Below are positions 1-64,000 of a stretch of DNA of 64,000 bases, in pieces (within the stretch, counting starts at the first letter, position 1; every line of letters begins with the position of its first letter). Source of the stretch: Halobacterium wangiae (lineage in GTDB: Archaea; Halobacteriota; Halobacteria; Halobacteriales; Halobacteriaceae); the NCBI RefSeq assembly GCF_021249345.1, contig NZ_CP089588.1:930001-994000 (forward strand), given 5' to 3'. A model generated the notes under the pieces. The model was given only the letters and a program-made list of their open reading frames with translations. It was not told the origin of the DNA and did not search any database. The position numbers and the translations under genes were made by a program.

Positions 1-371
1 GGGTTCTGCCAGCCCGGCTCGGAGGCGAACGACGAGTGGAGCAGCGAGTAGAGCGCGTCGGGGTGGTCGAGGCCCGGGTGACGGCCGACGAACACGTCGA
101 AGTCGTTGTTGATGAGCGCGTCCAAGTAGAGCTGTGACTGCCCCTTCGGCTCGAAGCTGGCGTCGACGCCGAGCGCCGACAGCCGGTCCGCGAGTTCCCG
201 GGCGATCATCGTGGCAGCCTGGTCGTCGTCCGCCGGCGGAGCGCTCACGGTGAGCGAGACGCGCGTCCCGGGGCTGTACCGGTCGCGGTACCTGACGCCG
301 TTGCAGCCCGCGAGCGAGGCGGAGACTGCGGACGCGAGGAACGCGCGCCTGGAGAGAGAGGGACGTGTCAT
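1..371 (-). CDS. ABC transporter solute-binding lipoprotein, family 5-like (N-terminal part)
   Basis: Only the first 123 residues are in the window; the rest lies beyond base 1. The start is the ATG at 371. The N-terminus has a twin-arginine signal (SRRAFL) followed by a lipobox SLAGC, so the mature protein would be a lipid-anchored exported protein. The region after the signal (LTVSAPPADDD, then a predicted helix, then FVGRHPGLDHPDALYSLLHS) resembles peptide/nickel-type family 5 binding proteins, where the ligand is captured outside the cell and passed to an ABC permease. The ligand cannot be told and no permease is visible. A possible promoter box GATAAC lies at 419-424. Lipoprotein status is clear; the family assignment rests on a partial sequence. 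Confidence 0.7.
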   Translation of the reverse strand, partial: MTRPSLSRRAFLASAVSASLAGCNGVRYRDRYSPGTRVSLTVSAPPADDDQAATMIARELADRLSALGVDASFEPKGQSQLYLDALINNDFDVFVGRHPGLDHPDALYSLLHSSFASEPGWQN

Positions 372-521
372 CGTGGGTGGGGTCTCCGGGTCGGGACACG
401 ACGGGCGCGATGTCGGGCGATAACGAACTGCGTTGGCGGTGGCAGCCTGGACTCGCCCCGTCGGACGGCGTGGTGTCCGGGCGTTCGAGTGCTGTTCAGT
501 TGGCAGAATTGGCGACAGCCG

Positions 522-527
522 TATAAA
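522..527. promoter_or_regulatory. Orphan TATAAA between the decarboxylase and solute-binding genes
   Basis: A perfect TATAAA in a region without a start codon at the usual distance on either strand. On the minus strand it would give the solute-binding gene a leader of about 128 nt; on the plus strand it would transcribe antisense to pdaD. Confidence 0.35.
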
Positions 528-551
528 GGTGTTCGGACCGGATGGCGGGAG

Positions 552-573
552 CCGACCGCGTTCCCCCGGTCGG
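552..573 (-). terminator. Hairpin directly after the arginine decarboxylase stop codon
   Basis: A perfect 7-bp inverted repeat, CCGACCG at 552-558 and CGGTCGG at 567-573, begins at the base next to the stop codon of the minus-strand decarboxylase gene. No long T-tract follows, so a terminator role is inferred from position and stem quality only. Confidence 0.4.
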
Positions 574-1047
574 TCAGAGCACCGGCTCGCTCTCGCCGTA
601 CGCCGCGACGACCACCGCAGCCGCGTACTCGCCCGGTGTGGCGTCCGTACTCACCGTTCGCGTCGTCTCCGCGGTGAACGCCCAGTCCCGGAGGTCGCGG
701 CCCGCGTCGAGGCCGGCACGCACGCGCTTGGCGACCGTCTCGGAGTCCGTCTCGCCGGCCGCCTCGTAGAACAACCCCGGGCCGTCCTCGCTCTCGGCCC
801 ACGCCAGCCCCGCGCTGACCTGTCCCGGACCGGCGGCGTTCGCGTGCGCCTGGACGACCGTCAGGCGGTTGCCCGCGGGGCCGAGGTCCGGCGCCGTCCC
901 CACCGCCTCGACGTCGGCGTCCGCTGGAATCACCGAGGAGACGGTGACGAGGTTGTAGTTGTGGAGGTTCGCGTCCGCGAGCGCGGCGTCGTAGGCCGCC
1001 ATCTCGGTCGGCCCCGCGCCCGTCCCCCAGGCGACTCGGATTGTCAT
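574..1047 (-). CDS. pdaD: Pyruvoyl-dependent arginine decarboxylase
   Basis: This 157-residue protein matches the PvlArgDC family in length and motif. The enzyme removes CO2 from arginine to give agmatine, the first step of archaeal polyamine synthesis and of agmatidine formation on tRNA-Ile2. It is made as a proenzyme that cleaves itself between two serines to create a pyruvoyl cofactor. Here the cleavage site is visible as VSSVIP with Ser37-Ser38, and the downstream part carries the conserved GPAGNRLTVVQAHA stretch. It lies 62 bp downstream of the PAN gene on the same strand; its own weak promoter-like ATTACC lies near 1071-1076. A hairpin follows the stop codon. Confidence 0.88.
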   Translation of the reverse strand: MTIRVAWGTGAGPTEMAAYDAALADANLHNYNLVTVSSVIPADADVEAVGTAPDLGPAGNRLTVVQAHANAAGPGQVSAGLAWAESEDGPGLFYEAAGETDSETVAKRVRAGLDAGRDLRDWAFTAETTRTVSTDATPGEYAAAVVVAAYGESEPVL

Positions 1048-1109
1048 ACCCCGGGGTAGCGTGGCGGGGAGGTAATGGGCTTCGGTTCCGCGACCGCCCG
1101 AAAACAGCG

Positions 1110-2345
<1,236 letters not shown>

Positions 2346-2442
2346 TCGTTGGCCGTCCTAGGTGCCGGGCGTAGAAGTTCCTTTGGGTAGGCGGAACGCC
2401 TTCCGACCGCCGCGCGTCAGACGGTTTCGGGCCGGTTCCGCC

Positions 2443-4236
2443 TCACTCGACGAGCGTCTCGGCCTCGCCGAGGTAGTCGTCGTAGACGCCGAGCGCGCGC
2501 TCGATGGGGTCGCTCGTGGACATGTCGACGCCGGCGTCCCGGAGCAGTTCGAGTGGGTACGCACTGGAGCCACGCTGCAGGAACTCGAGGTAGCGGTCGG
2601 CGGCCGGCTGGCCCTCCTCGAGGATGTCCTGGACGAGCGCGACGGCCGCGGAGATGCCCGTGGAGTACTGGAAGACGTAGAAGTTGTAGTAGAAGTGCGG
2701 GATGCGCATCCACTCGCGGCGGATGTGCTCGTCGACGTCCGCGTTCGCGTAGTAGGCCTGCTTGCGCTCGCCGTACACCTCGTCGATGCGGTCCGGGGTC
2801 AGCGCCTCGCCCTCCTCGGTGAGGCGGTGGAGGCGCTGTTCGACGTCCGCGAACAGCGTCTGGCGGTACAGCGTCGAGCGGAACCGCTCGAGGTACTCGT
2901 TGAGGATGTGGCGGCGGAACCGGTCGTCCTCGACGGTGTCCAGCAGGTGGTTGACGAGCAGCGCCTCGTTCACCGTGGAGGCGACCTCCGCGACGAAGAT
3001 CTCGTACTGCGAGTAGACGTAGGGCTGCTGCTCGCTCGTGTACTCGCTGTGGAGGCTGTGGCCGAGTTCGTGGGCCAGCGTGAACATCGAGGCGATGTCG
3101 TCCTGGTAGTTCATCAGGATGAACGGCTGGGTGTCGTAGGTGCCCCCGGAGTAGGCGCCCGAGCGCTTCCCGCGGTTCTCGTAGACGTCCACCCAGTTCG
3201 ACTCGAGGCCCTCGGCGACGCGCTGCTGGTAGTCCTCGCCGAGGGGCGCGACGGCCTCCACGACGTACTCGCTGGCCTCATCGTAGCCGACCTCGGGGCT
3301 CTCGGAGTCGACGATGGGCATGTAGAGGTCCCACATCTTCAGCTCGTCGACGCCCAGCGCCTCCCGCTTCAGGTCCGCGTGACGGTGGAGTTTATCGAGG
3401 TTGTCGTCGACGGTGTCGACGAGGTTGTCGTACACCTCCGTCGGGATGTTGCCGCTGTCGAGGGCGGCCTGGCGGGCGGTGTCGTAGTTGCGCGCCTCCG
3501 CGAGTTTGACGTCCCGTTTCATCTGGTTCTTCATCGTCGAGCCGATGGTGTTCCGGACGTCGGCCATCGTCTCGAAGAACTCCTCGTGGACGGTCTGGCG
3601 GAACTCGCGGTCGGGGTTCTTCAGGAGCTTCGTGAAGTTCGCCTGCGAGATCTCGACCGCCTCGCCGTCCGGGTCCTCGACGGTCGGGAACTCGAGGTCG
3701 GCGTCCGTGAGCATGTTGTACGCGTCACTGGGCGCGCCGAACACCTCGCTCAGGTCGCTGAGTAGCTCCTCGACCTCCGCCGAGCGCGTGTGGGGTTTCA
3801 TCCGGAGCACGTCGTCGAAGTAGTGCTCGTACTGCTCGAGGCCCTCCGTGGACTCCACCATCGACTGGAGTTCCTCGCGCGTGCTGTCCTGGAGTTCCGG
3901 GTCGATGTAGGAGCTCGCACTCGACACATCGGCCATCAGACTGGAGCCCCGCGCCCGGAGCGCCTGGTACTCCTGGTCGCGGGTGTCCTCGTCCGAGCGC
4001 ATCCGCGCGTAGGAGGTCACCTTCTCGGCCTCCCGGTAGATCTCGTCGCGGAGTTCCATGGCCTCGAGGAGCGTGTCGCCGTCCTCGGTGAGCCGACCCT
4101 CGTAGGCCGCGAGTTCGTCGAGTTGCTCGGACAGTGCCTCGTACGCCTGCTCCCAGTCGTCGTCGGTCGCGTAGATGGACTCCAGATCCCACTTGTAGTC
4201 GTCGTCTCGCTCGCCGCGTTCGGGGACGCTGCTCAT
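2443..4236 (-). CDS. pepF: Oligoendopeptidase F (M3B metallopeptidase)
   Basis: A 597-residue cytoplasmic zinc peptidase that degrades short peptides, probably including proteasome products. The catalytic HELGH is at residues 389-393 (His389 and His393 ligands, Glu390 general base) and the third ligand is probably Glu417 in the following helix (FVAEVAS). Length is typical of PepF. A longer frame opens upstream to 4359, but the ATG at 4236 begins the conserved part and has a TTTAA box at 4262-4266, 26-30 nt upstream, fitting a leaderless transcript. It is divergent from an M28 peptidase gene and lies 97 bp upstream of PAN, so three proteolysis genes are adjacent. Confidence 0.93.
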   Translation of the reverse strand: MSSVPERGERDDDYKWDLESIYATDDDWEQAYEALSEQLDELAAYEGRLTEDGDTLLEAMELRDEIYREAEKVTSYARMRSDEDTRDQEYQALRARGSSLMADVSSASSYIDPELQDSTREELQSMVESTEGLEQYEHYFDDVLRMKPHTRSAEVEELLSDLSEVFGAPSDAYNMLTDADLEFPTVEDPDGEAVEISQANFTKLLKNPDREFRQTVHEEFFETMADVRNTIGSTMKNQMKRDVKLAEARNYDTARQAALDSGNIPTEVYDNLVDTVDDNLDKLHRHADLKREALGVDELKMWDLYMPIVDSESPEVGYDEASEYVVEAVAPLGEDYQQRVAEGLESNWVDVYENRGKRSGAYSGGTYDTQPFILMNYQDDIASMFTLAHELGHSLHSEYTSEQQPYVYSQYEIFVAEVASTVNEALLVNHLLDTVEDDRFRRHILNEYLERFRSTLYRQTLFADVEQRLHRLTEEGEALTPDRIDEVYGERKQAYYANADVDEHIRREWMRIPHFYYNFYVFQYSTGISAAVALVQDILEEGQPAADRYLEFLQRGSSAYPLELLRDAGVDMSTSDPIERALGVYDDYLGEAETLVE

Positions 4237-4260
4237 ACCGGATTTCTCCGTGGCAACTCG

Positions 4261-4267
4261 GTTAAAC
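4261..4267 (-). promoter_or_regulatory. TATA-like box for pepF
   Basis: GTTAAAC, read on the minus strand as GTTTAAC, is centred 28 nt before the ATG at 4236. It supports that start and a leaderless mRNA. Confidence 0.6.
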
Positions 4268-4361
4268 GTTCCCAAACACTGCGTGCTTGCCGCCGAGTCG
4301 GCGTGAAAGAAAGGAACAGGTGGGGCGTAGTTTTTCCCCGCCGCCGCGCGTACTCCCACGC

Positions 4362-5690
4362 ATGACCGACGACGAGGCGCACAGCGTCGAACGCGTGCTG
4401 GGGCGGGCGTGGACCGACGAGACGCCGTGGGACGTGCTCACCGCCCTCACCGAACTCGACGACCGCATGGCCGGCCACGAGGGCGAGCGCCGCGCGGCCG
4501 AACTCGCCGCCGACGCCTTCGCCGAGGCCGGCGCACGCGACGTCAGCGTCGACGCCTTCGACCTCGCGGTGTGGACGCGCGGGGACTGCTCGCTCGCGGT
4601 AACGGAGCCGACCGAGCGGACGTTCGAGGCGATCGCCCTCCCGTACGCGCCGGCCGGCGACGCGACCGGTCGGCTGGTCGACGTCGGCTTCGGCACGGAG
4701 TCGGCGTTCGAGGAGTCCGACGTCGAGGGCGCGGTCGTCCTCGCGTCCACGGACAGCCCACCCGGCGAGCGCCTCGTCCACCGCATGGAGAAGTACGGCC
4801 GCGCTGTCGACGGCGGCGCCGCGGGCTTCGTCTTCTACAACCACAAGGACGGCCAGCTACCGCCGACGGGGTCGCTGCGCTTCGGCGACGAGGGAGAGCT
4901 CCCCGCCGTCGGCGTCTCGAAGGAGACGGGCGCGTGGCTCCGGGAGTACGCCGACCGGGACGGTCGAGTCACGCTCTCGGTCGACGCGACGACCGAGTCG
5001 GGCACCGGCAGGAACGCCCACGCCGTCCTCGGACCGGACACCGACGAGGAGGTGGTCGTCGTCGCCCACCACGACGCCCACGACATCGCGGAGGGCGCAC
5101 TCGACAACGGCTGTGGCGTCGCCACCGTCGTCGCGGCGGCGCGCGTGCTCGCCGACCTCGACCTCGACTGCAAGGTGCGAGTCGCGTCGGTCGGCGCCGA
5201 GGAGGTCGGCCTCCACGGGTCGGCAGCGCTCGCCGAGTCACTCGACCTCGACGCCGTGCGCGCGGTCGTGAACGTCGACGGTGCGGGCCGCTACCGGACG
5301 CTCCGGGCGTTCACGCACGGCACCGACGCGTTCGAGGCGGTCCTCGACGACCTCGCCGAGCGGACGGGCCACCCGGTCGAGGTCGACGAGACCATCCACC
5401 CGTACAGCGACCACTGGCCGTTCCTCCGGCGGGGCGTGCCGGCCGTCCAGTTGCACAGCGTCACGCCCGAGCGCGGCCGCGGCTGGGGGCACACGCACGC
5501 CGACACCCGCGACAAGGCCGACTCGCGGAACCTCCGCGAGCACGGTATGCTCGCCGCGCTCCTCGTCCGGGTTCTGACCGCCCGCGACGTGCCCCGTCCC
5601 GACCAGTCGGCGCTCCGGGACCGCCTGCTCGCCGCCGACGTGCGCCCGGGAATGGAGGCCGCGGGCGTCTGGCCCGCGGACTGGGAGTAG
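4362..5690 (+). CDS. M28 family zinc aminopeptidase with PA domain
   Basis: A 442-residue co-catalytic zinc peptidase, probably an aminopeptidase or carboxypeptidase-like enzyme. Visible metal-site residues are His236 and Asp238 (AHHDAHD), Asp248 (ALDNG), the Glu280-Glu281 pair (GAEEVG), Asp306 (NVDGAG) and a late histidine in GHTHADT. Residues of about 85-210 form an inserted PA-like domain, common in this family. No signal peptide is visible, so it is probably cytoplasmic. A possible box GTTTTTCC lies near 4329-4336. The gene is divergent from pepF and meets truA tail to tail with no intervening base. Its substrate cannot be deduced. Confidence 0.85.
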   Translation: MTDDEAHSVERVLGRAWTDETPWDVLTALTELDDRMAGHEGERRAAELAADAFAEAGARDVSVDAFDLAVWTRGDCSLAVTEPTERTFEAIALPYAPAGDATGRLVDVGFGTESAFEESDVEGAVVLASTDSPPGERLVHRMEKYGRAVDGGAAGFVFYNHKDGQLPPTGSLRFGDEGELPAVGVSKETGAWLREYADRDGRVTLSVDATTESGTGRNAHAVLGPDTDEEVVVVAHHDAHDIAEGALDNGCGVATVVAAARVLADLDLDCKVRVASVGAEEVGLHGSAALAESLDLDAVRAVVNVDGAGRYRTLRAFTHGTDAFEAVLDDLAERTGHPVEVDETIHPYSDHWPFLRRGVPAVQLHSVTPERGRGWGHTHADTRDKADSRNLREHGMLAALLVRVLTARDVPRPDQSALRDRLLAADVRPGMEAAGVWPADWE

Positions 5691-6485
5691 TCAGATGCCG
5701 TCGGCGACGTGGCCGGCGACGGCGGCGAGCGCGAGACGGTCCTCACGGAGCGCCGCGAACCGCTCGCGGGCGTGGGCCGCGGCGTCCTCGTCCACCGCGA
5801 ACGCGAGGTCGTAGTCCACGTCGTGGAGCACCAGCGGGTGCGGGTCCGCCGGCGGGACACCATCGGGGCCTTCGACTGGGTCCGGGCCGAGCAGGTCCTC
5901 GATGCGGTCGAAAGACCCGCCCGCCGCGACGTCCTCGACGAGCGAGACGACGCGTCGGGCCAGTTCCCGGCAGAAACCCTCGGCGCGGAGCGTGAGGACG
6001 AGGAAGTCGTCCTCGCGTGCGAGCGACCCCGATAGCTCCCGGACCGTGTTGCGGTCGTCGGGCGTGAGGTTGTGGAAGTCGTGCTCGCCGGTGAGCCGGT
6101 CGAGCGCGTCGCGGGCGCGCTGGTCGTCGAGGTCCGGCACTAGGAGGAAGTAACGGTACTCGCGCCAGTTCGCGTCGTGGGTCGCGTGGAAGTCGGGTGG
6201 CGCGTCGACGCTGGCCCACGCGTCGACCGGTCCCGGGAGTTCGGTGTTCAGCGCCGACGGGGAGAGCCAGTCGGGTGCGTCGAAGGCGACGGTCTGAGCG
6301 AGCGCCGAGACGCCCGCGTCCGTGCGTCCCGCGGCGGCGTAGCCCGGGGGCTTCTCGCCTTCGAGGACGTCTAGCCGACGGAGTGCGCGAAACAGTTCGT
6401 CCTCGACGGTCGTGACGTCCGGCTGGCGCTGGAAACCGCGGTACGGCCGGCCGTCGTAGGCGATGCGGAACGCGCGACGGGGCAT
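5691..6485 (-). CDS. truA: tRNA pseudouridine(38-40) synthase TruA
   Basis: A 264-residue TruA-family pseudouridine synthase, which isomerises uridines 38-40 in the tRNA anticodon arm. The catalytic aspartate is Asp56 in GRTDAGVSA. The N-terminal FRIAYDG strand and the second-domain EYRYFL and FHNLT segments follow the family order. It lies 3 bp downstream of hisS on the same strand, so the two are almost certainly cotranscribed; both act on tRNA. Its stop codon abuts the stop of the M28 peptidase gene on the other strand. Confidence 0.93.
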   Translation of the reverse strand: MPRRAFRIAYDGRPYRGFQRQPDVTTVEDELFRALRRLDVLEGEKPPGYAAAGRTDAGVSALAQTVAFDAPDWLSPSALNTELPGPVDAWASVDAPPDFHATHDANWREYRYFLLVPDLDDQRARDALDRLTGEHDFHNLTPDDRNTVRELSGSLAREDDFLVLTLRAEGFCRELARRVVSLVEDVAAGGSFDRIEDLLGPDPVEGPDGVPPADPHPLVLHDVDYDLAFAVDEDAAAHARERFAALREDRLALAAVAGHVADGI

Positions 6486-6488
6486 TCG

Positions 6489-7787
6489 CTACTCGAAGTC
6501 GTTGACGGTCGGAGCGTCCAGTTCGCCCGGGAACTCCTCGAAGGGGGCGGTCACCTGGTCGCCGCTCTCCATGTCCTTCACCGTCACCTCGCCGTTCGCG
6601 AGGTCTTGTTCGCCGACGATGACGACCGTCTCCGCCCCGATGCCGTCCGCGTAGTTCATCTGCGCGCCGAAGCTCCGGCCGGTCACGTCCGTCTCGACGG
6701 CGTTGCCGCGGTCCCGGAGGTCGCCGGCGACGCGCGCTGCCTCGGCCTCAGTGTCGCCGACCTGGAGGACGTAGTAGTCCGCGGTGAACTCGCCCTCGGG
6801 GAGCACGCCCGCGTTCTCCAGGAGCAGGCCCAGGGTTGCGTGGCCGGGTGCGACCCCGACCGCGGGCGTCGGCTGGCCGCCGAAGCTCTCGATGAGGTCG
6901 TCGTAGCGCCCGCCGCCGAACACCGAGCGGCCCACCTCGCCGGTCGCGTCGAAGCACTCGAAGACGACGCCGGTGTAGTAGTCCAGTCCCCTGGCCGTGG
7001 TCAGCGAGACGTCGCAGTACTCCCGCACGCCGAGGTGCTCGGCGGCTTCGAGGACGTCACGGAGGTTCTGCACGGCGTCGTCGACGCGCTCGGTGCCCGC
7101 GAACTCCACGAGTGCGTCGAGGTCGTCGCCCGCCAGCAGGTCGTCGAAGCGCTCGGCCTGCGAGCGGGTGAGTCCGGCCGCCTCGAGGCCGTCGACGTAC
7201 TCAGCGAACTCGACCTTCTCGCGTTTGTCCACCGTTCGGATGGCTTCCTCGGTGTCCACGTCGGCGTCGAAGGACTCGAGGAGACCGCCGAGGATGTCGC
7301 GGTGGCTCACGCGGAACTCGAAGTCCTCGCTCGTCAGCCCGAGGTCCGTCAGGCCGTCGGCGACGACCGCCAGTACCTCGGCGTCGGCGCGGGGGTCGCT
7401 GGACCCGAAGATGTCGACGTTCGTCTGGTAGAACTCTCGGAACCGGCCCTGCTGGGGCTCCTCGTAGCGCCAGAACGGCCGCGTCGAGAACCACTTGATT
7501 GGCTTCTGGAGGGCCTGCTGTTTCGCCACCACCATCCGCGCCACCGTCGGCGTCAGTTCGGGCGTGAGCGCCACGTCCCGGCCGCCCTGGTCCGTGAACG
7601 CGTACAGTTCCTCGACGATGCCCTCGCCGGACTTGTCGACGTACATCTGCTGGCCCTCCAGCGCGGGCGTCCCGATCTCCCGGAAGCCGTACTGCCGCGC
7701 GGCGCCCTCCAGGGCGTCTATCGCCACGCGACGCGGCCCCATCTCCTCGGGGTAGAAGTCACGGAATCCCTTCAGTCGGTCGTACAT
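6489..7787 (-). CDS. hisS: Histidyl-tRNA synthetase
   Basis: A 432-residue class II synthetase that charges tRNA-His. Motif 2 is at 107-121 (RYEEPQQGRFREFYQ), the histidine-specific segments are ARGLDYYTG at 265-273 and GGGRYDDL at 291-298, and the C-terminal anticodon-binding domain starts near 335. The motif 3 position reads AVGVAPGHATL, without the arginine usually seen there; this may be lineage-specific. ATG at 7787 has a minus-strand ATTCAA box centred about 27 nt upstream. It leads the hisS-truA operon. Upstream lies a long structured non-coding element. Confidence 0.94.
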   Translation of the reverse strand: MYDRLKGFRDFYPEEMGPRRVAIDALEGAARQYGFREIGTPALEGQQMYVDKSGEGIVEELYAFTDQGGRDVALTPELTPTVARMVVAKQQALQKPIKWFSTRPFWRYEEPQQGRFREFYQTNVDIFGSSDPRADAEVLAVVADGLTDLGLTSEDFEFRVSHRDILGGLLESFDADVDTEEAIRTVDKREKVEFAEYVDGLEAAGLTRSQAERFDDLLAGDDLDALVEFAGTERVDDAVQNLRDVLEAAEHLGVREYCDVSLTTARGLDYYTGVVFECFDATGEVGRSVFGGGRYDDLIESFGGQPTPAVGVAPGHATLGLLLENAGVLPEGEFTADYYVLQVGDTEAEAARVAGDLRDRGNAVETDVTGRSFGAQMNYADGIGAETVVIVGEQDLANGEVTVKDMESGDQVTAPFEEFPGELDAPTVNDFE

Positions 7788-8091
7788 AGGGCGTCGTTGT
7801 CGCGTCTCGCGCTTGAATGCTTTCGTTCCGTGTTTCTGTGTGACGTGGTACGCTCGTTGGGTTCGCGGCGGGTTCCTACACCTCGAAAGCCTCGAGGCTA
7901 AGGACGAAGACGGACGAAGTAAGCACCACAGCGAGCACCGCGAGCGAGGAGCGTGGTCCGAGAGAACGAAGCTCTCTCGTCATCTCGAAAGAGCGCTCTG
8001 CGCTCTTTCGGCGACAACGAGGCCGGGGGGTGAGACGCCTGGGCTTTCGAGGTCCTGTCGAATACGGTAGTGAGGAACAGGGAACCCGAAC
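7788..8091. other. 304-bp gene-free region containing a structured repeat
   Basis: I see no credible gene between the acetyltransferase stop and the hisS start. Short frames here have no start signal or family resemblance. Apart from the hisS promoter (about 7811-7817), most of the region is the inverted-repeat element annotated at 7880-8053. Confidence 0.6.
7880..8053. repeat. Multi-hairpin intergenic element with 12-bp inverted ends
   Basis: The ends are a perfect 12-bp inverted repeat: ACCTCGAAAGCC at 7880-7891 and GGCTTTCGAGGT at 8042-8053. Inside are two more perfect hairpins: CGAGAGA/TCTCTCG (7960-7966, 7974-7980), and CGAAAGAGCG/CGCTCTTTCG (7986-7995, 8001-8010) with loop CTCTG. It also has GAAGTAAGCACC, shared with the element at 24950-25056, and its right end GGCTTTCGAGGT is shared with the element at 25100-25197. 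It is probably a divergent relative of those elements. No coding capacity is seen. Confidence 0.6.
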
Positions 8092-8541
8092 TCACGAGTC
8101 GAGGGAGCGCGTGAACACGTGGCTCGAGCGCTCCATGCCGCGGTCCTCGTAGAACCGGTGGGCGTCGGTGCGTTCGGGCGCCGACGCGAGCCCGATGGTG
8201 TCACAGCCCCGGTCCGCGGCCCAGCGTTCCAGGTGGGAGAGGAGTCGCTCGCCGAAACCATTCGAGCGGTGGTTGGGCGCCGTAGCGAGGTCGTACACCC
8301 ACAGGTACCGCCCGTACCACACGCTCATGCGGACGGAGACGCCGGCGACGGAAACGAGCGCGTCGTCAGCGAACAGGCCGAACAGGCGGTACCCCTCGAC
8401 CGCTCGAAGTTCGCGGAGGAACGCAAGGAACTCTTCGCGGGTGAACACTCGGTCGGCGTCCGCCCACAGTTCCATCAGCACGGGGTACGCGGCTTCCCAC
8501 TCGGCCTCGGTGTCGAGTTCCGCGACGCGTACGGCTGCCAT
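8092..8541 (-). CDS. GNAT family N-acetyltransferase
   Basis: A 149-residue single-domain acetyltransferase that would move an acetyl group from acetyl-CoA to an unknown amine. The acetyl-CoA binding region is visible as NHRSNGFGERLLSHLERWA, preceded by the beta-strand LWVYDLATAP, and the C-terminal FYEDRGM is typical of the fold. A minus-strand TTTCTT box lies about 26 nt before the ATG. It lies 51 bp downstream of the DMT transporter gene on the same strand, but its own promoter-like box suggests independent transcription. Substrate unknown. Confidence 0.85.
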   Translation of the reverse strand: MAAVRVAELDTEAEWEAAYPVLMELWADADRVFTREEFLAFLRELRAVEGYRLFGLFADDALVSVAGVSVRMSVWYGRYLWVYDLATAPNHRSNGFGERLLSHLERWAADRGCDTIGLASAPERTDAHRFYEDRGMERSSHVFTRSLDS

Positions 8542-8592
8542 GGTGGTGCCTGGGAGAGCGGTCCCAAGAAAGGGGCGGGTCGGCAGGCGGAC

Positions 8593-9465
8593 TCAGACAG
8601 CTATCAGACCGACACCAACCACAGCCAGAACAGCAGCACCCAGGCGACGCCGGAGGCCGGGCTCACCCAGCAACACACAACCCAAAAGCACCGCGACGAT
8701 GGCCTGGGCGTTGACGAGCGTGGAGACGATGCTCGCGGGGGCGCTGGCGAACGCGAGCGCGGTGACGTGTTCGCCGACGGCGACGCCGGAGCCCGCGAGG
8801 ACGAACATCGGGAGGTGCTGGCGGACGCCGCCCGCGGGCCAGCGGCGGAGCGCGAGCGGGAGGACGGCGACAGCGACGCCGCCGAGGAACGTCGGCACCC
8901 AGAGCCGCGTGGGGAACGTGAAGCCGTCGAGGACGATGCGGCGGCCGACGTCGCTGACGGCGTACAGCATCGCGGAGAGGAGCGCGAGCTGGGCGGCGCG
9001 GGAGTGGACCGCCTTCCGGAGGGGCGTGAGGAGGTCGCCGCCCTCGTAGTTCGCGAGGTAGACCGCGGTAGTGGCGACGCCGATGCCGAGGAGGGCCGTG
9101 GATTCGAGTGTGGCGCCGAGGCCGAGCACCTCGATGGGAACGACGAACACGGGCACGATCTTCGCGATGGGCGCGACGTAGGAGACGTCGCCGACGGCGA
9201 GCGCGCGCACGGAGAGCAGGAACCCCGCACCACCGATGACGACGGTCCCGGCGAAGACGGCGACGTCGAGGGCGTCCATCGGCGGGAACGCGGGGAGGCC
9301 GTCGCCGACGCCGACGGCGAACGGGAGGTACCACGCGATGGCGGCAGCGTTCACGAAGACGGTGAGGACGGCGCCGTGGATGCCGGCGAAGTAGCGTTTC
9401 AGGGCGAACAGGTAGCTGCCCCAGATGCCGGCGGCGGCGAGCGCGTACAGTACTCCCGGCTCCAT
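8593..9465 (-). CDS. DMT superfamily (EamA) transporter
   Basis: A 290-residue polytopic membrane protein with about ten hydrophobic helices in two similar halves (about 1-140 and 150-290), the arrangement of two EamA domains. Members export or import small metabolites, often amino acids or nucleotides, by secondary transport. Small residues and prolines such as SYVAPIAKIVPVFVVP mark the end of the first half. The substrate cannot be inferred. The gene is followed on the same strand by the GNAT gene and preceded by the PP-loop/PDCD5 pair. Confidence 0.85.
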   Translation of the reverse strand: MEPGVLYALAAAGIWGSYLFALKRYFAGIHGAVLTVFVNAAAIAWYLPFAVGVGDGLPAFPPMDALDVAVFAGTVVIGGAGFLLSVRALAVGDVSYVAPIAKIVPVFVVPIEVLGLGATLESTALLGIGVATTAVYLANYEGGDLLTPLRKAVHSRAAQLALLSAMLYAVSDVGRRIVLDGFTFPTRLWVPTFLGGVAVAVLPLALRRWPAGGVRQHLPMFVLAGSGVAVGEHVTALAFASAPASIVSTLVNAQAIVAVLLGCVLLGEPGLRRRLGAAVLAVVGVGLIAV

Positions 9466-9505
9466 TCACGCGAACGGAGCCGGTGTTCGGAGAAGAGTGG
9501 TTCGA

Positions 9506-10099
9506 TTACTCCCGGAGGCCGTGGACGTACGTCTGGTCGTGGTCCGGGAACACCTCGCGGATGGCCTCCTCGCCGTGTTCCTCGGCGAGGAGCGCGCGGA
9601 GTTCCGCCTCGTAGTCGGCGCGCGGAATCTCCTCGCTGGGGCCGACCTGGACGTCGAGTTCGGCGTTCACGAGGCGGTCGACCGCTCGCCGCCCGAACCC
9701 CGAGAGCGGGGAGAGGTAGTCGACGTCGTGGCGGTCCTCGAGGCTCTGTGCCTGCGCCCGCGAGACCGTCGGGACGCGGTCGTCGCGGCGCGTCCCGTCC
9801 GCGATCGCGTCGAACCCCTCGTCGGCGACGGCCTCCAGTGCGTGCTCGTGGACGTGCTGGATGCCGTTCCGGGGGTAGCCGTCCTCGCGCATCAGGTCGA
9901 CGGCCTCCTCGGCGACGTCCTGGTCGAGTTCGATCTCGGCGAACGCGAAGTCCGTGGCGTCGGCCGCCTCGCGAGCGTGTTCCCACTCGTCGGTGACGCC
10001 GAAGTGCGCGGTGACGAGCGTGATGTCGTAGAACCGCTCGAGGACGAGCGCCGCGAGCGTAGAGTCCTTCCCGCCGCTGTAGAGCAGGCCCAGCTCCAT
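9506..10099 (-). CDS. PP-loop ATP pyrophosphatase-like protein
   Basis: A 197-residue protein with the N-terminal PP-loop SGGKDS (residues 8-13), which binds ATP in enzymes that adenylate their substrate, such as tRNA thiolases, diphthamide synthetase and NAD synthetases. Later segments DGTRRDDRVPTVS and LSPLSGFGRRAVDRLV resemble archaeal members of unknown role. The substrate-binding half is short and gives no clear reaction. It starts 1 bp after the stop codon of the PDCD5-like gene, so the pair is translated from one mRNA. A role in RNA or translation-factor modification is only a guess from the fold. Confidence 0.75.
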   Translation of the reverse strand: MELGLLYSGGKDSTLAALVLERFYDITLVTAHFGVTDEWEHAREAADATDFAFAEIELDQDVAEEAVDLMREDGYPRNGIQHVHEHALEAVADEGFDAIADGTRRDDRVPTVSRAQAQSLEDRHDVDYLSPLSGFGRRAVDRLVNAELDVQVGPSEEIPRADYEAELRALLAEEHGEEAIREVFPDHDQTYVHGLRE

Positions 10100-10100
10100 G

Positions 10101-10454
10101 CTAGCGGCGGTTGATGTTGAAGCTCTTGGAGTCGGGCTTGAGTTCCCGGAGCAGCTCTTTCATCTGCTCCTCGTCGATGCGGTCCTGCAGCCGCCCGGAC
10201 TGGGCGAGCGCGAGGACCTGCTGTTCGACCTTGTCGGCGAACTGCGGCTTGCTCATCCGGATGGTGTTCAGGCGCTTGCGCGCGCCGTCCGTCAGGTGCT
10301 GTTTGAGCAGTGCCTGTTTCTGCTGTTCGGCCTGCTGCTGGGCCTGCTGCTGTGCCTCGTCCTGGGCGCCCCCACCGCCCTGCTGTTGCTTGAGTTCCTC
10401 CATCTTCTGCTGGCGGAGTTCGTCGAGCCGTTCGTCGTCTGGGTTCCCACTCAT
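10101..10454 (-). CDS. PDCD5-like DNA-binding protein
   Basis: A 117-residue protein of the archaeal PDCD5/TFAR19 family. The N-terminal half is a very glutamine-rich helix (about residues 15-50), followed by the conserved core [21 protein letters not shown] in two parts and the C-terminal motif QMKELLREL. Family members bind DNA non-specifically and adopt a helical bundle; the cellular role in archaea is not settled. It is the first gene of a pair with the PP-loop protein (1-bp gap). An AT-rich stretch at 10479-10490 could supply its promoter. In many archaea this gene neighbours S19e, as it does here. Confidence 0.9.
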
Positions 10455-10559
10455 GTTAGTCGGCCCTTTGCTGCGTATCCCGTTAATTGTTGCGCACCCG
10501 GACGATAGTCGTGTGGCTCGGCAGTGGACGAACGGCGGAGAAATCGACCGAACGCGACC

Positions 10560-11015
10560 TCAGGCGTAGCGTTCGAGTTCGGGGCGGTCGAGGTTCTCGA
10601 TGACCGTGTTCGCGGTGTCGTCGAGGAGGCTGCGGCCCTCGGCGGTGACGACGCGGCCGCGGTCGTGCTGCTGTTCGACGAGGTCCGCGTCCTCGAGCTG
10701 CTGGAGGATGGTGCGGATGATGTTCCGGGAGCCGGCGGCGCTCTCGGACGGCGAGACGACGTAGCGGTTCGAACCGTCGCGGGTGTCGCCGTAGGCCGTC
10801 GAGAGGCGCTTCACGCCGATGGGACCTTCCATCGCGACCTTCCGCAGGAGGCTGGCCGCGCGGATCGCCCAGAAGTCCTCCTGTTCGGGCGGGAGTTCTC
10901 GGCCGGAGCCGGTCTTCGCGAACTGTGCCCAGTCGGGCTCGTCGAGTTGGTCCTTGAGTTCCTCGGCGAGCTCGTCGATGAGCTCGTCCGCAGGGGCGTC
11001 GTAGAGGGTTGCCAT
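10560..11015 (-). CDS. rps19e: Ribosomal protein S19e
   Basis: A 151-residue archaeal/eukaryotic-type small-subunit protein (eS19). Diagnostic parts are the N-terminal DAPADELI, DFWAIRAASLLRKVAMEGPIGV at the domain core, and GSRNIIRTILQQLEDADLVE near the C-terminus. It functions in 30S assembly. The start is fixed by a strong TTTAAA box at 11040-11045, 27 nt before the ATG. It is divergent from thiL and lies about 100 bp upstream of the PDCD5 pair. Confidence 0.95.
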   Translation of the reverse strand: MATLYDAPADELIDELAEELKDQLDEPDWAQFAKTGSGRELPPEQEDFWAIRAASLLRKVAMEGPIGVKRLSTAYGDTRDGSNRYVVSPSESAAGSRNIIRTILQQLEDADLVEQQHDRGRVVTAEGRSLLDDTANTVIENLDRPELERYA

Positions 11016-11039
11016 TGGGCGGATTTCACGTCGGATTCG

Positions 11040-11045
11040 TTTAAA
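11040..11045 (-). promoter_or_regulatory. TATA box for S19e
   Basis: TTTAAA centred about 27 nt before the S19e ATG at 11015; no room is left for a long leader. Confidence 0.65.
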
Positions 11046-11115
11046 GCCATCGTTAGGCGCTCGTTCCCGAGTGCAACGACACGCGGGCCATCGGCCCTGT
11101 CTCGCATCCGCGGCG

Positions 11116-11121
11116 TTTTAG
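11116..11121 (+). promoter_or_regulatory. TATA-like box for thiL
   Basis: TTTTAG centred about 26 nt before the thiL ATG at 11144. Together with the S19e box it divides the short divergent intergenic region. Confidence 0.55.
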
Positions 11122-11143
11122 TCGCGGGCGGTGAAGGCCCGGT

Positions 11144-12004
11144 ATGGACGAACGGGCGGCGCTGGACCTGGTCGGCGGTCTCGTCGCGAACGCCGGGGAC
11201 GACGCCGCGGTCGTGGACGGGACGGTGCTCACCGTCGACATGCTCCACGAAGCGACGGACTTCCCCGAGGGGACCACGCGCTACACGGCGGGGTGGCGGT
11301 CGGTCGGCGCGTCGCTGTCGGACGTGGCGGCGATGGGCGCGGAGGCCACCGCGGCGGTCGCCGCCTACGCCGCGCCGAACTTCGACGACGAGGAACTGGC
11401 CGCGTTCGTCGAGGGGGCGTCGGCGGTCTGCGAAGACGTGGACGCGGCGTACGTCGGTGGCGACCTCGACAGCCACCAGGAGTTCACGGTGGCGACGGCG
11501 GCGGTCGGCGAGACGGACCGCCAGATCGGCCGGGGCGGCGCGACCCCCGGCGACCGCGTGGTCGTGACGGGGACGCTCGGCCGGAGCGCGGCCGCACTGC
11601 GGCTGTTCGAGTCGGGCGAGACCGAGCGCGCGAACGAGCTGTTCCGGTTCTCGCCGCGGGTCGCGGCGGGGCTGGCACTGGGCGAGTACGCGACGGCGAT
11701 GATGGACTCCAGCGACGGCCTCGCGCGCTCGCTCCACCAGCTAGCCGAGGCGAGCGACGTTGGGTTCGCCGTGGACGCCGCGGAGATCCCCGTCGCAGCG
11801 GCGCTCCGGGAGGTAGCGACGGACCCACTCGACACGGCACTCACGTTCGGCGAGGACTTCGAACTCGTGGCGACGCTCCCGCCGGAAGCCGTCGCCGACG
11901 CGCGCACGGCGTCACCGGTGCCGCTGACGGTGGTCGGCGAAGTCGTCGACGACGGCGTGACCCTCGACGGGGAACCGCTGGCGGACCGCGGCTGGACGCA
12001 CTAG
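11144..12004 (+). CDS. thiL: Thiamine-monophosphate kinase ThiL
   Basis: A 286-residue ThiL/PurM-fold kinase that phosphorylates thiamine monophosphate to the active diphosphate. Metal- and ATP-binding acidic motifs are AGDDAAVV (about 17-24), VGGDLDSHQEF (about 107-117) and MDSSDGLARS (about 190-199). Length is slightly short of bacterial ThiL because the N-terminal segment before GDDAAV is brief, which is common in archaeal proteins. TTTTAG at 11116-11121 supports a leaderless ATG. No other thiamine gene is adjacent. Confidence 0.9.
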   Translation: MDERAALDLVGGLVANAGDDAAVVDGTVLTVDMLHEATDFPEGTTRYTAGWRSVGASLSDVAAMGAEATAAVAAYAAPNFDDEELAAFVEGASAVCEDVDAAYVGGDLDSHQEFTVATAAVGETDRQIGRGGATPGDRVVVTGTLGRSAAALRLFESGETERANELFRFSPRVAAGLALGEYATAMMDSSDGLARSLHQLAEASDVGFAVDAAEIPVAAALREVATDPLDTALTFGEDFELVATLPPEAVADARTASPVPLTVVGEVVDDGVTLDGEPLADRGWTH

Positions 12005-12133
12005 CAGCAGTTGCTAGTAGGAATTTTCTAGAGTCGAGGGGGGAGCAGCTGTTCGATACAGAGAAGCGGTGATCGGTTCGTACAGCCGCCCCAGTGGCAC
12101 AACCACTAATGGCAACGAGGGTGACGGCCCGGT

Positions 12134-12625
12134 ATGGTGTCCAGGCCCTCCACTCCCGCAGTCGTGATCGGACTCGGGGTTCTCCTGTTGCTCGTCTCGG
12201 CGGTTCCTGTCGGGGACTCCTCGGAGTCGACAGAGTTCGTCCACCGCGTAGCGCCCGCAGAGAACGGCACGCTCGTCTACGGAATCGAGTACGAAGCGGG
12301 CGACGTTCGGGCCTACGAGTCCCTCTCCGAGCGCGGTCAGGCTATCTTCGACCGCGCCCGCGCCGACTCACCGTACGTCGTCACGAACCAGTCCATGACT
12401 GCACCGGGCCTCGAGTACGCGAGCGACCACATCACCCTCGGGAAGGGAGTGTACGCCGTCGAGTACGACGGCGAGGTCTACTCGCTCCGGACGCAGCGGA
12501 ACACCCCTGGCTTCAACCCCGCGGCACTCCTAGTCGGGTTCGCCACCCGGACCGCCTTCGTTCTCGGCGTCGTCCTCGTCACCGTCGGGCTGCTCTCCGC
12601 TGGCTCGCGTCGATACGGACAGTAA
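12134..12625 (+). CDS. Hypothetical protein with two membrane segments
   Basis: A 163-residue protein of unknown function. It has an N-terminal hydrophobic helix (about 8-27) that could be a signal anchor, an extracytoplasmic acidic region (about 28-125), and a C-terminal membrane helix (about 130-155) ending in a short charged tail. The middle contains VYGIEYEAGDVRAYESLSERGQ and VYAVEYDGEVYSL, suggesting a small beta-rich exposed domain. This N-anchor, domain, C-anchor plan recurs in haloarchaeal proteins of unknown role. A box-like CACTAATG lies about 26 nt upstream of the ATG. Confidence 0.7.
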   Translation: MVSRPSTPAVVIGLGVLLLLVSAVPVGDSSESTEFVHRVAPAENGTLVYGIEYEAGDVRAYESLSERGQAIFDRARADSPYVVTNQSMTAPGLEYASDHITLGKGVYAVEYDGEVYSLRTQRNTPGFNPAALLVGFATRTAFVLGVVLVTVGLLSAGSRRYGQ

Positions 12626-12780
12626 CGTGGGTCTGCACGGGAACGGCCCGGAAAACGGCGTTTGACCGTGGCGAGCCCCGATCGTACCTGGGAGCGGCCG
12701 CAGTGGTGGGTCCGCACAGCCACGTAGCACTCCGGCGTTTCGTCATCGGCCGAACAGAGAGACCGCGCTAGTACCCACTG

Positions 12781-13890
12781 CTAGCCGACGATCTGGATGG
12801 GGACGGGCATGAAACAGAGCGCCCCGAGGACGAACGTGAGCACGCCGAGTGCGGCGCGACGGCGGTCGAGCGGCTCGTCGTCGATGGGGTCGACGCTCCC
12901 CATGAACGTGACGAGCGTGGAGAGGAACCCCCACATGACCCAGATGCCGGCGGCGTTGCCGGCCTCGCCGACCAGCCAGAGGTAGCCCGCGAGCGCGAAC
13001 AGGCTGGTGGGGACCAGCGGCGCGATGCGGTCGGCGGTGTCGCCGACGAGCGACCGGAGGATGTGGCCGCCGTCCAGCTGGCCGACCGGGATGAGGTTGA
13101 GGAACGTGACGAACATCCCGATCCAGCCGCCCATCACGACGGGGTTGACGGAGCGGCTGGGGTCGCTGTAGGAGAGCGGTTCCCCGAGGACGGTCGCGAT
13201 CGCCTGGAGGAGCGGCGGGTACGCGAACTGGATCTCCACGGCCGACGGGGAGTTGACGATCTCCGGCGGGACGTGCACCGGCGGCAACAGCAGGCCGACG
13301 ACGGTGACGACGACGGCGGCGACGAGGCCGGCGAGGGGGCCCGCGGCGCCGATGTCGAAGAGTGCGTCGCGGTCGGGCATCTGGCCGCGCATCCTGATGA
13401 CAGCGCCCATCGTGCCGAACAGCGACGGGAACGGGATGAAGTACGGGAGGCTGGCGTCGACGTCGTGGTAGCGACTCAGCAGGTAGTGACCGAGTTCGTG
13501 GGTGCCCAGGACGCCCATCACGGCGAGCGTGAACGGGAGCGCGCGGACGATCTCCGGTGAGAACGGGTCGACGTAGTACCACTGCGCACCGACGAACAGC
13601 GTCGAGAGCACAGTGGCGACGAACAGCGCGACGTTCTTCCAGGGGAACCCACCGGTGTCGGCGTCGTGTGGTTCGGCGACGAGGACGAGTTCGCCGGTGC
13701 GCCGGGCGAGTTCGACCTCGTAGCCGCGCTCGCGGAACATCGGCCACACCGTCCGGATGACCGTCTGCCGGTCGGTCGTGGCGTCGCCGAAGTAGAGCAC
13801 GCGGCCATCACGCTGGCTCACCTCGTAGACGTCGAAGACGGAGTCGAAACTCGCCGGCGCGGGTGCGTCGTCGGGCGGCTGGGCCGACAT
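12781..13890 (-). CDS. Site-2 protease family (M50) membrane metalloprotease
   Basis: A 369-residue intramembrane zinc protease. The zinc site is HELGH at 131-135, with the distal LDGGH ligand at 272-276, on separate hydrophobic helices; about six to eight membrane segments are visible. The first 80 residues are a soluble domain with no obvious PDZ character. Such enzymes release membrane-bound regulators by cutting within the bilayer. The ATG at 13890 is preferred over the upstream frame because TTTAAA at 13916-13921 is 28 nt before it. It is a different subtype from the PDZ-containing enzyme at 18144; the substrates are unknown. Confidence 0.9.
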   Translation of the reverse strand: MSAQPPDDAPAPASFDSVFDVYEVSQRDGRVLYFGDATTDRQTVIRTVWPMFRERGYEVELARRTGELVLVAEPHDADTGGFPWKNVALFVATVLSTLFVGAQWYYVDPFSPEIVRALPFTLAVMGVLGTHELGHYLLSRYHDVDASLPYFIPFPSLFGTMGAVIRMRGQMPDRDALFDIGAAGPLAGLVAAVVVTVVGLLLPPVHVPPEIVNSPSAVEIQFAYPPLLQAIATVLGEPLSYSDPSRSVNPVVMGGWIGMFVTFLNLIPVGQLDGGHILRSLVGDTADRIAPLVPTSLFALAGYLWLVGEAGNAAGIWVMWGFLSTLVTFMGSVDPIDDEPLDRRRAALGVLTFVLGALCFMPVPIQIVG

Positions 13891-13915
13891 CACGCGGTAG
13901 TTACGCCCACAGCGA

Positions 13916-13921
13916 TTTAAA
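13916..13921 (-). promoter_or_regulatory. TATA box for the M50 protease at 12781-13890
   Basis: TTTAAA centred 28 nt before the ATG at 13890. It overlaps the frame extending further upstream and so argues against a longer protein. Confidence 0.65.
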
Positions 13922-14068
13922 CGCCGGGTCATCGGCGCGTCGAATCGCCGTGGGGGACCGGGCCGACACTCGGCCGTGGGGGAAGGAAGGTAGCTCCGTC
14001 GGGAAGGGGAGGACCCGACGGAAAAGGGGACGTCGAACGGGAGCGCGCGGGGATCGTGAACTGCGTCG

Positions 14069-14320
14069 TTACGCCGGCTGGACGCGCCACGTGGTGGCGC
14101 TCGTGTACGACCACTTCTCGATGTCGAGGTCGGTCGCGGACTTCGAGAGCTTCACCATGAGCGCGCCGATCTCCTTGGGGGAGAGGTCGACCTCGTCGGC
14201 GATGAACTTGCTCTTGAAGTAGAGCTCACCGTCTTCGGCCTTCTCGCGGAGGTAGGACTTGAGGCGAGTCTCCTTGTCCTGCGGTTCGCGGGTCGTGGAG
14301 GACTGCTGGGTTGCGCTCAT
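14069..14320 (-). CDS. Small haloarchaeal DUF7123-type protein, winged-helix-like
   Basis: An 83-residue protein that I recognise as a widespread haloarchaeal family (DUF7123 by recollection). After a disordered polar start (1-18), residues of about 19-83 read KSYLREKAEDGELYFKSKFI, then a helix-turn-helix-like EVDLSPKEIGALMVKL, and a final strand SATTWRVQPA, the layout of a small winged helix. Function is unknown; a nucleic-acid-binding role is inference. It has one of the best promoters in the window (TTTATAACC on the minus strand at 14349-14357) and a long AT-rich upstream region, so expression may be high or regulated. Confidence 0.75.
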   Translation of the reverse strand: MSATQQSSTTREPQDKETRLKSYLREKAEDGELYFKSKFIADEVDLSPKEIGALMVKLSKSATDLDIEKWSYTSATTWRVQPA

Positions 14321-14348
14321 CTTCGTCCCACCCTACTGCCCACGAGGG

Positions 14349-14357
14349 GTTATAAAG
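14349..14357 (-). promoter_or_regulatory. TATA box for the DUF7123-type gene
   Basis: GGTTATAAA on the plus strand, read TTTATAACC, is centred about 33 nt before the ATG at 14320, leaving a leader of only a few bases. Confidence 0.6.
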
Positions 14358-14535
14358 GGGTGAACGTTAGCGACTGTTCGCACGTTTTCAGCCGTGAACG
14401 GAATCAGTCGGACATTTCACGACAGTTTCAAATCCGGTTAGACGTTTTACGGAGACTTCTCGTCGTTTCTTTCGCGTTCGTTCGTTATTCCGAGAGTGTA
14501 TGACATTCGTCTGCGGTTCGCGCTCGAGAACGGAG
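14358..14535. other. AT-rich upstream region between moaE and the DUF7123-type gene
   Basis: This stretch is markedly richer in A and T than the rest of the window, with several TTTT and GTTT runs (for example 14443-14454 and 14463-14480). Both neighbouring genes run on the minus strand. I see no gene; it may hold extra promoter or regulator sites for the DUF7123-type gene. Confidence 0.4.
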
Positions 14536-15300
14536 TCAGGCCCGGTCGTGAACCCAGAACTCCTCCGCGACGGTGACCTCCTTCTTGAAGATCGGTACCT
14601 CCTCCTTGAGGCGGTCGATGCCGTCCTCGACGGCCCGGAACGCCTCCCGGCGGTGGCCGGCGAGCACCGCGACGAAGACGATGTCCTCGCCCGCATCGAC
14701 GCGACCGACGCGGTGGTGGAGGCGGACACCGAGTACGCCCTCGCGGGCCTCCAGTTCCTCGCGGATGGTCGCCGTGCGCTCGGCGGCCACCTCGTCGTAC
14801 TTCTCGAAGGTGAGCGACTCCGTCCACTCGTCGTCGTCGTCCTCGAGTGCCCGCACCTGGCCGGTGAACGTCGCGATGGCGCCCGCGTAGTCGGCCTCGG
14901 GCGTGCGTTTCAGTTCCGCGACGAGCGAGGCGAGCGTCTGGAACGGTTCGGCGTCTTCGAGTTCCGCGACGACCGCGTCGAGGTCGGGGTCGGCCGCGCT
15001 CGTCGAGAGCACGGGATCCTCGACGTCGGCGTCCCCGACCGCTACCTGGGGGACGCGGGCGTCGGGGAAGTCGACGAGGAGCGCGTAGTCGTGGTCGCGG
15101 GCCAGTTCGTCGAGCACGCTGTCGACGGAGCGCTCGCCGCCGACACCGGTCCAGCCGTCACCGACGACGTAGGCAGTCCAGGCCGGAGCGTCCGTCTCCC
15201 CCTCCCGGACGACGGCGACGCGGCCCCGGTCGGTGAGGCGGTCCGCGAGCGCGTCCGCGACGTGGTCGGCGCCGGGCCCGGCGATACCGAGCAGTTGCAT
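14536..15300 (-). CDS. moaE: Molybdopterin synthase catalytic subunit MoaE with N-terminal MobB-like domain
   Basis: A 254-residue fusion. The C-terminal part, from about residue 115, is MoaE: GAIATFTGQVRA, LTFEKYDEVAAER, LHHRVGRVDAGEDIVFVAV, and the lysine-containing VPIFKKE active-site segment. It transfers sulfur from MoaD to precursor Z to make molybdopterin. The first 100 residues resemble MobB, but the P-loop position reads GIAGPGADH, lacking the GKT/S needed for GTP binding, so that domain is probably structural or regulatory. The upstream small membrane protein ends 40 bp before it. A minus-strand TACAAACC lies about 27 nt before the ATG. Confidence 0.88.
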   Translation of the reverse strand: MQLLGIAGPGADHVADALADRLTDRGRVAVVREGETDAPAWTAYVVGDGWTGVGGERSVDSVLDELARDHDYALLVDFPDARVPQVAVGDADVEDPVLSTSAADPDLDAVVAELEDAEPFQTLASLVAELKRTPEADYAGAIATFTGQVRALEDDDDEWTESLTFEKYDEVAAERTATIREELEAREGVLGVRLHHRVGRVDAGEDIVFVAVLAGHRREAFRAVEDGIDRLKEEVPIFKKEVTVAEEFWVHDRA

Positions 15301-15340
15301 AGGTCAGGATGCGTGTCCGGGAGGTTTGTAGGTGTCGCCG

Positions 15341-15604
15341 TCAGCCCCGGACGCGAACCCACGCGTACTGGACGACCGCGGAGACGACGAGCACGGCGAG
15401 GAGAATCGCGACCGACTCCACCGGGTCCGCAACGAGGTCCGAGACGGCGACCACGCTGTACGCCAGGACGAGCGTGCCGGCTGCGACGGCGGCTGTCGCG
15501 CGGACCGGTGGTCGGTCGGCGAATCGGTAGTACCAGAGGCCGACGAACGCCGCGACAACGAGGAGTGCGGACAGCAGTACGACCGGCGCTGCGAGGGCGA
15601 CCAT
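15341..15604 (-). CDS. Small membrane protein, three predicted helices
   Basis: An 87-residue, almost entirely hydrophobic protein with three likely membrane helices (about 3-25, 33-55, 64-83) and short charged loops. It has no recognisable domain. It lies 40 bp upstream of moaE on the same strand, and a box-like CACCTTTGC lies about 26 nt before the ATG. Function unknown; association with MoaE is positional only. Confidence 0.6.
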   Translation of the reverse strand: MVALAAPVVLLSALLVVAAFVGLWYYRFADRPPVRATAAVAAGTLVLAYSVVAVSDLVADPVESVAILLAVLVVSAVVQYAWVRVRG

Positions 15605-15667
15605 ACCGTGGCGAGCGACGGCGCGCGCAAAGGTGTTCCGCAGCCGAACGAACCCGAGTTGACAACC

Positions 15668-15673
15668 CTTAAG
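15668..15673 (+). promoter_or_regulatory. TATA-like box for the pyrH-lysS operon
   Basis: CTTAAG centred about 30 nt before the pyrH ATG. A Shine-Dalgarno-like GGAGGT also lies at 15682-15687, so a short leader is possible. Confidence 0.5.
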
Positions 15674-15700
15674 GCCGCTTCGGAGGTATCACGCTGTAGT

Positions 15701-16420
15701 ATGCGAGTCGTGGTTTCTATCGGCGGCAGCGTCCTCGCGCCCGACCTCTCACACGAGCGGGTCGAGGAGCACGCCGCCGCCATCGAGCAGCTAGCCGACG
15801 CCGGCTGCGAGGTCGGAGCCGTCGTCGGCGGTGGGGGTGTCGCACGGGAGTACATCGGGACGGCCCGGGAGTTGGGGGCCAACGAGATCGAACTCGACGA
15901 CATCGGCATCGACGTGACGCGACTGAACGCGCGCCTGCTCATCGCGGCGCTCGGTGGGCGGGCGGCGCCCAGCCCCGCCGAGAACTACGAGGAGGCCGGA
16001 GAGGCGATGCGCCGCGACGACGTTGCCGTGATGGGCGGGGTCGTCGCCGGCCAGACGACGGACGCCGTGAGCGCGGCGCTCGCGGAGTACACGGACGCCG
16101 ACCTCCTCCTGTACGCAACGAGCGTGCCGGGCGTGTTCAGCGCGGACCCCAACGAGGACGACGACGCGAAACACTTCGAGCAGATGACCGCCGGCGAACT
16201 CGTCGACATCATCGCGGACATCGAGATGAGCGCGGGCTCCTCCGCGCCGGTCGACCTGCTCGCCGCGAAGCTCATCGAGCGCTCGGGCGTCCGCACCATC
16301 GTCCTCGACGGGACCGACCCCCAGCGCATCGTGGACGCCGTGCTGTACGGCGACCACGAGGGGACGGACATCATCCCGGACGGCGCCGACGACCAGATGA
16401 CGTACTGGGCGAGCGAGTAG
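15701..16420 (+). CDS. pyrH: UMP kinase
   Basis: A 239-residue amino-acid-kinase-fold enzyme that makes UDP from UMP and ATP in pyrimidine synthesis. Family marks are SIGGSV at 6-11, VVGGGGVAREYIG near 41-53, the uridylate site around GVVAGQTTDA (about 117-126), and LLYATSVPGVFSADP. Length fits archaeal PyrH. Its TAG stop is followed directly by the ATG of lysS with no gap, so the two are translationally linked. Confidence 0.93.
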   Translation: MRVVVSIGGSVLAPDLSHERVEEHAAAIEQLADAGCEVGAVVGGGGVAREYIGTARELGANEIELDDIGIDVTRLNARLLIAALGGRAAPSPAENYEEAGEAMRRDDVAVMGGVVAGQTTDAVSAALAEYTDADLLLYATSVPGVFSADPNEDDDAKHFEQMTAGELVDIIADIEMSAGSSAPVDLLAAKLIERSGVRTIVLDGTDPQRIVDAVLYGDHEGTDIIPDGADDQMTYWASE

Positions 16421-18067
16421 ATGCTCCCCGAGGACGACCCCTACACGCTCGTCGACGACCGCGACTTCTGGGCGGACGCCGTCGCCGACCGCATCCTCGA
16501 ACGCGACCCCGAGGAACCCATCGTCATCAAGGGCGGCATCTCGCCGTCGGGCGTCCCCCACCTCGGCAACATGAACGAGCTCGTCCGCGGCTACTTCGTC
16601 GCGGAGGCGCTGCGCGACCGCGGCTACGACGTCCGGCAGGTGTTCACGAGCGACGACCGCGACCCGCTCCGGAAGCTCCCGCGGAAGCTCGCCGACCTCG
16701 ACGGCAACATCGTCGACCTCGGGGAGGTGAACGCGGGTGCGCTCGGGAAGAACCTCGGCGCGCCGTACACCGCGATTCCCGACCCGTTCGGCTGCTGTGA
16801 CTCCTACGGCGACCACTTCTCGAACCTCATCGAGGAGTCCGCCGCGCTGCTCGGCATCGACGTGGAGATGGTGTCGAACACGGCGCTATACGAGGCGGGC
16901 GACTTCGAGGACGTGACGCGGTTCCTCCTCGAGAACCGCGCGACTGCCCGCAAGGTGCTCTCCGACTACCAGGACAAGGTCGACGAGGACTACGTGCCGT
17001 TCCGCCCCATCTGCGAGCGCTGCGGGCACGTCACGGAGACGGACGCCGTGACTGGCATCGACCTGGACGCCGGCACCGTCGACTACGAATGCACGAACGT
17101 GGAGGCCGGCGACCAGACCATCGACGGCTGCGGCCACGAGGGAACCGCGAGCCTACGCGACGGGAAACTTCCGTGGCGCTTCGAGTGGCCCGCGCAGTGG
17201 CGCGTCCTCGGCGTCGACTTCGAGCCGTTCGGCAAGGACCACGCCGAAGGGTCGTGGCCCTCGGGCGTCGACATCGCGCGCAACGTCCTGGGCGACGAAC
17301 CGCCGGTGCCGATGGTGTACGAGTGGTTCACGCTCGACGGCGAGGCGTTCTCCTCGTCGTCGGGGCACGTCGTCCTCGTCCAGGACGTCCTGCGCATGCT
17401 CGAACCGGAGGTCGTCCGCTACTTCTTCAGCAAGGACCCGAAGAAGGCCCGGGACTTCTCCATCGAGCGCCTCGACCAGCTCGTCGACGAGTTCGACCGG
17501 ATGGAGGCCGTCTACTTCGGCGAGAGCGAGGCCGATGAGGCGGAACGCGAGCGCGCCGAACGCGTCTACCCGGTGGTCGTCGGCGAGGAGCGCTCCGAGC
17601 GCATCCGCATCCCGTACACGTTCGCGGCCGTCCTCGGGATGACCGACGACCCCGACATCCGCGAAGAGATCGCGCGCAAGGAGGGACACATCCCCGAGGA
17701 CGCGTCCGAACAGACCGTCGAGGACGCGCTCGCTCGCGTCGAACTCGCCCGCGAGTGGGCGCGGCGGACGGACAACGAGTTCAACTACGACCTGAAGCGG
17801 ACCGAACTCCCGGCGTTCGACTTCGACGACGCCACGGCGGTCGCACTCGACGAACTCGCCGAGTTCCTCGAGCGCGAGGACCCCGACGGCGAGACGCTAC
17901 AGGGCGAGATCTACGAGTCCGCCAAGCGCCACGACGTCGACATAGGGTCGTTCTTCTCGGCGGGCTACCGGCTGTTCTTCGACGAGGACCAGGGGCCACA
18001 GCTCGGGCCGTTCCTCGCGAAACTCGACCGCGAGTTCGTGCTCGAACGCCTGCGCCGGGAGCGGTAG
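16421..18067 (+). CDS. lysS: Lysyl-tRNA synthetase, class I
   Basis: A 548-residue class I LysRS, the archaeal type unrelated to the class II enzyme of most bacteria. The HIGH-like signature is PSGVPHLGN at 42-50 and the KMSKS-like signature is the serine run AFSSSSG near 308-314. A zinc-ribbon insertion with ICERCGHV and later CG pairs lies around residues 190-235. It charges tRNA-Lys. Its start codon directly abuts the pyrH stop codon. Confidence 0.95.
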   Translation: MLPEDDPYTLVDDRDFWADAVADRILERDPEEPIVIKGGISPSGVPHLGNMNELVRGYFVAEALRDRGYDVRQVFTSDDRDPLRKLPRKLADLDGNIVDLGEVNAGALGKNLGAPYTAIPDPFGCCDSYGDHFSNLIEESAALLGIDVEMVSNTALYEAGDFEDVTRFLLENRATARKVLSDYQDKVDEDYVPFRPICERCGHVTETDAVTGIDLDAGTVDYECTNVEAGDQTIDGCGHEGTASLRDGKLPWRFEWPAQWRVLGVDFEPFGKDHAEGSWPSGVDIARNVLGDEPPVPMVYEWFTLDGEAFSSSSGHVVLVQDVLRMLEPEVVRYFFSKDPKKARDFSIERLDQLVDEFDRMEAVYFGESEADEAERERAERVYPVVVGEERSERIRIPYTFAAVLGMTDDPDIREEIARKEGHIPEDASEQTVEDALARVELAREWARRTDNEFNYDLKRTELPAFDFDDATAVALDELAEFLEREDPDGETLQGEIYESAKRHDVDIGSFFSAGYRLFFDEDQGPQLGPFLAKLDREFVLERLRRER

Positions 18068-18143
18068 GCGCGGCACCCAGACGCCGGCCGAACGAATCCC
18101 ACCCCGAACGCCTTTTGTCGCCACGTCACTGACTTTGCTATCA

Positions 18144-19946
18144 ATGGACATCTGGACGGTACTGCTCGTCGCACTCGTCGTCTACTGGGCGGGCGTGGCG
18201 TGGGCCCGCAGTTCCGGGCTGTTGCCGTCGTGGGTCTCCGCGACGGGACCGATTCTGACACTCCACACGAAGCGCGGGAAGCGGTTCCTCGACTGGGCGT
18301 CGACGCCGAAGCGCGCCTGGCGCGCGTGGGGGAACTTCGGCCTCGGTATCACCGCCGTCGTGCTCGTGAGCGTGCTGTTCGTGCTCGTGCTCTCGGCGGT
18401 GTCTACGCTCGCGAACCCGCCGGAGCCCTCCGCCGTGAACGAGCCACAGAACACGCTCATCATCCCCGGCCTCAACGACTTCCTGCCGGCCGCTGTCGCC
18501 CCCGAGATCGTGCTCGGCCTGTTCGTCGGCATGGTCGTCCACGAGTTCGGTCACGGGCTGATGTCCCGCGTCGAGGACATCGAGGTCGAGTCGATGGGCG
18601 CCGTGATGCTGGCCATCCTCCCCATCGGCGCGTTCGTCGAACCCGACCAGGAGAGCCAGAAGGAGAAGTCCCGCGGTGCGCAAGCGCGCATGTTCGCGGC
18701 GGGCGTGACGAACAACTTCCTCGTCGTCGTACTCGCGTTCGGCCTGCTGTTCGGGCCGGTCGCGGGCGCAATCGCGGTCGCGGACGGCGGCCTGGTGGGC
18801 GCCGTTTACGACGACTCCGCGGCCGCCGAAGCTGGCATCTCGGACGGCGACCGCATCGTCGCAGTCGGCGGCGAAGAGGTGGAGAACAACACCGAGTTCG
18901 AGCGCGCGCTCGAGGAGACAGACGAGCGGTCCGTATCGGTGAGACTGGCGAACGGCGACCAGCGGGACGTGGACCGCCGGCTACTGGTCGTCGGGAACTC
19001 CTCGACGTCGCCGCTGGCCGCCATCGAGACGGGCGACACGATAGCCGCGGTCAACGGCACGGAGGTCCGCACGGAGACCGAACTGCGTGACGCACTCGAG
19101 AACGCGACTGTCGCGACGTTCACGACCGAGGGTGGGAAGACGGTGACCGGTCCCGCGGGCGCGTTCGTGACCGTCGCTCCGGACAGCCCCGCGTCGGACA
19201 GCGGGCTCCCCGCCGAGGAGACCGCAGTCATCGTCTCCGTCGACGACGAGCGCGTGACCGGCCGCGAGGACCTCCAGGAGGTCCTCGACGGGCGCGCGCC
19301 CGGCGAGACCGTCGGCGTGGTCGCGTACATCGACGGCGAGCGCCAGACGTACGACGTCGAACTCGGGACCCAGCCCGACGGGTCGAGCTACCTCGGCGTG
19401 GGCATCGCGCCCGGCGTCAGCGGCGTCACCGTCTCCGGGTTCGGTGCGAACCTCTATCCCGCCGAGCAGTTCCACACGATGGTCTCCGGCGACGCCACCG
19501 GGTCGGCTTACCTCTCGGCGGTGTTCGGCTCCGGCGGCGGCGCCATCGTGGGCTTCCTGCAGGCCATCGTCGGCGGCCTCTACCTCCCGCTCATCGGACT
19601 GCTCGACCCGTCCATCGGCTTCAACTTCCCCGGGTTCGCGGGCGTGAACACGAACTTCTTCGTCGTCGAGGGGGCACTCGGCGCGCTCCCCGCCGGCGTC
19701 GTCTTCGTGTTCGCCAACGTCCTGCTGTGGACCGCGTGGATCAACCTCAACCTCGGGTTCTTCAACTGCATCCCCGCGTTCCCGCTGGACGGTGGTCACC
19801 TCCTGCGGACCGGCGCGGAGGCCGTCACCTCGCGGCTCCCAGTGGACAACCGGCGGGCGTTCACCCGCGCCATCACGACGAGCATCGGGCTGCTGATGCT
19901 CGCGAGTCTGGTGTTGATGCTGTTCGGGCCGGAACTGCTGAACTAG
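18144..19946 (+). CDS. Site-2 protease family (M50) with PDZ domains
   Basis: A 600-residue intramembrane metalloprotease resembling archaeal S2P homologues. The zinc motif HEFGH is at 133-137, and the distal ligand motif is FPLDGGHLLR near residue 545. Between them are an extracytoplasmic region with two or three PDZ-like repeats (about 215-430; for example ISDGDRIVAVGGEEV and IETGDTIAAVNGTEV). The architecture suggests regulated cleavage of membrane proteins after sensing outside the membrane. I chose the ATG at 18144 over a TTG three codons earlier; CCTTTTGTC near 18111-18118 may be the promoter box. No partner such as an anti-sigma-like factor is nearby. Confidence 0.9.
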   Translation: MDIWTVLLVALVVYWAGVAWARSSGLLPSWVSATGPILTLHTKRGKRFLDWASTPKRAWRAWGNFGLGITAVVLVSVLFVLVLSAVSTLANPPEPSAVNEPQNTLIIPGLNDFLPAAVAPEIVLGLFVGMVVHEFGHGLMSRVEDIEVESMGAVMLAILPIGAFVEPDQESQKEKSRGAQARMFAAGVTNNFLVVVLAFGLLFGPVAGAIAVADGGLVGAVYDDSAAAEAGISDGDRIVAVGGEEVENNTEFERALEETDERSVSVRLANGDQRDVDRRLLVVGNSSTSPLAAIETGDTIAAVNGTEVRTETELRDALENATVATFTTEGGKTVTGPAGAFVTVAPDSPASDSGLPAEETAVIVSVDDERVTGREDLQEVLDGRAPGETVGVVAYIDGERQTYDVELGTQPDGSSYLGVGIAPGVSGVTVSGFGANLYPAEQFHTMVSGDATGSAYLSAVFGSGGGAIVGFLQAIVGGLYLPLIGLLDPSIGFNFPGFAGVNTNFFVVEGALGALPAGVVFVFANVLLWTAWINLNLGFFNCIPAFPLDGGHLLRTGAEAVTSRLPVDNRRAFTRAITTSIGLLMLASLVLMLFGPELLN

Positions 19947-20085
19947 CGGTAGTTGCCAGCGTCGTTCCTTCTTCGACCCGGGATGGGTTGTTCAGGAGGT
20001 GGTGAATTCAGCGAGTGTCCGCTGGTAGTGAATCCGCAACCAACGTGCGACCAACCACTTTCGGAGAGCAGCCGTACGGTTTCGT

Positions 20086-20364
20086 ATGGACCGTTCGGAC
20101 TCCTACCGGCGCGAGGTCACCGCGAAGGTCGAATCCGGCTGGCAGATCGAGGAGGACACCCGGGACCGGGTCACGCTCGTGCGGCGTGACTTCGGAAATC
20201 CGGGCGTCCACCTCGTCATCGCCATCTTCACCATCTGGTGGGCGATGGGCGTCCCGAACCTGCTGTACGCCGCCTACCGGTACTTCACCCGCAGCCAGCG
20301 CACCATCGTCTGGAAGAACCGAGCCGAAGCCGACGTCGACGAGCAGTCCACGACCGCAGAATAG
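20086..20364 (+). CDS. Small hypothetical membrane protein
   Basis: A 92-residue protein with a charged N-terminal half (about 1-38), one or two hydrophobic segments (about 42-68, LVIAIFTIWWAMGVPNLLYAA split by a proline) and an acidic tail. The N-terminal EVTAKVESGWQIEEDTRDRVTLVRRDFG is a compact pattern seen in haloarchaeal proteins of unknown role. A TATA-like ACTTTC lies about 26 nt upstream of the ATG. Function unknown. Confidence 0.6.
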   Translation: MDRSDSYRREVTAKVESGWQIEEDTRDRVTLVRRDFGNPGVHLVIAIFTIWWAMGVPNLLYAAYRYFTRSQRTIVWKNRAEADVDEQSTTAE

Positions 20365-20516
20365 GACGGTATCGACGACGCTACAACCGTGTTCCAGACG
20401 GCGAGACGGGTTACACTCGCGTCGGTCTTACTACCCGCTACTGCATCTGCTCCCCGTATCGAACAGTCGTGTCCGGGGCGCTCTGCGTACTGAGCCGTGC
20501 TGGCACCTGCCGGGAG

Positions 20517-21038
20517 TTATTCGGAGAGGCCCATCCGCTCGGCGAACTCCTCGGGGGTGTCCTCGACCCGCTCGAACTCCTCGAAGTAGTACTCGTGGTG
20601 CCGGATGAGTTGTTCGACGATCCACGCCGAGAACGCCTCGTCGAAGCGCCACCCCTCGCCCGGTTCCGGGTTCGATATCTCGAAGCGCTCGTCGGTGCCG
20701 AGCACGGCGAACATGTGGTAGAACCCGAGGATGACATCGATGAAGTCGTCGCCCGTGTCGCCGACCTCGTCGCGCTTGTCCGCGAGTTCCGCGCGGCCCT
20801 CGTCGGTGATCTCGAAGTACTTCCGGTCGGGTTCGTCCTCCCGCTCGATCCGCTCGGCGTACCCCTCCTCCTCGAACTTGTAGAGGATGGGGTAGACGGA
20901 GCCGTAGGAGGGCTCCCAGTGGCCGCCGCTGAGCGACTCGATCTCCTTGAGAATCTCGTAGCCGTAGCGGGGCTGTTCGTCCAGCAGTTCGAGGACGAGG
21001 TAGGAGACGAGTCCCTTCGGCGGACCGCTCTTTCGCAT
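20517..21038 (-). CDS. PadR family transcriptional regulator
   Basis: A 173-residue regulator. The N-terminal winged helix (about 8-90) has the PadR pattern LVLELLDEQPRYGYEILKEI, then SYGSVYPILYKFEEEGY and the wing KYFEITDEGRAEL. The C-terminal part (about 95-173) is a longer helical dimerisation region. PadR proteins usually repress an adjacent transporter or detoxification gene, but here the neighbours are a small membrane protein and a DUF5694 protein, so the target is not evident. The box CTTTCC lies about 30 nt upstream of the ATG. Confidence 0.88.
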   Translation of the reverse strand: MRKSGPPKGLVSYLVLELLDEQPRYGYEILKEIESLSGGHWEPSYGSVYPILYKFEEEGYAERIEREDEPDRKYFEITDEGRAELADKRDEVGDTGDDFIDVILGFYHMFAVLGTDERFEISNPEPGEGWRFDEAFSAWIVEQLIRHHEYYFEEFERVEDTPEEFAERMGLSE

Positions 21039-21090
21039 CTGCCCCCACGTTCCGCGGGTCGGCGGGAAAGCGTTTCGGTCGCGGTGGCCC

Positions 21091-21984
21091 TCAGGAGAGG
21101 GACGGAAGCGGGTTCACCGGGCAGAACTGGGGCGTCTCGTCGAGCAGGTGGCGGAGCACCCGGACGTGGCCGCTGCCGACGACCAGCAGGATTCGCTCCT
21201 CGTCGCCGGTCTCCTGGGCGTCGGCGTCGACGGCCCGCCACAGGTTGTGGACCATCTTCAGGTTGCGCTCGTACCACGTGCCCAGCGCCGCCGGCCCGCC
21301 GAAGTTCTCGCCCTCCCCGTACGGCACGTACATCCCGAACATCCCGGCGTGGTTCTTCAGGAGTTCCCGCTCGCGGTTCAGCATGCGGTGGTAGTCGGGA
21401 ATTGTCGACGAGGCGAGGCGTTCGTCGCGGGTTCGCTGGAGTGAATCGGTGTCGAGACGCGGCACGTCGACCTTCCGCTCCGGTTCGTAGCCCCGCTCGG
21501 CTAGTTCCGCCGTGGCGTCGTTGCCCATCATTGCGGGACAGTCGATGGGGGCGACGCGTTCGTGACCGAGACGGTCGGCGAGTCGGAACCCGATCTGGAC
21601 GACCTCGCTACGGCACTCGGTCGCGGCGTCGTCGCGCATCCCGTGAGTCGACTCGAACTCGTGTTCGGTGTCGTAGTCGTACGCGCCGGAGCGATACCGC
21701 TGGTAGACGTCGTTCAGGTCGGCGGCGCGGTCCCACGGGCGCTCCACGGCGACGCGGTCGGCCTTCCAGCGTTCGAGGCGGTCGGCGAGGTCGCGGAGTT
21801 CACCCTGCCTGTCCTCGCCGAGGACGTCGTCAGCGTCGACGTTCACCTCGTCGAGACCGGGGTTGTCCATGTGGTAGGTGCCGAGCAGGAGCACGCGGAC
21901 CTGGCCCGGCCGGGGTGCGGGCCAGAACGCGTCGTCGACCGTCTCCTCGACCCGTCCGTTCGCCGACTGTGCGGAGTCTGGCAT
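21091..21984 (-). CDS. DUF5694 protein, TraB/GumN-like
   Basis: A 297-residue protein resembling DUF5694, part of the wider TraB/GumN (ChaN-like) group, some of which act as metal-dependent peptidases. Key segments are LLLGTYHMDNPG near 32-43, RVAVERPW, and the C-terminal VVGSGHVRVLRHLL, in which two histidines (the GTYH and GSGH positions) match the pair of conserved histidines of the group. No signal peptide or membrane helix is visible. Substrate and physiological role are unknown. A box-like GTTTTGT lies about 29 nt before the ATG. Confidence 0.75.
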   Translation of the reverse strand: MPDSAQSANGRVEETVDDAFWPAPRPGQVRVLLLGTYHMDNPGLDEVNVDADDVLGEDRQGELRDLADRLERWKADRVAVERPWDRAADLNDVYQRYRSGAYDYDTEHEFESTHGMRDDAATECRSEVVQIGFRLADRLGHERVAPIDCPAMMGNDATAELAERGYEPERKVDVPRLDTDSLQRTRDERLASSTIPDYHRMLNRERELLKNHAGMFGMYVPYGEGENFGGPAALGTWYERNLKMVHNLWRAVDADAQETGDEERILLVVGSGHVRVLRHLLDETPQFCPVNPLPSLS

Positions 21985-22105
21985 CGGACACAGTGACGGC
22001 CGGGGGTGACAAAACAGCTCGTAGAACCGCGTTTCTATACGCCACCTGTCACGTACTCGCGCTCGTTTGGGAAAACCCTTCTACGCGGGTTCCGAAAGCC
22101 GAGAC

Positions 22106-23629
22106 ATGGTAGACGCGCCGCAGACCGAGGAGGGCTGGTTCGCGCTCCACGACTTCCGCACCGTGGACTGGGACGCGTGGCGGGAGGCCCCCGAGCGCGA
22201 CCGCGAGGGCGCCCTCGACGAGGCCGAATCGTTCCTGCAGCACCGGGAATCGCTGGCTCGTGCGGACGAAGGAGACTCCGCCGTCTTCTCCATCACCGGC
22301 CACAAGGCCGACCTGCTGTTCGTCCACTTCCGGGAGTCCCTGGACGAACTCGACCGCATCGAGCGCACCTTCGAGCAGACGGCGTTCGCGGGGTACACCG
22401 AGCAGCCGTACTCCTACGTCTCCGTCACCGAGATATCGGGCTACACCTCCCCGGAGTACTTCGAGGACCCCGACAGCGTCGACGCGGGTCTGCGCCGCTA
22501 CATGGAGGGGAAGCTCACCCCCGAGATTCCCGCGGACACGTACGTCTCGTTCTACCCGATGAGCAAGCGCCGCCAGCCCGAACAGAACTGGTACGACCTC
22601 TCGATGGACGATCGCGCCGACCTGATGGCGGGCCACGGCGAGGTCGGCAAGCAGTACGCCGGGAAGATCAACCAGGTCATCGCCTCCAGCGTCGGCCTCG
22701 ACGACTGGGAGTGGGGGGTCACGCTGTTCGCCGACGACCTCACGGACGTCAAGGACATCGTCTACGAGATGCGCTTCGACGAGGCGTCCTCGAAGTACGG
22801 CGAGTTCGGCGAGTTCTACGTCGGCCGCCGGTTCCCGCCCGCCGACCTCCAGGCGTACATGGCCGGCGAGACGGTCCCGACCGGCGACGCCGAGACCGAC
22901 GTTCCACACGGCAGGATGCGGGAGGCACACCACCACGGCGACACCGGCCACCACCACGATGAGGGACACGGTCACCACGGTAGCGACGGCAGCCACCACG
23001 ACCACGGGGGCGGCGACGGTGACGGTGACGAGGAGGGCGACGACCAGGACCTCCGCGGTGAGCTCGAGGAGCTGAACATCTACGCCGGCCAGCCCCACGG
23101 CGAGGACGTCCACGCCACGGTCCTCTACTCCGAGGCGGACGTCGACGACCTCTTCGAGGAGGTCGAGGGGCTCCGCGGGAACTTCGACCACTACGGCACG
23201 CACGTCAAGACCGCGGTGTACGAGGGGCGGGCGACCGACCGCTCGGCGGTCGTCTCCATCTGGGAGACGGCGAGCGCCGCGGACACTGCCGCCGGCTTCC
23301 TCTCGGAGCTCCCGGAGGTCGTCTCGCGCGCGGGCGAGGAGTCCGGCTTCGGCACGATGGGGATGTTCTACGAGACCAAGCCCGAACACACCGCGGACTT
23401 CGTCGAGAAGTTCGACACGGTCGCCGACGTCCTCGCCGACATGGACGGCCACCACGAGACCGACCTCATGGTGAACGTCGAGGACGAGAACGACATGTTC
23501 ATCGCGAGCCAGTGGGCGTCGAGAGAGGACGCCATGGCGTTCTTCTGCCGCTCCGACGCGTTCAGCGACACGGTCGACTGGGGCCGTGACGTCCTCGCAG
23601 GACGGCCGCGACACGTCTTCCTCGCGTAG
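22106..23629 (+). CDS. pitA: PitA: chlorite dismutase-like heme protein fused to a monooxygenase-like domain
   Basis: A 507-residue haloarchaeal fusion. Residues of about 1-265 form a chlorite dismutase/HemQ-family domain; about 268-312 are a linker very rich in histidine, glycine and aspartate; about 315-507 form an antibiotic-biosynthesis-monooxygenase-like (ABM) region with two ferredoxin-like parts (HATVLYSEADVDDLFEEVEG and GMFYETKPEHTADFVEKFD). Related HemQ proteins act in heme formation and ABM proteins in heme breakdown, so a role in heme handling is plausible; for PitA this is inference. I chose the ATG at 22106 over an upstream TTG, with CTTCTA about 26 nt before it. A T-run and a long hairpin follow the stop codon. 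Confidence 0.88.
   Translation: MVDAPQTEEGWFALHDFRTVDWDAWREAPERDREGALDEAESFLQHRESLARADEGDSAVFSITGHKADLLFVHFRESLDELDRIERTFEQTAFAGYTEQPYSYVSVTEISGYTSPEYFEDPDSVDAGLRRYMEGKLTPEIPADTYVSFYPMSKRRQPEQNWYDLSMDDRADLMAGHGEVGKQYAGKINQVIASSVGLDDWEWGVTLFADDLTDVKDIVYEMRFDEASSKYGEFGEFYVGRRFPPADLQAYMAGETVPTGDAETDVPHGRMREAHHHGDTGHHHDEGHGHHGSDGSHHDHGGGDGDGDEEGDDQDLRGELEELNIYAGQPHGEDVHATVLYSEADVDDLFEEVEGLRGNFDHYGTHVKTAVYEGRATDRSAVVSIWETASAADTAAGFLSELPEVVSRAGEESGFGTMGMFYETKPEHTADFVEKFDTVADVLADMDGHHETDLMVNVEDENDMFIASQWASREDAMAFFCRSDAFSDTVDWGRDVLAGRPRHVFLA
22910..23045 (+). other. Histidine-rich linker coding region inside pitA
   Basis: Within about 45 codons the protein contains 14 histidines in HH and HHH clusters, then a Gly/Asp/Glu run, joining the heme-like domain to the monooxygenase-like domain. 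Such a linker could bind metal ions or heme, but this is not shown by the sequence. Confidence 0.7.
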
Positions 23630-23633
23630 GACC

Positions 23634-23690
23634 TTTTTACTGCGGGGGGTTTCCTCGGTCGCGACTTCGTCGCTCCTTGCGGGAACCCCC
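23634..23690 (+). terminator. Terminator region of pitA: T5 run and nested hairpin
   Basis: A T5 run (23634-23638) starts five bases after the pitA stop. It is followed by a nested hairpin: an outer 10-bp stem at 23645-23654/23681-23690 with one G-U pair and an inner perfect stem GCGAC/GTCGC at 23661-23665/23669-23673. Archaeal transcription ends at T-runs; the hairpin may protect the 3' end. Confidence 0.6.
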
Positions 23691-23696
23691 ACTTGC

Positions 23697-23714
23697 AAAA
23701 AGCTACGCTAAAAA
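23697..23714 (-). terminator. Double T-run terminator for the aldo-keto reductase gene
   Basis: On the minus strand this reads TTTTTAGCGTAGCTTTTT, two T5 runs about 90 bp downstream of the reductase stop. It faces the pitA terminator, so the convergent genes share a bidirectional termination zone. Confidence 0.55.
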
Positions 23715-23800
23715 CGTCCCGCGCTCACTCCGTTCGCGCGGAGAAACGCCTCGTTCGGGCTCTTCGAGCCGCTCACTCGGCGGATGCTTGCTCAGAAGAT

Positions 23801-24859
23801 TTAATCAGCGGACCCGAGCAGCCCCGCGTCCCGCAGGTCGTCGCCGTCGACGCTCGTGCGGTAGTCCTCCTCGGCCATCCCGTCGAAACGGTCGACGCCG
23901 AAGTTGTCGGCGTAGAGGTCGGCGACGCGCTCGCGCTCCTCGTCGCTGATAGCGGGCGTCTCGGGTGCGGCGGCCCACTCGTCGATGTCGTCCTTCGAGC
24001 GGAACGTCGGCGTCACGCTGGCGACCTCGTCGAAGCTGAGCAGCCACTGGATGGCGGCCTGGCCCAGCGTCCGTTCTCCATCCTGTTCGAGGAAGCGCAG
24101 CGCCTCGACTTTCTCCCAGCCCGTCTCGTACCACTCGTCCGGGCGGAAGCCGCGGTGGTCGCCCTCGCCGAGTTCCGTCTCGGGAGTCACCTGCTCGTTC
24201 AGGAGCCCCGAGGAGTGGGGGACGCGGGGGATGAGCGACGTGGCGGCGCCCGTCTCGCGGACCGTCTCCACGAAGTGGTTGTGGACGTCCTGTTCGAGGA
24301 GGTTGCCGACGTACTGCACGCCGTCGAACGCCTCCTCGATGGCGAAGTCGCCCTCCGCGAGCCAGCCGATCGAGGGACCGAGCGCGACGCCGATGGCCGC
24401 CGCGCGGCCGTCCTCGCGGAGTTCGTCGAACAGTTCGAGCACGTCCGGCGTCAGTTCGTCGACGTTCGGGTTGTGGAGCTGGAGGTAGTCCACGCTGTCG
24501 ACGCCGAGTCGGTCCATGCTATTCTCGACGGCCTCCCGGAGGTAGTCGATGTCCATCTCCTTCGGGAGTTCGCCGTGGCCCGCCTGCGGGTTGTTGTAGA
24601 AGTCGTAGCCGACCTTCGTCGCGACGGTCATCTCGTCTCCGCGCTCGGCCAGCACCTCCGCGAGCAGTTCCTCGCTGCGGCCGTGGCCGTAGACGTCGCC
24701 CGTGTCGAAGTACGTGATGCCCGCATCGAGGGCGTACTCGACCATCTCGAGCGCGTCGTCCTCGTCGCGGTCACCCCACCAGTCGGTGCCGACGACCCAC
24801 GCGCCGAAGCCGACCTCGCTGACCTCGACCCCGGAGTCCCCGAGTTCTCGGTGTTGCAT
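23801..24859 (-). CDS. Aldo/keto reductase
   Basis: A 352-residue NAD(P)H-dependent oxidoreductase with the AKR barrel. The catalytic tetrad is visible: Asp52, Tyr57 (FDTGDVYG), Lys82 (VATKVG) and His129 (LQLHNP). C-terminal ASVTPTFRSKDDIDEW corresponds to the cofactor-phosphate loop region. The family reduces aldehydes, ketones or sugars; the substrate here is unknown. A minus-strand GCTAAGTG lies about 27 nt before the ATG. It is divergent from the acyltransferase gene across a 438-bp spacer that holds two structured elements. Confidence 0.9.
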   Translation of the reverse strand: MQHRELGDSGVEVSEVGFGAWVVGTDWWGDRDEDDALEMVEYALDAGITYFDTGDVYGHGRSEELLAEVLAERGDEMTVATKVGYDFYNNPQAGHGELPKEMDIDYLREAVENSMDRLGVDSVDYLQLHNPNVDELTPDVLELFDELREDGRAAAIGVALGPSIGWLAEGDFAIEEAFDGVQYVGNLLEQDVHNHFVETVRETGAATSLIPRVPHSSGLLNEQVTPETELGEGDHRGFRPDEWYETGWEKVEALRFLEQDGERTLGQAAIQWLLSFDEVASVTPTFRSKDDIDEWAAAPETPAISDEERERVADLYADNFGVDRFDGMAEEDYRTSVDGDDLRDAGLLGSAD

Positions 24860-24949
24860 ACGCGGGGATTAGGGGGTCTGTCACTTAGCGAGTGCGGTTC
24901 CGGTGTCGGTGTCGTTCACGGGAGGAGTCGAGTCTGTGGGCTCTTCCCC

Positions 24950-25056
24950 GAAAGCCCCCGGCCGCTCGTGGGCCCGGGGCTCGCTGTGCTCCTCGCTCCC
25001 GCCGGTCGCTGCGGTGCTTACTTCGCCCGGGACCCGCCGACCGTCCGGCCCCTTTC
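24950..25056 (-). repeat. GAAAGGGGC/GGGGCTTTC structured element, copy 1 (inverted)
   Basis: Read on the minus strand, it begins GAAAGGGGC (25056 down to 25048) and ends GGGGCTTTC (24958 down to 24950). The end pairs GAAAG/CTTTC enclose a 4x4 internal loop, then a 10-bp stem (24959-24968 with 25038-25047) with 8 pairs. The centre carries GACCGGCGGGAG (24996-25007) and GAAGTAAGCACCGC. It forms a large palindrome with copy 2. Confidence 0.65.
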
Positions 25057-25099
25057 AGACCTCCCGTCGACCGGTTGGTCAACCGACTCGGGCGGGACT

Positions 25100-25197
25100 G
25101 AAAGGGGCGGCCAGCTACGGGAAGCACGCCGACGCAAGCACGCGACCAGCGGGAGCGCGCACAGCGAGGCGCGCGACCGTAGCTGGCCGGGGCTTTC
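25100..25197 (+). repeat. GAAAGGGGC/GGGGCTTTC structured element, copy 2
   Basis: GAAAG (25100-25104) pairs with CTTTC (25193-25197). GGGC (25105-25108) and GGGG (25189-25192) form a 4x4 internal loop. A perfect 12-bp stem follows, GGCCAGCTACGG at 25109-25120 with CCGTAGCTGGCC at 25177-25188. GACCAGCGGGAG is at 25144-25155. The stem differs from those of copies 1 and 3, but base pairing is kept. Confidence 0.7.
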
Positions 25198-25297
25198 GAG
25201 GTGTACGGCTCGGTACCACCAGCGGGGAATTCCACTAAAGGCGGGGGTTCCCGTCGGTACGGAAACCACTATCAGTGACGACGGCGCAGTACGACGC

Positions 25298-26209
25298 ATG
25301 ACCAAGCGACGCGTCTCGCTCCCGGACAGCGCGGAGGCCACGCTCCGCGGGTTCCTCGCGGACGTGGACAACCGGCTGTCGGCGGCGAGCGATCCGGACG
25401 GGCTCTCCGAGGCCGTCACGGAGGTTCTGGTGGACCTCAACGGCGACCGGGACGCCTACGAGGCGTGGCGGAACGACGAGAGCGTCTCGCCCGTCGAGGC
25501 GGCGCGGCTGTCGAACTACGACCCGCGGAACGCCACTCTCGAGTCGGAGTACTACGCCGAGAAGGACGAGGAGGCGTTCGCGCACTCGAAGCCCCTGCAG
25601 TGGCTCTGGCGGCAGTTCGACAACACGCCGCTGGCGGACAACGTGGAGTTCGCGTTCCGGTTCCGCCGGCTGCTCGCCGAGCACCTGTTCGCAGACGTCG
25701 GGGAGGACGTCCGCCTGTTCAGGGGGATCTCGATGACGTACGGCCACAACATCGAACTCGGGGACAACGTCGTGGTCCACGACGACGTCCACCTCGACGA
25801 CCGCGGCGAACTCGTCGTCGGCGACCGCGCGAGCATCAGCGACGGTGTCCACCTCTACACGCACGACCACGACGTCGTCGACCAGACCGAGGTGGACAAC
25901 TTCCGCACAGTCGTCGGCGACGACGCCCGCGTCACGCAGGGCGCGATGGTGCGGGCGGGCGTCCGCGTCGGAGACAACGCCATCGTCGGCGCGCGCTCGG
26001 TCGTGCAGGGCGACGTCCCCGACCACCACGTCGCGGTTGGGATGCCCGCGAAGAGCGTCAAGGTCAAGCCGGGCTGGGAGTCCGTCGCCGACCCGATCGA
26101 GGACGCCAACGTGCGCCGCACCGAGGAGCGGCGTCTCGACGCCGACGTCTCCGCGGACGTCGACACGTACGACGAGTTCCAGCGCGACCTCCAGCCACCG
26201 GACACGTGA
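25298..26209 (+). CDS. Acyltransferase with left-handed beta-helix (hexapeptide repeats)
   Basis: A 303-residue protein. Residues of about 130-265 show hexapeptide-repeat character with an isoleucine/valine at every sixth position (IELGDNVVVHDDVHLDDRG, then LVVGDRASISDGVHLY and RVGDNAIVGARSVVQGDV), the trimeric fold of LacA/CysE/WbbJ-type O-acetyltransferases. HDHDVV provides the usual catalytic histidine region. The N-terminal 120 residues are helical and haloarchaea-specific in appearance. Acceptor unknown; sugars or surface components are common for the family. A box-like CACTATCA lies about 27 nt before the ATG. Confidence 0.85.
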   Translation: MTKRRVSLPDSAEATLRGFLADVDNRLSAASDPDGLSEAVTEVLVDLNGDRDAYEAWRNDESVSPVEAARLSNYDPRNATLESEYYAEKDEEAFAHSKPLQWLWRQFDNTPLADNVEFAFRFRRLLAEHLFADVGEDVRLFRGISMTYGHNIELGDNVVVHDDVHLDDRGELVVGDRASISDGVHLYTHDHDVVDQTEVDNFRTVVGDDARVTQGAMVRAGVRVGDNAIVGARSVVQGDVPDHHVAVGMPAKSVKVKPGWESVADPIEDANVRRTEERRLDADVSADVDTYDEFQRDLQPPDT

Positions 26210-26325
26210 CCGGGCGCATCCCCGTCGAGTCCACCGCTCTCGCGGCCAGTTCCACCGACGCTAGCGGTGACAGCGTGGTCTCTGGCGGGCCAAGGCTGAA
26301 TAGGCTCGGCGTGGTAGTGAGACAC

Positions 26326-26574
26326 ATGGAATGGGGGTTGTTCGTGCTCGCGATCGTCTTCGTCGCGGTGCTCCAGTTCGCAGTGTGGCGACGCCTCCAG
26401 AGCGGGGACATCGGCGCGACTGACTCCCCGATGCGCCGCGAGAGCGCTCAGTTCGCCGACCACCCGACCCACGAGGAGGCGAACCCCGACGTGGCGCTCT
26501 GTCCGGAGTGTGGCGCCAAGAACGACCCCGACTACCAGTTCTGCCGCGACTGTGTCGGCCTGCTCCGAGCGTGA
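26326..26574 (+). CDS. Small membrane-anchored zinc-ribbon protein
   Basis: An 82-residue protein: one N-terminal membrane helix (about 3-20), a polar linker, and a C-terminal zinc ribbon CPECGAKNDPDYQFCRDC with four cysteines (two CxxC knuckles). It would sit on the inner membrane face with the ribbon in the cytoplasm. Its TGA overlaps the GTG start of the Nmad3-type gene (GTGA), so the two are translationally coupled. TGAATA about 28 nt upstream may be the promoter. Function unknown. Confidence 0.75.
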   Translation: MEWGLFVLAIVFVAVLQFAVWRRLQSGDIGATDSPMRRESAQFADHPTHEEANPDVALCPECGAKNDPDYQFCRDCVGLLRA

Positions 26575-27281
26575 CGGGGGCCGTCGCGATCAACGTCGCA
26601 GCCAACACCAACCAGCCGGGGTTCCGCGGCCCCCTCCGGTCGGACGGCTCGTTCGTCTACGTCCCCATCCCCGAGTCCGAGCCGACCTCGGAACGAGTGC
26701 CGACGTACGCCGATCTCGACCTGCCACTGGACGTTCCCCCCGACGTCCTGGAGACGCCGGTCCACCTCGACCCCACGTTCGCGGAGTACGCCTGCTGCGA
26801 CCGCTACACGTACGGCGACCCCCACGGCGTGAAGGCCCGACCGCTCTCGGAACTGTCGGCGGGCGACCGGGCCTACTTCTACGCCACCCTGGAGGCACCC
26901 GACGGCCCGGCCGACTGGATGGCCGACGCGTGGGGCACCTACCTGATCGGGGAGTTCACGCTCGCCCGCGACCCCCTGGAGGGCGACGCCTTCCACGACC
27001 TCTCCCCGGGGGAACGCGAGCGGTTCGCGGGGAACGCGCACCTGAAACGCGACCCGTTCGACGCCGCCGTCCTGCTCGTTGGGACCGACAACTCCCGGCT
27101 CTACGACCGGGCGGTCCCGCTGAGCGGCGCACGCGGCGTGGACGCCAACCACGTCGTCACGGAGTGGTCGGCCGACTCCGGGAAGGGGCCGTGGTGGCGC
27201 CGGCCACTGCGCTACGACGAGGGTGGCGCCCGGAAACTCCGGGAGTGGGTGCGGCGGGCAGACTACCCCCGCGTGCGCTGA
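26571..27281 (+). CDS. Nmad3-family protein (putative nucleotide-modification-associated)
   Basis: A 236-residue protein that I recognise as nucleotide modification associated domain 3 from its pattern: INVAANTNQPGFRGPL, then FVYVPIPE, HLDPTF, YGDPHG, YLIGEFTL and NAHLKRDPFDAAVLLVG in order. Domains of this name were predicted from phage and bacterial base-hypermodification contexts; the biochemical activity is unknown to me. The GTG start at 26571 overlaps the stop of the zinc-ribbon membrane gene by 4 bp, making a two-gene unit. There is no phage-like gene nearby. Confidence 0.72.
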   Translation: MTGAVAINVAANTNQPGFRGPLRSDGSFVYVPIPESEPTSERVPTYADLDLPLDVPPDVLETPVHLDPTFAEYACCDRYTYGDPHGVKARPLSELSAGDRAYFYATLEAPDGPADWMADAWGTYLIGEFTLARDPLEGDAFHDLSPGERERFAGNAHLKRDPFDAAVLLVGTDNSRLYDRAVPLSGARGVDANHVVTEWSADSGKGPWWRRPLRYDEGGARKLREWVRRADYPRVR

Positions 27282-27313
27282 CGCTTACGGGGCTTGCGCA
27301 CGTAGTACCGTAC

Positions 27314-27577
27314 ATGCTGGAACTGTACCAGTCCGAAGGCTGTCCGTACTCCCAGACGGTCCGCGAGACGCTCTCCGAACTCGGCGTCTCCTACGTCGCG
27401 CACAACCCCCGTCTGCCGGGCGACGAGGGCGGCGACGTGACGAACGAGCAGACCCACGACGAACTCGAAGCCATCGGCGGCGAGGACGCGATCCCGTTCC
27501 TCGTGGACACCGACCGCGAGGAGACGGTGTACGACTCCGAGGACATCGTCGACTACCTCGAGGAGCACTACGCGTAG
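27314..27577 (+). CDS. Glutaredoxin / GST N-terminal-like thioredoxin-fold protein
   Basis: An 87-residue thioredoxin-fold protein with a single-cysteine active site CPYS (Cys10), the cis-proline region IPFLVD and the C-terminal DSEDIVDYLEEHY typical of the GST N-domain/glutaredoxin boundary. It probably takes part in thiol exchange, perhaps with gamma-glutamylcysteine, the main low-molecular-weight thiol of haloarchaea. The second active-site cysteine is serine, so a monothiol mechanism is expected. It follows the Nmad3-type gene by 32 bp on the same strand. Confidence 0.85.
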   Translation: MLELYQSEGCPYSQTVRETLSELGVSYVAHNPRLPGDEGGDVTNEQTHDELEAIGGEDAIPFLVDTDREETVYDSEDIVDYLEEHYA

Positions 27578-27599
27578 TCACCGTACTCCCGAGACTCAC

Positions 27600-28004
27600 T
27601 CACCGCACGGCGACGCTGACGCCACCGTCCGCGCGCTCGTACGCGCCGTCGTCGGTCACCCGGAAGGCGTTGATTCGGACGACCAGTCGGCCGTCGTCGA
27701 GCGTCGCGCGCAGTAACGGCCCGCGGCTGGTCACCACCACGTACGGCGGGGCGGGGACCGGTTCGGCCCGCAGGCTCCCGCCAGCCGCGTCGACCGCGCC
27801 CGCGAGCACTCCCGGAAGCGCGTCGCGAACGCCGTGTTCGTCGAGACACGCCGCCAATCGGTCGTAGACGGCGCTCGCGTCAGTCGTTCGAGGGCCGTCC
27901 CAGGAGTCGGCGACGGCGTCCGCACACGACTCGACGGCTGCGAGGAGGGCAGCGTGCTCCGTCTCGACGTACTCGCGCGCCATCCGGGGGTCCAGCGTCG
28001 TCAC
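27600..28004 (-). CDS. Hypothetical haloarchaeal protein
   Basis: A 134-residue acidic protein of unknown function. The first half is helical (residues of about 8-72, AREYVETEHAALLAAVESC and a second helix near DRLAACLDEHG) and the second half is beta-rich (PPYVVVTSRGPLLRATLDDGRLVVRINAFRV in two parts). No catalytic motif or membrane segment is seen. The frame opens with GTG at 28004; an ATG seven codons later (27983) is an alternative start that I cannot exclude. It is convergent with the glutaredoxin-like gene. Confidence 0.6.
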   Translation of the reverse strand: MTTLDPRMAREYVETEHAALLAAVESCADAVADSWDGPRTTDASAVYDRLAACLDEHGVRDALPGVLAGAVDAAGGSLRAEPVPAPPYVVVTSRGPLLRATLDDGRLVVRINAFRVTDDGAYERADGGVSVAVR

Positions 28005-28055
28005 GCACCAAGTTGGTCGGCCGGCAGCAATGAGCGTTCTGGACGGTCTGCGTGG

Positions 28056-28472
28056 TCACTTCTCGGCGTCGTACACCGATTCGGCCGCGGCCACCACCGG
28101 TTCGACCGGTTCGTCCCGGTCGAGCATGAGGAACAGGCCCTCGTCGTCGAAGTAGATGCGGAGTGCGGTGAACACGTCGAACCCCGTCGCGAGGTAGCGC
28201 ACCCGGTCGGCCACAGGGAAGATGTCCTCCCTGTAGAACCGCTTCTCGGTGAAGTCGAGGTGGACGTAGGAGTGTATCTCCTCGAAGTGCGCCATCATCT
28301 CGTCCTCGTCCTCGTAGAACTGCATCGAGAGGTCGTCGACGTACAGCGTGTTGAACTCGTCCTTGTCGAACTCGACGAGCGACCGGAGTGACCCCTCGAC
28401 CGTCTCCTGGATCGCCTCCTGCATCGCCGAAACGTCTATCGAGACGACACGAGGGTCGTTCGAGACTGGCAT
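28056..28472 (-). CDS. Hypothetical haloarchaeal protein (DUF7522-like)
   Basis: A 138-residue acidic protein resembling a haloarchaeal family of unknown function (DUF7522 from memory, not certain). It opens with a helix (residues of about 15-36), then NTLYVDDLSMQFYEDEDEMMAHFEEI, and ends with a beta stretch ALRIYFDDEGLFLMLDRDEP. No active-site motif is visible. A minus-strand TATG-centred box (28497-28502) is about 28 nt before the ATG, supporting this start and independent expression. Confidence 0.6.
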   Translation of the reverse strand: MPVSNDPRVVSIDVSAMQEAIQETVEGSLRSLVEFDKDEFNTLYVDDLSMQFYEDEDEMMAHFEEIHSYVHLDFTEKRFYREDIFPVADRVRYLATGFDVFTALRIYFDDEGLFLMLDRDEPVEPVVAAAESVYDAEK

Positions 28473-28593
28473 CGTCCTCCGGTGTCTGCTGCAGGCGCAT
28501 AGGTGTGCGTGTTAGTGACAGTACACGACTGGTGGAGACGTTGGCACTCAACTTTGAGAATTCCCGCTAATCGGGCATTCAGCGAGACGAGAA

Positions 28594-28664
28594 TGCGCCG
28601 GCCGGGAGTTGAACCCGGGCTATGAGCTTGGGAAGCTCATGTCCTACCACTAGACCACCGGCGC
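28594..28664 (-). tRNA. tRNA-Gly (anticodon CCC)
   Basis: A 71-nt cloverleaf with acceptor GCGCCGG/CCGGCGC, D-stem GTCT/GGAC with loop AGTGGTA, anticodon stem TGAGC/GCTCA with loop TTCCCAA (anticodon CCC), and T-arm CCGGG-TTCAACT-CCCGG. The discriminator is A and CCA is not encoded. All stems pair; no intron is seen. Confidence 0.95.
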
Positions 28665-28723
28665 GCTCACTACGTTCGCGCCCCGTCGCTCGCGAATCCG
28701 TTGGATTCGCTCGCCACCGGCGC
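28655..28723. repeat. 10-bp direct repeat of the tRNA-Gly 5' end with a hairpin between
   Basis: CCACCGGCGC ends the gene on the plus strand at 28655-28664 and recurs at 28714-28723. Between the copies is a perfect hairpin GCGAATCC-GTT-GGATTCGC (28692-28710). Whether this is a recombination scar or chance cannot be told. Confidence 0.4.
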
Positions 28724-28817
28724 TCGCAGTGTTAATGTCGAATTGTCCGCGGCCACACTTTAACGTAGCGTTTCCCGAAGTGGACGAACGTCCACGAACT
28801 CGGGGGTGGCGAGTGGG

Positions 28818-28823
28818 TTTTAG
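28818..28823 (+). promoter_or_regulatory. TATA-like box for nadE
   Basis: TTTTAG centred about 27 nt before the ATG at 28848; it decides this start over an upstream in-frame start at 28827. Confidence 0.55.
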
Positions 28824-28847
28824 TCGGTGCCGGGTGAATCGCGGGGT

Positions 28848-29654
28848 ATGACCGGTCCAGAAACCATCGAGCCGCTCGACCTCCGGTTCTCCGAGGCCGA
28901 ACTCGCCGAGCGCCGCGACCGCATCCAGTCGTTCGTCCGGGAGACCGTCGACGCCGCGGGTGCCGACCGCTGCGTGCTCGGACTCTCCGGCGGCATCGAC
29001 TCGACGGCCGTCGCGCACCTCGCCGTGGCGGAGCTGGGGTCGGACGCGCTCCACGGGCTCGTGATGCCCGGCGCGGTGTCCAGCGAGGCGAACATGAGCG
29101 ACGCCGAGCGCGTCGCCGAGCAGCTGGACATCGAGTACGACGTGATCGAGATCGACCCGTTCGTCGACCTGCTGACGGAGCACTACCCCGACGCAGAGGG
29201 CGACCAGCTCGCGGTCGGGAACGCACGCGCTCGCACCCGCGGCGTCCTGAACTACCTCGTGGCGAACCACGAGTCCGGCGTCGTGCTCGGCACCGGCAAC
29301 CGGACGGAGGCGCTGGTGGGGTACTTCACGAAGTACGGCGACGGCGCGGTCGACTGCCACCCCATCGGGAACCTCTACAAGATGCAGGTCCGACAGCTCG
29401 CACGCGACCTCGGCGTCCCCGAGGACCTCGTGACGAAGACGCCGACGGCGGAGCTGTGGGCCGATCAGACCGACGAGGAGGAACTCGGCGTGGACTACGA
29501 CACCATCGACGCGGTGCTCGCGATGCACGTCGACGGCGGCGTCCCGGCGGGCGCGACGGCCGACCACCTGGGCGTCCCCGACAGCGTCGTCGAGACCGTA
29601 CGGGGACTCTACGAGCGCAGCGAGCACAAGCGTGGGATGCCGCCGTCGCCCTGA
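28848..29654 (+). CDS. nadE: NAD+ synthase
   Basis: A 268-residue N-type ATP pyrophosphatase that amidates nicotinate adenine dinucleotide to NAD+. The PP-loop LGLSGGIDST is near residues 45-54, followed by the family segments GTGNRTEALVGYFTKYGDG and PIGNLYKMQVRQLA, and PTAELWADQTDEEELG near the C-terminus. No glutaminase domain is fused, so ammonia is the probable nitrogen donor. It meets the enoyl-CoA hydratase gene tail to tail with one base between stop codons. Confidence 0.94.
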   Translation: MTGPETIEPLDLRFSEAELAERRDRIQSFVRETVDAAGADRCVLGLSGGIDSTAVAHLAVAELGSDALHGLVMPGAVSSEANMSDAERVAEQLDIEYDVIEIDPFVDLLTEHYPDAEGDQLAVGNARARTRGVLNYLVANHESGVVLGTGNRTEALVGYFTKYGDGAVDCHPIGNLYKMQVRQLARDLGVPEDLVTKTPTAELWADQTDEEELGVDYDTIDAVLAMHVDGGVPAGATADHLGVPDSVVETVRGLYERSEHKRGMPPSP

Positions 29655-29655
29655 G

Positions 29656-30333
29656 TCAGAACGGGTCCCTGGCGAGCAGGTCGCCGAACGCCGCGGCCTC
29701 CTGCCGCTCGGTCTCTTCTCGGTCGGCGTCCGCTCCCAGGAGCCGTTTCAGTGCGGCGAGCGCCGTCTCGTCGTTGCCCGCCACTTCGTCGGCGACGGCT
29801 CGCGGCTCCGACGTGACGCGGGAGACGAGCCCCATCTCGCGTGCCGTTTCGGCGTCCACGGTCCGCCCGGACAGCGAGAGGTCGGCGGCATGCGTCGCGC
29901 CGACGGCGCGTTCGAGCCGTCGAGTGCCGCCCCAGGCGCCGAACAGTCCGAGGGTAACGCCGGTCTCCGCGAACGTCGCGTCCGGCGTGCAGACGCGGAC
30001 GTCGCAGGCGAGTGCGAGTTCCACGCCGCCGCCCCGCGCCGCCCCGTCGACGCCCGCGACGACCACGCTGTCGGTGTCCGCGACGGCGTTCATCGTGCGC
30101 TGGCCACGCCGGGCGAACGCCTCGCCGTCCTTGCGGTCGAGGCTCCTGACCGTGTCCAGGTCCGCGCCGGCGCAGAACGCCTCGCCCGCGCCGTGAACGT
30201 AGACGACCGGCTGGTCGGCGCCACGGACGGCGTCCCGGAGGTCGTCGAGGCCCGTGGGCGTGAGCGCGTTGCGACGGTCCGGGCGGTCGAGGGTCACCAC
30301 CCGTACGCGGTCCTCGTCGGTGACTGCGAGCAT
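29656..30333 (-). CDS. Enoyl-CoA hydratase/isomerase family protein
   Basis: A 225-residue crotonase-fold protein. Oxyanion-hole segments are visible as GAGEAFCAGADLD and DGAARGGGVELALACDVRV, and the hydratase glutamate region as ATFAETGVTLGLFGAWGGTRRL. The expected reaction is hydration or isomerisation of an acyl-CoA in fatty-acid or amino-acid breakdown. It is shorter than the usual 255-260 residues at the C-terminus. I start at the ATG at 30333; a longer frame upstream would run into the divergent promoter. AAAGG-type sequence near 30353-30362 may be its box. Confidence 0.88.
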   Translation of the reverse strand: MLAVTDEDRVRVVTLDRPDRRNALTPTGLDDLRDAVRGADQPVVYVHGAGEAFCAGADLDTVRSLDRKDGEAFARRGQRTMNAVADTDSVVVAGVDGAARGGGVELALACDVRVCTPDATFAETGVTLGLFGAWGGTRRLERAVGATHAADLSLSGRTVDAETAREMGLVSRVTSEPRAVADEVAGNDETALAALKRLLGADADREETERQEAAAFGDLLARDPF

Positions 30334-30392
30334 ACGGGAGCGACGGGGTGCTTTCCAAAGGTCTTTGCCGTTCCCGCCGTTACCCTCCCGCG

Positions 30393-31058
30393 ATGGAGGA
30401 GGCCGAGCAGGCACGGGCTGCCGCCCTCGAGGCCGTCGCGGACATCGAACCCGACGGGCTCCGGGCGGTCATCGACGACCACGTCGCGTCGTCCTCGATG
30501 TTACCGGGCGTGTTGACCATTCTGAGCGCGCGCGTCGTCGACGGGCGCGCCGACGAGCACGCGGTCTCGCGACGAGCAGCCGGTGTACAGCTCATCTACG
30601 AGGGGCTCCGTGTGACCAGAGCGCTCGTCGCCACCGAGCCGTGGGCGGACACCGACGAGTCCGACCCGGACGACGACCTGGACGTCCTCGCGGCCGACGT
30701 CCTCGTCGCCCGCGGGTTCCGCATCCTCGCGCGCACCGAGGCGGCCAGCCACGCGGTCCACACAGTCCGGGAGTTCGGGCGCGAGCAGACCGACGCCCAG
30801 GAGGGTCGGACGTCGACCGCCCAGACCCTTGAGGCGAACGTCTTCGAACTCGCGGCCATCGCGGGCGCGACGGCGGCGGGCGGCGAGACGCCGGTGCCGC
30901 TGCGCCAGTACGTCGTCGGGCTCGCGGCCAACCACGGCGCCCCGCCGCTCGCCGACGCGACCGACGCGCTCCCCGAGGGCGTCGAAGAGGTGATGACCCG
31001 CGTCGGCGGACCCACGGCGGACGACAGAGTCAGCCCGACGTCGGTCGGCGACCGCTGA
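30393..31058 (+). CDS. Haloarchaeal helical protein (DUF7114-like)
   Basis: A 221-residue, almost wholly helical acidic protein. The pattern AAGVQLIYEGLRVTRALVA, DDDLDVLAADVLVARGFRIL and TLEANVFELAAIAGATAAGG recalls the helices of polyprenyl-synthase-like folds, but no DDxxD prenyl-diphosphate motif is present, only scattered acidic runs (DPDDDLD). I recall a haloarchaeal family called DUF7114 for such proteins. Function unknown. It is divergent from the enoyl-CoA hydratase gene and is followed by tRNA-Thr. Confidence 0.65.
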   Translation: MEEAEQARAAALEAVADIEPDGLRAVIDDHVASSSMLPGVLTILSARVVDGRADEHAVSRRAAGVQLIYEGLRVTRALVATEPWADTDESDPDDDLDVLAADVLVARGFRILARTEAASHAVHTVREFGREQTDAQEGRTSTAQTLEANVFELAAIAGATAAGGETPVPLRQYVVGLAANHGAPPLADATDALPEGVEEVMTRVGGPTADDRVSPTSVGDR

Positions 31059-31102
31059 ATCGAAACGAATAAAGAAGACGCCGGCCCTTGATACGGATGC
31101 GT

Positions 31103-31174
31103 GCCTGGGTAGCTTAGCGGTAAAGCGCGTCCTTGGTAAGGACGAGACCCCGGATTCAAATTCCGGCCTAGGCT
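31103..31174 (+). tRNA. tRNA-Thr (anticodon GGT)
   Basis: A 72-nt cloverleaf with acceptor GCCTGGG/CCTAGGC (one G-U pair), D-stem GCTT/AAGC, anticodon stem CGTCC/GGACG with loop TTGGTAA (anticodon GGT), and T-arm CCGGA-TTCAAAT-TCCGG. The discriminator is T; CCA is not encoded. An AT-rich GAATAAAG at 31066-31073 is the likely promoter box. Confidence 0.95.
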
Positions 31175-31451
31175 TCAGTTCTCTCCGCACGCTCGGACCG
31201 TTCCAGTCGTCCACAGCAGGCGCTTCGTGCAATCTCCGAGTATCGACGGTCAGAAAGTGGGTAGCGGCCCGGAACTCGCCGCATTACTGCGTGGAGCGAG
31301 CGAACGTGGGAGTGGGGAGTGCCGGACGCGCGGGGGGAGGTAGGGAGTAAGACGCGCGTCCAGTCGGCTGATGCTCGTCGGGTTACATAAGTGTACGTCA
31401 GACGGAAGCGGCGACCGGAAACGACAATGGGCAGGGGGTCGTGGTGGCTCC

Positions 31452-32321
31452 ATGAACGGACTCGGCGTTCCACTTGCGACACCGTTCGACGACGCGGGCG
31501 ACGTCGACCACGACGCACTGGCGACGCTCGTCACGTGGGTGACCGACCGCGACGTCGACTTCCTCGTTCCCTGCGGGTCGACCAGCGAATCGGAACTGCT
31601 CACGGCGGACGAGCGAGCGGCCGTCGTAGGGACGGTCGTCGACGCCGCCCCGGCAGACGTACCCGTGCTCGCGGGGACGGGGAGCCCGGGACTGCGGGAG
31701 ACGCTGGAAGCGACGGAGCGGGCGGCGGACGCAGGCGCCGACGGCGCGCTCGTCGTCACGCCGTTCTACTACGACCACGACGAAGCGGACGTGGCTGCGT
31801 ACTACCAGGAGGTTGCGGACGCCTCCCCACTCCCGGTGTACCTCTACAGCGTCCCGGCGTACACCGGCCACACACTCGAACCCGAGACTGTGGCGTCACT
31901 CGCACCACACCCGAACGTCGCCGGCATGAAGGACACGACGGGCGACCTCGGTTCCTTCCAGCGCATCCGGGCGGCTACCGCCGGCGAGGCGTTCGACCTC
32001 TTCGTCGGGAGCGGGAGCGTGCTCGCGCCGGCCCTCGACGCGGGTGCGGACGGCGGCGTCCTCGCGCTCGCGAACGTCGCACCGGAACGGGCTGCCGAGA
32101 TCGTCGAGCGCCACGCCGCCGGCGACGACGACGCGGCGCGAGCAGTGAACCGCGATGTGGTGGAACTCGACTACGCGGTCACCGCGAGGTACGGCGTCCC
32201 GGGACTGAAAGCGGCGATGCGCTCCCGGGGTGTGCCAGCAGGGACTGTACGGTCGCCCCACCGACCGGTCGACGACGACGCCGTCGCAGTCCTCGAGGCG
32301 CTCGTCGAGGACGCCCTGTAG
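31452..32321 (+). CDS. DapA/N-acetylneuraminate lyase family aldolase
   Basis: A 289-residue class I aldolase of the dihydrodipicolinate synthase family. The Schiff-base lysine is Lys160 in GMKDTTGD, Tyr132 (LYSVP) is the catalytic tyrosine, and the 43-46 segment STSE replaces the usual TTGE. Family members condense or split pyruvate with an aldehyde, in lysine synthesis or sugar-acid breakdown. The altered substrate loop and lack of neighbouring lysine genes leave the substrate open. A TTACATAAG box lies at 31375-31395, roughly 65 nt upstream, so this gene may have a leader of about 40 nt. The 277 bp after tRNA-Thr hold nothing else that I can support. Confidence 0.85.
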   Translation: MNGLGVPLATPFDDAGDVDHDALATLVTWVTDRDVDFLVPCGSTSESELLTADERAAVVGTVVDAAPADVPVLAGTGSPGLRETLEATERAADAGADGALVVTPFYYDHDEADVAAYYQEVADASPLPVYLYSVPAYTGHTLEPETVASLAPHPNVAGMKDTTGDLGSFQRIRAATAGEAFDLFVGSGSVLAPALDAGADGGVLALANVAPERAAEIVERHAAGDDDAARAVNRDVVELDYAVTARYGVPGLKAAMRSRGVPAGTVRSPHRPVDDDAVAVLEALVEDAL

Positions 32322-32430
32322 CCGGTAGTTGGCTCACTGGAACGACCGCTGGGCTCCGCCGTATCACGATTCTACCAGTGGAGGTCACACGGCGGAAGAC
32401 ACATAACCCAGTAGCGTCGCACTGTGGGGC

Positions 32431-33198
32431 ATGAACCGCCGCAGATTCCTCGGTGGAGCAGGTGTCGTGGGGCTCGGGGCGCTCGCCGGCTGCAGTAGCG
32501 CGCTCGGCACGGTCGCCCCGCCGGACGTCCCGCAGGCAGCGATCGACGACGGTGGCTGGGAGCAGACCGACAGGACCGAGCAGACCGTCATGGAGGAGTC
32601 CTACGGCCCGGTGACCGTCACCGCGAAGTCGACGACACTGACGTTCAGCGACGAGGCGCTCGCGGCGGAGGTTTCCGAGAAGACGCTCGAACAGATCGAC
32701 GGGACACTCGCCATCTTCGCGGCGTCCCACATCAACTTCTCACCGGACCTAAACAACCTCCCAGGAGGCGTCGGGCGGAAGGAGGTCGTCGAACAGGCCG
32801 AGTCGTCCGCACGCGAACAGTTCAAGCAGCGGATGCGCGACGAGGGTCTCGAGAACGTCCAGGAGACCGGCGAGGAGTCCTTCCAGACGGAGTCGGGCGC
32901 GAGCCCAGGGCTCACCACGTTCGCCGCCGAGTTCCCGGTGGGAGAGATGGCGTACGACACCGGCGAGGAGACGTTCAACATCGACGTCGGCACCATCGAG
33001 GTCGCCGGCGACCTCGCCGTGTGGAACGTCGGTGACTACGTCGTCGTCGCTGGCGGAGCCTATCCCGCCGAGAGCTTCGCGACGACGACGACCAAAGAGC
33101 TCTCCGAGGCCATCAGCGTCACCGTCGACATCGACCTCGGGTTGACGCCCGAGAAGTACCGCGAGGAGGTTCGGGGCCTCATCGCCGGCACCCAATGA
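32431..33198 (+). CDS. Twin-arginine lipoprotein, DUF6517 type
   Basis: A 255-residue secreted lipoprotein with a twin-arginine signal RRRFLGG (residues 3-9) and lipobox ALAGC. The mature part fits the haloarchaeal family DUF6517 by its pattern of a helical region (EVSEKTLEQIDGTLAIF), a long amphipathic helix (about 115-150) and a C-terminal beta region. Function unknown. Its TGA overlaps the ATG of a 31-codon ORF (ATGA), which in turn overlaps a PIN-like gene, giving a three-gene chain. ACATAACCC about 27 nt upstream is a plausible box. Confidence 0.8.
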   Translation: MNRRRFLGGAGVVGLGALAGCSSALGTVAPPDVPQAAIDDGGWEQTDRTEQTVMEESYGPVTVTAKSTTLTFSDEALAAEVSEKTLEQIDGTLAIFAASHINFSPDLNNLPGGVGRKEVVEQAESSAREQFKQRMRDEGLENVQETGEESFQTESGASPGLTTFAAEFPVGEMAYDTGEETFNIDVGTIEVAGDLAVWNVGDYVVVAGGAYPAESFATTTTKELSEAISVTVDIDLGLTPEKYREEVRGLIAGTQ

Positions 33199-33290
33199 CC
33201 ACCTGGGCGTCGCTGTTCGAGCGCGCGGCGGAACACGACGTGGACGTAGAGACCGTGCGAGACACGCTGGCCGACCGTCGCGATGAGTGA
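33195..33290 (+). CDS. 31-residue small protein in the lipoprotein/PIN-like gene chain
   Basis: This very short ORF begins with ATG overlapping the stop of the lipoprotein gene by 4 bp and ends 8 bp inside the PIN-like gene, a layout typical of real coupled genes. The peptide starts MTTWASLFERAAEHDVD and ends DTLADRRDE: one aromatic-containing helix, a turn and a second charged helix. I recall short haloarchaeal sequences of this kind upstream of or fused to other proteins, but not a function. It may bind or regulate the next gene product. Confidence 0.6.
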   Translation: MTTWASLFERAAEHDVDVETVRDTLADRRDE

Positions 33291-33753
33291 CGTCGACCCG
33301 GCGCGTGTCGTCGCTGGCGCCGACGTGCTCGCAGCCGACCTGTTCGTCGACGGGGACGCGCGGCGGGCGCTCGACCACGTGCGCTCGCACTCGTGGGTGG
33401 AACTCGTCGCGAGCGAACCGCTGCTGGACGACGCGACCGCGATCGTCGAACGCCTTGGCGACGCCGACCTGGCGGCGGACTGGAGGGAGAAAGTCGAAGC
33501 GACGGCGACGCTGGTCGAGCACCCCGAGGGCGACCACCCGGCGCTCGCCGCGGCGTACAACGGGGACGCCGCCCACGTGCTCACCTACGACGAGGACCTG
33601 CAGTCGGCTCGGACGGGGATGAAACTCCAGGGTCGCGTCGACGTGAGCGTGAAGGCGCCGGCGGCGTTCGCGGCCATCTTCGACCCCGAGGGCCTCTACT
33701 CGGCGGTGGTCGGTGGGGAGTACCCCGGCCCGGACCGCGACCCGCGGGACTGA
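33283..33753 (+). CDS. PIN-like domain protein (DUF7384-type)
   Basis: A 156-residue protein with PIN-fold features: an early acidic strand VVAGADVLAADLF (Asp14, Asp19), ELVASEPLLDDA in the middle and a late strand HVLTYDEDL with acidic residues at the position of the third catalytic aspartate. I recognise it as a haloarchaeal family, DUF7384 by memory. A ribonuclease role is inferred from fold alone. It overlaps the 31-residue ORF by 8 bp and is convergent with rdgB. No antitoxin-like DNA-binding gene precedes it, so it is not an obvious VapBC toxin. Confidence 0.65.
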   Translation: MSDVDPARVVAGADVLAADLFVDGDARRALDHVRSHSWVELVASEPLLDDATAIVERLGDADLAADWREKVEATATLVEHPEGDHPALAAAYNGDAAHVLTYDEDLQSARTGMKLQGRVDVSVKAPAAFAAIFDPEGLYSAVVGGEYPGPDRDPRD

Positions 33754-33909
33754 GGGGCTGACAGGCGGTACAGTGCTCGTTCGCGACGCGGCGTACCGCG
33801 CTCTCGGTCGACTCACGGTCGCACCGCTCGCCCCGGTGAGGTGGGTCGCACCTCGCGCGCGTCGCGGCGATTCTCAGGTCACGCGCCGGGTTGGTCCCGG
33901 CTTCTCACT

Positions 33910-34464
33910 TCAACGTTCGCGTTCGACGAGCCAGTCCGCGAGTTTCGCGAGCGCGCGGCCGCGGTGGCTGAGTGCGTTCTTCTCCGCGGTGTCCATCTCC
34001 GCGAACGTCTGGCCGTCGTGTTCGAAGATGGGGTCGTAGCCGAACCCGCCGTCGCCCCGCGGCGCGACCAGACGCCCCTGGACGGCTCCCGAGAACGTCT
34101 CGGTGGTGTCGCCGTCCGTGAACGCCACGACACAGCGGAACGCGCTCCGGCGGTTCTCCAGGGACTCCGCGAGGTTCCAGACGCGCTCGACGCCCAGCGT
34201 GTCCTCGACGTACGCGGAGTACGGGCCGGGGAACCCGTCGAGTGCGCGGACGAACAGCCCCGCGTCGTCGACGATAACCGGGACGTCGGCGTCCTGGGCG
34301 TCGTAGGCCTCCCTGGCGCCGCGGGCGGCGATGGTGTCGAGGCTGTCGCTCTGTACCTCCGTGTAGTCGTAGTCGAACTGTTCGACGGTGTAGATGTCCT
34401 CGAGGTACTGCTCGGCCTCCCGGACCTTCCCGGGGTTCGTCGTCACGAACCGGAGCGTGTGCAT
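33910..34464 (-). CDS. rdgB: XTP/dITP diphosphatase (RdgB/HAM1 family)
   Basis: A 184-residue house-cleaning enzyme that hydrolyses XTP, dITP and ITP to monophosphates and keeps damaged purines out of DNA and RNA. Marks are TTNPGKVREAE near residues 8-18, VDDAGLFVRALDGFPGPYSAYV (metal site, read in two parts), GFGYDPIF and the closing SHRGRA. ATG at 34464 has a minus-strand AATTTC box at about 34486-34492. The gene follows the DUF5808 gene at the downstream end of the information-processing cluster. Confidence 0.92.
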   Translation of the reverse strand: MHTLRFVTTNPGKVREAEQYLEDIYTVEQFDYDYTEVQSDSLDTIAARGAREAYDAQDADVPVIVDDAGLFVRALDGFPGPYSAYVEDTLGVERVWNLAESLENRRSAFRCVVAFTDGDTTETFSGAVQGRLVAPRGDGGFGYDPIFEHDGQTFAEMDTAEKNALSHRGRALAKLADWLVERER

Positions 34465-34503
34465 GTACGCCGCCTCGCGGGCCAGGAAATTGGGTGCGTC
34501 GAT

Positions 34504-34773
34504 TCAGTCGTCGTCGACGACGACCTCGACCGCCTCGTCGCTGTGCTCCTCGTCCCCACTGTTCTGTTGCTGCCACAGCAGTCCGCCGGCGATGGCGAGC
34601 ACGATCCACGACCGCCAGTTCGCGAGGTTCAGCGTGTAGCCGACGCCGAACGGCTTCTCCACGAGCATCCCCTCGCCCGGTTGCCAGTACGACGAGAGCA
34701 TCCGGCTGATGCTGGGTCGCTCGAAGTTGTAGGGCACCCCGAACAGTTCACCACGGGTCGATTTCTCTGCCAT
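34504..34773 (-). CDS. DUF5808 membrane protein
   Basis: An 89-residue protein with the haloarchaeal DUF5808 pattern: FGVPYNFERPSISRMLSSYW, then a glycine-rich KPFGVGYTLNLANW and a single membrane helix (about 61-74) before an acidic tail. Function unknown. The start is the ATG at 34773; a box-like TGATTTGG at 34798-34805 overlaps the last codons of the Kae1-Bud32 gene, giving it its own promoter within the cluster. Confidence 0.75.
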   Translation of the reverse strand: MAEKSTRGELFGVPYNFERPSISRMLSSYWQPGEGMLVEKPFGVGYTLNLANWRSWIVLAIAGGLLWQQQNSGDEEHSDEAVEVVVDDD

Positions 34774-34801
34774 GGACTGTGCTTCGACGCGACGACCCAA
34801 A

Positions 34802-36385
34802 TCAGTTTGGGGCGGCCTGATACCGGCCGCGACCCTCGATAGCGCGTAGCTGGTCGAGGACGCCCGCCTCGCCGTGCTCTCGGTAGGCCTCCTCGAAGGC
34901 GTCGGCGAGCACGGCGGCGTCGTCGGCGGTGCCCGCGAGGCTCTGCTCGAAGACGTGGCAGTCCATCGCGTAGTCCTCCTCGTCGTCCGTGTAGTAGCCG
35001 AGTCCGAAGTCGATGAGGTAGGTCCGGTCGTCGCCTCCTGCTACCCGTACGTTGCGAGTGGTCGGGTCGCCGTGGACGAACCCCGCCCGGTGGATCGTCG
35101 CGAGGTGGCGGCCGACGTCCCGTACACGGGGTTCGGTGAGCGCGTCCCGGAGGTCGGTGTCACCGACGCGCTGGAGTGTCAGCGTCGCCTCCGGCACGTC
35201 GACGTCCCAGACCAGCGGCGTCGGCACGCCGTTGCGTCGCGCCTCGCTCGTCAGTCGGGCCTCCAGGACCGTACGGTCCCGGCGTAGTCGCGCGTCCAGG
35301 GACTCGTGGCGGTAGGTCTTGGGGAGGCGCGTCTTCTCGACGGTTCCATCCTCGAAGGTGACCGTGGCCTCCGCACCCTGCACCACGTCCCCGTCCCGGA
35401 TGGGCGGGGCGTCAGGCTCCCGCCACGTCACCGGCACCTCGTCCGGGCGGAAGTTCGAGTCGATGGCGGAGTCCTCGATCGCGATGGTGTCGCCCGCCGC
35501 GGCCATCTTCGCGCCGAGCACCGCGATCATCCCCGCGTTGTCCCGCAGGAACCGGGGTTCGGGCGCGAAGAAGTCGGCGCCACGCTGCTCGCACACGTCC
35601 GCAAGCATCCCCCGGAGGCGGTCGTTCTGCCCGACGCCGCCGCCGAGAACGAGTTCGTCCCGTCCCGTCAGCGAGAGCGCGCGCTCGGCGACTTCGGTGA
35701 GCATCGCGAAGACGTGCTCCTCGAGGCCGCGGCAGACGTTCTCGACGGGTTCACCGTCGTCGTAGGCCGCCTTCGCGGCGCTCATGATACCCGAGAAGGA
35801 GAAGTCCATCCCCTTCACGACGTACGGGAGTTCCGTGTACTCGCCGTCCTTCGCGTGAGCCTCGACCTTCGGGCCACCGGGGTGGGTCCAGCCGACGTGG
35901 CGCGTGAACTTGTCGAGGGCGTTGCCGACGCCGGTGTCCATCGTCTCCCCGAGCACGCGGTAGCGGCCGTTCCGGTAGGCCAGCACGTGGGCGTTCGCGC
36001 CGCTGGCGTTCAGGCAGACCGGCGAGTCGAACCCCGAGCGGTGGCGCCCGATCTCCAGGTGCGCGACCATGTGGTTGACGCCGACCAGCGGCACGTCGAG
36101 CGTCTGGGCGAGTGCGCGGGCCGCGGACCCGACGATACGCAGGCAGGGGCCGAGACCCGGTCCACGGGAAAACGCGACAGCGTCGATGTCACCCGCCGCT
36201 TCGTCGAGGATTGTCTCGACGACGGCCGGAATCGCCGACCGCATGTGCTCGGCGGCCTCTCTCGGGTGGATGCCGCCGCTCTCGGGCTGGTAGGCGTCGG
36301 ACTCGATGACGACAGAATCAGTCCCGGAATCGTACAACGCCGCGCTCGCACACCACGCGGTGCCCTCGATTCCGAGAACGCGCAT
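34802..36385 (-). CDS. kae1-bud32: Kae1-Bud32 fusion (KEOPS complex)
   Basis: A 527-residue fusion of the two KEOPS enzymes that make N6-threonylcarbamoyladenosine at position 37 of ANN-decoding tRNAs. Kae1 (about 1-325) has the metal ligands His105 and His109 (HMVAHLE), GGGVGQN and FLRDNAGM. Bud32 (about 335-527) is a small RIO-like kinase with LPKTYRHESLD, and HGDPTTRN with catalytic Asp440, then LIDFGLG. Fusion of the two is known in several archaea. It starts 8 bp after the S27ae stop, in one operon with S24e and S27ae. Confidence 0.96.
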   Translation of the reverse strand: MRVLGIEGTAWCASAALYDSGTDSVVIESDAYQPESGGIHPREAAEHMRSAIPAVVETILDEAAGDIDAVAFSRGPGLGPCLRIVGSAARALAQTLDVPLVGVNHMVAHLEIGRHRSGFDSPVCLNASGANAHVLAYRNGRYRVLGETMDTGVGNALDKFTRHVGWTHPGGPKVEAHAKDGEYTELPYVVKGMDFSFSGIMSAAKAAYDDGEPVENVCRGLEEHVFAMLTEVAERALSLTGRDELVLGGGVGQNDRLRGMLADVCEQRGADFFAPEPRFLRDNAGMIAVLGAKMAAAGDTIAIEDSAIDSNFRPDEVPVTWREPDAPPIRDGDVVQGAEATVTFEDGTVEKTRLPKTYRHESLDARLRRDRTVLEARLTSEARRNGVPTPLVWDVDVPEATLTLQRVGDTDLRDALTEPRVRDVGRHLATIHRAGFVHGDPTTRNVRVAGGDDRTYLIDFGLGYYTDDEEDYAMDCHVFEQSLAGTADDAAVLADAFEEAYREHGEAGVLDQLRAIEGRGRYQAAPN

Positions 36386-36393
36386 CTACCGCG

Positions 36394-36528
36394 CTACTCC
36401 CACTCGGTGTAGCCGCACTTCCCGCAGTGCTGGCGGTCACCGTGGTCCGCGAGGAACGTGTCGCCACAGCGGGGGCAGTGTTCCTTCGTCTCCTGCCCGT
36501 CGTCGTCGTAGTAGTCGCCGCGGGGCAT
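36394..36528 (-). CDS. rps27ae: Ribosomal protein S27ae
   Basis: A 44-residue zinc-ribbon protein of the small subunit (eS31 homologue, the partner of ubiquitin in eukaryotic fusions). Four cysteines form CPRCG and CGKCGY knuckles around [13 protein letters not shown]. Its ATG shares a base with the TAA stop of S24e (TAATG), so the two are translationally coupled. Length is normal for haloarchaea. Confidence 0.93.
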
Positions 36529-36845
36529 TATTCGGCCTCCTCCGCCTCGGTGTCGGCCTCGGCGTCCTCGCCGATCTTGTTGCGCTCGAGCATGTGCTCG
36601 TGTTCGACCTCGGCGGCCTCCTCGGGCGAGTCGTACACCTTCGCGCGACCGACGGTCTGGCGCATCCCGAACTTCGTGTCCAGGTTGTGGACGACGACCT
36701 CCTCGGAGTCCTTGTCCAGTTTCGCCGCGAGGCTGTCGCGGACGGAGAGGCGGGACGGCGTCTCCTCGTCGTGTTTGATCTCGAATTTGACCTCGGTCCG
36801 GTGGAGCAGAGGGTTGTCCTCCTGTTCCAGAATCTCGATTTCCAT
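36528..36845 (-). CDS. rps24e: Ribosomal protein S24e
   Basis: A 105-residue archaeal/eukaryotic small-subunit protein. The N-terminal strand [18 protein letters not shown] and [16 protein letters not shown] are family marks, followed by a long acidic tail rich in glutamate. A longer frame begins at 36863, but AT-rich boxes at 36871-36882 are too close to that codon and suit the ATG at 36845, which also begins the usual MEIEI. It overlaps S27ae by one base. Confidence 0.93.
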
Positions 36846-36870
36846 GGTCAGTTGTGTGTACATGGACGCG

Positions 36871-36882
36871 AAATCAGTAAAA
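36871..36882 (-). promoter_or_regulatory. Promoter boxes for the S24e-S27ae-Kae1 operon
   Basis: On the minus strand TTTTACTGATTT offers two TATA-like boxes, centred about 27 and 35 nt before the S24e ATG at 36845. This suggests the ribosomal genes can be transcribed separately from the upstream Rpo7/Spt4 genes. Confidence 0.5.
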
Positions 36883-36920
36883 GGATTTCGAAGGGACTGT
36901 CGGGGGTTCGAACCGGAATT

Positions 36921-37454
36921 TCAGTCGACGAGCGCCCAGAACTCCTCGGTCGTCTCCAGCAACTCCGCCAGTTCCCGGGCCCGGGCCTTCGTCTCGCTGT
37001 CGACGTTCACCAGCACCATCCCCTCGTTCGGCTGGCCGTAGACGACGCTCGCGCCCGTCGGCGCCGCGAGCACCGCTGGGAGCGTCGCGAGGTCCTCCTC
37101 GCCGACGACGGAGACGAGCGTCGACCCGTCGGCGTCGATGGCCTCCACGAGCGCCGCGAGCAGTTCCTCGGAGACAGTCGCGGGCTGACTAGCGACCTCG
37201 ACGTCGCGGTCGGCGTCGGGGACGCCGCTGCGGACTTCTTCCGACGCCTCCTCGCGCTTGGTCTTGCCGTCGACGAGCGCGACCTTCGGCGGCGCGCCTG
37301 CCGCGACGAGGTGGTAGGTGACGACGTCGCCGACGGCAATAATCGGGTCGCCAGCGTCCGCCAGCAGTCGCTGGGCGTCCTGGTAAACGGGTCCGAGTGG
37401 GTCCTTGAACGCGCCGCGCGCGTCCGGCGGCAGCGTGGCGGCCGGTCGGGTCAC
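36921..37454 (-). CDS. GTP-dependent dephospho-CoA kinase (DUF359 family)
   Basis: A 177-residue archaeal enzyme for the last step of coenzyme A synthesis, phosphorylation of dephospho-CoA using GTP. The family, formerly DUF359, is marked by VGDVVTYHLV and VDGKTKREE near the middle and YGQPNEGMVLVNVD near the C-terminus. It is unrelated to bacterial CoaE. It starts 1 bp after the Spt4 stop, an arrangement recurring in archaeal genomes, so it is probably cotranscribed with spt4 and rpo7. Confidence 0.9.
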   Translation of the reverse strand: MTRPAATLPPDARGAFKDPLGPVYQDAQRLLADAGDPIIAVGDVVTYHLVAAGAPPKVALVDGKTKREEASEEVRSGVPDADRDVEVASQPATVSEELLAALVEAIDADGSTLVSVVGEEDLATLPAVLAAPTGASVVYGQPNEGMVLVNVDSETKARARELAELLETTEEFWALVD

Positions 37455-37455
37455 G

Positions 37456-37653
37456 CTATCTGACTTTCAGCGCGTACTCGCCCGGCTCCGTGACCTCCAT
37501 CTTCTCCGCGATCTCGGACTGCTCGGGGTGCGTGATGACCACGTAGCCCGCCCAGTCCTCGGTGAGACTCGTCGAGGAGCAGTACGGACACATCTCCTCG
37601 TCGGGCTCGACGATGTGGTGGCAGTCGTGGCAGGCGAGGCGGTTCGACGCCAT
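37456..37653 (-). CDS. spt4: Transcription elongation factor Spt4
   Basis: A 65-residue zinc-finger protein that binds Spt5 and keeps RNA polymerase processive. The four cysteines lie in ACHDC and CPYCSS, followed by EDWAGYVVITHPEQSEIAEK, the Spt5-contacting region. Its ATG overlaps the stop of rpo7 by one base (TAATG). Length is typical. Confidence 0.95.
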   Translation of the reverse strand: MASNRLACHDCHHIVEPDEEMCPYCSSTSLTEDWAGYVVITHPEQSEIAEKMEVTEPGEYALKVR

Positions 37654-38225
37654 TACTCGGCCTCCTGGTTCTGCTCCTGTTGCTCGCGGTCGGCCCGGAG
37701 CCAGCCGTGTTTCCCGAGGCCGGGCTGTTTGGCCGTCAGCCCGATCTTCGACTCGCGCGGGTTGCGCTCGTCGATGCTCTTCGTGACGATCCGCGCCCGC
37801 ACCGCGTCACCGGTGCCGATGACGCTGTTGGACTCCCTCGAGGCGAGTTGCTGGTTCTCCTCGTCGAAGGCGAGGTACTCGTCGCTGATCTGGGAGACGT
37901 GCAGCAGGCCGTCGACCGGCCCGATGCCGACGAACGCGCCGAAGCTGACGACCTCGACGATCTCGCCGTCGACGACCTCCTGCATCTCCGGGTCGAACGT
38001 GACCGCGTCGAACTCGGCCTCGTAGTAGACGCCGGGTCGACTCGGCAACACCGCGCCGTCACCGAGGTCGTGGACCTCCGTGACGGTGACGACGCTCCCG
38101 ATGTCCTCGTCCATCCGTCCCTCTAGTTTGTCCTGTAACAGCCGCTTCACGAGGTCCGGCCCCACGTCTCCGAGGTGCTGGGGCGGAACCTCCACCGTGT
38201 CCTTCAGCCGTGCTCGCTTGTACAT
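37653..38225 (-). CDS. rpoE1: RNA polymerase subunit Rpo7 (RpoE')
   Basis: A 190-residue stalk subunit of archaeal RNA polymerase. An N-terminal RNP-like domain (about 1-80) with VEVPPQHLG precedes an S1 RNA-binding domain (about 82-165) with FGAFVGIGPVDGLLHVSQIS. The C-terminal tail is rich in glutamine and glutamate. It starts directly after the stop of the PIN-domain gene and overlaps spt4 by one base, so the order PIN-rpo7-spt4 is translationally linked. Confidence 0.95.
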   Translation of the reverse strand: MYKRARLKDTVEVPPQHLGDVGPDLVKRLLQDKLEGRMDEDIGSVVTVTEVHDLGDGAVLPSRPGVYYEAEFDAVTFDPEMQEVVDGEIVEVVSFGAFVGIGPVDGLLHVSQISDEYLAFDEENQQLASRESNSVIGTGDAVRARIVTKSIDERNPRESKIGLTAKQPGLGKHGWLRADREQQEQNQEAE

Positions 38226-38603
38226 CTATGGTTGAGTGATAGTCAGTTGATTCCGACCCCTTAAATGAATTACCGGGACGCCCGCGCCGAGCAGGCGCTC
38301 CTTCAGGGGGCCGTCGTTCGTGACGACTGCGTCCACGTCGCCGTCGGTGGCGAGTTCGAACAGCGCGTCGTCTGCGTACGGTTCCTCCGTCTCCACGGCA
38401 TCACAGCGTGTCGCCAGGTCCGCTCCCACGCTTGCGGCCTTCCCCTCCTCGCCACCGCCTTCGGCGAGTTTCGAGAGCTCCGCGACGACGCAGTCTGGAA
38501 CGACGGCGTCGTAGTCGCCGGCGATGCGGTCGAGTTCCTCGAACAGGCGAACCCCGACCTCCACCGGCATCATCAGCGCGTTGGCGTCCATGGCGACTCG
38601 CAT
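38226..38603 (-). CDS. Archaeal PIN-domain protein of the aIF2-gamma/rpoE operon
   Basis: A 125-residue PIN domain. The four acidic positions are visible: Asp6 (AMDANALM), Glu in PDCVVAELSKLAEG, and the late DAVVTNDGPLKERLL. It resembles the Fcf1/Utp24-like archaeal group thought to act in rRNA processing. It overlaps aIF2-gamma upstream (TGATG) and abuts rpo7 downstream. The setting among translation and transcription genes argues for RNA maturation rather than toxin function. Confidence 0.85.
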   Translation of the reverse strand: MRVAMDANALMMPVEVGVRLFEELDRIAGDYDAVVPDCVVAELSKLAEGGGEEGKAASVGADLATRCDAVETEEPYADDALFELATDGDVDAVVTNDGPLKERLLGAGVPVIHLRGRNQLTITQP

Positions 38604-39841
38604 CACTCCGTGAGCGTTCCCACGCCGATGAGCCGCCACCGGGCGCCGACGCGGCGGTTGATGGCGATCTTCGCGCCCGCCGGCGCGCACACCGGCCGCT
38701 TGAGCTGTACCTCGCACTCGTCCTCGCGGGCGCTCGTCACGGCGCCGACGGTGGTTGCGGTGCCGACGGTGAGCATCAGCGGTTCGCCGGTAGAGATGTC
38801 CTCGACCTCCTCACCCTCCTCTGCGCCGACGAGGCGCTCGAGCAGGTCGACGTCCATCGTGAAGGAGTTCCACGTCGGCGGGAGCGTGCCGGGCGGGCCG
38901 GCAACCTGCCCCGCGAGCGCGTCACCCTTCGTGAGACTCGGGTCGAGGCCCGTGCCGACGCCGAGCAGGCCGCCCGGCGACACCGAGTCGACCGTCTCGC
39001 CGCCAGCCTGGAGGCTCCGGACGTCCGTGCTCACCGAGCGCCACTCGGTCTGGCCGCCCTCCTCTACCTCCCGGCCGGGGCGGAGTTCGATCTCCTCGTC
39101 GACCTCGAGTTCGCCGGCCACGAGGCTGCCGCCGAGCACGCCGCCGGTCAGGCCGTCCCAGGTCGTGCCGGGCCGGTTGATGTCGAACGAGCGCGCGACG
39201 TACATCTGGGCGTCCGCGTCGGGGTCCCGTTCGGGCGTGGGGATCTCCGACTCGAGCGCGTCGATGATCAGGTCGATGTTGATCTCCTGTTCGGCGGAGA
39301 TGGGGACGATGGGCGCGCCCTCGGCGACCGTGCCCTCGACGAACGCCTGGATCTGCTCGTAGTTCTCGCGGGCTTCGTCGGCGTCGACGAGGTCGATCTT
39401 GTTCTGCGCGATGACGATGTTCTCGATGCCGATGATGTCCAGCGCCATCAGGTGCTCCTCGGTCTGGGGCTGGGGGACGGGTTCGTTGGCGCCGACGACC
39501 AGCACCGCGCCGTCCATCAGCGACGCACCCGAGAGCATCGTCGCCATCAGCGTCTCGTGGCCGGGCGCGTCGACGAAGGAGACGGTCCGCAGTACCTCCG
39601 TCTCCGTCTCGTGGTCCGGGCACGTCTCTTCGACCGTGAAGCACTCCGGCTCCTCGCCGTCGGGGCACCGACGCAGCGTGGCGTCGGCGTAGCCGAGGCG
39701 GATGGAGATGCCGCGTTTCATCTCCTCGGAGTGCTGGTCGGTCCACTCACCGCTGAGTGCGCGGACCAGCGTCGTCTTGCCGTGGTCCACGTGGCCGACC
39801 AGTCCGATGTTCACCTCCGGTTGTCGGTGGTTGTCTGCCAT
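38603..39841 (-). CDS. Translation initiation factor aIF2 subunit gamma
   Basis: A 412-residue GTPase that carries initiator Met-tRNA to the 30S subunit as part of the aIF2 trimer. GTP motifs are GHVDHGKT at 16-23, DAPGHE and QNKID; the zinc-knuckle insertion carries Cys residues ([12 protein letters not shown] and ETCPDHE). Two C-terminal beta-barrels follow. The ATG at 39841 is preferred over a GTG two codons earlier; GAATTT about 25 nt upstream may be its box. It heads the long minus-strand cluster. Confidence 0.95.
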
Positions 39842-39978
39842 GTTCACAGAGTAATCTTGCGTGAATTTCGCCCCGAACGACTGATAAACCTACTGTTACA
39901 GGTTCGGGCGAGACGGCCCCGCGGGCGGGGAGACGCGCGCCTCGGCAGTCGGTCACCCGCGGCCGGCGCGGACGCGGC

Positions 39979-39985
39979 GTTTAAC
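39979..39985 (+). promoter_or_regulatory. TATA-like box for the DUF5787 gene
   Basis: GTTTAAC centred 28 nt before the GTG at 40010; this is the main reason for choosing that non-ATG start. Confidence 0.6.
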
Positions 39986-40009
39986 CCGGTCGGCCGCGTA
40001 CGCCGGGCC

Positions 40010-40993
40010 GTGCGAGAGTTCGGCTTCGAACTACGACTGTCCGCCCACCTCGAAGCGGCGGGCGTGCCGGGTGTCGGGGACGCTGGCGTCGTCTCGCGGC
40101 AACTCGGCACGAGCGTCCACGCCGCCGGCGGCCGCATCGTGGACACCGTCTGCGTGCTCCCCGGACCGCAGTTCGACGCCCGGACCGAACTCACCAGCGA
40201 CACGATTCCGCCCGCGATTCTCGACGGCGACGTGCGCGTCGGAGAGTGGACCCGCGTCACCCGCGCCTTCGACGGCCCGCCGGAGCGCGCCCGGTCGCTC
40301 GCCGAGCGCGGCGCCGAGACGGGTTTCCTCGACCTCACGCGCCGGAACGGCCAGCAGGTCGTCCGGCAGACCGCGCGCTACCCGGACTGGGTCGGCGGCC
40401 TCGTCGGCGTGGAGAACAAACCAGACCTCGGCCGTCCCGGCGACCTGCGACTCCAGATGCGCCACGACGCCAGCCTCGGCGTGCTGGACTACGCGGTCCT
40501 CGCGACGGCGTCCCACGTCACGCGCGCCCACCTGAATCGACTCCCGGAGGCCGTGGGCGTCTGGCGCGTCGACTTCGACAACGCCGAGCCAATCGAGGTC
40601 GTCCGCGACCCGCAGCGACTCGACTCCGCGGGGCCGGGTCTGGAGGTGCTCGACGAACACCCCGGTCGGACGGACGTCCGGCCGGTGACAGCCGGCGAGA
40701 AGGCTCGCCAGCGTCGCCGTGTCGCCGAGCGAGCGTACGGGAAGGGGTGGCGGACGTTCGACCTGCCGGCCTGCGCGGAGGCGTCCACGGGCGACGACGA
40801 CGCGACGCTCCCATTCTGCGCGTTCAAGGACCGCCTCGTCGACGCCGCCGCGGAGTGCGGTCCCGACTGCCCGGGGTACGACGAGGCGGACCCGCCAGCG
40901 TCGGACCTCGACGCCGAGCGCGAGGCGGCGACGGCGTGGCGGGCGGACGCGGGCGGCCGGCGCCGGCAGTCCGGGCTCGATAGGTTCGGGTAG
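40010..40993 (+). CDS. DUF5787 protein, probable PD-(D/E)XK-type nuclease fold with four cysteines
   Basis: A 327-residue haloarchaeal protein. GTG start by promoter spacing. The strand GRIVDTVCVL (Asp45) and the later strand GLVGVENKPDL (Glu135, Lys137) match the D...ExK layout of PD-(D/E)XK nucleases such as RecB/Cas4 relatives. Four cysteines near the C-terminus (255, 270, 283, 287) could bind zinc or an Fe-S cluster, as in Cas4 and AddB. A nuclease function is inference, not a family fact known to me. There are no CRISPR or repair genes adjacent; the neighbours are aIF2-gamma (divergent) and an MBL/AAA pair (convergent). Confidence 0.65.
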   Translation: MREFGFELRLSAHLEAAGVPGVGDAGVVSRQLGTSVHAAGGRIVDTVCVLPGPQFDARTELTSDTIPPAILDGDVRVGEWTRVTRAFDGPPERARSLAERGAETGFLDLTRRNGQQVVRQTARYPDWVGGLVGVENKPDLGRPGDLRLQMRHDASLGVLDYAVLATASHVTRAHLNRLPEAVGVWRVDFDNAEPIEVVRDPQRLDSAGPGLEVLDEHPGRTDVRPVTAGEKARQRRRVAERAYGKGWRTFDLPACAEASTGDDDATLPFCAFKDRLVDAAAECGPDCPGYDEADPPASDLDAEREAATAWRADAGGRRRQSGLDRFG

Positions 40994-40998
40994 CGAGG

Positions 40999-41814
40999 TC
41001 AGAGACTGAACGTCTCACCGTCCACTGCCAGCGCGTCGTCGAACGCCTCCTCGACGGGGTAGAAGTGCGAGACGTGGACGACGCGGGTCTGGCTGGCACC
41101 CAGGTCGTCGGCGAGTGCGAGCGCGCCCTCTCTCGTCATGTGCTTCGTGCCGAACGTCCGCGGAACCCCGTTCTCGTCCTCGTGCTGGCCGCCCGCGGGG
41201 TGGTGCTCGCAGAGGTGAGCGGGCACGATGCCGTCTGCGAGCAGGAGGTCCGGGTCCTGCATGGCGTCCAGTGATTCCTCGGGAATCGCGTACGTCGTGT
41301 CCCCGGAGAGGACGAGTTTCGCGCCGTCGCGCTCGACGACCACGCCGTAGCAGAGCAGCGGCGGGTGGTCGACGGGCACGAGCGTGACGTCGAAGCCCGC
41401 CGCGTCGAACGTCTCGAACGGCGAGACCGCGGTGGGGTGCACGTTGTCGAGGTAGTCGTACTTCCGTGCGACCGTCTCGGCGACGGACTCTCCGGTCGCC
41501 GGGTCCGTCTCGTTCGCCGCGTACACCGGCAGGTCGTCGAAGAGGCGGTAGGCGTTCCCGAGGCCGTCGAGGTGGTCGAAGTGGACGTGGGAGACGACGC
41601 CAGCGTCCGGCAGCGTGACGTCCTCGCGGAGGAACTGCGTCCGGAAGTCCGGGCTGAAGTCGAGGAGGAGGGAGTCGCCGCTCTCGGCTTCGACGTGGAC
41701 GGAGAACCGCGTGCGTTCGACGCCGCGTTCGATGGCCGCCCGGCAGGTGTCGCAGTCGCACCCCGGCGTCGGGGTGCCCGTGGTGTCGCCAGTGCCGAGC
41801 AGCGTGACCCGCAT
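40999..41814 (-). CDS. MBL-fold metallohydrolase, PhnP-like
   Basis: A 271-residue metallo-beta-lactamase-fold hydrolase. It starts LLGTGDTTGTPTPGCDCDTC, a cysteine-rich PhnP-like N-terminus, and has the metal motif SHVHFDHLDGLG, then LSGDTTYA and a late HVSHFYP. PhnP relatives are cyclic phosphodiesterases and other members are nucleases. Its ATG overlaps the stop of the AAA ATPase gene (TGATG), so the two proteins are coexpressed and probably work together. Confidence 0.85.
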   Translation of the reverse strand: MRVTLLGTGDTTGTPTPGCDCDTCRAAIERGVERTRFSVHVEAESGDSLLLDFSPDFRTQFLREDVTLPDAGVVSHVHFDHLDGLGNAYRLFDDLPVYAANETDPATGESVAETVARKYDYLDNVHPTAVSPFETFDAAGFDVTLVPVDHPPLLCYGVVVERDGAKLVLSGDTTYAIPEESLDAMQDPDLLLADGIVPAHLCEHHPAGGQHEDENGVPRTFGTKHMTREGALALADDLGASQTRVVHVSHFYPVEEAFDDALAVDGETFSL

Positions 41815-43121
41815 CAGTGTTCGTGCGCGTGGTCGTGGCCCTCCGCGGTGGTGCCGTCCTCGAGGGCGTCCTCGAGCGTGTCCAGGTTGCGGAGGTGGTC
41901 GCGGTCCTCGAAGTCCTCGACGGCGACCATGAGGTCCTCCTGGGTGAGCGTGCGGCGGTCCTCGACGAGCGCGTCCAGCACCGCCTCCCGGAGCACCAGT
42001 CGGAGGTCGCTACCCGTGAGGCCCTCGGTCTGTGCGGCGACGGCGGCCGGGTCGAACTCCGCGATGTCGAGTTCCCGGGTGACGAGCGCGAGGATGTCCG
42101 CGCGCATCGCCTCGTCGGGCCGCGGGAAGGAGAGAATCTCGTCGAAGCGCCGCCACGCCGCGGCGTCGAGTTCGTCCGGGTGGTTGGTCGCGCCGATGAG
42201 CAACACGTCGTCGTTGACGAGGCTCACCTCGTCGATGCTCTTCAGCAGCGTGTTGACGGCGCGCTTGATGGCGTTGTGCTCGTCGCCGGTCCGCGTGGTG
42301 GCGACGAAGTCGAACTCGTCCATGAACAGGATACACGGTGAGAGCCGTTTCGCCACCTCGAAGACCTTCTCGACGTTCTTCGCCGTCTCGCCGAGGTACT
42401 GGCTCGTGATCATCGACAGCTTGACCTCCACGAACGGCAGGTCGAGCTGGTGGGCGAGCCCCCGGGCGGTCGAGGTCTTCCCCGTTCCGGGCGGGCCGAC
42501 GAAGAGGAGCTTCCCGATCTCGCTGAGCCCGATGGTGGCGAGGTAGTCGCGGTGTTCGATGGCCTTCGCGACCTTCGACATCTCCTCCTCCTGTTCCTCG
42601 GTGAGCACGATGTCGTCGAGGGTGACGTCGATCTCCGCGGGCGAACGCACCTCCACGAGGTCGAGCATCTCCTCGTCCTCCTCGTCGAAGTACTCCGCGA
42701 GCAGGCCGTCGATCCACTTCCGGTCGGCCTGCACGGAGCGGTTGTCCGCGCGAGCGGCCTCGTAGTCGACGCCGAAGTCCTCGCCCATCACGAACGCCAG
42801 CGTCGGGTTGTCGTGGATGCGCTCGGCGTCGGCGCGCTCCGCGAACCAGTCGATGGCCATGTCGTCGTCGACGAGTTGCATGCTGCCCGCGAACGTGTCG
42901 CGGTCGGTGAACATCAGCCCGGACACCGCGTCCCAGGGGTCCTCGACGCCGGCAGCCTCGCTGACTGCCTCCTCGGTCGCCTGTGGCGGCCGCGGAACGC
43001 CGTCGTTCTCCCAGAGTGCGCTGCGGTGTGCGGGTGGTAAGTCGTTCTCGTCGAGTTCCCGGTGCTGGTCGTAGACGCGGGCCGTGAGCAGGAATTCGAC
43101 GACGTCGAGCGCCTCAGTCAC
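41814..43121 (-). CDS. AAA-family ATPase coupled to an MBL hydrolase
   Basis: A 435-residue protein with a 170-residue N-terminal domain of unknown fold, then one AAA module: Walker A GPPGTGKT at 209-216, Walker B ILFMDEFD near 260-267, sensor GATN and a C-terminal helical lid. The N-terminal domain is not that of PAN or Cdc48. It ends with a histidine-rich tail EGHDHAHEH that could bind metal. The start is taken as GTG 43121, because CTTAAG at 43148-43153 lies 29 nt before it and only 11 nt before the alternative at 43139. It overlaps the MBL gene. Substrate unknown. Confidence 0.82.
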   Translation of the reverse strand: MTEALDVVEFLLTARVYDQHRELDENDLPPAHRSALWENDGVPRPPQATEEAVSEAAGVEDPWDAVSGLMFTDRDTFAGSMQLVDDDMAIDWFAERADAERIHDNPTLAFVMGEDFGVDYEAARADNRSVQADRKWIDGLLAEYFDEEDEEMLDLVEVRSPAEIDVTLDDIVLTEEQEEEMSKVAKAIEHRDYLATIGLSEIGKLLFVGPPGTGKTSTARGLAHQLDLPFVEVKLSMITSQYLGETAKNVEKVFEVAKRLSPCILFMDEFDFVATTRTGDEHNAIKRAVNTLLKSIDEVSLVNDDVLLIGATNHPDELDAAAWRRFDEILSFPRPDEAMRADILALVTRELDIAEFDPAAVAAQTEGLTGSDLRLVLREAVLDALVEDRRTLTQEDLMVAVEDFEDRDHLRNLDTLEDALEDGTTAEGHDHAHEH

Positions 43122-43147
43122 TATCCGGGAACTATCCACCCGGGCGG

Positions 43148-43153
43148 CTTAAG
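43148..43153 (-). promoter_or_regulatory. TATA-like box deciding the AAA ATPase start
   Basis: CTTAAG is centred about 29 nt before the GTG at 43121 and only 11 nt before the frame's first possible start at 43139. Confidence 0.5.
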
Positions 43154-43255
43154 AGCGTCGCAGTTGCTCCGCCGTCGGTCCCGGTCAGTCGGCCCCAACT
43201 GCGACCGACACCGCTGCTCCGGTCAGGCGGCCGCCAACGCGGCCAACACCGCTGC

Positions 43256-44962
43256 TCAGCTGGTCGCGTTCGCGCGGACGTAGAACACGACCGGGCGGCC
43301 GTGCTGGTAGCCCTGGTGGACGGTCCGCGTGTAGCCGCGGGCCTCGAGGTCGACCTCGAGGTTCTCCTCGTCGGATTCGAGCGTGACGACGACCGGCGGG
43401 TCGTGTTCGACGATCTCCTCGGTCTGCATCGTGCTGGAGACGTTCGCGTCGTAGACGCCGAAGTACCACGGGAGCGGCAGGCGACTGAACCACCCCTGGT
43501 AGCCGCCGCCCGTGTCCGTGTCGTTGTCGTAGTTGTCGATGCGGAGCGTCTTCTCCACCCCGAGTTCGTTCGACGAGTAGAACTCCTCGCCGTAGAACAT
43601 GACGTCCACGCCGTCGTTGGTCGCGGACACCTCGCGGATCTCCGCGAGCGTCGGTTGCATCTGCCCCGAGGGCTGGGCGTACTGGACGAGCGGGTTGCCC
43701 GGCCCCTGCGCGTTCGCGTAGGAGGTCTGCGCCGCGACGGCCCCGGTGCCGGCGGCCGCGACGAGCAACACGACGGCGGCGGCACGAGCCTGGGCGGTGT
43801 TGCCGGCGGCGAGGGCGCTGCGGCCGTTGTCGAAGACGAGCGCGGCGCCGACGCCCGCGGGGACCGCCAGCGGGACGAGCGCGTTGACCATCGTCCACCC
43901 CGCCGAGATGTCCGAGACGGCGGGGTAGCCGAAGACCGAGAACAGCCCCCAGTAGAAGCAGAACGCGACGACGGCCCGGGGTCGCTCCGCGGCGTAGCGG
44001 TCGTAGAGGAAGCCCAGCAGGGCGAACGACACGAGCGCGAGGCCGCCGACCCCCAGCACGGTGAGGTCGTGTTTGAGGAACTCGATGTAGGAGTGTGTCT
44101 GCATGTCCGTCGACCCCCAGAGACCGGCGAACTCGTCGTAGGTGCCGAGCGTGGCCGCGCGCAGCACGTCGGGGGCCAGCCCGGGGTTCGTGAACAGCCG
44201 GTAGAAGTCGGGCTTCGGCGCGTAGAACGAGACAACGACGACGGCGAACTGGACGACGGCAAGCAGGAGGTGGAGTTTGTACCGCCACGCCGAGCGGAGC
44301 GCGCCGCGGACGTACGCTCTGGCCGTCTCGTACCGCGACGCCTCGTCGCTGGCGCCCGCGAGCACGAGTCGGCCGTCGAAGACGAGGACGAGCGCGCCGA
44401 GCCAGCAGACGGGGTAGAGCAGGCTGTTCTCCTTGGTCGTGAACGCGAGCGCGAACGGGAGGACGCCGGCGTAGAGGTAGCGCGCTCGCCCCGTGGAGAG
44501 CGCGCGGACGAACAGCCCGAGCGCGACGAGCATGAACGCCGCGAGCAGCAGGTCGTTGCGCATGAACCGCGAGTAGTACAGCAGGACGGGGTTGCCCGCG
44601 AGGAAGACGCCGACGGCGACTATCTCCGTTCCGCGCAGGTGGTCGCGGTAGAGCCACGCGGCCAGCGGCAGCAGGCCGCCGACGAGCGCGACGACGAGGC
44701 GCATCGCGAAGTCCGAGGGCCCGAGCAGGTCGAAGACGACGCCGTTGACGTGCGGGAGGAACGGCCCGTGGATGATGGCGCGGTACTCCCAGCCGCCGAC
44801 GTCCATGTAGTGGAGGATCCAGTCGGCGACCCGCGACTCGTCCTGGTGGGCGACCCGCCAGCCGAGCGCCCAGAGGCGTGCGACCAGCGCGAGCGCGACG
44901 ACTCCGAGGAGGGCTGCGACGACTCGGAGGTGTCCGTCCGAGTCGCCACGCGGCCGTGACAT
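43256..44962 (-). CDS. TIGR03663-type membrane glycosyltransferase
   Basis: A 568-residue polytopic membrane protein with about 11-12 helices, fitting the haloarchaeal family TIGR03663, related to PMT/ArnT-type GT-C transferases. The first loop has the acidic HQDESRVADW, expected of GT-C enzymes that use polyprenyl-phosphate sugars. The C-terminal 130 residues form an exposed domain with GYQGWFSRLPLPWYFGVY. A role in surface glycan or lipid-sugar transfer is inferred. A minus-strand TTTA box at 44988-44991 is 27 nt before the ATG. Sugar and acceptor unknown. Confidence 0.85.
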   Translation of the reverse strand: MSRPRGDSDGHLRVVAALLGVVALALVARLWALGWRVAHQDESRVADWILHYMDVGGWEYRAIIHGPFLPHVNGVVFDLLGPSDFAMRLVVALVGGLLPLAAWLYRDHLRGTEIVAVGVFLAGNPVLLYYSRFMRNDLLLAAFMLVALGLFVRALSTGRARYLYAGVLPFALAFTTKENSLLYPVCWLGALVLVFDGRLVLAGASDEASRYETARAYVRGALRSAWRYKLHLLLAVVQFAVVVVSFYAPKPDFYRLFTNPGLAPDVLRAATLGTYDEFAGLWGSTDMQTHSYIEFLKHDLTVLGVGGLALVSFALLGFLYDRYAAERPRAVVAFCFYWGLFSVFGYPAVSDISAGWTMVNALVPLAVPAGVGAALVFDNGRSALAAGNTAQARAAAVVLLVAAAGTGAVAAQTSYANAQGPGNPLVQYAQPSGQMQPTLAEIREVSATNDGVDVMFYGEEFYSSNELGVEKTLRIDNYDNDTDTGGGYQGWFSRLPLPWYFGVYDANVSSTMQTEEIVEHDPPVVVTLESDEENLEVDLEARGYTRTVHQGYQHGRPVVFYVRANATS

Positions 44963-45005
44963 ACCGTTGTTGTCCGGGCGACGGGGGTAAACGCTTTCCG
45001 GGTTG

Positions 45006-45060
45006 CGAGGACGACCGAAGGGAGTCCTCGAGGTGGCGAGCGGCGACCAGCGGGAGCCGC
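45006..45060. repeat. Tandem hairpins with the GACC..GGGA loop
   Basis: Two neighbouring hairpins have unrelated stems but the same 11-nt loop frame: CGAGGAC/GTCCTCG (45006-45012, 45024-45030) enclosing GACCGAAGGGA, and GCGGC/GCCGC (45040-45044, 45056-45060) enclosing GACCAGCGGGA. The loop motif also occurs in the elements at 24950-25197 and 61863-61975. Confidence 0.55.
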
Positions 45061-45132
45061 GAGCTGCGAAGACTAGCCAAGCGGGCCCACGGTGACGCGA
45101 CAGACCTCACTGCTTGCGAGCGACCAAAGACA

Positions 45133-45138
45133 CTTACT
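45133..45138 (+). promoter_or_regulatory. TATA-like box for the lipoprotein at 45162
   Basis: CTTACT centred about 27 nt before the GTG at 45162, supporting this start over the longer frame from 45114. Confidence 0.45.
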
Positions 45139-45161
45139 GCGTTCTATCGGAACTCAGAGAC

Positions 45162-46004
45162 GTGAACGCACGCCGCCCGACTACCGCCCTCCTCGTCGCG
45201 AGTGCCGGTTGTTCCGGTCTCGTGGGCACCGACGGCCAACCCTCCGAGACGACCACGGCACCGACGACAGACACGACCACTGAAACGCCTGCCTCGACCT
45301 CCGAACAGTTGGCGCCGGGTCTCACGAGCGAGGGTGTCACCGACGCGCTCACGCTCGCGGACGCGCACCTTTCCCAGTTGGAGAACGCGAGTTTCGGGAA
45401 GGTCTCTCGCGTCAAGCACCCGAACGCGGACGACGCGTCGTTCCGGTACGTCTGGATGACGGCCGCGAACGAATCCAACTGGCGGATGAAAGTGGACGCC
45501 GCGGGGATGCCGCTCGCGTACGGACGGAGTAACGGGGTGTTCTGGCAGTACGCCGACGGGGAGAAGGTGCTGTGGCGGCTTCTCACCTCCGGGAACGGGA
45601 CGCAGGGCAACGTGACGTACGGTGTCAGAAACGTCGATGTGCAAGGGAGGGGCGAGCCGATACCGCCCGAGCAGGTCTTCCCATCGGGGACTTACGAGCG
45701 TAGCCTGGTCTACTCGTTGTTCGGAAACGCAGACGTGACAGTCGAGAACGCCAGCGGGTCGACGACCACCGTAAGTGGGACAGTCGACGAGATGACCATC
45801 GGCCAGCAGCCGGTGACGGAAGTCGAATTCACTGCGACGGTGCAAGCGGACGGGTTGGTCGAATCCGTGGACATGACGTACGAGCAGGATGGCTGGCTGG
45901 TTGAGCGAATGTTCGAGTTCGAGACGACTAACCAGTCGTCGGTGAGCAAGCCAGTGTGGTACGACACTGCGCTGAATCGGACCGGCGCCGAGCCAGCATC
46001 GTAA
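45162..46004 (+). CDS. Haloarchaeal lipoprotein (DUF7537-like)
   Basis: A 280-residue exported lipoprotein from a GTG start. The signal is unusually short: two arginines, about ten hydrophobic residues (TTALLVASAG) and the lipid-attachment Cys17, followed by a Thr/Ser-rich spacer (about 25-45) that may be glycosylated. The mature domain (about 55-280) alternates strands such as FRYVWMTAAN and VEFTATVQADGLVESVDMTY and resembles haloarchaeal surface lipoproteins of the DUF7537 type (by recollection). Function unknown. Its base composition is a little less GC-rich than its neighbours. It is preceded by tandem intergenic hairpins. Confidence 0.7.
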   Translation: MNARRPTTALLVASAGCSGLVGTDGQPSETTTAPTTDTTTETPASTSEQLAPGLTSEGVTDALTLADAHLSQLENASFGKVSRVKHPNADDASFRYVWMTAANESNWRMKVDAAGMPLAYGRSNGVFWQYADGEKVLWRLLTSGNGTQGNVTYGVRNVDVQGRGEPIPPEQVFPSGTYERSLVYSLFGNADVTVENASGSTTTVSGTVDEMTIGQQPVTEVEFTATVQADGLVESVDMTYEQDGWLVERMFEFETTNQSSVSKPVWYDTALNRTGAEPAS

Positions 46005-46061
46005 GCTCTCGTCGAATCGGCCGCGATAAACAGCGAGCGACAGGCGTTCGGTTGTGAGAGG

Positions 46062-46066
46062 TTTAT
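46062..46066 (+). promoter_or_regulatory. TATA-like box for the thiolase gene
   Basis: TTTAT centred 28 nt before the ATG at 46092. It overlaps an upstream in-frame ATG at 46065, ruling that start out. Confidence 0.6.
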
Positions 46067-46091
46067 GGTTCGCCGTCCGCCACGTGCTAGT

Positions 46092-47234
46092 ATGGCAAGC
46101 GAGCACACCCCGGTCGTCGCGGCGGCCTACCGGACCCCCCAGGGGAAGGACGGCGGCGTCTTCGCCGACACCCGCAGCGAGGACCTCTCGGTCCCGCTCA
46201 TCGACCACATCCTCGCAGAGAACGGGCTGACGAGCGACCACATCGACGACCTCCAGTGGGGGGTCGCCCAGCAGCGCACCGAGCAGGACAACAACGTCGC
46301 GCGGGTCATCGCGCTCCTCTCGGACCTCGGCGAGGACGTACCCGCGGCCTCCATCAACCGCTGGTGTGCGTCCTCGATGGAGGCCATCATGCGCGCCGCG
46401 GACGCCATCTCGGCGGGCCAGCGCGACGCCATCATCGCGGGCGGCGTCGAGAACATGAGCCGCGTCCCGATGGACGGCAACTCCTACGAGCACCTCCACC
46501 CGGGGCTCGCGGAACTGTACAACGTCCCCCAGCTCCAGATGGGAATGACCGCCGAAGAGGTCGCCGAGCGCTACGAGATCACCCGCGAGACCCAGGACGA
46601 GTACGCCCTCCAGTCCCAGCAGCGCGCCGCCGACGCCACGGACTCCGGGCGCTTCGACAGCCAGATCGTCCCCATCGAGACGGACAGCGGCCTCGTCGAG
46701 GAGGACGAGGGCATCCGCCGCGACACGTCGATGGAGGCGCTGAGCCAGCTCCCGACGGTGTTCAAGGGCGACGGGACGGTGACGCCCGGCAACGCCAGCC
46801 AGATCTCCGACGGCGCGGCCGCGACGCTGATCACCAGCGAGGCGTTCGCCGAGGACCACAGCCTCGACGTGCTCGCGTACGTCGGCGACCACAACGTCAC
46901 GGGCGTCGACCCGGAGGTCATGGGTATCGGTCCCGTCCCGGCGACGAGGGAGCTGCTCGACCGCACGGGCGAGGACATCGACGAGTTCGACGTCGTCGAG
47001 CTCAACGAGGCGTTCGCCTCCCAGGCCGTCTACTCCCGCGACGAACTCGGCGTCGACCCCGAGAAGTTCAACGTCAACGGCGGCGCCATCGCGCTCGGCC
47101 ACCCGCTGGGCGCCAGCGGTGCTCGCCTCCCCGTCACGCTCATCCACGAACTCATCGAGCGCGACGCGGACAAGGGCCTCGCGACGCTCTGCGTCGGCTT
47201 CGGTCAGGGCGCGGCCATCACGTTCGAGCGGTAA
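46092..47234 (+). CDS. Acetyl-CoA C-acyltransferase (thiolase)
   Basis: A 380-residue thiolase. The acyl-accepting cysteine is Cys92 (NRWCASSM), the activating histidine lies in GGAIALGHPLGASG, and the second cysteine in LATLCVGFGQG. It catalyses cleavage of 3-ketoacyl-CoA in beta-oxidation or the reverse condensation of two acetyl-CoA. Chain length is normal. The start is fixed by the promoter box TTTAT. No other fatty-acid gene is adjacent; an acyl-CoA ligase lies about 6 kb away on the opposite strand. Confidence 0.92.
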   Translation: MASEHTPVVAAAYRTPQGKDGGVFADTRSEDLSVPLIDHILAENGLTSDHIDDLQWGVAQQRTEQDNNVARVIALLSDLGEDVPAASINRWCASSMEAIMRAADAISAGQRDAIIAGGVENMSRVPMDGNSYEHLHPGLAELYNVPQLQMGMTAEEVAERYEITRETQDEYALQSQQRAADATDSGRFDSQIVPIETDSGLVEEDEGIRRDTSMEALSQLPTVFKGDGTVTPGNASQISDGAAATLITSEAFAEDHSLDVLAYVGDHNVTGVDPEVMGIGPVPATRELLDRTGEDIDEFDVVELNEAFASQAVYSRDELGVDPEKFNVNGGAIALGHPLGASGARLPVTLIHELIERDADKGLATLCVGFGQGAAITFER

Positions 47235-47346
47235 CCCGCACCAGCAGTTTTCGGCGGAGATTCTCCGGGCAGGTTGGCACGTTGTGACGTGCCGGGGACG
47301 GTCCGAGCCACGAAACTGATACCGCTCGCTCACGTTCGTCTACGGG
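47235..47346. terminator. Spacer with T-run and two palindromes after the thiolase gene
   Basis: TTTT (47248-47251) is followed by the palindrome CGGAGA-T-TCTCCG (47255-47267) and the hairpin GGCACG-TTGTGA-CGTGCC (47276-47293). They lie between the thiolase stop and the glycosyltransferase start and are probably a terminator and/or regulator site. Confidence 0.4.
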
Positions 47347-48114
47347 ATGCCCTCCCTCGGAATCGTCGTCCCCGCCTTCGAGCCGAACGTCGAGGTGCTC
47401 GTCGAGTACCTCGCAGCGCTCCGCGAGACCCTGCACCCGGAGCGACTGCACGTCGAACTCGACGAGGGGCGGCGGGAGACTGTCGGCCGACTGCAGGCTG
47501 CCGGCGCGACGGTCAACAACGCGAGACGGCGGCGGGGCAAGGGCGCGGCCATCACGGCCGGCTTCGAGGCCCTGGAGACGGACGTGCTCGCGTTCGCCGA
47601 CGCCGACGGCAGCACGGGCGCCGAGTCGCTGTCGGACGTGGTGGCGGCCGTCGTGGACGGCGGCGCGGACCTGGCGGTCGGCTCTCGCCGGCACCCGGAC
47701 GCGGAGGTGACGAGCCACCAGACGCTCGCCCGGCGGTTCCTCGGCGACGGGTTCGCGTGGCTCGCCGGCAACCTGCTGGCTGTCGACCTCTACGACTACC
47801 AGTGCGGCGCGAAGGCGCTCACTGCGACGGCGTGGGAGTGCGTCCGCGACCACCTCCACGAACCGGGGTTCGCGTGGGACGTCGAACTGGTGGCGATGGC
47901 GGGCGCGCTGGGGCTGCGCGTCGAGGAGGTGCCGCTGATCTGGGAGGACAAACCCGGCTCCACCGTCTCGGTGGTCCGGACGCCGGTCGAGTTGCTCGAG
48001 ACGCTGCTGGCGGCCCGCCACCGCGCGAAACGGCTCGAGGACAGCCGGCTCCACGAGGCCATCGCCGCCCAGCGCGGGGAGTCAGCGGCGCTCGTCGAAC
48101 GGAACCATGAGTAG
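47347..48114 (+). CDS. Family 2 glycosyltransferase
   Basis: A 255-residue GT-A enzyme resembling dolichol-phosphate mannose synthases and AglJ-like proteins. The nucleotide-binding start SLGIVVPAF, RRGKGAAITAGF and the metal motif ADADGST (about 82-88) are visible; the acceptor-side motif reads DYQCGAKALT. No C-terminal membrane helices are fused, and the next gene (8-bp overlap) is a GtrA-type membrane protein that may supply the membrane part. The pair probably makes and flips a lipid-linked sugar for surface glycosylation. Confidence 0.87.
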   Translation: MPSLGIVVPAFEPNVEVLVEYLAALRETLHPERLHVELDEGRRETVGRLQAAGATVNNARRRRGKGAAITAGFEALETDVLAFADADGSTGAESLSDVVAAVVDGGADLAVGSRRHPDAEVTSHQTLARRFLGDGFAWLAGNLLAVDLYDYQCGAKALTATAWECVRDHLHEPGFAWDVELVAMAGALGLRVEEVPLIWEDKPGSTVSVVRTPVELLETLLAARHRAKRLEDSRLHEAIAAQRGESAALVERNHE

Positions 48115-48595
48115 CGGCGACCGCCTGCGGGGCGTCGTCCCCGAGCGCTTCGACTCGCTGGTGTCGGGCGCCCGATTCGGCCAGTTCGTCTCGGTCGGCG
48201 TCGTCGGCGCGATCAGCGACAACGCCGTGTTAGCGGCGCTCCGGCTCGGCTTCGGCGTGCCGGAGATGTGGGCGAAGGCCGCCGGCGTCGAGACGGCTAT
48301 CCTCGTGATGTTCCTCGTCAACGAGCACTGGACGTTCGCGGACGAGGGGGCGACCGGGAGCGGCGCGTTCGCGCGCCGTCTCGGGACGTCCCACCTCGTG
48401 CGCTCGGGGGGCGTCGCCGTCCAGCTGGCGGTGTACTGGCTGCTCACGCAGTGGCTCGCCGTGACGCTCGTCGTCGCCGGCACCGACCTCTGGTTCCTCG
48501 CGGCGAGCCCGCTGGCCATCGCGGCCGCGATGCTCGTCAACTACGTCTTCGAGAGCGTCTTCACCTGGCAGGTCCACCGGGACGAGCCCGCGTAG
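48107..48595 (+). CDS. GtrA family membrane protein
   Basis: A 162-residue protein with four predicted membrane helices (about 25-45, 55-75, 100-120, 130-150) and the GtrA signatures FGQFVSVGVVGAISDNAVL and FLVNEHWTFADE. GtrA proteins are implicated in translocating polyprenyl-phosphate-linked sugars. It overlaps the glycosyltransferase gene by 8 bp, which supports a joint function. Confidence 0.88.
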   Translation: MSSGDRLRGVVPERFDSLVSGARFGQFVSVGVVGAISDNAVLAALRLGFGVPEMWAKAAGVETAILVMFLVNEHWTFADEGATGSGAFARRLGTSHLVRSGGVAVQLAVYWLLTQWLAVTLVVAGTDLWFLAASPLAIAAAMLVNYVFESVFTWQVHRDEPA

Positions 48596-48670
48596 GCCGG
48601 TCGGCCACGACCAGTCAGCCCGCGTAGCGGTCCACGGTGGTCTTTTCTGCGAGCCGCCAGTACCACACCC

Positions 48671-51322
48671 ATGGACGAACAGGCGGGCACCGGCACCGCG
48701 TTCTGGGCGGACGCCGACGATGCCGAGATCCTGCAGCACTACCGGACGCTGGTGAATCTGGTCGACGACGGCATCTACCAGATCGACACCCGCGGGCGGT
48801 TCGTCGCGGTCAACGACGCAATCGTGGAGCTGACGGGGTACGCCCGCGAGGAGCTGCTCGGTTCGCACGTCTCCGTGCTGGTCGGGGAGGACGACTCCCG
48901 CCGCATCGAGCGCGAGATCGCCGAGCAACTCGCCGCCCACGAGCAGCACACGCAGACGTTCGAGCTGGCGGTGGAGACGGCCAGCGGTGCGCGCATTCCC
49001 TGCGAACTCAGGGTGAATCTGCTGGTCGTGGACGGGGAGTTCCAGGGCACGGTGGGGGTCGCCCGCGACATCCGGTCGACGGATCGCGGCCAGGAACTCC
49101 TGCGGAAGCAGCGAAAGTACGACGCCATCTTCAACGACCCGAACATCCTCGTCGGCCTGCTCGACACCGAGGGGACGGTCCTCGACGTCAACGACACCGC
49201 GATGAAGTACGTCGACGCGGACCGCGACGACGTCGTCGGCGAACGGTTCTGGGACACGCCGTGGTGGGGACGAGGCGAGGCCGTGGAGGCCGACGTCCGG
49301 GAGTGGGTCGAGCACGCCGCGGCGGGCGAGTACGTGGACTTCGAGACCGACCTCACCGACCCGAGCGGCGAGACGTACTCCATCAGCGGCTTCTTCCGCC
49401 CCGTCACGGACGACGACGGCGAGGTGGTCTCCATCATCGTCTCCGACCGCGACATCACCGAGCGCAAGCAGCGCGAGCGCGAACTCCGGGAGGTCGAGCG
49501 CCGCTACCGGACGTTCGTCGAGCACTTCCCGGACGGCGCCGTCGCGCTGGTCGACGACGACCTCCGCTACGTCACGTTCGGCGGGACGCCGGAGGGCGGT
49601 GCGGACCTGACCAGAGTGGACCTGGAGGGAGAACTGCTCCAGGAGACCCTGCCGGCCGAGGTCGCCGAGGTCGTCGTTCCGGCCTACGAGGCCGCACTCG
49701 ACGGCGAGCAGTTGCGGTTCGTGGACACGGTCGGTGACCGGGTGTACCAGTTCCACTTCGTTCCGGTCCGAGACGAGGACGGCGACGTCACGAGCGTCAT
49801 GGCGATGTCCCAGGACGTCACCGACCAGAAGGAGCGCGAACGGGACCTGCAGAACGCGAAGGCGCAACTCGAGGCGGCGACGGAGGCCGGCGCGGTCGGC
49901 ACCTGGGAGTGGCACGTGCCCGAGGACCGCTTCGTCGCGGGTGCGTCGTTCGCGAAGACGTTCGGGGTCGACCCGGAGGACGCTCGCGAGGGCGTCTCCA
50001 TCGACCAGTTCACCGAGTCCATCCACGAGGACGACCGCGAGCGCGTCCAGCGACAGGTCGACGCGGCCCTCGCGTCCTGTGGCGACTACGAGGTCGAGTA
50101 CCGCGTGCAGAACGCCGACGGCGAGTGGCGGTGGGTCGTCGCCCGCGGTCAGGTGGAGTGCGACGAGGACGGCGACCCGGTGACGTTCCCCGGGACCGTC
50201 ACGGACATCACGGAGCGCAAGCGCGCGGAGCGAGAGCTCCAGCGGAACAAGAACCAGCTCGAGGTGCTCATCGAGGTGCTCCCCGTCGGCGTCATCGTCG
50301 CCGAGCGCGACGGGGAGCTCGTCATGGCGAACGACGCTGCGCACGAGATCTGGGGTGGCGACGTCTTCGACGCCGACTCCATCGCGGAGTACGAGGAGTT
50401 CCCGATGTGGTGGGCCGACACGGGTGAGCCGGTGACCACCGATGAGATGATGTTGCCCCGCGTGCTCGCCGGCGAAGAGGTGACCGACCCGGTGGTCTAC
50501 GAGATCGAGGCCCTCGACGGCGACCGCCGCGTCATCAGCGTCGAGGGGATGCCCGTCCGCGACGAGAACGGGGAGGTGATTCGAGGCGTCATCACCATCA
50601 CCGACATCACCGAGCGCCGCGAGGCCCAGCGCAAACTCGAGGCGTCCAACGAACGCCTCGAACAGTTCGCGTACGCCGTCTCTCACGACCTGCAGGAACC
50701 ACTCAGGATGGTCACGAGCTACCTCCAGCTCGTCGAACGGCGCTACGACGACGCGCTCGACGACGACGGCCAGGAGTTCATCGACTTCGCCGTCGACGGC
50801 GCCGAGCGCATGCGGGACATGATCGATGGATTGCTGGAGTACTCGCGGGTCGAGACCCAGGGCGAGGCGTTCGAGCCAGTCGACCTGGACGACGTGCTCG
50901 CGGACGTCTGCGAGGACCTGGCGGTTCGCGTCGAGGAGTCCGACGCCGACGTCTCGACCGAGTCGCTCCCCACGGTGGTAGGTGACGCCAGCCAGCTACG
51001 GCAGTTGTTCCAGAACCTGCTCTCGAACGCCATCGAGTACAGCGGCGACGACCCGCCGCGAGTCGACGTCTCCGCCGAGCGACACGGGGATGTGTGGCGT
51101 ATTTCGGTCCAGGACGAGGGTATCGGCATCGACCCCGCCGAACAGGACCGCATCTTCGAGGTGTTCCAGCGCCTCCACACCCACGACGAACACCCCGGGA
51201 CCGGCATCGGGCTGGCGCTGTGCAAACGCATTGTCGAGCGCCACGGCGGGGACATCTGGGTCGCCGCCGAACCCGGCGAGGGGTCGACGTTCACGTTCGA
51301 ACTCCCGGCCGACGACGCGTGA
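48671..51322 (+). CDS. Sensor histidine kinase with five PAS-type domains
   Basis: An 883-residue cytoplasmic kinase with no membrane segment. Five PAS or PAC-like units run from about 15 to 655; PAC ends are visible as VSIIVSDRDITERK, VTFPGTVTDITERK and GVITITDITERR. The HisKA helix has the phosphorylated His672 in AVSHDLQEPLR, followed by a HATPase with NLLSNAIEYSG (N box), DEGIGIDP and HPGTGIGLALCKRI (G boxes). It senses an internal signal such as redox or light through PAS ligands. No response regulator is adjacent, so its target is unknown. TCTTTTCT about 25 nt upstream is the likely box. Confidence 0.92.
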   Translation: MDEQAGTGTAFWADADDAEILQHYRTLVNLVDDGIYQIDTRGRFVAVNDAIVELTGYAREELLGSHVSVLVGEDDSRRIEREIAEQLAAHEQHTQTFELAVETASGARIPCELRVNLLVVDGEFQGTVGVARDIRSTDRGQELLRKQRKYDAIFNDPNILVGLLDTEGTVLDVNDTAMKYVDADRDDVVGERFWDTPWWGRGEAVEADVREWVEHAAAGEYVDFETDLTDPSGETYSISGFFRPVTDDDGEVVSIIVSDRDITERKQRERELREVERRYRTFVEHFPDGAVALVDDDLRYVTFGGTPEGGADLTRVDLEGELLQETLPAEVAEVVVPAYEAALDGEQLRFVDTVGDRVYQFHFVPVRDEDGDVTSVMAMSQDVTDQKERERDLQNAKAQLEAATEAGAVGTWEWHVPEDRFVAGASFAKTFGVDPEDAREGVSIDQFTESIHEDDRERVQRQVDAALASCGDYEVEYRVQNADGEWRWVVARGQVECDEDGDPVTFPGTVTDITERKRAERELQRNKNQLEVLIEVLPVGVIVAERDGELVMANDAAHEIWGGDVFDADSIAEYEEFPMWWADTGEPVTTDEMMLPRVLAGEEVTDPVVYEIEALDGDRRVISVEGMPVRDENGEVIRGVITITDITERREAQRKLEASNERLEQFAYAVSHDLQEPLRMVTSYLQLVERRYDDALDDDGQEFIDFAVDGAERMRDMIDGLLEYSRVETQGEAFEPVDLDDVLADVCEDLAVRVEESDADVSTESLPTVVGDASQLRQLFQNLLSNAIEYSGDDPPRVDVSAERHGDVWRISVQDEGIGIDPAEQDRIFEVFQRLHTHDEHPGTGIGLALCKRIVERHGGDIWVAAEPGEGSTFTFELPADDA

Positions 51323-51389
51323 GCTCTCGGCTGCTACCTGGCGAAGAGAGAGGAACGTGCAGGCACCCCGGCAGCGACAGTTCGGCCGC

Positions 51390-53252
51390 TCAGTCGTGCG
51401 GGTGGCACCACTCCAGCGCCTCGCGGACCGCCTCCGTCCGCCCGAGGAACGTGAGGTGGTCGCCGCGCTGGAGCGTGAAGTCCGCGTCCGGAACCTGATT
51501 GTCGCCGTCGCGGCCGACGAGCGCGATGATGCAGCCGTTAGGGAGTTCGCCGTCGACCTCCTCGATGGTGCGTCCCACGAGGTCCTCGGAGGTCACCTCG
51601 ACCTCCTGGACGTCGCCCGAGCGCCCGATCTCCGTCATCCAGTTGGCGAGCGCGGGGCGCTCGATGATGTTGTCGATGCCCCACGCGGTCGCCAGCGACG
51701 AGGAGACAGTCCGAACGCCGAGGTCCTCGAAGGCGTCGACGTTGTCCGGGTTGTTCGCGCGAGCGATGATGGTCTCGACGTCGAACTTCGATTCGGCCAA
51801 CTGGGCGACCAGCAGGTTGGCGTCGTCGTCACCCGTCGAGGCGACGACGATGCGGGCGCTGTCCGCGCCCGCCGACCGGAGTTCGTCGGTGTCCGTCCCG
51901 TCGCCGTGGTAGACGGTGAACCCCTCGTTCCTGGCTCGTTCGACCATCGATACGTCCCGTTCGACGATGACGACGTTCTCACCGCGGTCTTCGAGGCGCT
52001 CAGCGAGCGCCCGACCGACGGTGCCGCCGCCGACGATGATGACACGCATTGGTATGACCTCAAGTGCTTCCGCGATGTGTCTCGCGAGGCCGCCCTCGAA
52101 GACGACCGTCAGCAGGATGGTGAGGAAGACGATGCCGACGAGGAGGCTCGCGGCCCCCGGCATGCCGGCGTTCTGCAGTTCCGCGGCGAACAGCGTCGCG
52201 ACCGAGGCGGGGATGATACCGCGGGGACCGACCGCGCTCATGAACGTCCGCTCGGCCGAGGAGTACCGGCCGCCGAACGTGGAGAGGAAGACCCCGATTG
52301 GACGGACGACGAGCGCGATGATTGCGACCGCGACGAGTCCCGCGAGACCGAACTGCGTGAGGTCGTCGAAGGACAGCAGCGCCGCGAGCGCGATGAACAC
52401 GAACGAGAGGACGACGAGCGTCACGTCGCCCTTGAACGACTCGATGTCCTCCTCGTAGGGGAGGTCAGCGTTGCCGAGCACGATGCCGGCGGTCGCGACC
52501 GCTGCGATGCCCGCCTCGGCTTGGAGCGTGTTGGCGGCGCCGTAGGAGACCAGTGCGCCCGCGAGGACGACGAGGCGGGCGCTCTGTGGTGCGTTCCCCC
52601 GCGAGAGGTCGACGTGGTGGAGCAGGTACCAGATGATCGCCGCGACGACCAACCCGATCAGCACGCCCACGCCGAGCCGCGTCATGAAGTCCTGGATGAC
52701 GGCGGTGGCCGGCAGGTCGGGGTTGATGACGACCTGGAAGACGACGATGGCGAGGATGGCGGCCGTCACGTCGTTGACGACGCCCTCCGTCTCCAGGGCG
52801 GCGCCGACGCGGTCCCGGACGGGGACCACCTCGAGGATGGGCGTGATGACCGTCGGCCCGGTGGCGACCAGCAGGCTACCGACGAGGAAGGAGATGTCCC
52901 AGCGGGCGTCCAGCAGGAAGCGGACGGCGAGTGCCGTCCCGACCAGCGAGATGGCCGCGCCGAGGGTGACCAGGCGGAGCGTCGCGCCGGGGGCCTCCCG
53001 GAGCTTCGAGAGCTTCAGGTGGAACGCCCCCTCGAAGACGATGATCGCGACAGAGAGCCCGACGACGCCGGCCAGCGTCTCCACGCTGCCGAACGACTCG
53101 ATGGTCACGACGCCGAGCACTTCCGGCCCGACGACGATGCCAGCGAGGATGAGAAACAGGACGCTGGGTACCTGCAGGCGGTCCGCGAGCACCTGCGCCG
53201 CGACGCCGAGTGCGATGATCGTCGCAACGACGGGGATGATCGTCGAACTCAT
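51390..53252 (-). CDS. Cation/proton antiporter with TrkA-N and TrkA-C domains
   Basis: A 620-residue protein. Residues of about 1-395 form a 12-13-helix cation:proton antiporter domain; EGVVNDVTAAI contains the Asn-Asp pair typical of electroneutral CPA1-type transport. From about 401 a Rossmann TrkA-N domain starts MRVIIVGGGTVG, and the C-terminus (about 540-620) is a TrkA-C ligand-sensing domain with TLQRGDHLTFLG. The soluble domains probably gate transport according to NAD(H) and another small ligand. Sodium or potassium extrusion fits a halophile. TATAAA lies about 50 nt before the ATG, leaving a short leader. Confidence 0.9.
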   Translation of the reverse strand: MSSTIIPVVATIIALGVAAQVLADRLQVPSVLFLILAGIVVGPEVLGVVTIESFGSVETLAGVVGLSVAIIVFEGAFHLKLSKLREAPGATLRLVTLGAAISLVGTALAVRFLLDARWDISFLVGSLLVATGPTVITPILEVVPVRDRVGAALETEGVVNDVTAAILAIVVFQVVINPDLPATAVIQDFMTRLGVGVLIGLVVAAIIWYLLHHVDLSRGNAPQSARLVVLAGALVSYGAANTLQAEAGIAAVATAGIVLGNADLPYEEDIESFKGDVTLVVLSFVFIALAALLSFDDLTQFGLAGLVAVAIIALVVRPIGVFLSTFGGRYSSAERTFMSAVGPRGIIPASVATLFAAELQNAGMPGAASLLVGIVFLTILLTVVFEGGLARHIAEALEVIPMRVIIVGGGTVGRALAERLEDRGENVVIVERDVSMVERARNEGFTVYHGDGTDTDELRSAGADSARIVVASTGDDDANLLVAQLAESKFDVETIIARANNPDNVDAFEDLGVRTVSSSLATAWGIDNIIERPALANWMTEIGRSGDVQEVEVTSEDLVGRTIEEVDGELPNGCIIALVGRDGDNQVPDADFTLQRGDHLTFLGRTEAVREALEWCHPHD

Positions 53253-53300
53253 GTACTACCCTCCGGTGTCGGCATCGGGTGTGGGTTGTCGAGGGGAGGG

Positions 53301-53306
53301 TATAAA
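53301..53306 (-). promoter_or_regulatory. TATA box for the antiporter gene
   Basis: TATAAA (TTTATA on the minus strand) is centred 51 nt before the antiporter ATG, predicting a leader of roughly 24 nt, unlike the leaderless genes nearby. Confidence 0.55.
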
Positions 53307-53356
53307 GCGCGTGGGTTGCGGCCCGAACTGCTGTTTCGACCGGCGGGAACGGCCGG

Positions 53357-55291
53357 TTACTCGTACATGTCGCCGATCTGGTCGGCGAATCGGTCGAGGA
53401 TGTTCCGGCGTTTCTTCTTCATCGTCGGCGTGAGCATATCGTTGTCCTCGCTGAACTCGGTGGGCACGAGGCGGAACTGCTTGATCTGCTCGTAGCGCTC
53501 GAACTGCTCGTTGACCGTGTCGACCTCCCGCTGGATGCGGTCTTTCACGCGGTCGTCGCGGCAGAGTTCCGCGTCGTCCTCGGGCAGGTCGACGTCAGCC
53601 TTGCGCGCCCACTTGCGGACGCCGTCGAAGTTCGGGACGAGCAACGCGGAGACGAACTTCTGCTCGTCGCCGACGACCATGCACTGTTCGACGAGCGAAC
53701 TGGCGGCGAACGCGTCCTCGATGGGGCCGGGGGCGACGTTCTTCCCCGTCGAGAGCGTGAGTAGCTGTTTCGCGCGTTCGAGGAAGCGCACGTAGCCGTC
53801 CTCGCGGATCTCGACCACGTCGCCGGTGCGGAACCACTGCTCGCCGTCGCGTTCGACGAACGCCGCGTCGGTGGCGTCCGGGAGCTCCCAGTAGCCGTCG
53901 AACACCTGCGGGCCGCGGACGAGCAGTTCGCCAGCGTCGCCGTCCGTCCGCTCCTGCTGCTCGGGGCTGGCGACGGACTCGTCGAGGTCGAGGTCGGTGT
54001 CCGGGACCGGCGGGCCGATGGTGCCGACCTTCGGCTCCTCGGCGGGGTTGACCGCGACGACCGGACTCGTCTCCGTGAGCCCGTACCCCTCGAGGATGGG
54101 GAGGCCGATGCCGTGGTAGAGCGCACACAGCTCCGGCGACAGCGAGCCACCGCCGGAGATGAAGAACTCGACGTTGCCGCCGAGGGCGTCCCGCACCTTC
54201 TCGAAGACGAGTTTGTCCGCGACGGCGCGCTTCCCGCGGAGGACGAGCCCGGGGTCGTCGGTCTCGTGATACTCGCGGCCGACGCCGACGGCCCACTCGA
54301 AGATGCGTTCTTTCGTCGGTGACTCCGTGGCCTGCTCGCGGACGGCGTCGAACAGTTTCTCGTACACCCGCGGGACGCTCGTCCCGGACGTGGGCTGGAC
54401 CAGCCCGAAGTCCTCCTGCAGCGTGTCCGGGGACTCCGCGTAGCAGACGTGAGCGCCCGAGGCGAACATCAGGAAGTGGCCGGCGAGCCGTTCGAGGACG
54501 TGGGCGAGCGGGAGGTAGGAGACGACGCGGCTGGTCTCGTCGATGCACTGGCCGCTCTGCTTGTCGGGTCGCGGCCCGAAGCGCTTGCGGCACTGGTTGA
54601 CGTTCTCCCGGAAGTTCCGGTGGGTGAGCGTCACGCCCTTCGGCTTCCCGGTGGTGCCGGAGGTGTAGATGAGACTCGCCAGGTCGCCGTAGTCGCGGTC
54701 GTCGATCCACGACTCGTAGGCCTCGCGGTCGTAGACCTCCCGGCCGCGCTCGTAGAGGTCGGCCAGGGAGATGGCGTCGGCGTCGGCGACGTGGTCCATC
54801 GCGACAACGAACTCCACGTCGAGGTCGTCCTCGACCTCGCGGACGCGTTCCAGTTCGGACTCCCCCTCGACGACGACGCCCGTCGCGCCGCTGTCGCCGA
54901 GCAGGTGTTCGACCTGCCGGCTACTCGACCCCGGGTAGACGGTGGTGACGGCGCCGCCGGCGGCGAGCACGCCGAGGTCGCTCTGGGCCCACTCCATGCG
55001 CGTGTGGGCGAAGATACCGACCCGGTCGCCGGGCCCGACGCCGAGGTCGCGGAACCCCGCCGCGAGGTTCCGGACGATATCTCGCATCTCGCCGTAGGAG
55101 ACGTGGGCGTAGTCGCCGTCGGGTGCGGGCGGGAGCACGTCCGGCGTGAGCGCCCGGTCGTAGACGCCGCCCTTGTACCCCTGGGCGGGGCGGGCCGAGT
55201 AGCGTTCCGCCGCGTCCTCGAACATTCGCGGGAGGGTGTCCTGCCCGGTCACCTCGTCCTCGTAGGTCTGCTCGGCCTCGCGCCAGTTCAT
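53357..55291 (-). CDS. Long-chain fatty acid-CoA ligase family protein
   Basis: A 644-residue ANL-superfamily enzyme of the FAA1 type, which activates fatty acids as acyl-AMP and then acyl-CoA. The ATP-binding loop YTSGTTGKPKG is near 207-218, followed by EGYGLTETSPV, WFRTGDVVEI and the catalytic lysine region STGKNVAPGPIE. The ATG at 55291 is chosen because CTTAAG at 55315-55320 lies 26 nt upstream; that box lies inside the last codons of the upstream MBL gene. Chain-length preference cannot be read from the sequence. Confidence 0.9.
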   Translation of the reverse strand: MNWREAEQTYEDEVTGQDTLPRMFEDAAERYSARPAQGYKGGVYDRALTPDVLPPAPDGDYAHVSYGEMRDIVRNLAAGFRDLGVGPGDRVGIFAHTRMEWAQSDLGVLAAGGAVTTVYPGSSSRQVEHLLGDSGATGVVVEGESELERVREVEDDLDVEFVVAMDHVADADAISLADLYERGREVYDREAYESWIDDRDYGDLASLIYTSGTTGKPKGVTLTHRNFRENVNQCRKRFGPRPDKQSGQCIDETSRVVSYLPLAHVLERLAGHFLMFASGAHVCYAESPDTLQEDFGLVQPTSGTSVPRVYEKLFDAVREQATESPTKERIFEWAVGVGREYHETDDPGLVLRGKRAVADKLVFEKVRDALGGNVEFFISGGGSLSPELCALYHGIGLPILEGYGLTETSPVVAVNPAEEPKVGTIGPPVPDTDLDLDESVASPEQQERTDGDAGELLVRGPQVFDGYWELPDATDAAFVERDGEQWFRTGDVVEIREDGYVRFLERAKQLLTLSTGKNVAPGPIEDAFAASSLVEQCMVVGDEQKFVSALLVPNFDGVRKWARKADVDLPEDDAELCRDDRVKDRIQREVDTVNEQFERYEQIKQFRLVPTEFSEDNDMLTPTMKKKRRNILDRFADQIGDMYE

Positions 55292-55302
55292 GGGCACCCC
55301 TC

Positions 55303-56211
55303 TCACTCCCGGTTCTTAAGATAGTGGAGAACTCCACGGACGTTCATTTTCGTTTCCGCTTCCGCCTTGCGGTCGCCCCAGATCGCCGCGACGTCGTTGG
55401 TCGCCGCGAAGTGGTCGGCGGTCGCTTCCTCCTCGCCGCGTTCGACGACCTCCCGCTCGACGGCGTCGACCCAGTCCTGGAGCACCTGCTCGTACTGGCG
55501 GAGCACGGCGTCCGTGTCCGCCGGCCCGGGTCCGAAGTGGGCGTACAGCAACACGTCGGGGTCGAGGCGCCGGATCAGTTCGGCGTCCGTGACGCACTGT
55601 TCGAGGTCGAAGTTCGGCGGCGGACTCGTCTCTCGGACGCGGTCCTGAGCGGGCACCCAGATGCCGGCGGCGTCAGCGGTGAACACCGCGTCACAGGAGT
55701 GGTCCTCGTAGACGATCTGGTGGGGCGCGTGGCCGGGGGCGTGGTGGGCCGTCAGCTCCCGGGAACCGAGGTCTACCGTGTCGCCGTCGGTCAGTTCCAC
55801 GATCCGGTCCTCGGGGACCGGTTCGGGGTCGGTGTAGAACTCCCACTGGTCGCCGACCGCGCGCTTGGTCCCTTCGACGAGGCGCTCCGGGTCGACGAGG
55901 TGTGGTGCGCCGACCTCGTGGACGTAGACGTCCGCGTTCGGGCAAGCCTCGGCGAGCAACCCCGCGCCGCCCGCGTGGTCGAGGTGGACGTGTGTGACGA
56001 GGATGGCCGCGAGTTCGTCGCGCTCGACGCCCACCTCGTCGAGTGCGTCGAGGATGCGCTCGTAGTTCGTGCCGATGCCCGTGTCCACGACGGCGGGGCG
56101 GTCGGCGTCCACGACGTAGACGGAACCGTACGCCTCGGTGTCGTACATGCCGGTGTCCACGTAGGAGATCCCGGGGCACTGCTCGACCTCGAAGACGTCG
56201 CCGATACTCAT
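55303..56211 (-). CDS. MBL-fold metallohydrolase
   Basis: A 302-residue metallo-beta-lactamase-fold hydrolase with the motif THVHLDHAGG, then HAPGHAPHQIVY, FTADAAG and a late YAHFGPGP, giving the usual two-metal ligand set. It resembles glyoxalase II-like or lactonase-like members, so a thioester or ester substrate is likely. The ATG at 56211 has a minus-strand GCTTTTGC box about 29 nt upstream. The stop is 12 bp before the acyl-CoA ligase start, so the two genes may share an mRNA, although the ligase also has its own box. Confidence 0.86.
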   Translation of the reverse strand: MSIGDVFEVEQCPGISYVDTGMYDTEAYGSVYVVDADRPAVVDTGIGTNYERILDALDEVGVERDELAAILVTHVHLDHAGGAGLLAEACPNADVYVHEVGAPHLVDPERLVEGTKRAVGDQWEFYTDPEPVPEDRIVELTDGDTVDLGSRELTAHHAPGHAPHQIVYEDHSCDAVFTADAAGIWVPAQDRVRETSPPPNFDLEQCVTDAELIRRLDPDVLLYAHFGPGPADTDAVLRQYEQVLQDWVDAVEREVVERGEEEATADHFAATNDVAAIWGDRKAEAETKMNVRGVLHYLKNRE

Positions 56212-56320
56212 GGTCCAAGCAGGGGCGGCCGCGGGCAAAAGCGTTCGCGTGGGGGACGACCGAAGTCCGGCCACGCGCCACTCGGAAGCCTGATGTCGAC
56301 CGCCGGCCTTCCCGAGCGTC

Positions 56321-56818
56321 ATGCCCCCCACCCGCCGTCGTCTGCTACTCGCCGCCGCGAGTGCGGGCACCGCCTTCCTCGCTGGCTGTGCCGGCCGGTT
56401 GCCCCGCCTGGACCGTCAGCCCCGGGCAGACCCGACCACGGACGGCCCGACGACACCGAACCCAGCCGTCGACGATGCGACCCAGCTACCCACGACGACG
56501 CCGGGAGTGACAGTCACCGTCCGGAACGGTGACGACGAGTCACACGACGTGCGCGTGACCGGAGTCGACGCCGACGAGGACGACGAACCCGTCGCGCTCG
56601 GGCCCGGCGAGGCGCACGAGGTCGGCGTCCTCGACCCCCCCGAGGACGGCGAGATATCCTACTCCGTCGTGGTGTGGGTGGACGGTGAACGCGCCGCCGA
56701 CCGCCGGGTCGCGGTCCGCCGGGACTCGGACCTCGCCGCGGTCACCGCGCACCTGCGCGGGGGCTGGGTTTCGTGGAGCGAGACGCACACCGGGCCCGCG
56801 CCAGGCGACGCCGCGTGA
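56321..56818 (+). CDS. Hypothetical twin-arginine-type lipoprotein
   Basis: A 165-residue exported protein: TRRRLLL and a hydrophobic core lead to the lipobox FLAGC, followed by a Pro/Thr/Asp-rich linker (about 30-60). The mature part (about 62-150) has VTVTVRNGDDESHDVRVTGV and PEDGEISYSVVVWVDG, an immunoglobulin-like beta pattern. I do not recognise a named family. It is divergent from the MBL gene and convergent with the phosphate transporter gene. Function unknown. Confidence 0.65.
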   Translation: MPPTRRRLLLAAASAGTAFLAGCAGRLPRLDRQPRADPTTDGPTTPNPAVDDATQLPTTTPGVTVTVRNGDDESHDVRVTGVDADEDDEPVALGPGEAHEVGVLDPPEDGEISYSVVVWVDGERAADRRVAVRRDSDLAAVTAHLRGGWVSWSETHTGPAPGDAA

Positions 56819-56861
56819 AGCGCGGCCCCTGTTCCGTGGACTGGCCGAGTCGGGGCGACTC

Positions 56862-58025
56862 CTAGACGGGCAGCAGGACGAACGTCAGGTAGGACAGCAG
56901 CGTGGCGACCGACGGTCCGATGATCCAGAAGGAGACGAAGCGCACGACCATCCCCGGGTCGAACAGTTCGCTGGCGGACTGGAGGTCCTCGGCGCGCTCC
57001 TCGCCGATGCCCGGGACCTCGTCGCTGGCTTCGACGGTGACCGCGTCGACGGAGACGCCACCCTCGAGTTCGCCGCGGGCTAGCTGGCCCGCCGTTGCGG
57101 TGCGGGTCGCGCGACCCCAGCCGAGGCCGACGATGGTCATCACAGTCGAGAGCGCGAGGCTGATCGGGACGCCGAGCCACGACGCGAACGTTGTGATCGT
57201 CGCGGCGACCACCATCACGACCATCGCGGCGAGCAGCGGCAGGTCGGTGAGGCCGTTCCCGACGGACTCCATCGTCCGCCGCGCGATGGTGAACGCCCCC
57301 AGCCCGATGGTGAGCGTCGCGAGGACGACCCCCGGACCCGGCTCGACGAGTCCGCCGCCGACCAGCGGCGCGACGGCGTTCGCGACGTTGCTCGCGCCCG
57401 CGCTGAAGGACATGTAACACGCGATGGCGAGGACGAACGCGGTGCTGACGAGTTCCCGCGGGGTCGTTCCGGGGCCGAGTCTCGGCGCCGGCACCATCCC
57501 CGAACGGTCGAGTTCCACGAGCCGACCGCCGGACTGCTCGATGGCGGCGAGCCGGTCGAGGTGCGGGTAGAGGTAGCGGCCGATGACGGCACCGAACCAG
57601 AAGCCGACGACGGGCGCGATGAGCCACCAGACGACGATCTCACCGAGCACCGCCAGGTCGAGAGTGTCGGTCGCGAGGCCGAGTCCGGCGATGGCGCCGA
57701 CGGCGGTCATCGACGTGGAGACGGGGACGCCGTAGAGGTTCGCGACGGCCATCCCGAGGCCGATGAACGCCAGCACGACGATGCTCGCTTCGATGGTGAA
57801 CGCCGACTGGGCGACGAGGTCGCCGCCGAGCGTCGCGATGACCTTGCGGCCGACGGTCCACCCGCCGAGGAGGACGAAGAACGTCATCAGCGCCGCCGCG
57901 GTCGTCTTCCGGGTGACGCGGGCGCCGACCGCCGGTCCCCACGCGACGCCCGTCGACGACCCGCCGATGTTGAACCCGACGAACCCGGCGGCGAGGAGGC
58001 CGACCAGCAGAAGGGTAGAAACCAT
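56862..58025 (-). CDS. Inorganic phosphate transporter, PiT family
   Basis: A 387-residue membrane protein with about ten helices in two inverted repeats. Each half has a family signature, GFNIGGSSTGVAWGP near 17-31 and SFSAGASNVANAVAPLVG in the second half, in which the usual asparagine-aspartate pair is varied in the first repeat. PiT proteins import phosphate with protons or sodium. The ATG at 58025 has TATA at 58052-58055, 28 nt upstream. No PhoU-like regulator gene adjoins it. It is a different protein from the heme protein PitA. Confidence 0.9.
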   Translation of the reverse strand: MVSTLLLVGLLAAGFVGFNIGGSSTGVAWGPAVGARVTRKTTAAALMTFFVLLGGWTVGRKVIATLGGDLVAQSAFTIEASIVVLAFIGLGMAVANLYGVPVSTSMTAVGAIAGLGLATDTLDLAVLGEIVVWWLIAPVVGFWFGAVIGRYLYPHLDRLAAIEQSGGRLVELDRSGMVPAPRLGPGTTPRELVSTAFVLAIACYMSFSAGASNVANAVAPLVGGGLVEPGPGVVLATLTIGLGAFTIARRTMESVGNGLTDLPLLAAMVVMVVAATITTFASWLGVPISLALSTVMTIVGLGWGRATRTATAGQLARGELEGGVSVDAVTVEASDEVPGIGEERAEDLQSASELFDPGMVVRFVSFWIIGPSVATLLSYLTFVLLPV

Positions 58026-58050
58026 GCTGTGGCGTTCGTACGCCCCCGAA

Positions 58051-58056
58051 GTATAG
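58051..58056 (-). promoter_or_regulatory. TATA box for the PiT transporter gene
   Basis: GTATAG, read CTATAC on the minus strand, is centred 28 nt before the ATG at 58025. Confidence 0.6.
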
Positions 58057-58147
58057 ATTCTGGGTAGGAGTGAGAGGTCAATGGGTCTGTGACTCCGTCC
58101 CGGGGATGCGACACGTTCTTGCCGCGTCCCGGTGAACCAACAGGAAA

Positions 58148-59527
58148 ATGCTGAGCAGACAGTTCGTCCGGGAGCACCCAGATGAGGTCCGCGACGCCCT
58201 CGCGAAGAAGGGCGTCGACGCGGACTTGAGCCGGATTCTGGAGGTCGACGAGGAGTGGCGGGAACTCAAGAGCCGCGGGGACACGCTGCGCCACGAGCGC
58301 AACGAGGTCTCCTCGAAGATCGGTCAGCTCAAACAGGAGGGCGACGAGGACGCCGCCCAGGAGGCCATCGACCGCTCCCAGGAGCTGAAATCGGAACTCG
58401 AGGAGGTCGAGGCCCGCGCCGACGAACTCGAGGCCGAACTCGAGCGGAAGCTGCTCACCCTCCCGATGGTCCCCGACGACGACGTCCCCGTCGGAGCCGA
58501 CGAGACGGAGAACGTCGAGCGCCGCCGCGAGGGCTTCGACGACCTGCGCGACCTCCCCGATGAGGTGGTCCCCCACTACGACCTCGGCGAGGACCTCGAC
58601 GTCCTCGACTTCGAGCGCGGCGCGAAGGTGTCGGGCGGCGGCTTCTACTTCGCGAAGGGCGCGGGCGCCCGCCTCGAACACGCGCTCGTCCAGTTCATGC
58701 TCGACGTCCACCGCGAGCAGGAGTACGTCGACCTGTTCCCACCCATCCCGGTGAACTCGAAGTCGATGGAGGGGACCGGCCAGTTCCCGAAGTTCGTGGA
58801 GGACGCCTACCGCGTCGGCGACGTCAACGAGGCCGACTACGAGGACGACGACCTCTGGCTGCTCCCGACCGCCGAGGTGCCGGTGACGAACATGTACCGC
58901 GACGAGATCCTGCTCAGCGAGGACCTCCCGCTGAAACACCAGGCGTACACCCCGAACTTCCGGCGGGAGGCTGGCGAGCACGGCACGGAGACGCGGGGCA
59001 TCGTCCGCGTCCACCAGTTCAACAAGGTGGAGATGGTGAACTTCGTCGAACCCGAGGAGTCCTACGAGCGCTTCGAGGGCCTCGTCGACGAGGCAGAGGA
59101 GGTGCTCCGGCGCCTCGAACTCCCGTACCGCATCCTCGAGATGTGCACGGGCGACCTCGGGTTCACGCAGGCGAAGAAGTACGACATCGAGGTGTGGGCG
59201 CCCGGCGACGACATGGACGACGGCCCCGCGGAGGGCGGCCGCTGGCTCGAAGTCTCGTCGGTGTCGAACTTCGAGGACTTCCAGGCGCGTCGCGCGGGCA
59301 TCCGCTACCGGCCCGAGCGCCACGAGAGCGCGGAGTACCTCCACACGCTGAACGGGTCGGGCCTCGCCATCCCGCGCGTGATGGTCGGCATCCTCGAGTA
59401 CTACCAGAACGACGACGGCACCGTCGACGTGCCCGAAGCGCTCCAGCCGTACATGAACGGCCAGGAGGTCATCGAGGGTACGCAGAAGGTCGGCGAGAGC
59501 GCGCTCGGCGACGGCGAGCGCGAATAG
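58148..59527 (+). CDS. serS: Seryl-tRNA synthetase
   Basis: A 459-residue class II synthetase of the common (not methanogen-specific) type. The N-terminal coiled-coil arm that grips the tRNA-Ser long arm spans about 28-105. The catalytic domain shows LLPTAEVPVTNMY, motif 2 FRREAGEHGTETRG and motif 3 LNGSGLAIPRVMVGILEYYQ. It charges tRNA-Ser and is needed for serine decoding. It is divergent from the PiT gene. Confidence 0.95.
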   Translation: MLSRQFVREHPDEVRDALAKKGVDADLSRILEVDEEWRELKSRGDTLRHERNEVSSKIGQLKQEGDEDAAQEAIDRSQELKSELEEVEARADELEAELERKLLTLPMVPDDDVPVGADETENVERRREGFDDLRDLPDEVVPHYDLGEDLDVLDFERGAKVSGGGFYFAKGAGARLEHALVQFMLDVHREQEYVDLFPPIPVNSKSMEGTGQFPKFVEDAYRVGDVNEADYEDDDLWLLPTAEVPVTNMYRDEILLSEDLPLKHQAYTPNFRREAGEHGTETRGIVRVHQFNKVEMVNFVEPEESYERFEGLVDEAEEVLRRLELPYRILEMCTGDLGFTQAKKYDIEVWAPGDDMDDGPAEGGRWLEVSSVSNFEDFQARRAGIRYRPERHESAEYLHTLNGSGLAIPRVMVGILEYYQNDDGTVDVPEALQPYMNGQEVIEGTQKVGESALGDGERE

Positions 59528-59584
59528 GGGCGGCGGCGGTACGTTTTTGTCCACGCGGTGAAACGACGAACCGACTAGATTGCC

Positions 59585-60394
59585 ATGGTTCGTGGGAAAC
59601 AGGGACGCCGACGGTTTCTCGAACTAGCCGCAACACTCGGGACCGCAACTACGCTCGCAGGGTGCGTCGGCGAGGGCCTGCCGTCCCAGAACGACGACGC
59701 TGTGAACGAGGAGGGGGAGCGTGACGGCGCCGACCAGACCAGTTCCACGGCGACCACTCGGAGCGGAACGCCAGCCGTGCACACGGTCGACGTCGGTCCG
59801 GGCGGGTCGCTGGTTTTCGACCCCGACGAGGTGCAGATCGCACCGGGCAACGTCGTGCGCTGGGAGTGGAAGACGAGTACCCACAACATCGACCCCGACG
59901 CCGCCCATGGTGCCAACGACTGGCGCGGAACCGAGGGCGGCGACGACACGTTCTACGACGAGGGGCACGTCCACGAACACACGTTCGACGAGCCCGGCGT
60001 CTACGACTACGCCTGCGTCGCGCACGAGCCGATGGGGATGCGGGGGACAGTCGTCGTGGGCGACGCCGAGCGGCGACCGCTCGGGGACACGGTCGTCCTG
60101 TCCAGTACCCCATCCATCGACGTGGGACCAGACGACGACGCCGAGTTCGTTCCGGGGACGGACCCTGTCGCCATCGTCCGGCCGGGCACCGAGGTCACGT
60201 TCGTCTGGCGGTCCGACGGACACAGCATCGTCGTCGACGACCAGCCACAGGACGCGGCGTGGGAGGGCACGGGCGCTCAGGACGCCGGCCACGAGCACAC
60301 CCACGAGTTCCGGTACGAGGGCCGCTACGAGTTCCACTGCAGCGCCCACCCGGACGCCCCCGGCGGCACCATCGTCGTCGAAGCCACGAACTGA
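59585..60394 (+). CDS. Two-domain halocyanin-like copper lipoprotein
   Basis: A 269-residue exported blue-copper-type protein with a twin-arginine signal RRRFLEL and lipobox Cys27. The first cupredoxin domain (about 65-160) has a full type 1 site: His100, Cys144, His147 and Met152 (CVAHEPMGM). The second (about 175-268) has His213, Cys252 and His255, but the axial methionine position is Gly260, so its copper site is altered or lost. Halocyanins carry electrons at the outer face of the haloarchaeal membrane. The partner oxidoreductase is not visible here. Confidence 0.88.
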   Translation: MVRGKQGRRRFLELAATLGTATTLAGCVGEGLPSQNDDAVNEEGERDGADQTSSTATTRSGTPAVHTVDVGPGGSLVFDPDEVQIAPGNVVRWEWKTSTHNIDPDAAHGANDWRGTEGGDDTFYDEGHVHEHTFDEPGVYDYACVAHEPMGMRGTVVVGDAERRPLGDTVVLSSTPSIDVGPDDDAEFVPGTDPVAIVRPGTEVTFVWRSDGHSIVVDDQPQDAAWEGTGAQDAGHEHTHEFRYEGRYEFHCSAHPDAPGGTIVVEATN

Positions 60395-60505
60395 TTGCGG
60401 ACACCGCTTCGACGGCGAGCGAAACTAACCTGAAACTACACTCTTTCCGGTTCGTGCCGAACTGGAGAGCCGATGGTACGAACCCAACCCGGGAGGTGGC
60501 CGTAG

Positions 60506-61474
60506 ATGGTGGAACTCGGCTACGCGCTCTCCAGCGAGGAACACCCGCCGAACGACCTCGTGGAGAACGCGGCCCGCGCCGAGGACGTCGGCTTCGACTT
60601 CCTCGGCATCTCGGACCACTTCCACCCGTGGACGAGCCAGCAGGGCGAGAGCCCGTTCGTCTGGACGACGCTCGGCGGCATCGCCCACGCCACCGACGAC
60701 ATCCCGGTCGGCGTCGGCGTGAACTGCCCCATCGTGCGTTACCACCCGGCGAACGTCGCGCAGGCGGGGGCGACCGTCGCCGAGATGCTGCCGGGACGGT
60801 TCGCGCTCGGCGTCGGCACGGGCGAGTTGCTCAACGAGCACGTCCTCGGTGACCACTGGCCCGAGCACGCGGTCCGCCTGGAGATGCTCGAGGAGGCCGT
60901 CGACGTCGTCCGCAAACTCTGGACCGGCGAGCAGGTGAACCACCACGGCGACCACTACACCGTCCAAAACGCGCGCCTGTTCACGGTCCCCGACGAGCAG
61001 CCGCCGATCCACGTCTCCGCGTACGGCGACGCCGCGGCGAGGACGGCCGCCGACATCGGCGACGGCTTCTGGAGCGTCGGACCCCAGGACACCGTCGAGA
61101 CGTGGGAGGAGGAAGGCGGCGAGGGGCCGCGGTACACCCAGTTGCAGATGTGTTACGCCGAGACCGAGGAGGAAGCCGTCGAGACGGCCCACGAGTGGTG
61201 GCCGAACGACGCGCTCCCCGGCGAGTTGAGCGCCCAGTTGCCGACGCCCGTCCACTTCGAGCAGGCGACCCAGATGGTCTCCGAGGAGGACATCCGCGAG
61301 GGGAGCATGGTCACCAGCCCGGACCCCGAGGCCCACGTCGAGAGCATCCGTGAGGCCGTCGACGCGGGCTACGACCACGTCTACGTCCACCAGGTCGGCC
61401 CCGACCAGGAGTCGTTCTTCGAGTTCTACGAGGAGGAGGTGTTCCCTGCGGTCGAGGACGCCGAACTCGCGTAG
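60506..61474 (+). CDS. LLM-family F420-dependent oxidoreductase (TIGR03557-type)
   Basis: A 322-residue luciferase-like TIM barrel resembling F420-dependent glucose-6-phosphate dehydrogenase relatives (TIGR03557). Family marks are FLGISDHFHPWTSQQGESPFVW (in two parts), GVGVNCPIVRYHP and ALGVGTGELLNEH. It probably uses coenzyme F420 to oxidise or reduce an unidentified substrate. A good Shine-Dalgarno GGAGGTG (60492-60498) lies 7 nt before the ATG, unlike the leaderless genes around it. Its last 49 bp overlap the 3' end of the opposite-strand SnoaL-like gene. Confidence 0.88.
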   Translation: MVELGYALSSEEHPPNDLVENAARAEDVGFDFLGISDHFHPWTSQQGESPFVWTTLGGIAHATDDIPVGVGVNCPIVRYHPANVAQAGATVAEMLPGRFALGVGTGELLNEHVLGDHWPEHAVRLEMLEEAVDVVRKLWTGEQVNHHGDHYTVQNARLFTVPDEQPPIHVSAYGDAAARTAADIGDGFWSVGPQDTVETWEEEGGEGPRYTQLQMCYAETEEEAVETAHEWWPNDALPGELSAQLPTPVHFEQATQMVSEEDIREGSMVTSPDPEAHVESIREAVDAGYDHVYVHQVGPDQESFFEFYEEEVFPAVEDAELA

Positions 61475-61785
61475 GTCCGCAGTCCCGTGATCTGGTCTCC
61501 ACCCACCTCGAAGACGTCGACGAACGCGAACAGTTCTCCCCCCGTGTCGAGAAGACGGCCGCGAGCGGCGACGCCGTCCCGGCCCTCGTAGACCGCGTCG
61601 ACGACGTGGCGGGTGTCCGTCCGCGGGCGGTCGTCGCGCATGAACGAGACGAACGCCTCCCGACCCGAGAGCGTGCGGTCCGGCCGGATGTGCTCGAAAC
61701 CGGGTGCGAGCACGTCAGCGAGCGCCTCGTAGTTGCCGTCGTCAATGGCGTCGTAATATGCCTGGGCGAGGGCGGCGGCGTCCAT
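61426..61785 (-). CDS. SnoaL-like / nuclear transport factor 2-fold protein
   Basis: A 119-residue protein of the NTF2 fold: helices MDAAALAQAYYDAIDDGNYE and ALADVLAPGF, then strands ending with FAFVDVFEVGGDQITGLRTY. Such proteins are enzymes or ligand binders with a cone-shaped pocket; the ligand is unknown. The ATG at 61785 fits a minus-strand TTTCTT box about 28 nt upstream. The gene overlaps the F420 oxidoreductase gene tail to tail by 49 bp, so its serine-rich last residues may be poorly conserved. Confidence 0.8.
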   Translation of the reverse strand: MDAAALAQAYYDAIDDGNYEALADVLAPGFEHIRPDRTLSGREAFVSFMRDDRPRTDTRHVVDAVYEGRDGVAARGRLLDTGGELFAFVDVFEVGGDQITGLRTYASSASSTAGNTSSS

Positions 61786-61862
61786 ACCACCAGCGAGGGC
61801 GCCGCCGGACAAGAAACCGGGGGCCGGTATCGGCGTCCGCCACAGTCGGTAGTGGGCGGACC

Positions 61863-61975
61863 GAAAGGGGCGGCACGCTCGCGTTCATCTGGTCACCTCG
61901 CGCCGCTAGCACCGCAACGACCAACGGGAGTGAGGCGCGCAGCAAGCGAGCGACCGCGAGCGTGCCGGGGCTTTC
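61863..61975 (+). repeat. GAAAGGGGC/GGGGCTTTC structured element, copy 3
   Basis: GAAAG (61863-61867) pairs with CTTTC (61971-61975). The 4x4 loop GGGC/GGGG is identical to copy 2. A perfect 12-bp stem, GGCACGCTCGCG (61872-61883) with CGCGAGCGTGCC (61955-61966), differs from copy 2 at five positions, each compensated on the other arm. GACCAACGGGAG is at 61919-61930. The copy lies between the divergent SnoaL-like and Tsr3 genes; the rest of that 279-bp spacer holds only promoter boxes. Confidence 0.7.
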
Positions 61976-62035
61976 TACGCAGCTGTAGCGCCAGAGTGGG
62001 CTGAACCGCGAAACGTCCTCCAGTCGAGCGGGGTG

Positions 62036-62041
62036 CTTTTG
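62036..62041 (+). promoter_or_regulatory. TATA-like box for tsr3
   Basis: CTTTTG centred about 27 nt before the GTG at 62065, supporting a leaderless GTG start. Confidence 0.5.
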
Positions 62042-62064
62042 CCCGACCGACTACAACCGAGTCC

Positions 62065-62565
62065 GTGGACCTCCACGTCAGGTACGAGGGCGACGACGAC
62101 CCCGAGAAGTGCACGGCCCGGAAGCTGGCGCGCTTCGACATGGCCGCCCTCCACGAGTCGGCGCGCGCGACGCCCTACGGCGTGGTCCTGAACCCGCACG
62201 CCGAGCAGGCGCTCTCGCCCGCGGACGCCGAGTACACCAATCTGGTCGCCCTCGACTGTTCGTGGGAGACGGCCGGGCGCGCGATGTTCGAGATGAAGGG
62301 TGAACACCGCGCGCTCCCGTTCCTCGTCGCCGCCAACCCCGTGAACTACGGGCGACCGTTCCAGCTCAACACCGTGGAAGCGTTCGCCGGCGCCCTCTGC
62401 ATCCTCGGGGAGCGCGAGCACGCCGAGCGCATCCTCGCGAAGTTCCGCTGGGGACACACGTTCCTCGAACTGAACGAGGAGCCCCTCCGCCGGTACAGCG
62501 AGTGTGCGGACTCCGCCGAGGTGGTCGACGTGCAACAGGACTATCTGGACGCCGGCGAGCAGTAG
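62065..62565 (+). CDS. tsr3: rRNA aminocarboxypropyltransferase Tsr3 (DUF367)
   Basis: A 166-residue SPOUT-related enzyme that transfers the 3-amino-3-carboxypropyl group from S-adenosylmethionine to a modified uridine in the small-subunit rRNA near the decoding site. Family marks are [48 protein letters not shown] and [12 protein letters not shown]. The GTG start is supported by the CTTTTG box. It is followed after 17 bp by a DUF488-type gene on the same strand. Confidence 0.93.
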
Positions 62566-62582
62566 GGAACGACAGCGCAGAG

Positions 62583-63011
62583 ATGACCGGGGAACTGTTC
62601 GACACGTACGTGGCGGCGCTCCAGCACGACCAGGCCGACCTGCCCGCGGACGCGACGCTCGTGGGCGTGGTGCGGCGGCCGACCGGCTGGTTCTCCGCGA
62701 CCGTCGACGAGAACGTGTCCGCCGTCGCCCCGCCCGAGGAACTGCTGGACGACGCGAAGTCCCGCGAGAGCGAACTCGAGTCCCGGGGCGTCGACGACGC
62801 GGCGGCGAACCAGCGTGCGTGGGCGGACGTCGACTTCGCCGAGCGGTACCGCGAGTACCTCGACAGCGACCCCGGGGCGCGGGCTGCCGTCGCGGCGCTC
62901 GAAGAGCGCCTCCGGGCGGGGGAGTCGCTGGCGCTCGTCTGTTTCGAGAACACCGACGAGAAGCGCTGCCACCGGACGATACTCCGCGAACGGCTGGCGG
63001 CACGGCTGTGA
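62583..63011 (+). CDS. DUF488-like protein
   Basis: A 142-residue protein. Its C-terminal LRAGESLALVCFENTDEKRCHRTIL matches the end of DUF488, where Cys and the CHR motif are typical. The N-terminal half (about 10-60) is divergent, with VGVVRRPTGWFSATVDENV. Function unknown; some DUF488 relatives are suggested to act on nucleic acids or stress metabolites. It is 17 bp downstream of tsr3 on the same strand and probably cotranscribed. Confidence 0.7.
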   Translation: MTGELFDTYVAALQHDQADLPADATLVGVVRRPTGWFSATVDENVSAVAPPEELLDDAKSRESELESRGVDDAAANQRAWADVDFAERYREYLDSDPGARAAVAALEERLRAGESLALVCFENTDEKRCHRTILRERLAARL

Positions 63012-63080
63012 TCGGCGGCCGCTGGCGGCGCAAGTTCGACGTGGAGGTGGCGTCGTGACCACCGGTCCGTTCCGAACCGC

Positions 63081-63086
63081 TTAAAC
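63081..63086 (+). promoter_or_regulatory. TATA box for L40e
   Basis: TTAAAC (within GCTTAAAC) is centred about 27 nt before the L40e ATG at 63110. Confidence 0.6.
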
Positions 63087-63109
63087 GCGGCGCGGGCGAA
63101 CCCGGGTGC

Positions 63110-63253
63110 ATGACCGAGACCATCGAGGACCGTCTGCTGGGCAAGCAGATCTGCATGCGATGCAACGCGCGGAACCCGAAGGACGCCGAGAGCTGCCGGA
63201 AGTGCGGCTACAAGAAGCTCCGTCCGAAAGCCAAGGAGACGCGTTCGACGTAA
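63110..63253 (+). CDS. rpl40e: Ribosomal protein L40e
   Basis: A 47-residue zinc-ribbon protein of the large subunit (eL40, the other ubiquitin-fusion partner in eukaryotes). Four cysteines lie in ICMRCNARN and [11 protein letters not shown]. Basic residues are frequent, unlike most proteins here, as expected for rRNA binding. The TTAAAC box fixes the start and leaves no leader. It is convergent with a GNAT gene. Confidence 0.95.
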
Positions 63254-63256
63254 CCG

Positions 63257-63796
63257 CTACTTCTCGCCGTCCCACTCGTCTTCGAGCACCGAGTAGTACC
63301 GCACGTCGAGGTACTCGCCGTTCGCGTACACCTGGTCGCGGTGGGTGCCCTCCAGTTCGTAGCCGAGTTTCTCCCAGATGCGCGCCGAGGCCTCGTTGCC
63401 CTCGAACACCCGCGCGACGACGCGGTGGCGCCGGTGCTGGTCGAACGCGTAGTCCGTGGCGAGACGGCCGGCTTCCGTGCCGTAGCCGTTCCCCCACTGC
63501 TCCTCGGCGAGGAAGATGCCGAGTTCCGCGCTCCCGTTGACGCTGTCGACGCCGTGGACGCCGAGGCTGCCGACGGGGTCGCCGTCGACGGCGACGACGA
63601 AGTTCACGTCGCCGTTGTCGGCGCTCGCGCGTTGCTCGTACCACTGACGTTCCTGTCTCTCGGTGAGCGGCGTGCGGGAACTGAGCATGCGCCACACGGC
63701 GGGGTCGTTGAGCGTGTCCTGGAGGAACGCCAGGTCGTCCTCGTCGACCGCACAGAGGTCGACCGTGTCGCCGGAGATGAATGGTCGGCCGGGCAT
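63257..63796 (-). CDS. RimJ/RimL-type GNAT N-acetyltransferase
   Basis: A 179-residue acetyltransferase of the RimJ/RimL subgroup, which acetylates N-terminal or small-molecule amines with acetyl-CoA. ELGIFLAEEQWGNGYGTEAGRL is the acetyl-CoA-binding segment (read in two parts), and ASARIWEKLGYELEGTHRD the typical C-terminal part. A minus-strand TTTTTCTG lies about 27 nt before the ATG. Only 3 bp separate its stop from the L40e stop. The substrate is unknown; ribosomal protein acetylation is only suggested by the neighbour. Confidence 0.88.
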   Translation of the reverse strand: MPGRPFISGDTVDLCAVDEDDLAFLQDTLNDPAVWRMLSSRTPLTERQERQWYEQRASADNGDVNFVVAVDGDPVGSLGVHGVDSVNGSAELGIFLAEEQWGNGYGTEAGRLATDYAFDQHRRHRVVARVFEGNEASARIWEKLGYELEGTHRDQVYANGEYLDVRYYSVLEDEWDGEK

Positions 63797-63856
63797 ACGT
63801 ACAGAGACGTCGAGCGACAGAAAAAGGGTTCCCGTGGTCTGACAGTCCCTGCCAGG

Positions 63857-64000
63857 CTACTCGTCGGGGTACTTCGGTTCGCGGCGCTCGGCGCGCTCCA
63901 GCGCTCGTTCGACGACCGCCCGCACGTCGCCCTCGAAGACGCTCCCGTGGCCCGAGTACATCTCCCCGACGCCATCGCCGTCGGGCATGCGGTCGAGCAG
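63857..64000 (-). CDS. Probable MBL-fold metallohydrolase, C-terminal 47 residues
   Basis: The frame runs off the right edge; only the C-terminus is present. It reads GEMYSGHGSVFEGDVRAVVE and ends in a charged helix with PKYPDE. The SGHGSV segment fits the PGHG-type histidine loop near the C-terminus of MBL-fold lactonase or glyoxalase-like enzymes. The family is tentative because most of the protein is missing. Confidence 0.55.
   Translation of the reverse strand: MLDRMPDGDGVGEMYSGHGSVFEGDVRAVVERALERAERREPKYPDE

Follow-up and report, generated by a model that had tools for sequence, protein, structure and literature searches.

The hairpins described here form a real, class-wide family of covarying elements, most likely of mobile DNA that is read in single-stranded form. 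Three copies lie in the 64,000-nt stretch of the Halobacterium wangiae genome that we analyzed (hereafter the window), at the positions where a preliminary description had placed them, and a covariance model recovered all three: 25090-25207(+) with E = 8e-24 for a copy that belonged to the training set of the model, and 24940-25066(-) and 61853-61985(+) with E = 2e-14 each. A fourth copy, fused and degenerate, was also found. Covariation usually counts as the hallmark of a functional RNA, whereas here an equally strong signal comes from dispersed DNA repeats that turn over and are poor in wobble pairs, which bears on the reading of covariation screens in archaea. The features in the window are the following:

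25100..25197, + strand: right hairpin of a dyad (sequence, covariance model, alignment and folding)
25100-25104/25193-25197, + strand: stem P1 of this hairpin
25105-25107/25190-25192, + strand: GGG/GGG loop of this hairpin
25108-25120/25177-25189, + strand: stem P2 of this hairpin, paired at 13/13 positions
25121-25123, + strand: tandem G.A plus bulge of this hairpin
25131-25137, + strand: 7-nt loop strand GACGCAA of this hairpin
25090..25099, + strand: 5' flank of this hairpin, GGGCGGGACT; family consensus GGGTGGGACT (conservation across about 113 copies)
25198..25206, + strand: 3' flank or outer end, GAGGTGTAC at this copy; genus form GAGGTGT, Haloarcula form TGGCTGTTC
25057..25099, unstranded: palindromic center of the dyad, AGACCTCCCG...CGGGCGGGACT
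24950..25056, - strand: left hairpin of the dyad, head to head with the right one, with an imperfect stem (covariance model)
61863..61975, + strand: solo hairpin, P2 paired at 13/13 positions (covariance model)
7884..8049, unstranded: fused and degenerate fourth copy (weak covariance-model match at 7905-7964, E 0.09; sequence; ORFs)

The alignment of 56 copies gave one fixed plan for hairpins that measure about 98-115 nt. From the outside inward, P1 (GAAAG/CTTTC, the paired ends already noticed in the preliminary description) is followed by a GGG/GGG loop, by a 13-bp P2 stem whose sequence is almost free, by a tandem G.A plus a bulged A, by P3 (2 + 4 bp interrupted by a C.C mismatch), by a conserved 7x7 loop GACGCAA/GCAGCGA, and by P4, which contains an A mismatch (GCACC/GGAGC, GGACC/GGACC or GTAAC/GTAAC), beyond which lies a variable tip. 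No evidential weight attaches to P1, to the GGG loops or to the opening pair of P2, all of which the search pattern prescribed. Pairing was seen in 98.2% of the cells, a value inflated by the choice of copies with at least 10 of 13 P2 pairs, against 72.0 ± 0.8% in shuffled controls. Double changes occupied 373 cells (120 ± 8 when shuffled), the covariation score reached 0.618 (0.146 when shuffled), and sliding the partner strand by one to three columns lowered pairing to 46% or less. Compensation of stem changes is thus well beyond chance, and these controls support the earlier suggestion that selection acts on structure over sequence.

The choice of aligned copies does not affect the bimodality of the unfiltered matches: 103 of 144 distinct matches pair at 11-13 of the 13 stem positions and 30 at seven or fewer, the latter being mostly stem-less chance matches. 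Bacterial matches of the pattern scan are among them and look like chance as well. Both flanks are conserved (GGGTGGGACT on the 5' side and TGGCTGTTC on the 3' side), the 5' flank reaching 1.4-1.9 bits at most positions in about 113 copies. In all copies, one strand contains four G tracts in the 5' flank and the loops (GGGTGGG, GGG, GGG), a candidate G-quadruplex with the hairpin as its loop.

Within the window, GAAAGGGGC occurs four times (0.44 expected), and GAAAGGGGC-N68-98-GGGGCTTTC occurs 13 times in the whole genome against none for the reversed control. Five differences between the stems at 25100 and 61863 had been described as compensated, and they are genuine (CGGCCAGCTACGG/CCGTAGCTGGCCG vs CGGCACGCTCGCG/CGCGAGCGTGCCG). 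These two stems pair perfectly, as had been said, but over 13/13 rather than 12/12 positions, and the stem at 24950 is indeed imperfect. The internal loop was drawn as 4x4; a loop it is, but 3x3 (GGG/GGG) suits it better, with the fourth position assigned to the C-G pair at the start of the 13-bp stem. Folding of single copies was clearly significant for the 25100 hairpin only (RNA z -7.9, DNA z -4.6) and weak for the others, so that the case rests on comparison.

The basic unit of the family is a dyad, that is, two hairpins of about 100 nt arranged head to head around a palindromic center and bounded by short inverted outer ends. Drawn as one strand, the dyad is a cloverleaf. The copies at 24950 and 25100, both real, are therefore not independent neighbors, but the two halves of one dyad with a 43-bp center. 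They are among the eight of 13 exact-end copies in this genome that make up four head-to-head pairs with a spacing of 42-43 bp, and the pattern scan of named genomes found the same element, with such pairs, in many genera of Halobacteria. Solo hairpins are often dyads minus one hairpin; a partner of the 3' flank was sought upstream of solos and none was found. Outer inverted repeats beyond the ends of about 9 nt (e.g., CTTCGGCGA/TCGCCGAAG at the Haloarcula site L266) did not rise above a mismatched-flank control. The degenerate copy at 7884-8049, flanked by hisS and a gene for a GNAT acetyltransferase, keeps both outer ends (ACACCTC-GAAAGCC ... GGGCTTTC-GAGGT) around an extended core that contains two additional hairpins.

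In some copies the inner core is a different one or is inverted, and the interior of the element is therefore modular. One alternative core, GGTCGTCTGA...CCCCTATC...GATATGTC...CAGCGACC, sits in the same P1/P2 frame in seven loci (L043, L049, L094, L096, L097, L101 and L125), and the copy at 61863 is a hybrid that joins an alternative P2/P3 junction to the common AGCACCGCA core.

The family is widespread. The covariance model (R1) found 32 copies in the genome of the window, from 0 (G007) to 53 (G011) in congeners, with 43 in G001, and elsewhere up to 98 (Haloarcula rara), with 95 in Halonotius roseus. At E <= 1e-6, at least one copy was present in 93 of the 116 sampled Halobacteria genomes (about 80%) and in 38 of 46 genera. 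Copies also occur on haloarchaeal plasmids. No copy was found in the phage records and viral contigs searched, and we rejected a phage origin on this ground.

Comparison of orthologous sites showed patchy presence, hairpin exchange at a fixed site and, repeatedly, alleles without the hairpin that are cut at its base. The dyad near 25 kb is absent from most congeners; among them only G001 has one, with its hairpins rearranged. Stem sequences reappear at unrelated loci, and at the orthologs of Haloarcula sites relatives have either no copy or a changed one. A near relative retains the outer ends at L266, for instance, but its left hairpin differs and the right one is missing. Between H. japonica and G081, with flanks 92% and 86% identical, the hairpin is present in one (...GGGTGGGACT-hairpin-TTCTGGCTGTTC...) and absent from the other (...GGGTGGGACTTTCTGGCTGTTC..., with the junction GGGTGGGACT|TTCTGGCTGT). 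Such hairpin-less junctions recur in several kinds and are best explained by deletions between short repeats that remove a hairpin at its base. Dyads outside IS6 MITEs showed no clean target-site duplication.

Hairpin loss at the base would also be expected of selfish palindromes in which template-switch repair, and not selection on the fold, maintains the complementarity of the arms. In line with such repair, double changes prevail already among the most similar stems (35 vs 24 at one difference). Nevertheless, the GGG/GGG, G.A, C.C and 7x7 loops stay unpaired in copies throughout the class, while correction of this sort would erase them, and the strand bias described below also speaks against an explanation that we hold to be improbable.

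Both units in the window are intergenic and lie between divergent genes, with 89-103 bp separating their ends from the start codons. Together with the inverted symmetry of the dyad, this location would suit a double-stranded or cruciform protein-binding site serving regulation or chromosome organization. On the other hand, positions vary between relatives, the orientation of surrounding genes is mixed according to crude gene calls, and a symmetric duplex would not be expected to show strand bias, what makes a site of this kind quite unlikely in our view. The same mixed orientations, from the same crude calls, led us to reject any tight rule of gene context. In many copies, the window units included, a codirectional start codon follows about 80-125 bp downstream of the end, as far as crude gene calls can tell.

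The nature of the mismatches in P2 is informative about the molecule that folds. In 192 distinct P2 arm pairs, G.T accounted for 66 of 2496 cells, A.C for 19 and other mismatches for 55, so that wobbles represent 47% of all non-Watson-Crick cells. In the SRP RNA of the same genus, G.U accounted for 154 of 1300 cells, A.C for 6 and others for 7 (wobbles 92% of non-Watson-Crick cells). Wobble pairs are thus 4-5 times rarer in P2, although the SRP structure was derived with RNAalifold, which favors wobbles. The excess of G.T over A.C (66:19, p = 3e-7) is a one-strand bias and indicates that one strand matters, although a mutational bias is a possible source. A single-stranded DNA hairpin fits both the few wobbles and the strand bias, whereas an RNA fits the bias better than the rarity of wobbles. 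The fold therefore probably acts in single-stranded form, more likely as DNA than as RNA. The preliminary description had left the choice open between RNA and cruciform DNA; the evidence now leans to the single-stranded DNA of a mobile element.

A multicopy structured noncoding RNA, transcribed outward from each half of the dyad, spread with mobile DNA and bound by protein through its conserved loops, is a less probable alternative. The preference for G.T over A.C on one strand, the conserved internal loops that are nested and combined with covarying stems, the cores that can be swapped, and the high stability of the RNA fold at 25100 are what such an RNA would display. Against it stand the scarcity of wobbles relative to SRP RNA (with the above caution about RNAalifold), the distance of just about 42 bp between the halves of a dyad, the lack of an Rfam relative, and the absence of a conserved promoter, as no AT-rich promoter signal was found at a fixed distance upstream of copies. 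If the copies are transcribed, they would be among the more abundant structured RNA families of the class.

On balance, we lean toward the view that these haloarchaeal elements are a family of short mobile DNA, non-autonomous, whose hairpin would be read by its fold in single-stranded DNA. Recognition may occur, for example, on the replication template. Because the fold would be what is recognized, P2 would be free to drift as long as it still pairs, and the GGG/GGG, G.A and 7x7 loops would be the parts that are read. Movement of the copies may depend in part on carriage by MITEs and in part on a further enzyme or on gene conversion between copies.

Some lineages carry the element in IS6-type MITEs. 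In G011 and in Halonotius the element is found inside such MITEs with perfect 8-bp target duplications, copies in a MAG have TIR-like ends of the same kind, and the IS6 transposase genes of those lineages bear the same ends as the MITEs. However, neither the genome of the window (G000, 32 copies) nor G001 (43 copies) has an IS6 transposase, and the former also lacks the IS6 TIR. IS6 was thus rejected as the general mover and is one carrier among others. Likewise, the high-copy genomes G086, G087, G090, G027 and G097 (from 28 to at least 30 copies each) have no PF01797 Y1 transposase, which excludes a Y1/RAYT dependence. No dedicated transposase or other enzyme was found for the element, and both IS6 and Y1 transposases are dispensable.

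In integron attC sites, structure is kept while the stem sequence varies, and the site is read as a single strand. The hairpins share with them the conserved structure and the variable stem, but no gene cassettes were seen around the intergenic copies. We entertain, tentatively, the bolder idea of a class-wide archaeal mobile element recognized by single-stranded DNA shape alone, with a free stem and a putative structure-reading enzyme of its own. Such an element might, by analogy and with no great probability, be an archaeal counterpart of attC sites that follows the same logic without common descent. A shape-reading enzyme, should one exist, would represent a new archaeal recombination system.

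As the preliminary description had supposed, the hairpins correspond to no named family: they have no sequence membership in any of those tested. No Rfam 15 family scored above its gathering threshold (the best chance match had 20.5 bits against a threshold of 53.7), and neither the RNA-family database nor the searched literature holds a description of them. The nearest description is that of SMR-A from Haloquadratum walsbyi, repeats of about 110 bp with inverted terminal repeats and up to 54 copies, without an autonomous transposase, of enigmatic mobilization and switched at identical positions (PMC3119063). The hairpins resemble SMR-A in their length of about 110 bp, inverted ends, multiple copies, lack of an autonomous transposase and exchange at a fixed site. 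Nevertheless, SMR-A sit in near-terminal palindromes of IS605/PATE, whereas these hairpins occupy dyads of their own or IS6 MITEs, or occur singly, and the SMR-like sequences that we recovered start with TAGTGATTC or TAGTACTCC and lack this hairpin structure. As for the absence of target duplication in the manner of SMR-A, the hairpin-less alleles found here show several junctions, which we read as deletions.

R1 gave 0 matches in 952 kb of a genome with a 3,148,033-bp chromosome, in which SMR-like repeats are present and which we take to be that of H. walsbyi strain C23. Since no structure is shared either, identity with SMR-A (HqIRS42/43/55) was rejected; this is a new family that resembles short mobile repeats without homology to them.

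Some copies are like IS6-family MITEs of haloarchaea in being located inside MITEs with GGYAGTGTTCAGATAAG ends and 8-bp TSDs. The hairpin is cargo in such MITEs, however, and an IS6 TIR with an 8-bp TSD was not found in the genome of the window. Head-to-head imperfect palindromes, a conserved 5' tag and solos as remnants recall the REPIN/BIME elements associated with RAYT (PMC3116915), but the present hairpins are 3-5 times longer, their stems differ freely and many-copy genomes lack Y1 transposases.

A few loci present additional arrangements. A second conserved haloarchaeal module, GCGAGGGATGAGCGA...GAATCGGCTGGGGAGGCGTGTGGC, lies upstream of some solo hairpins (L016, L029, L036, L044, L050, L103 and L120), and after the dyad at L259 its right end (GCTAGCGGGGCTTTCTGGCCGTACACTGCAGCATTC) recurs in tandem. 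Two further loci, L212 (positions 891313-891486 of the genome of the window) and L217, have an extended core made up of two adjacent hairpins around GTCAT/GTGAT. This core resembles an H. walsbyi repeat (L370-L412 concatenate, 440850 and 495169), which at 440850 lies just past the 3' end of an apparent tnpB, in a possible omega-RNA region.
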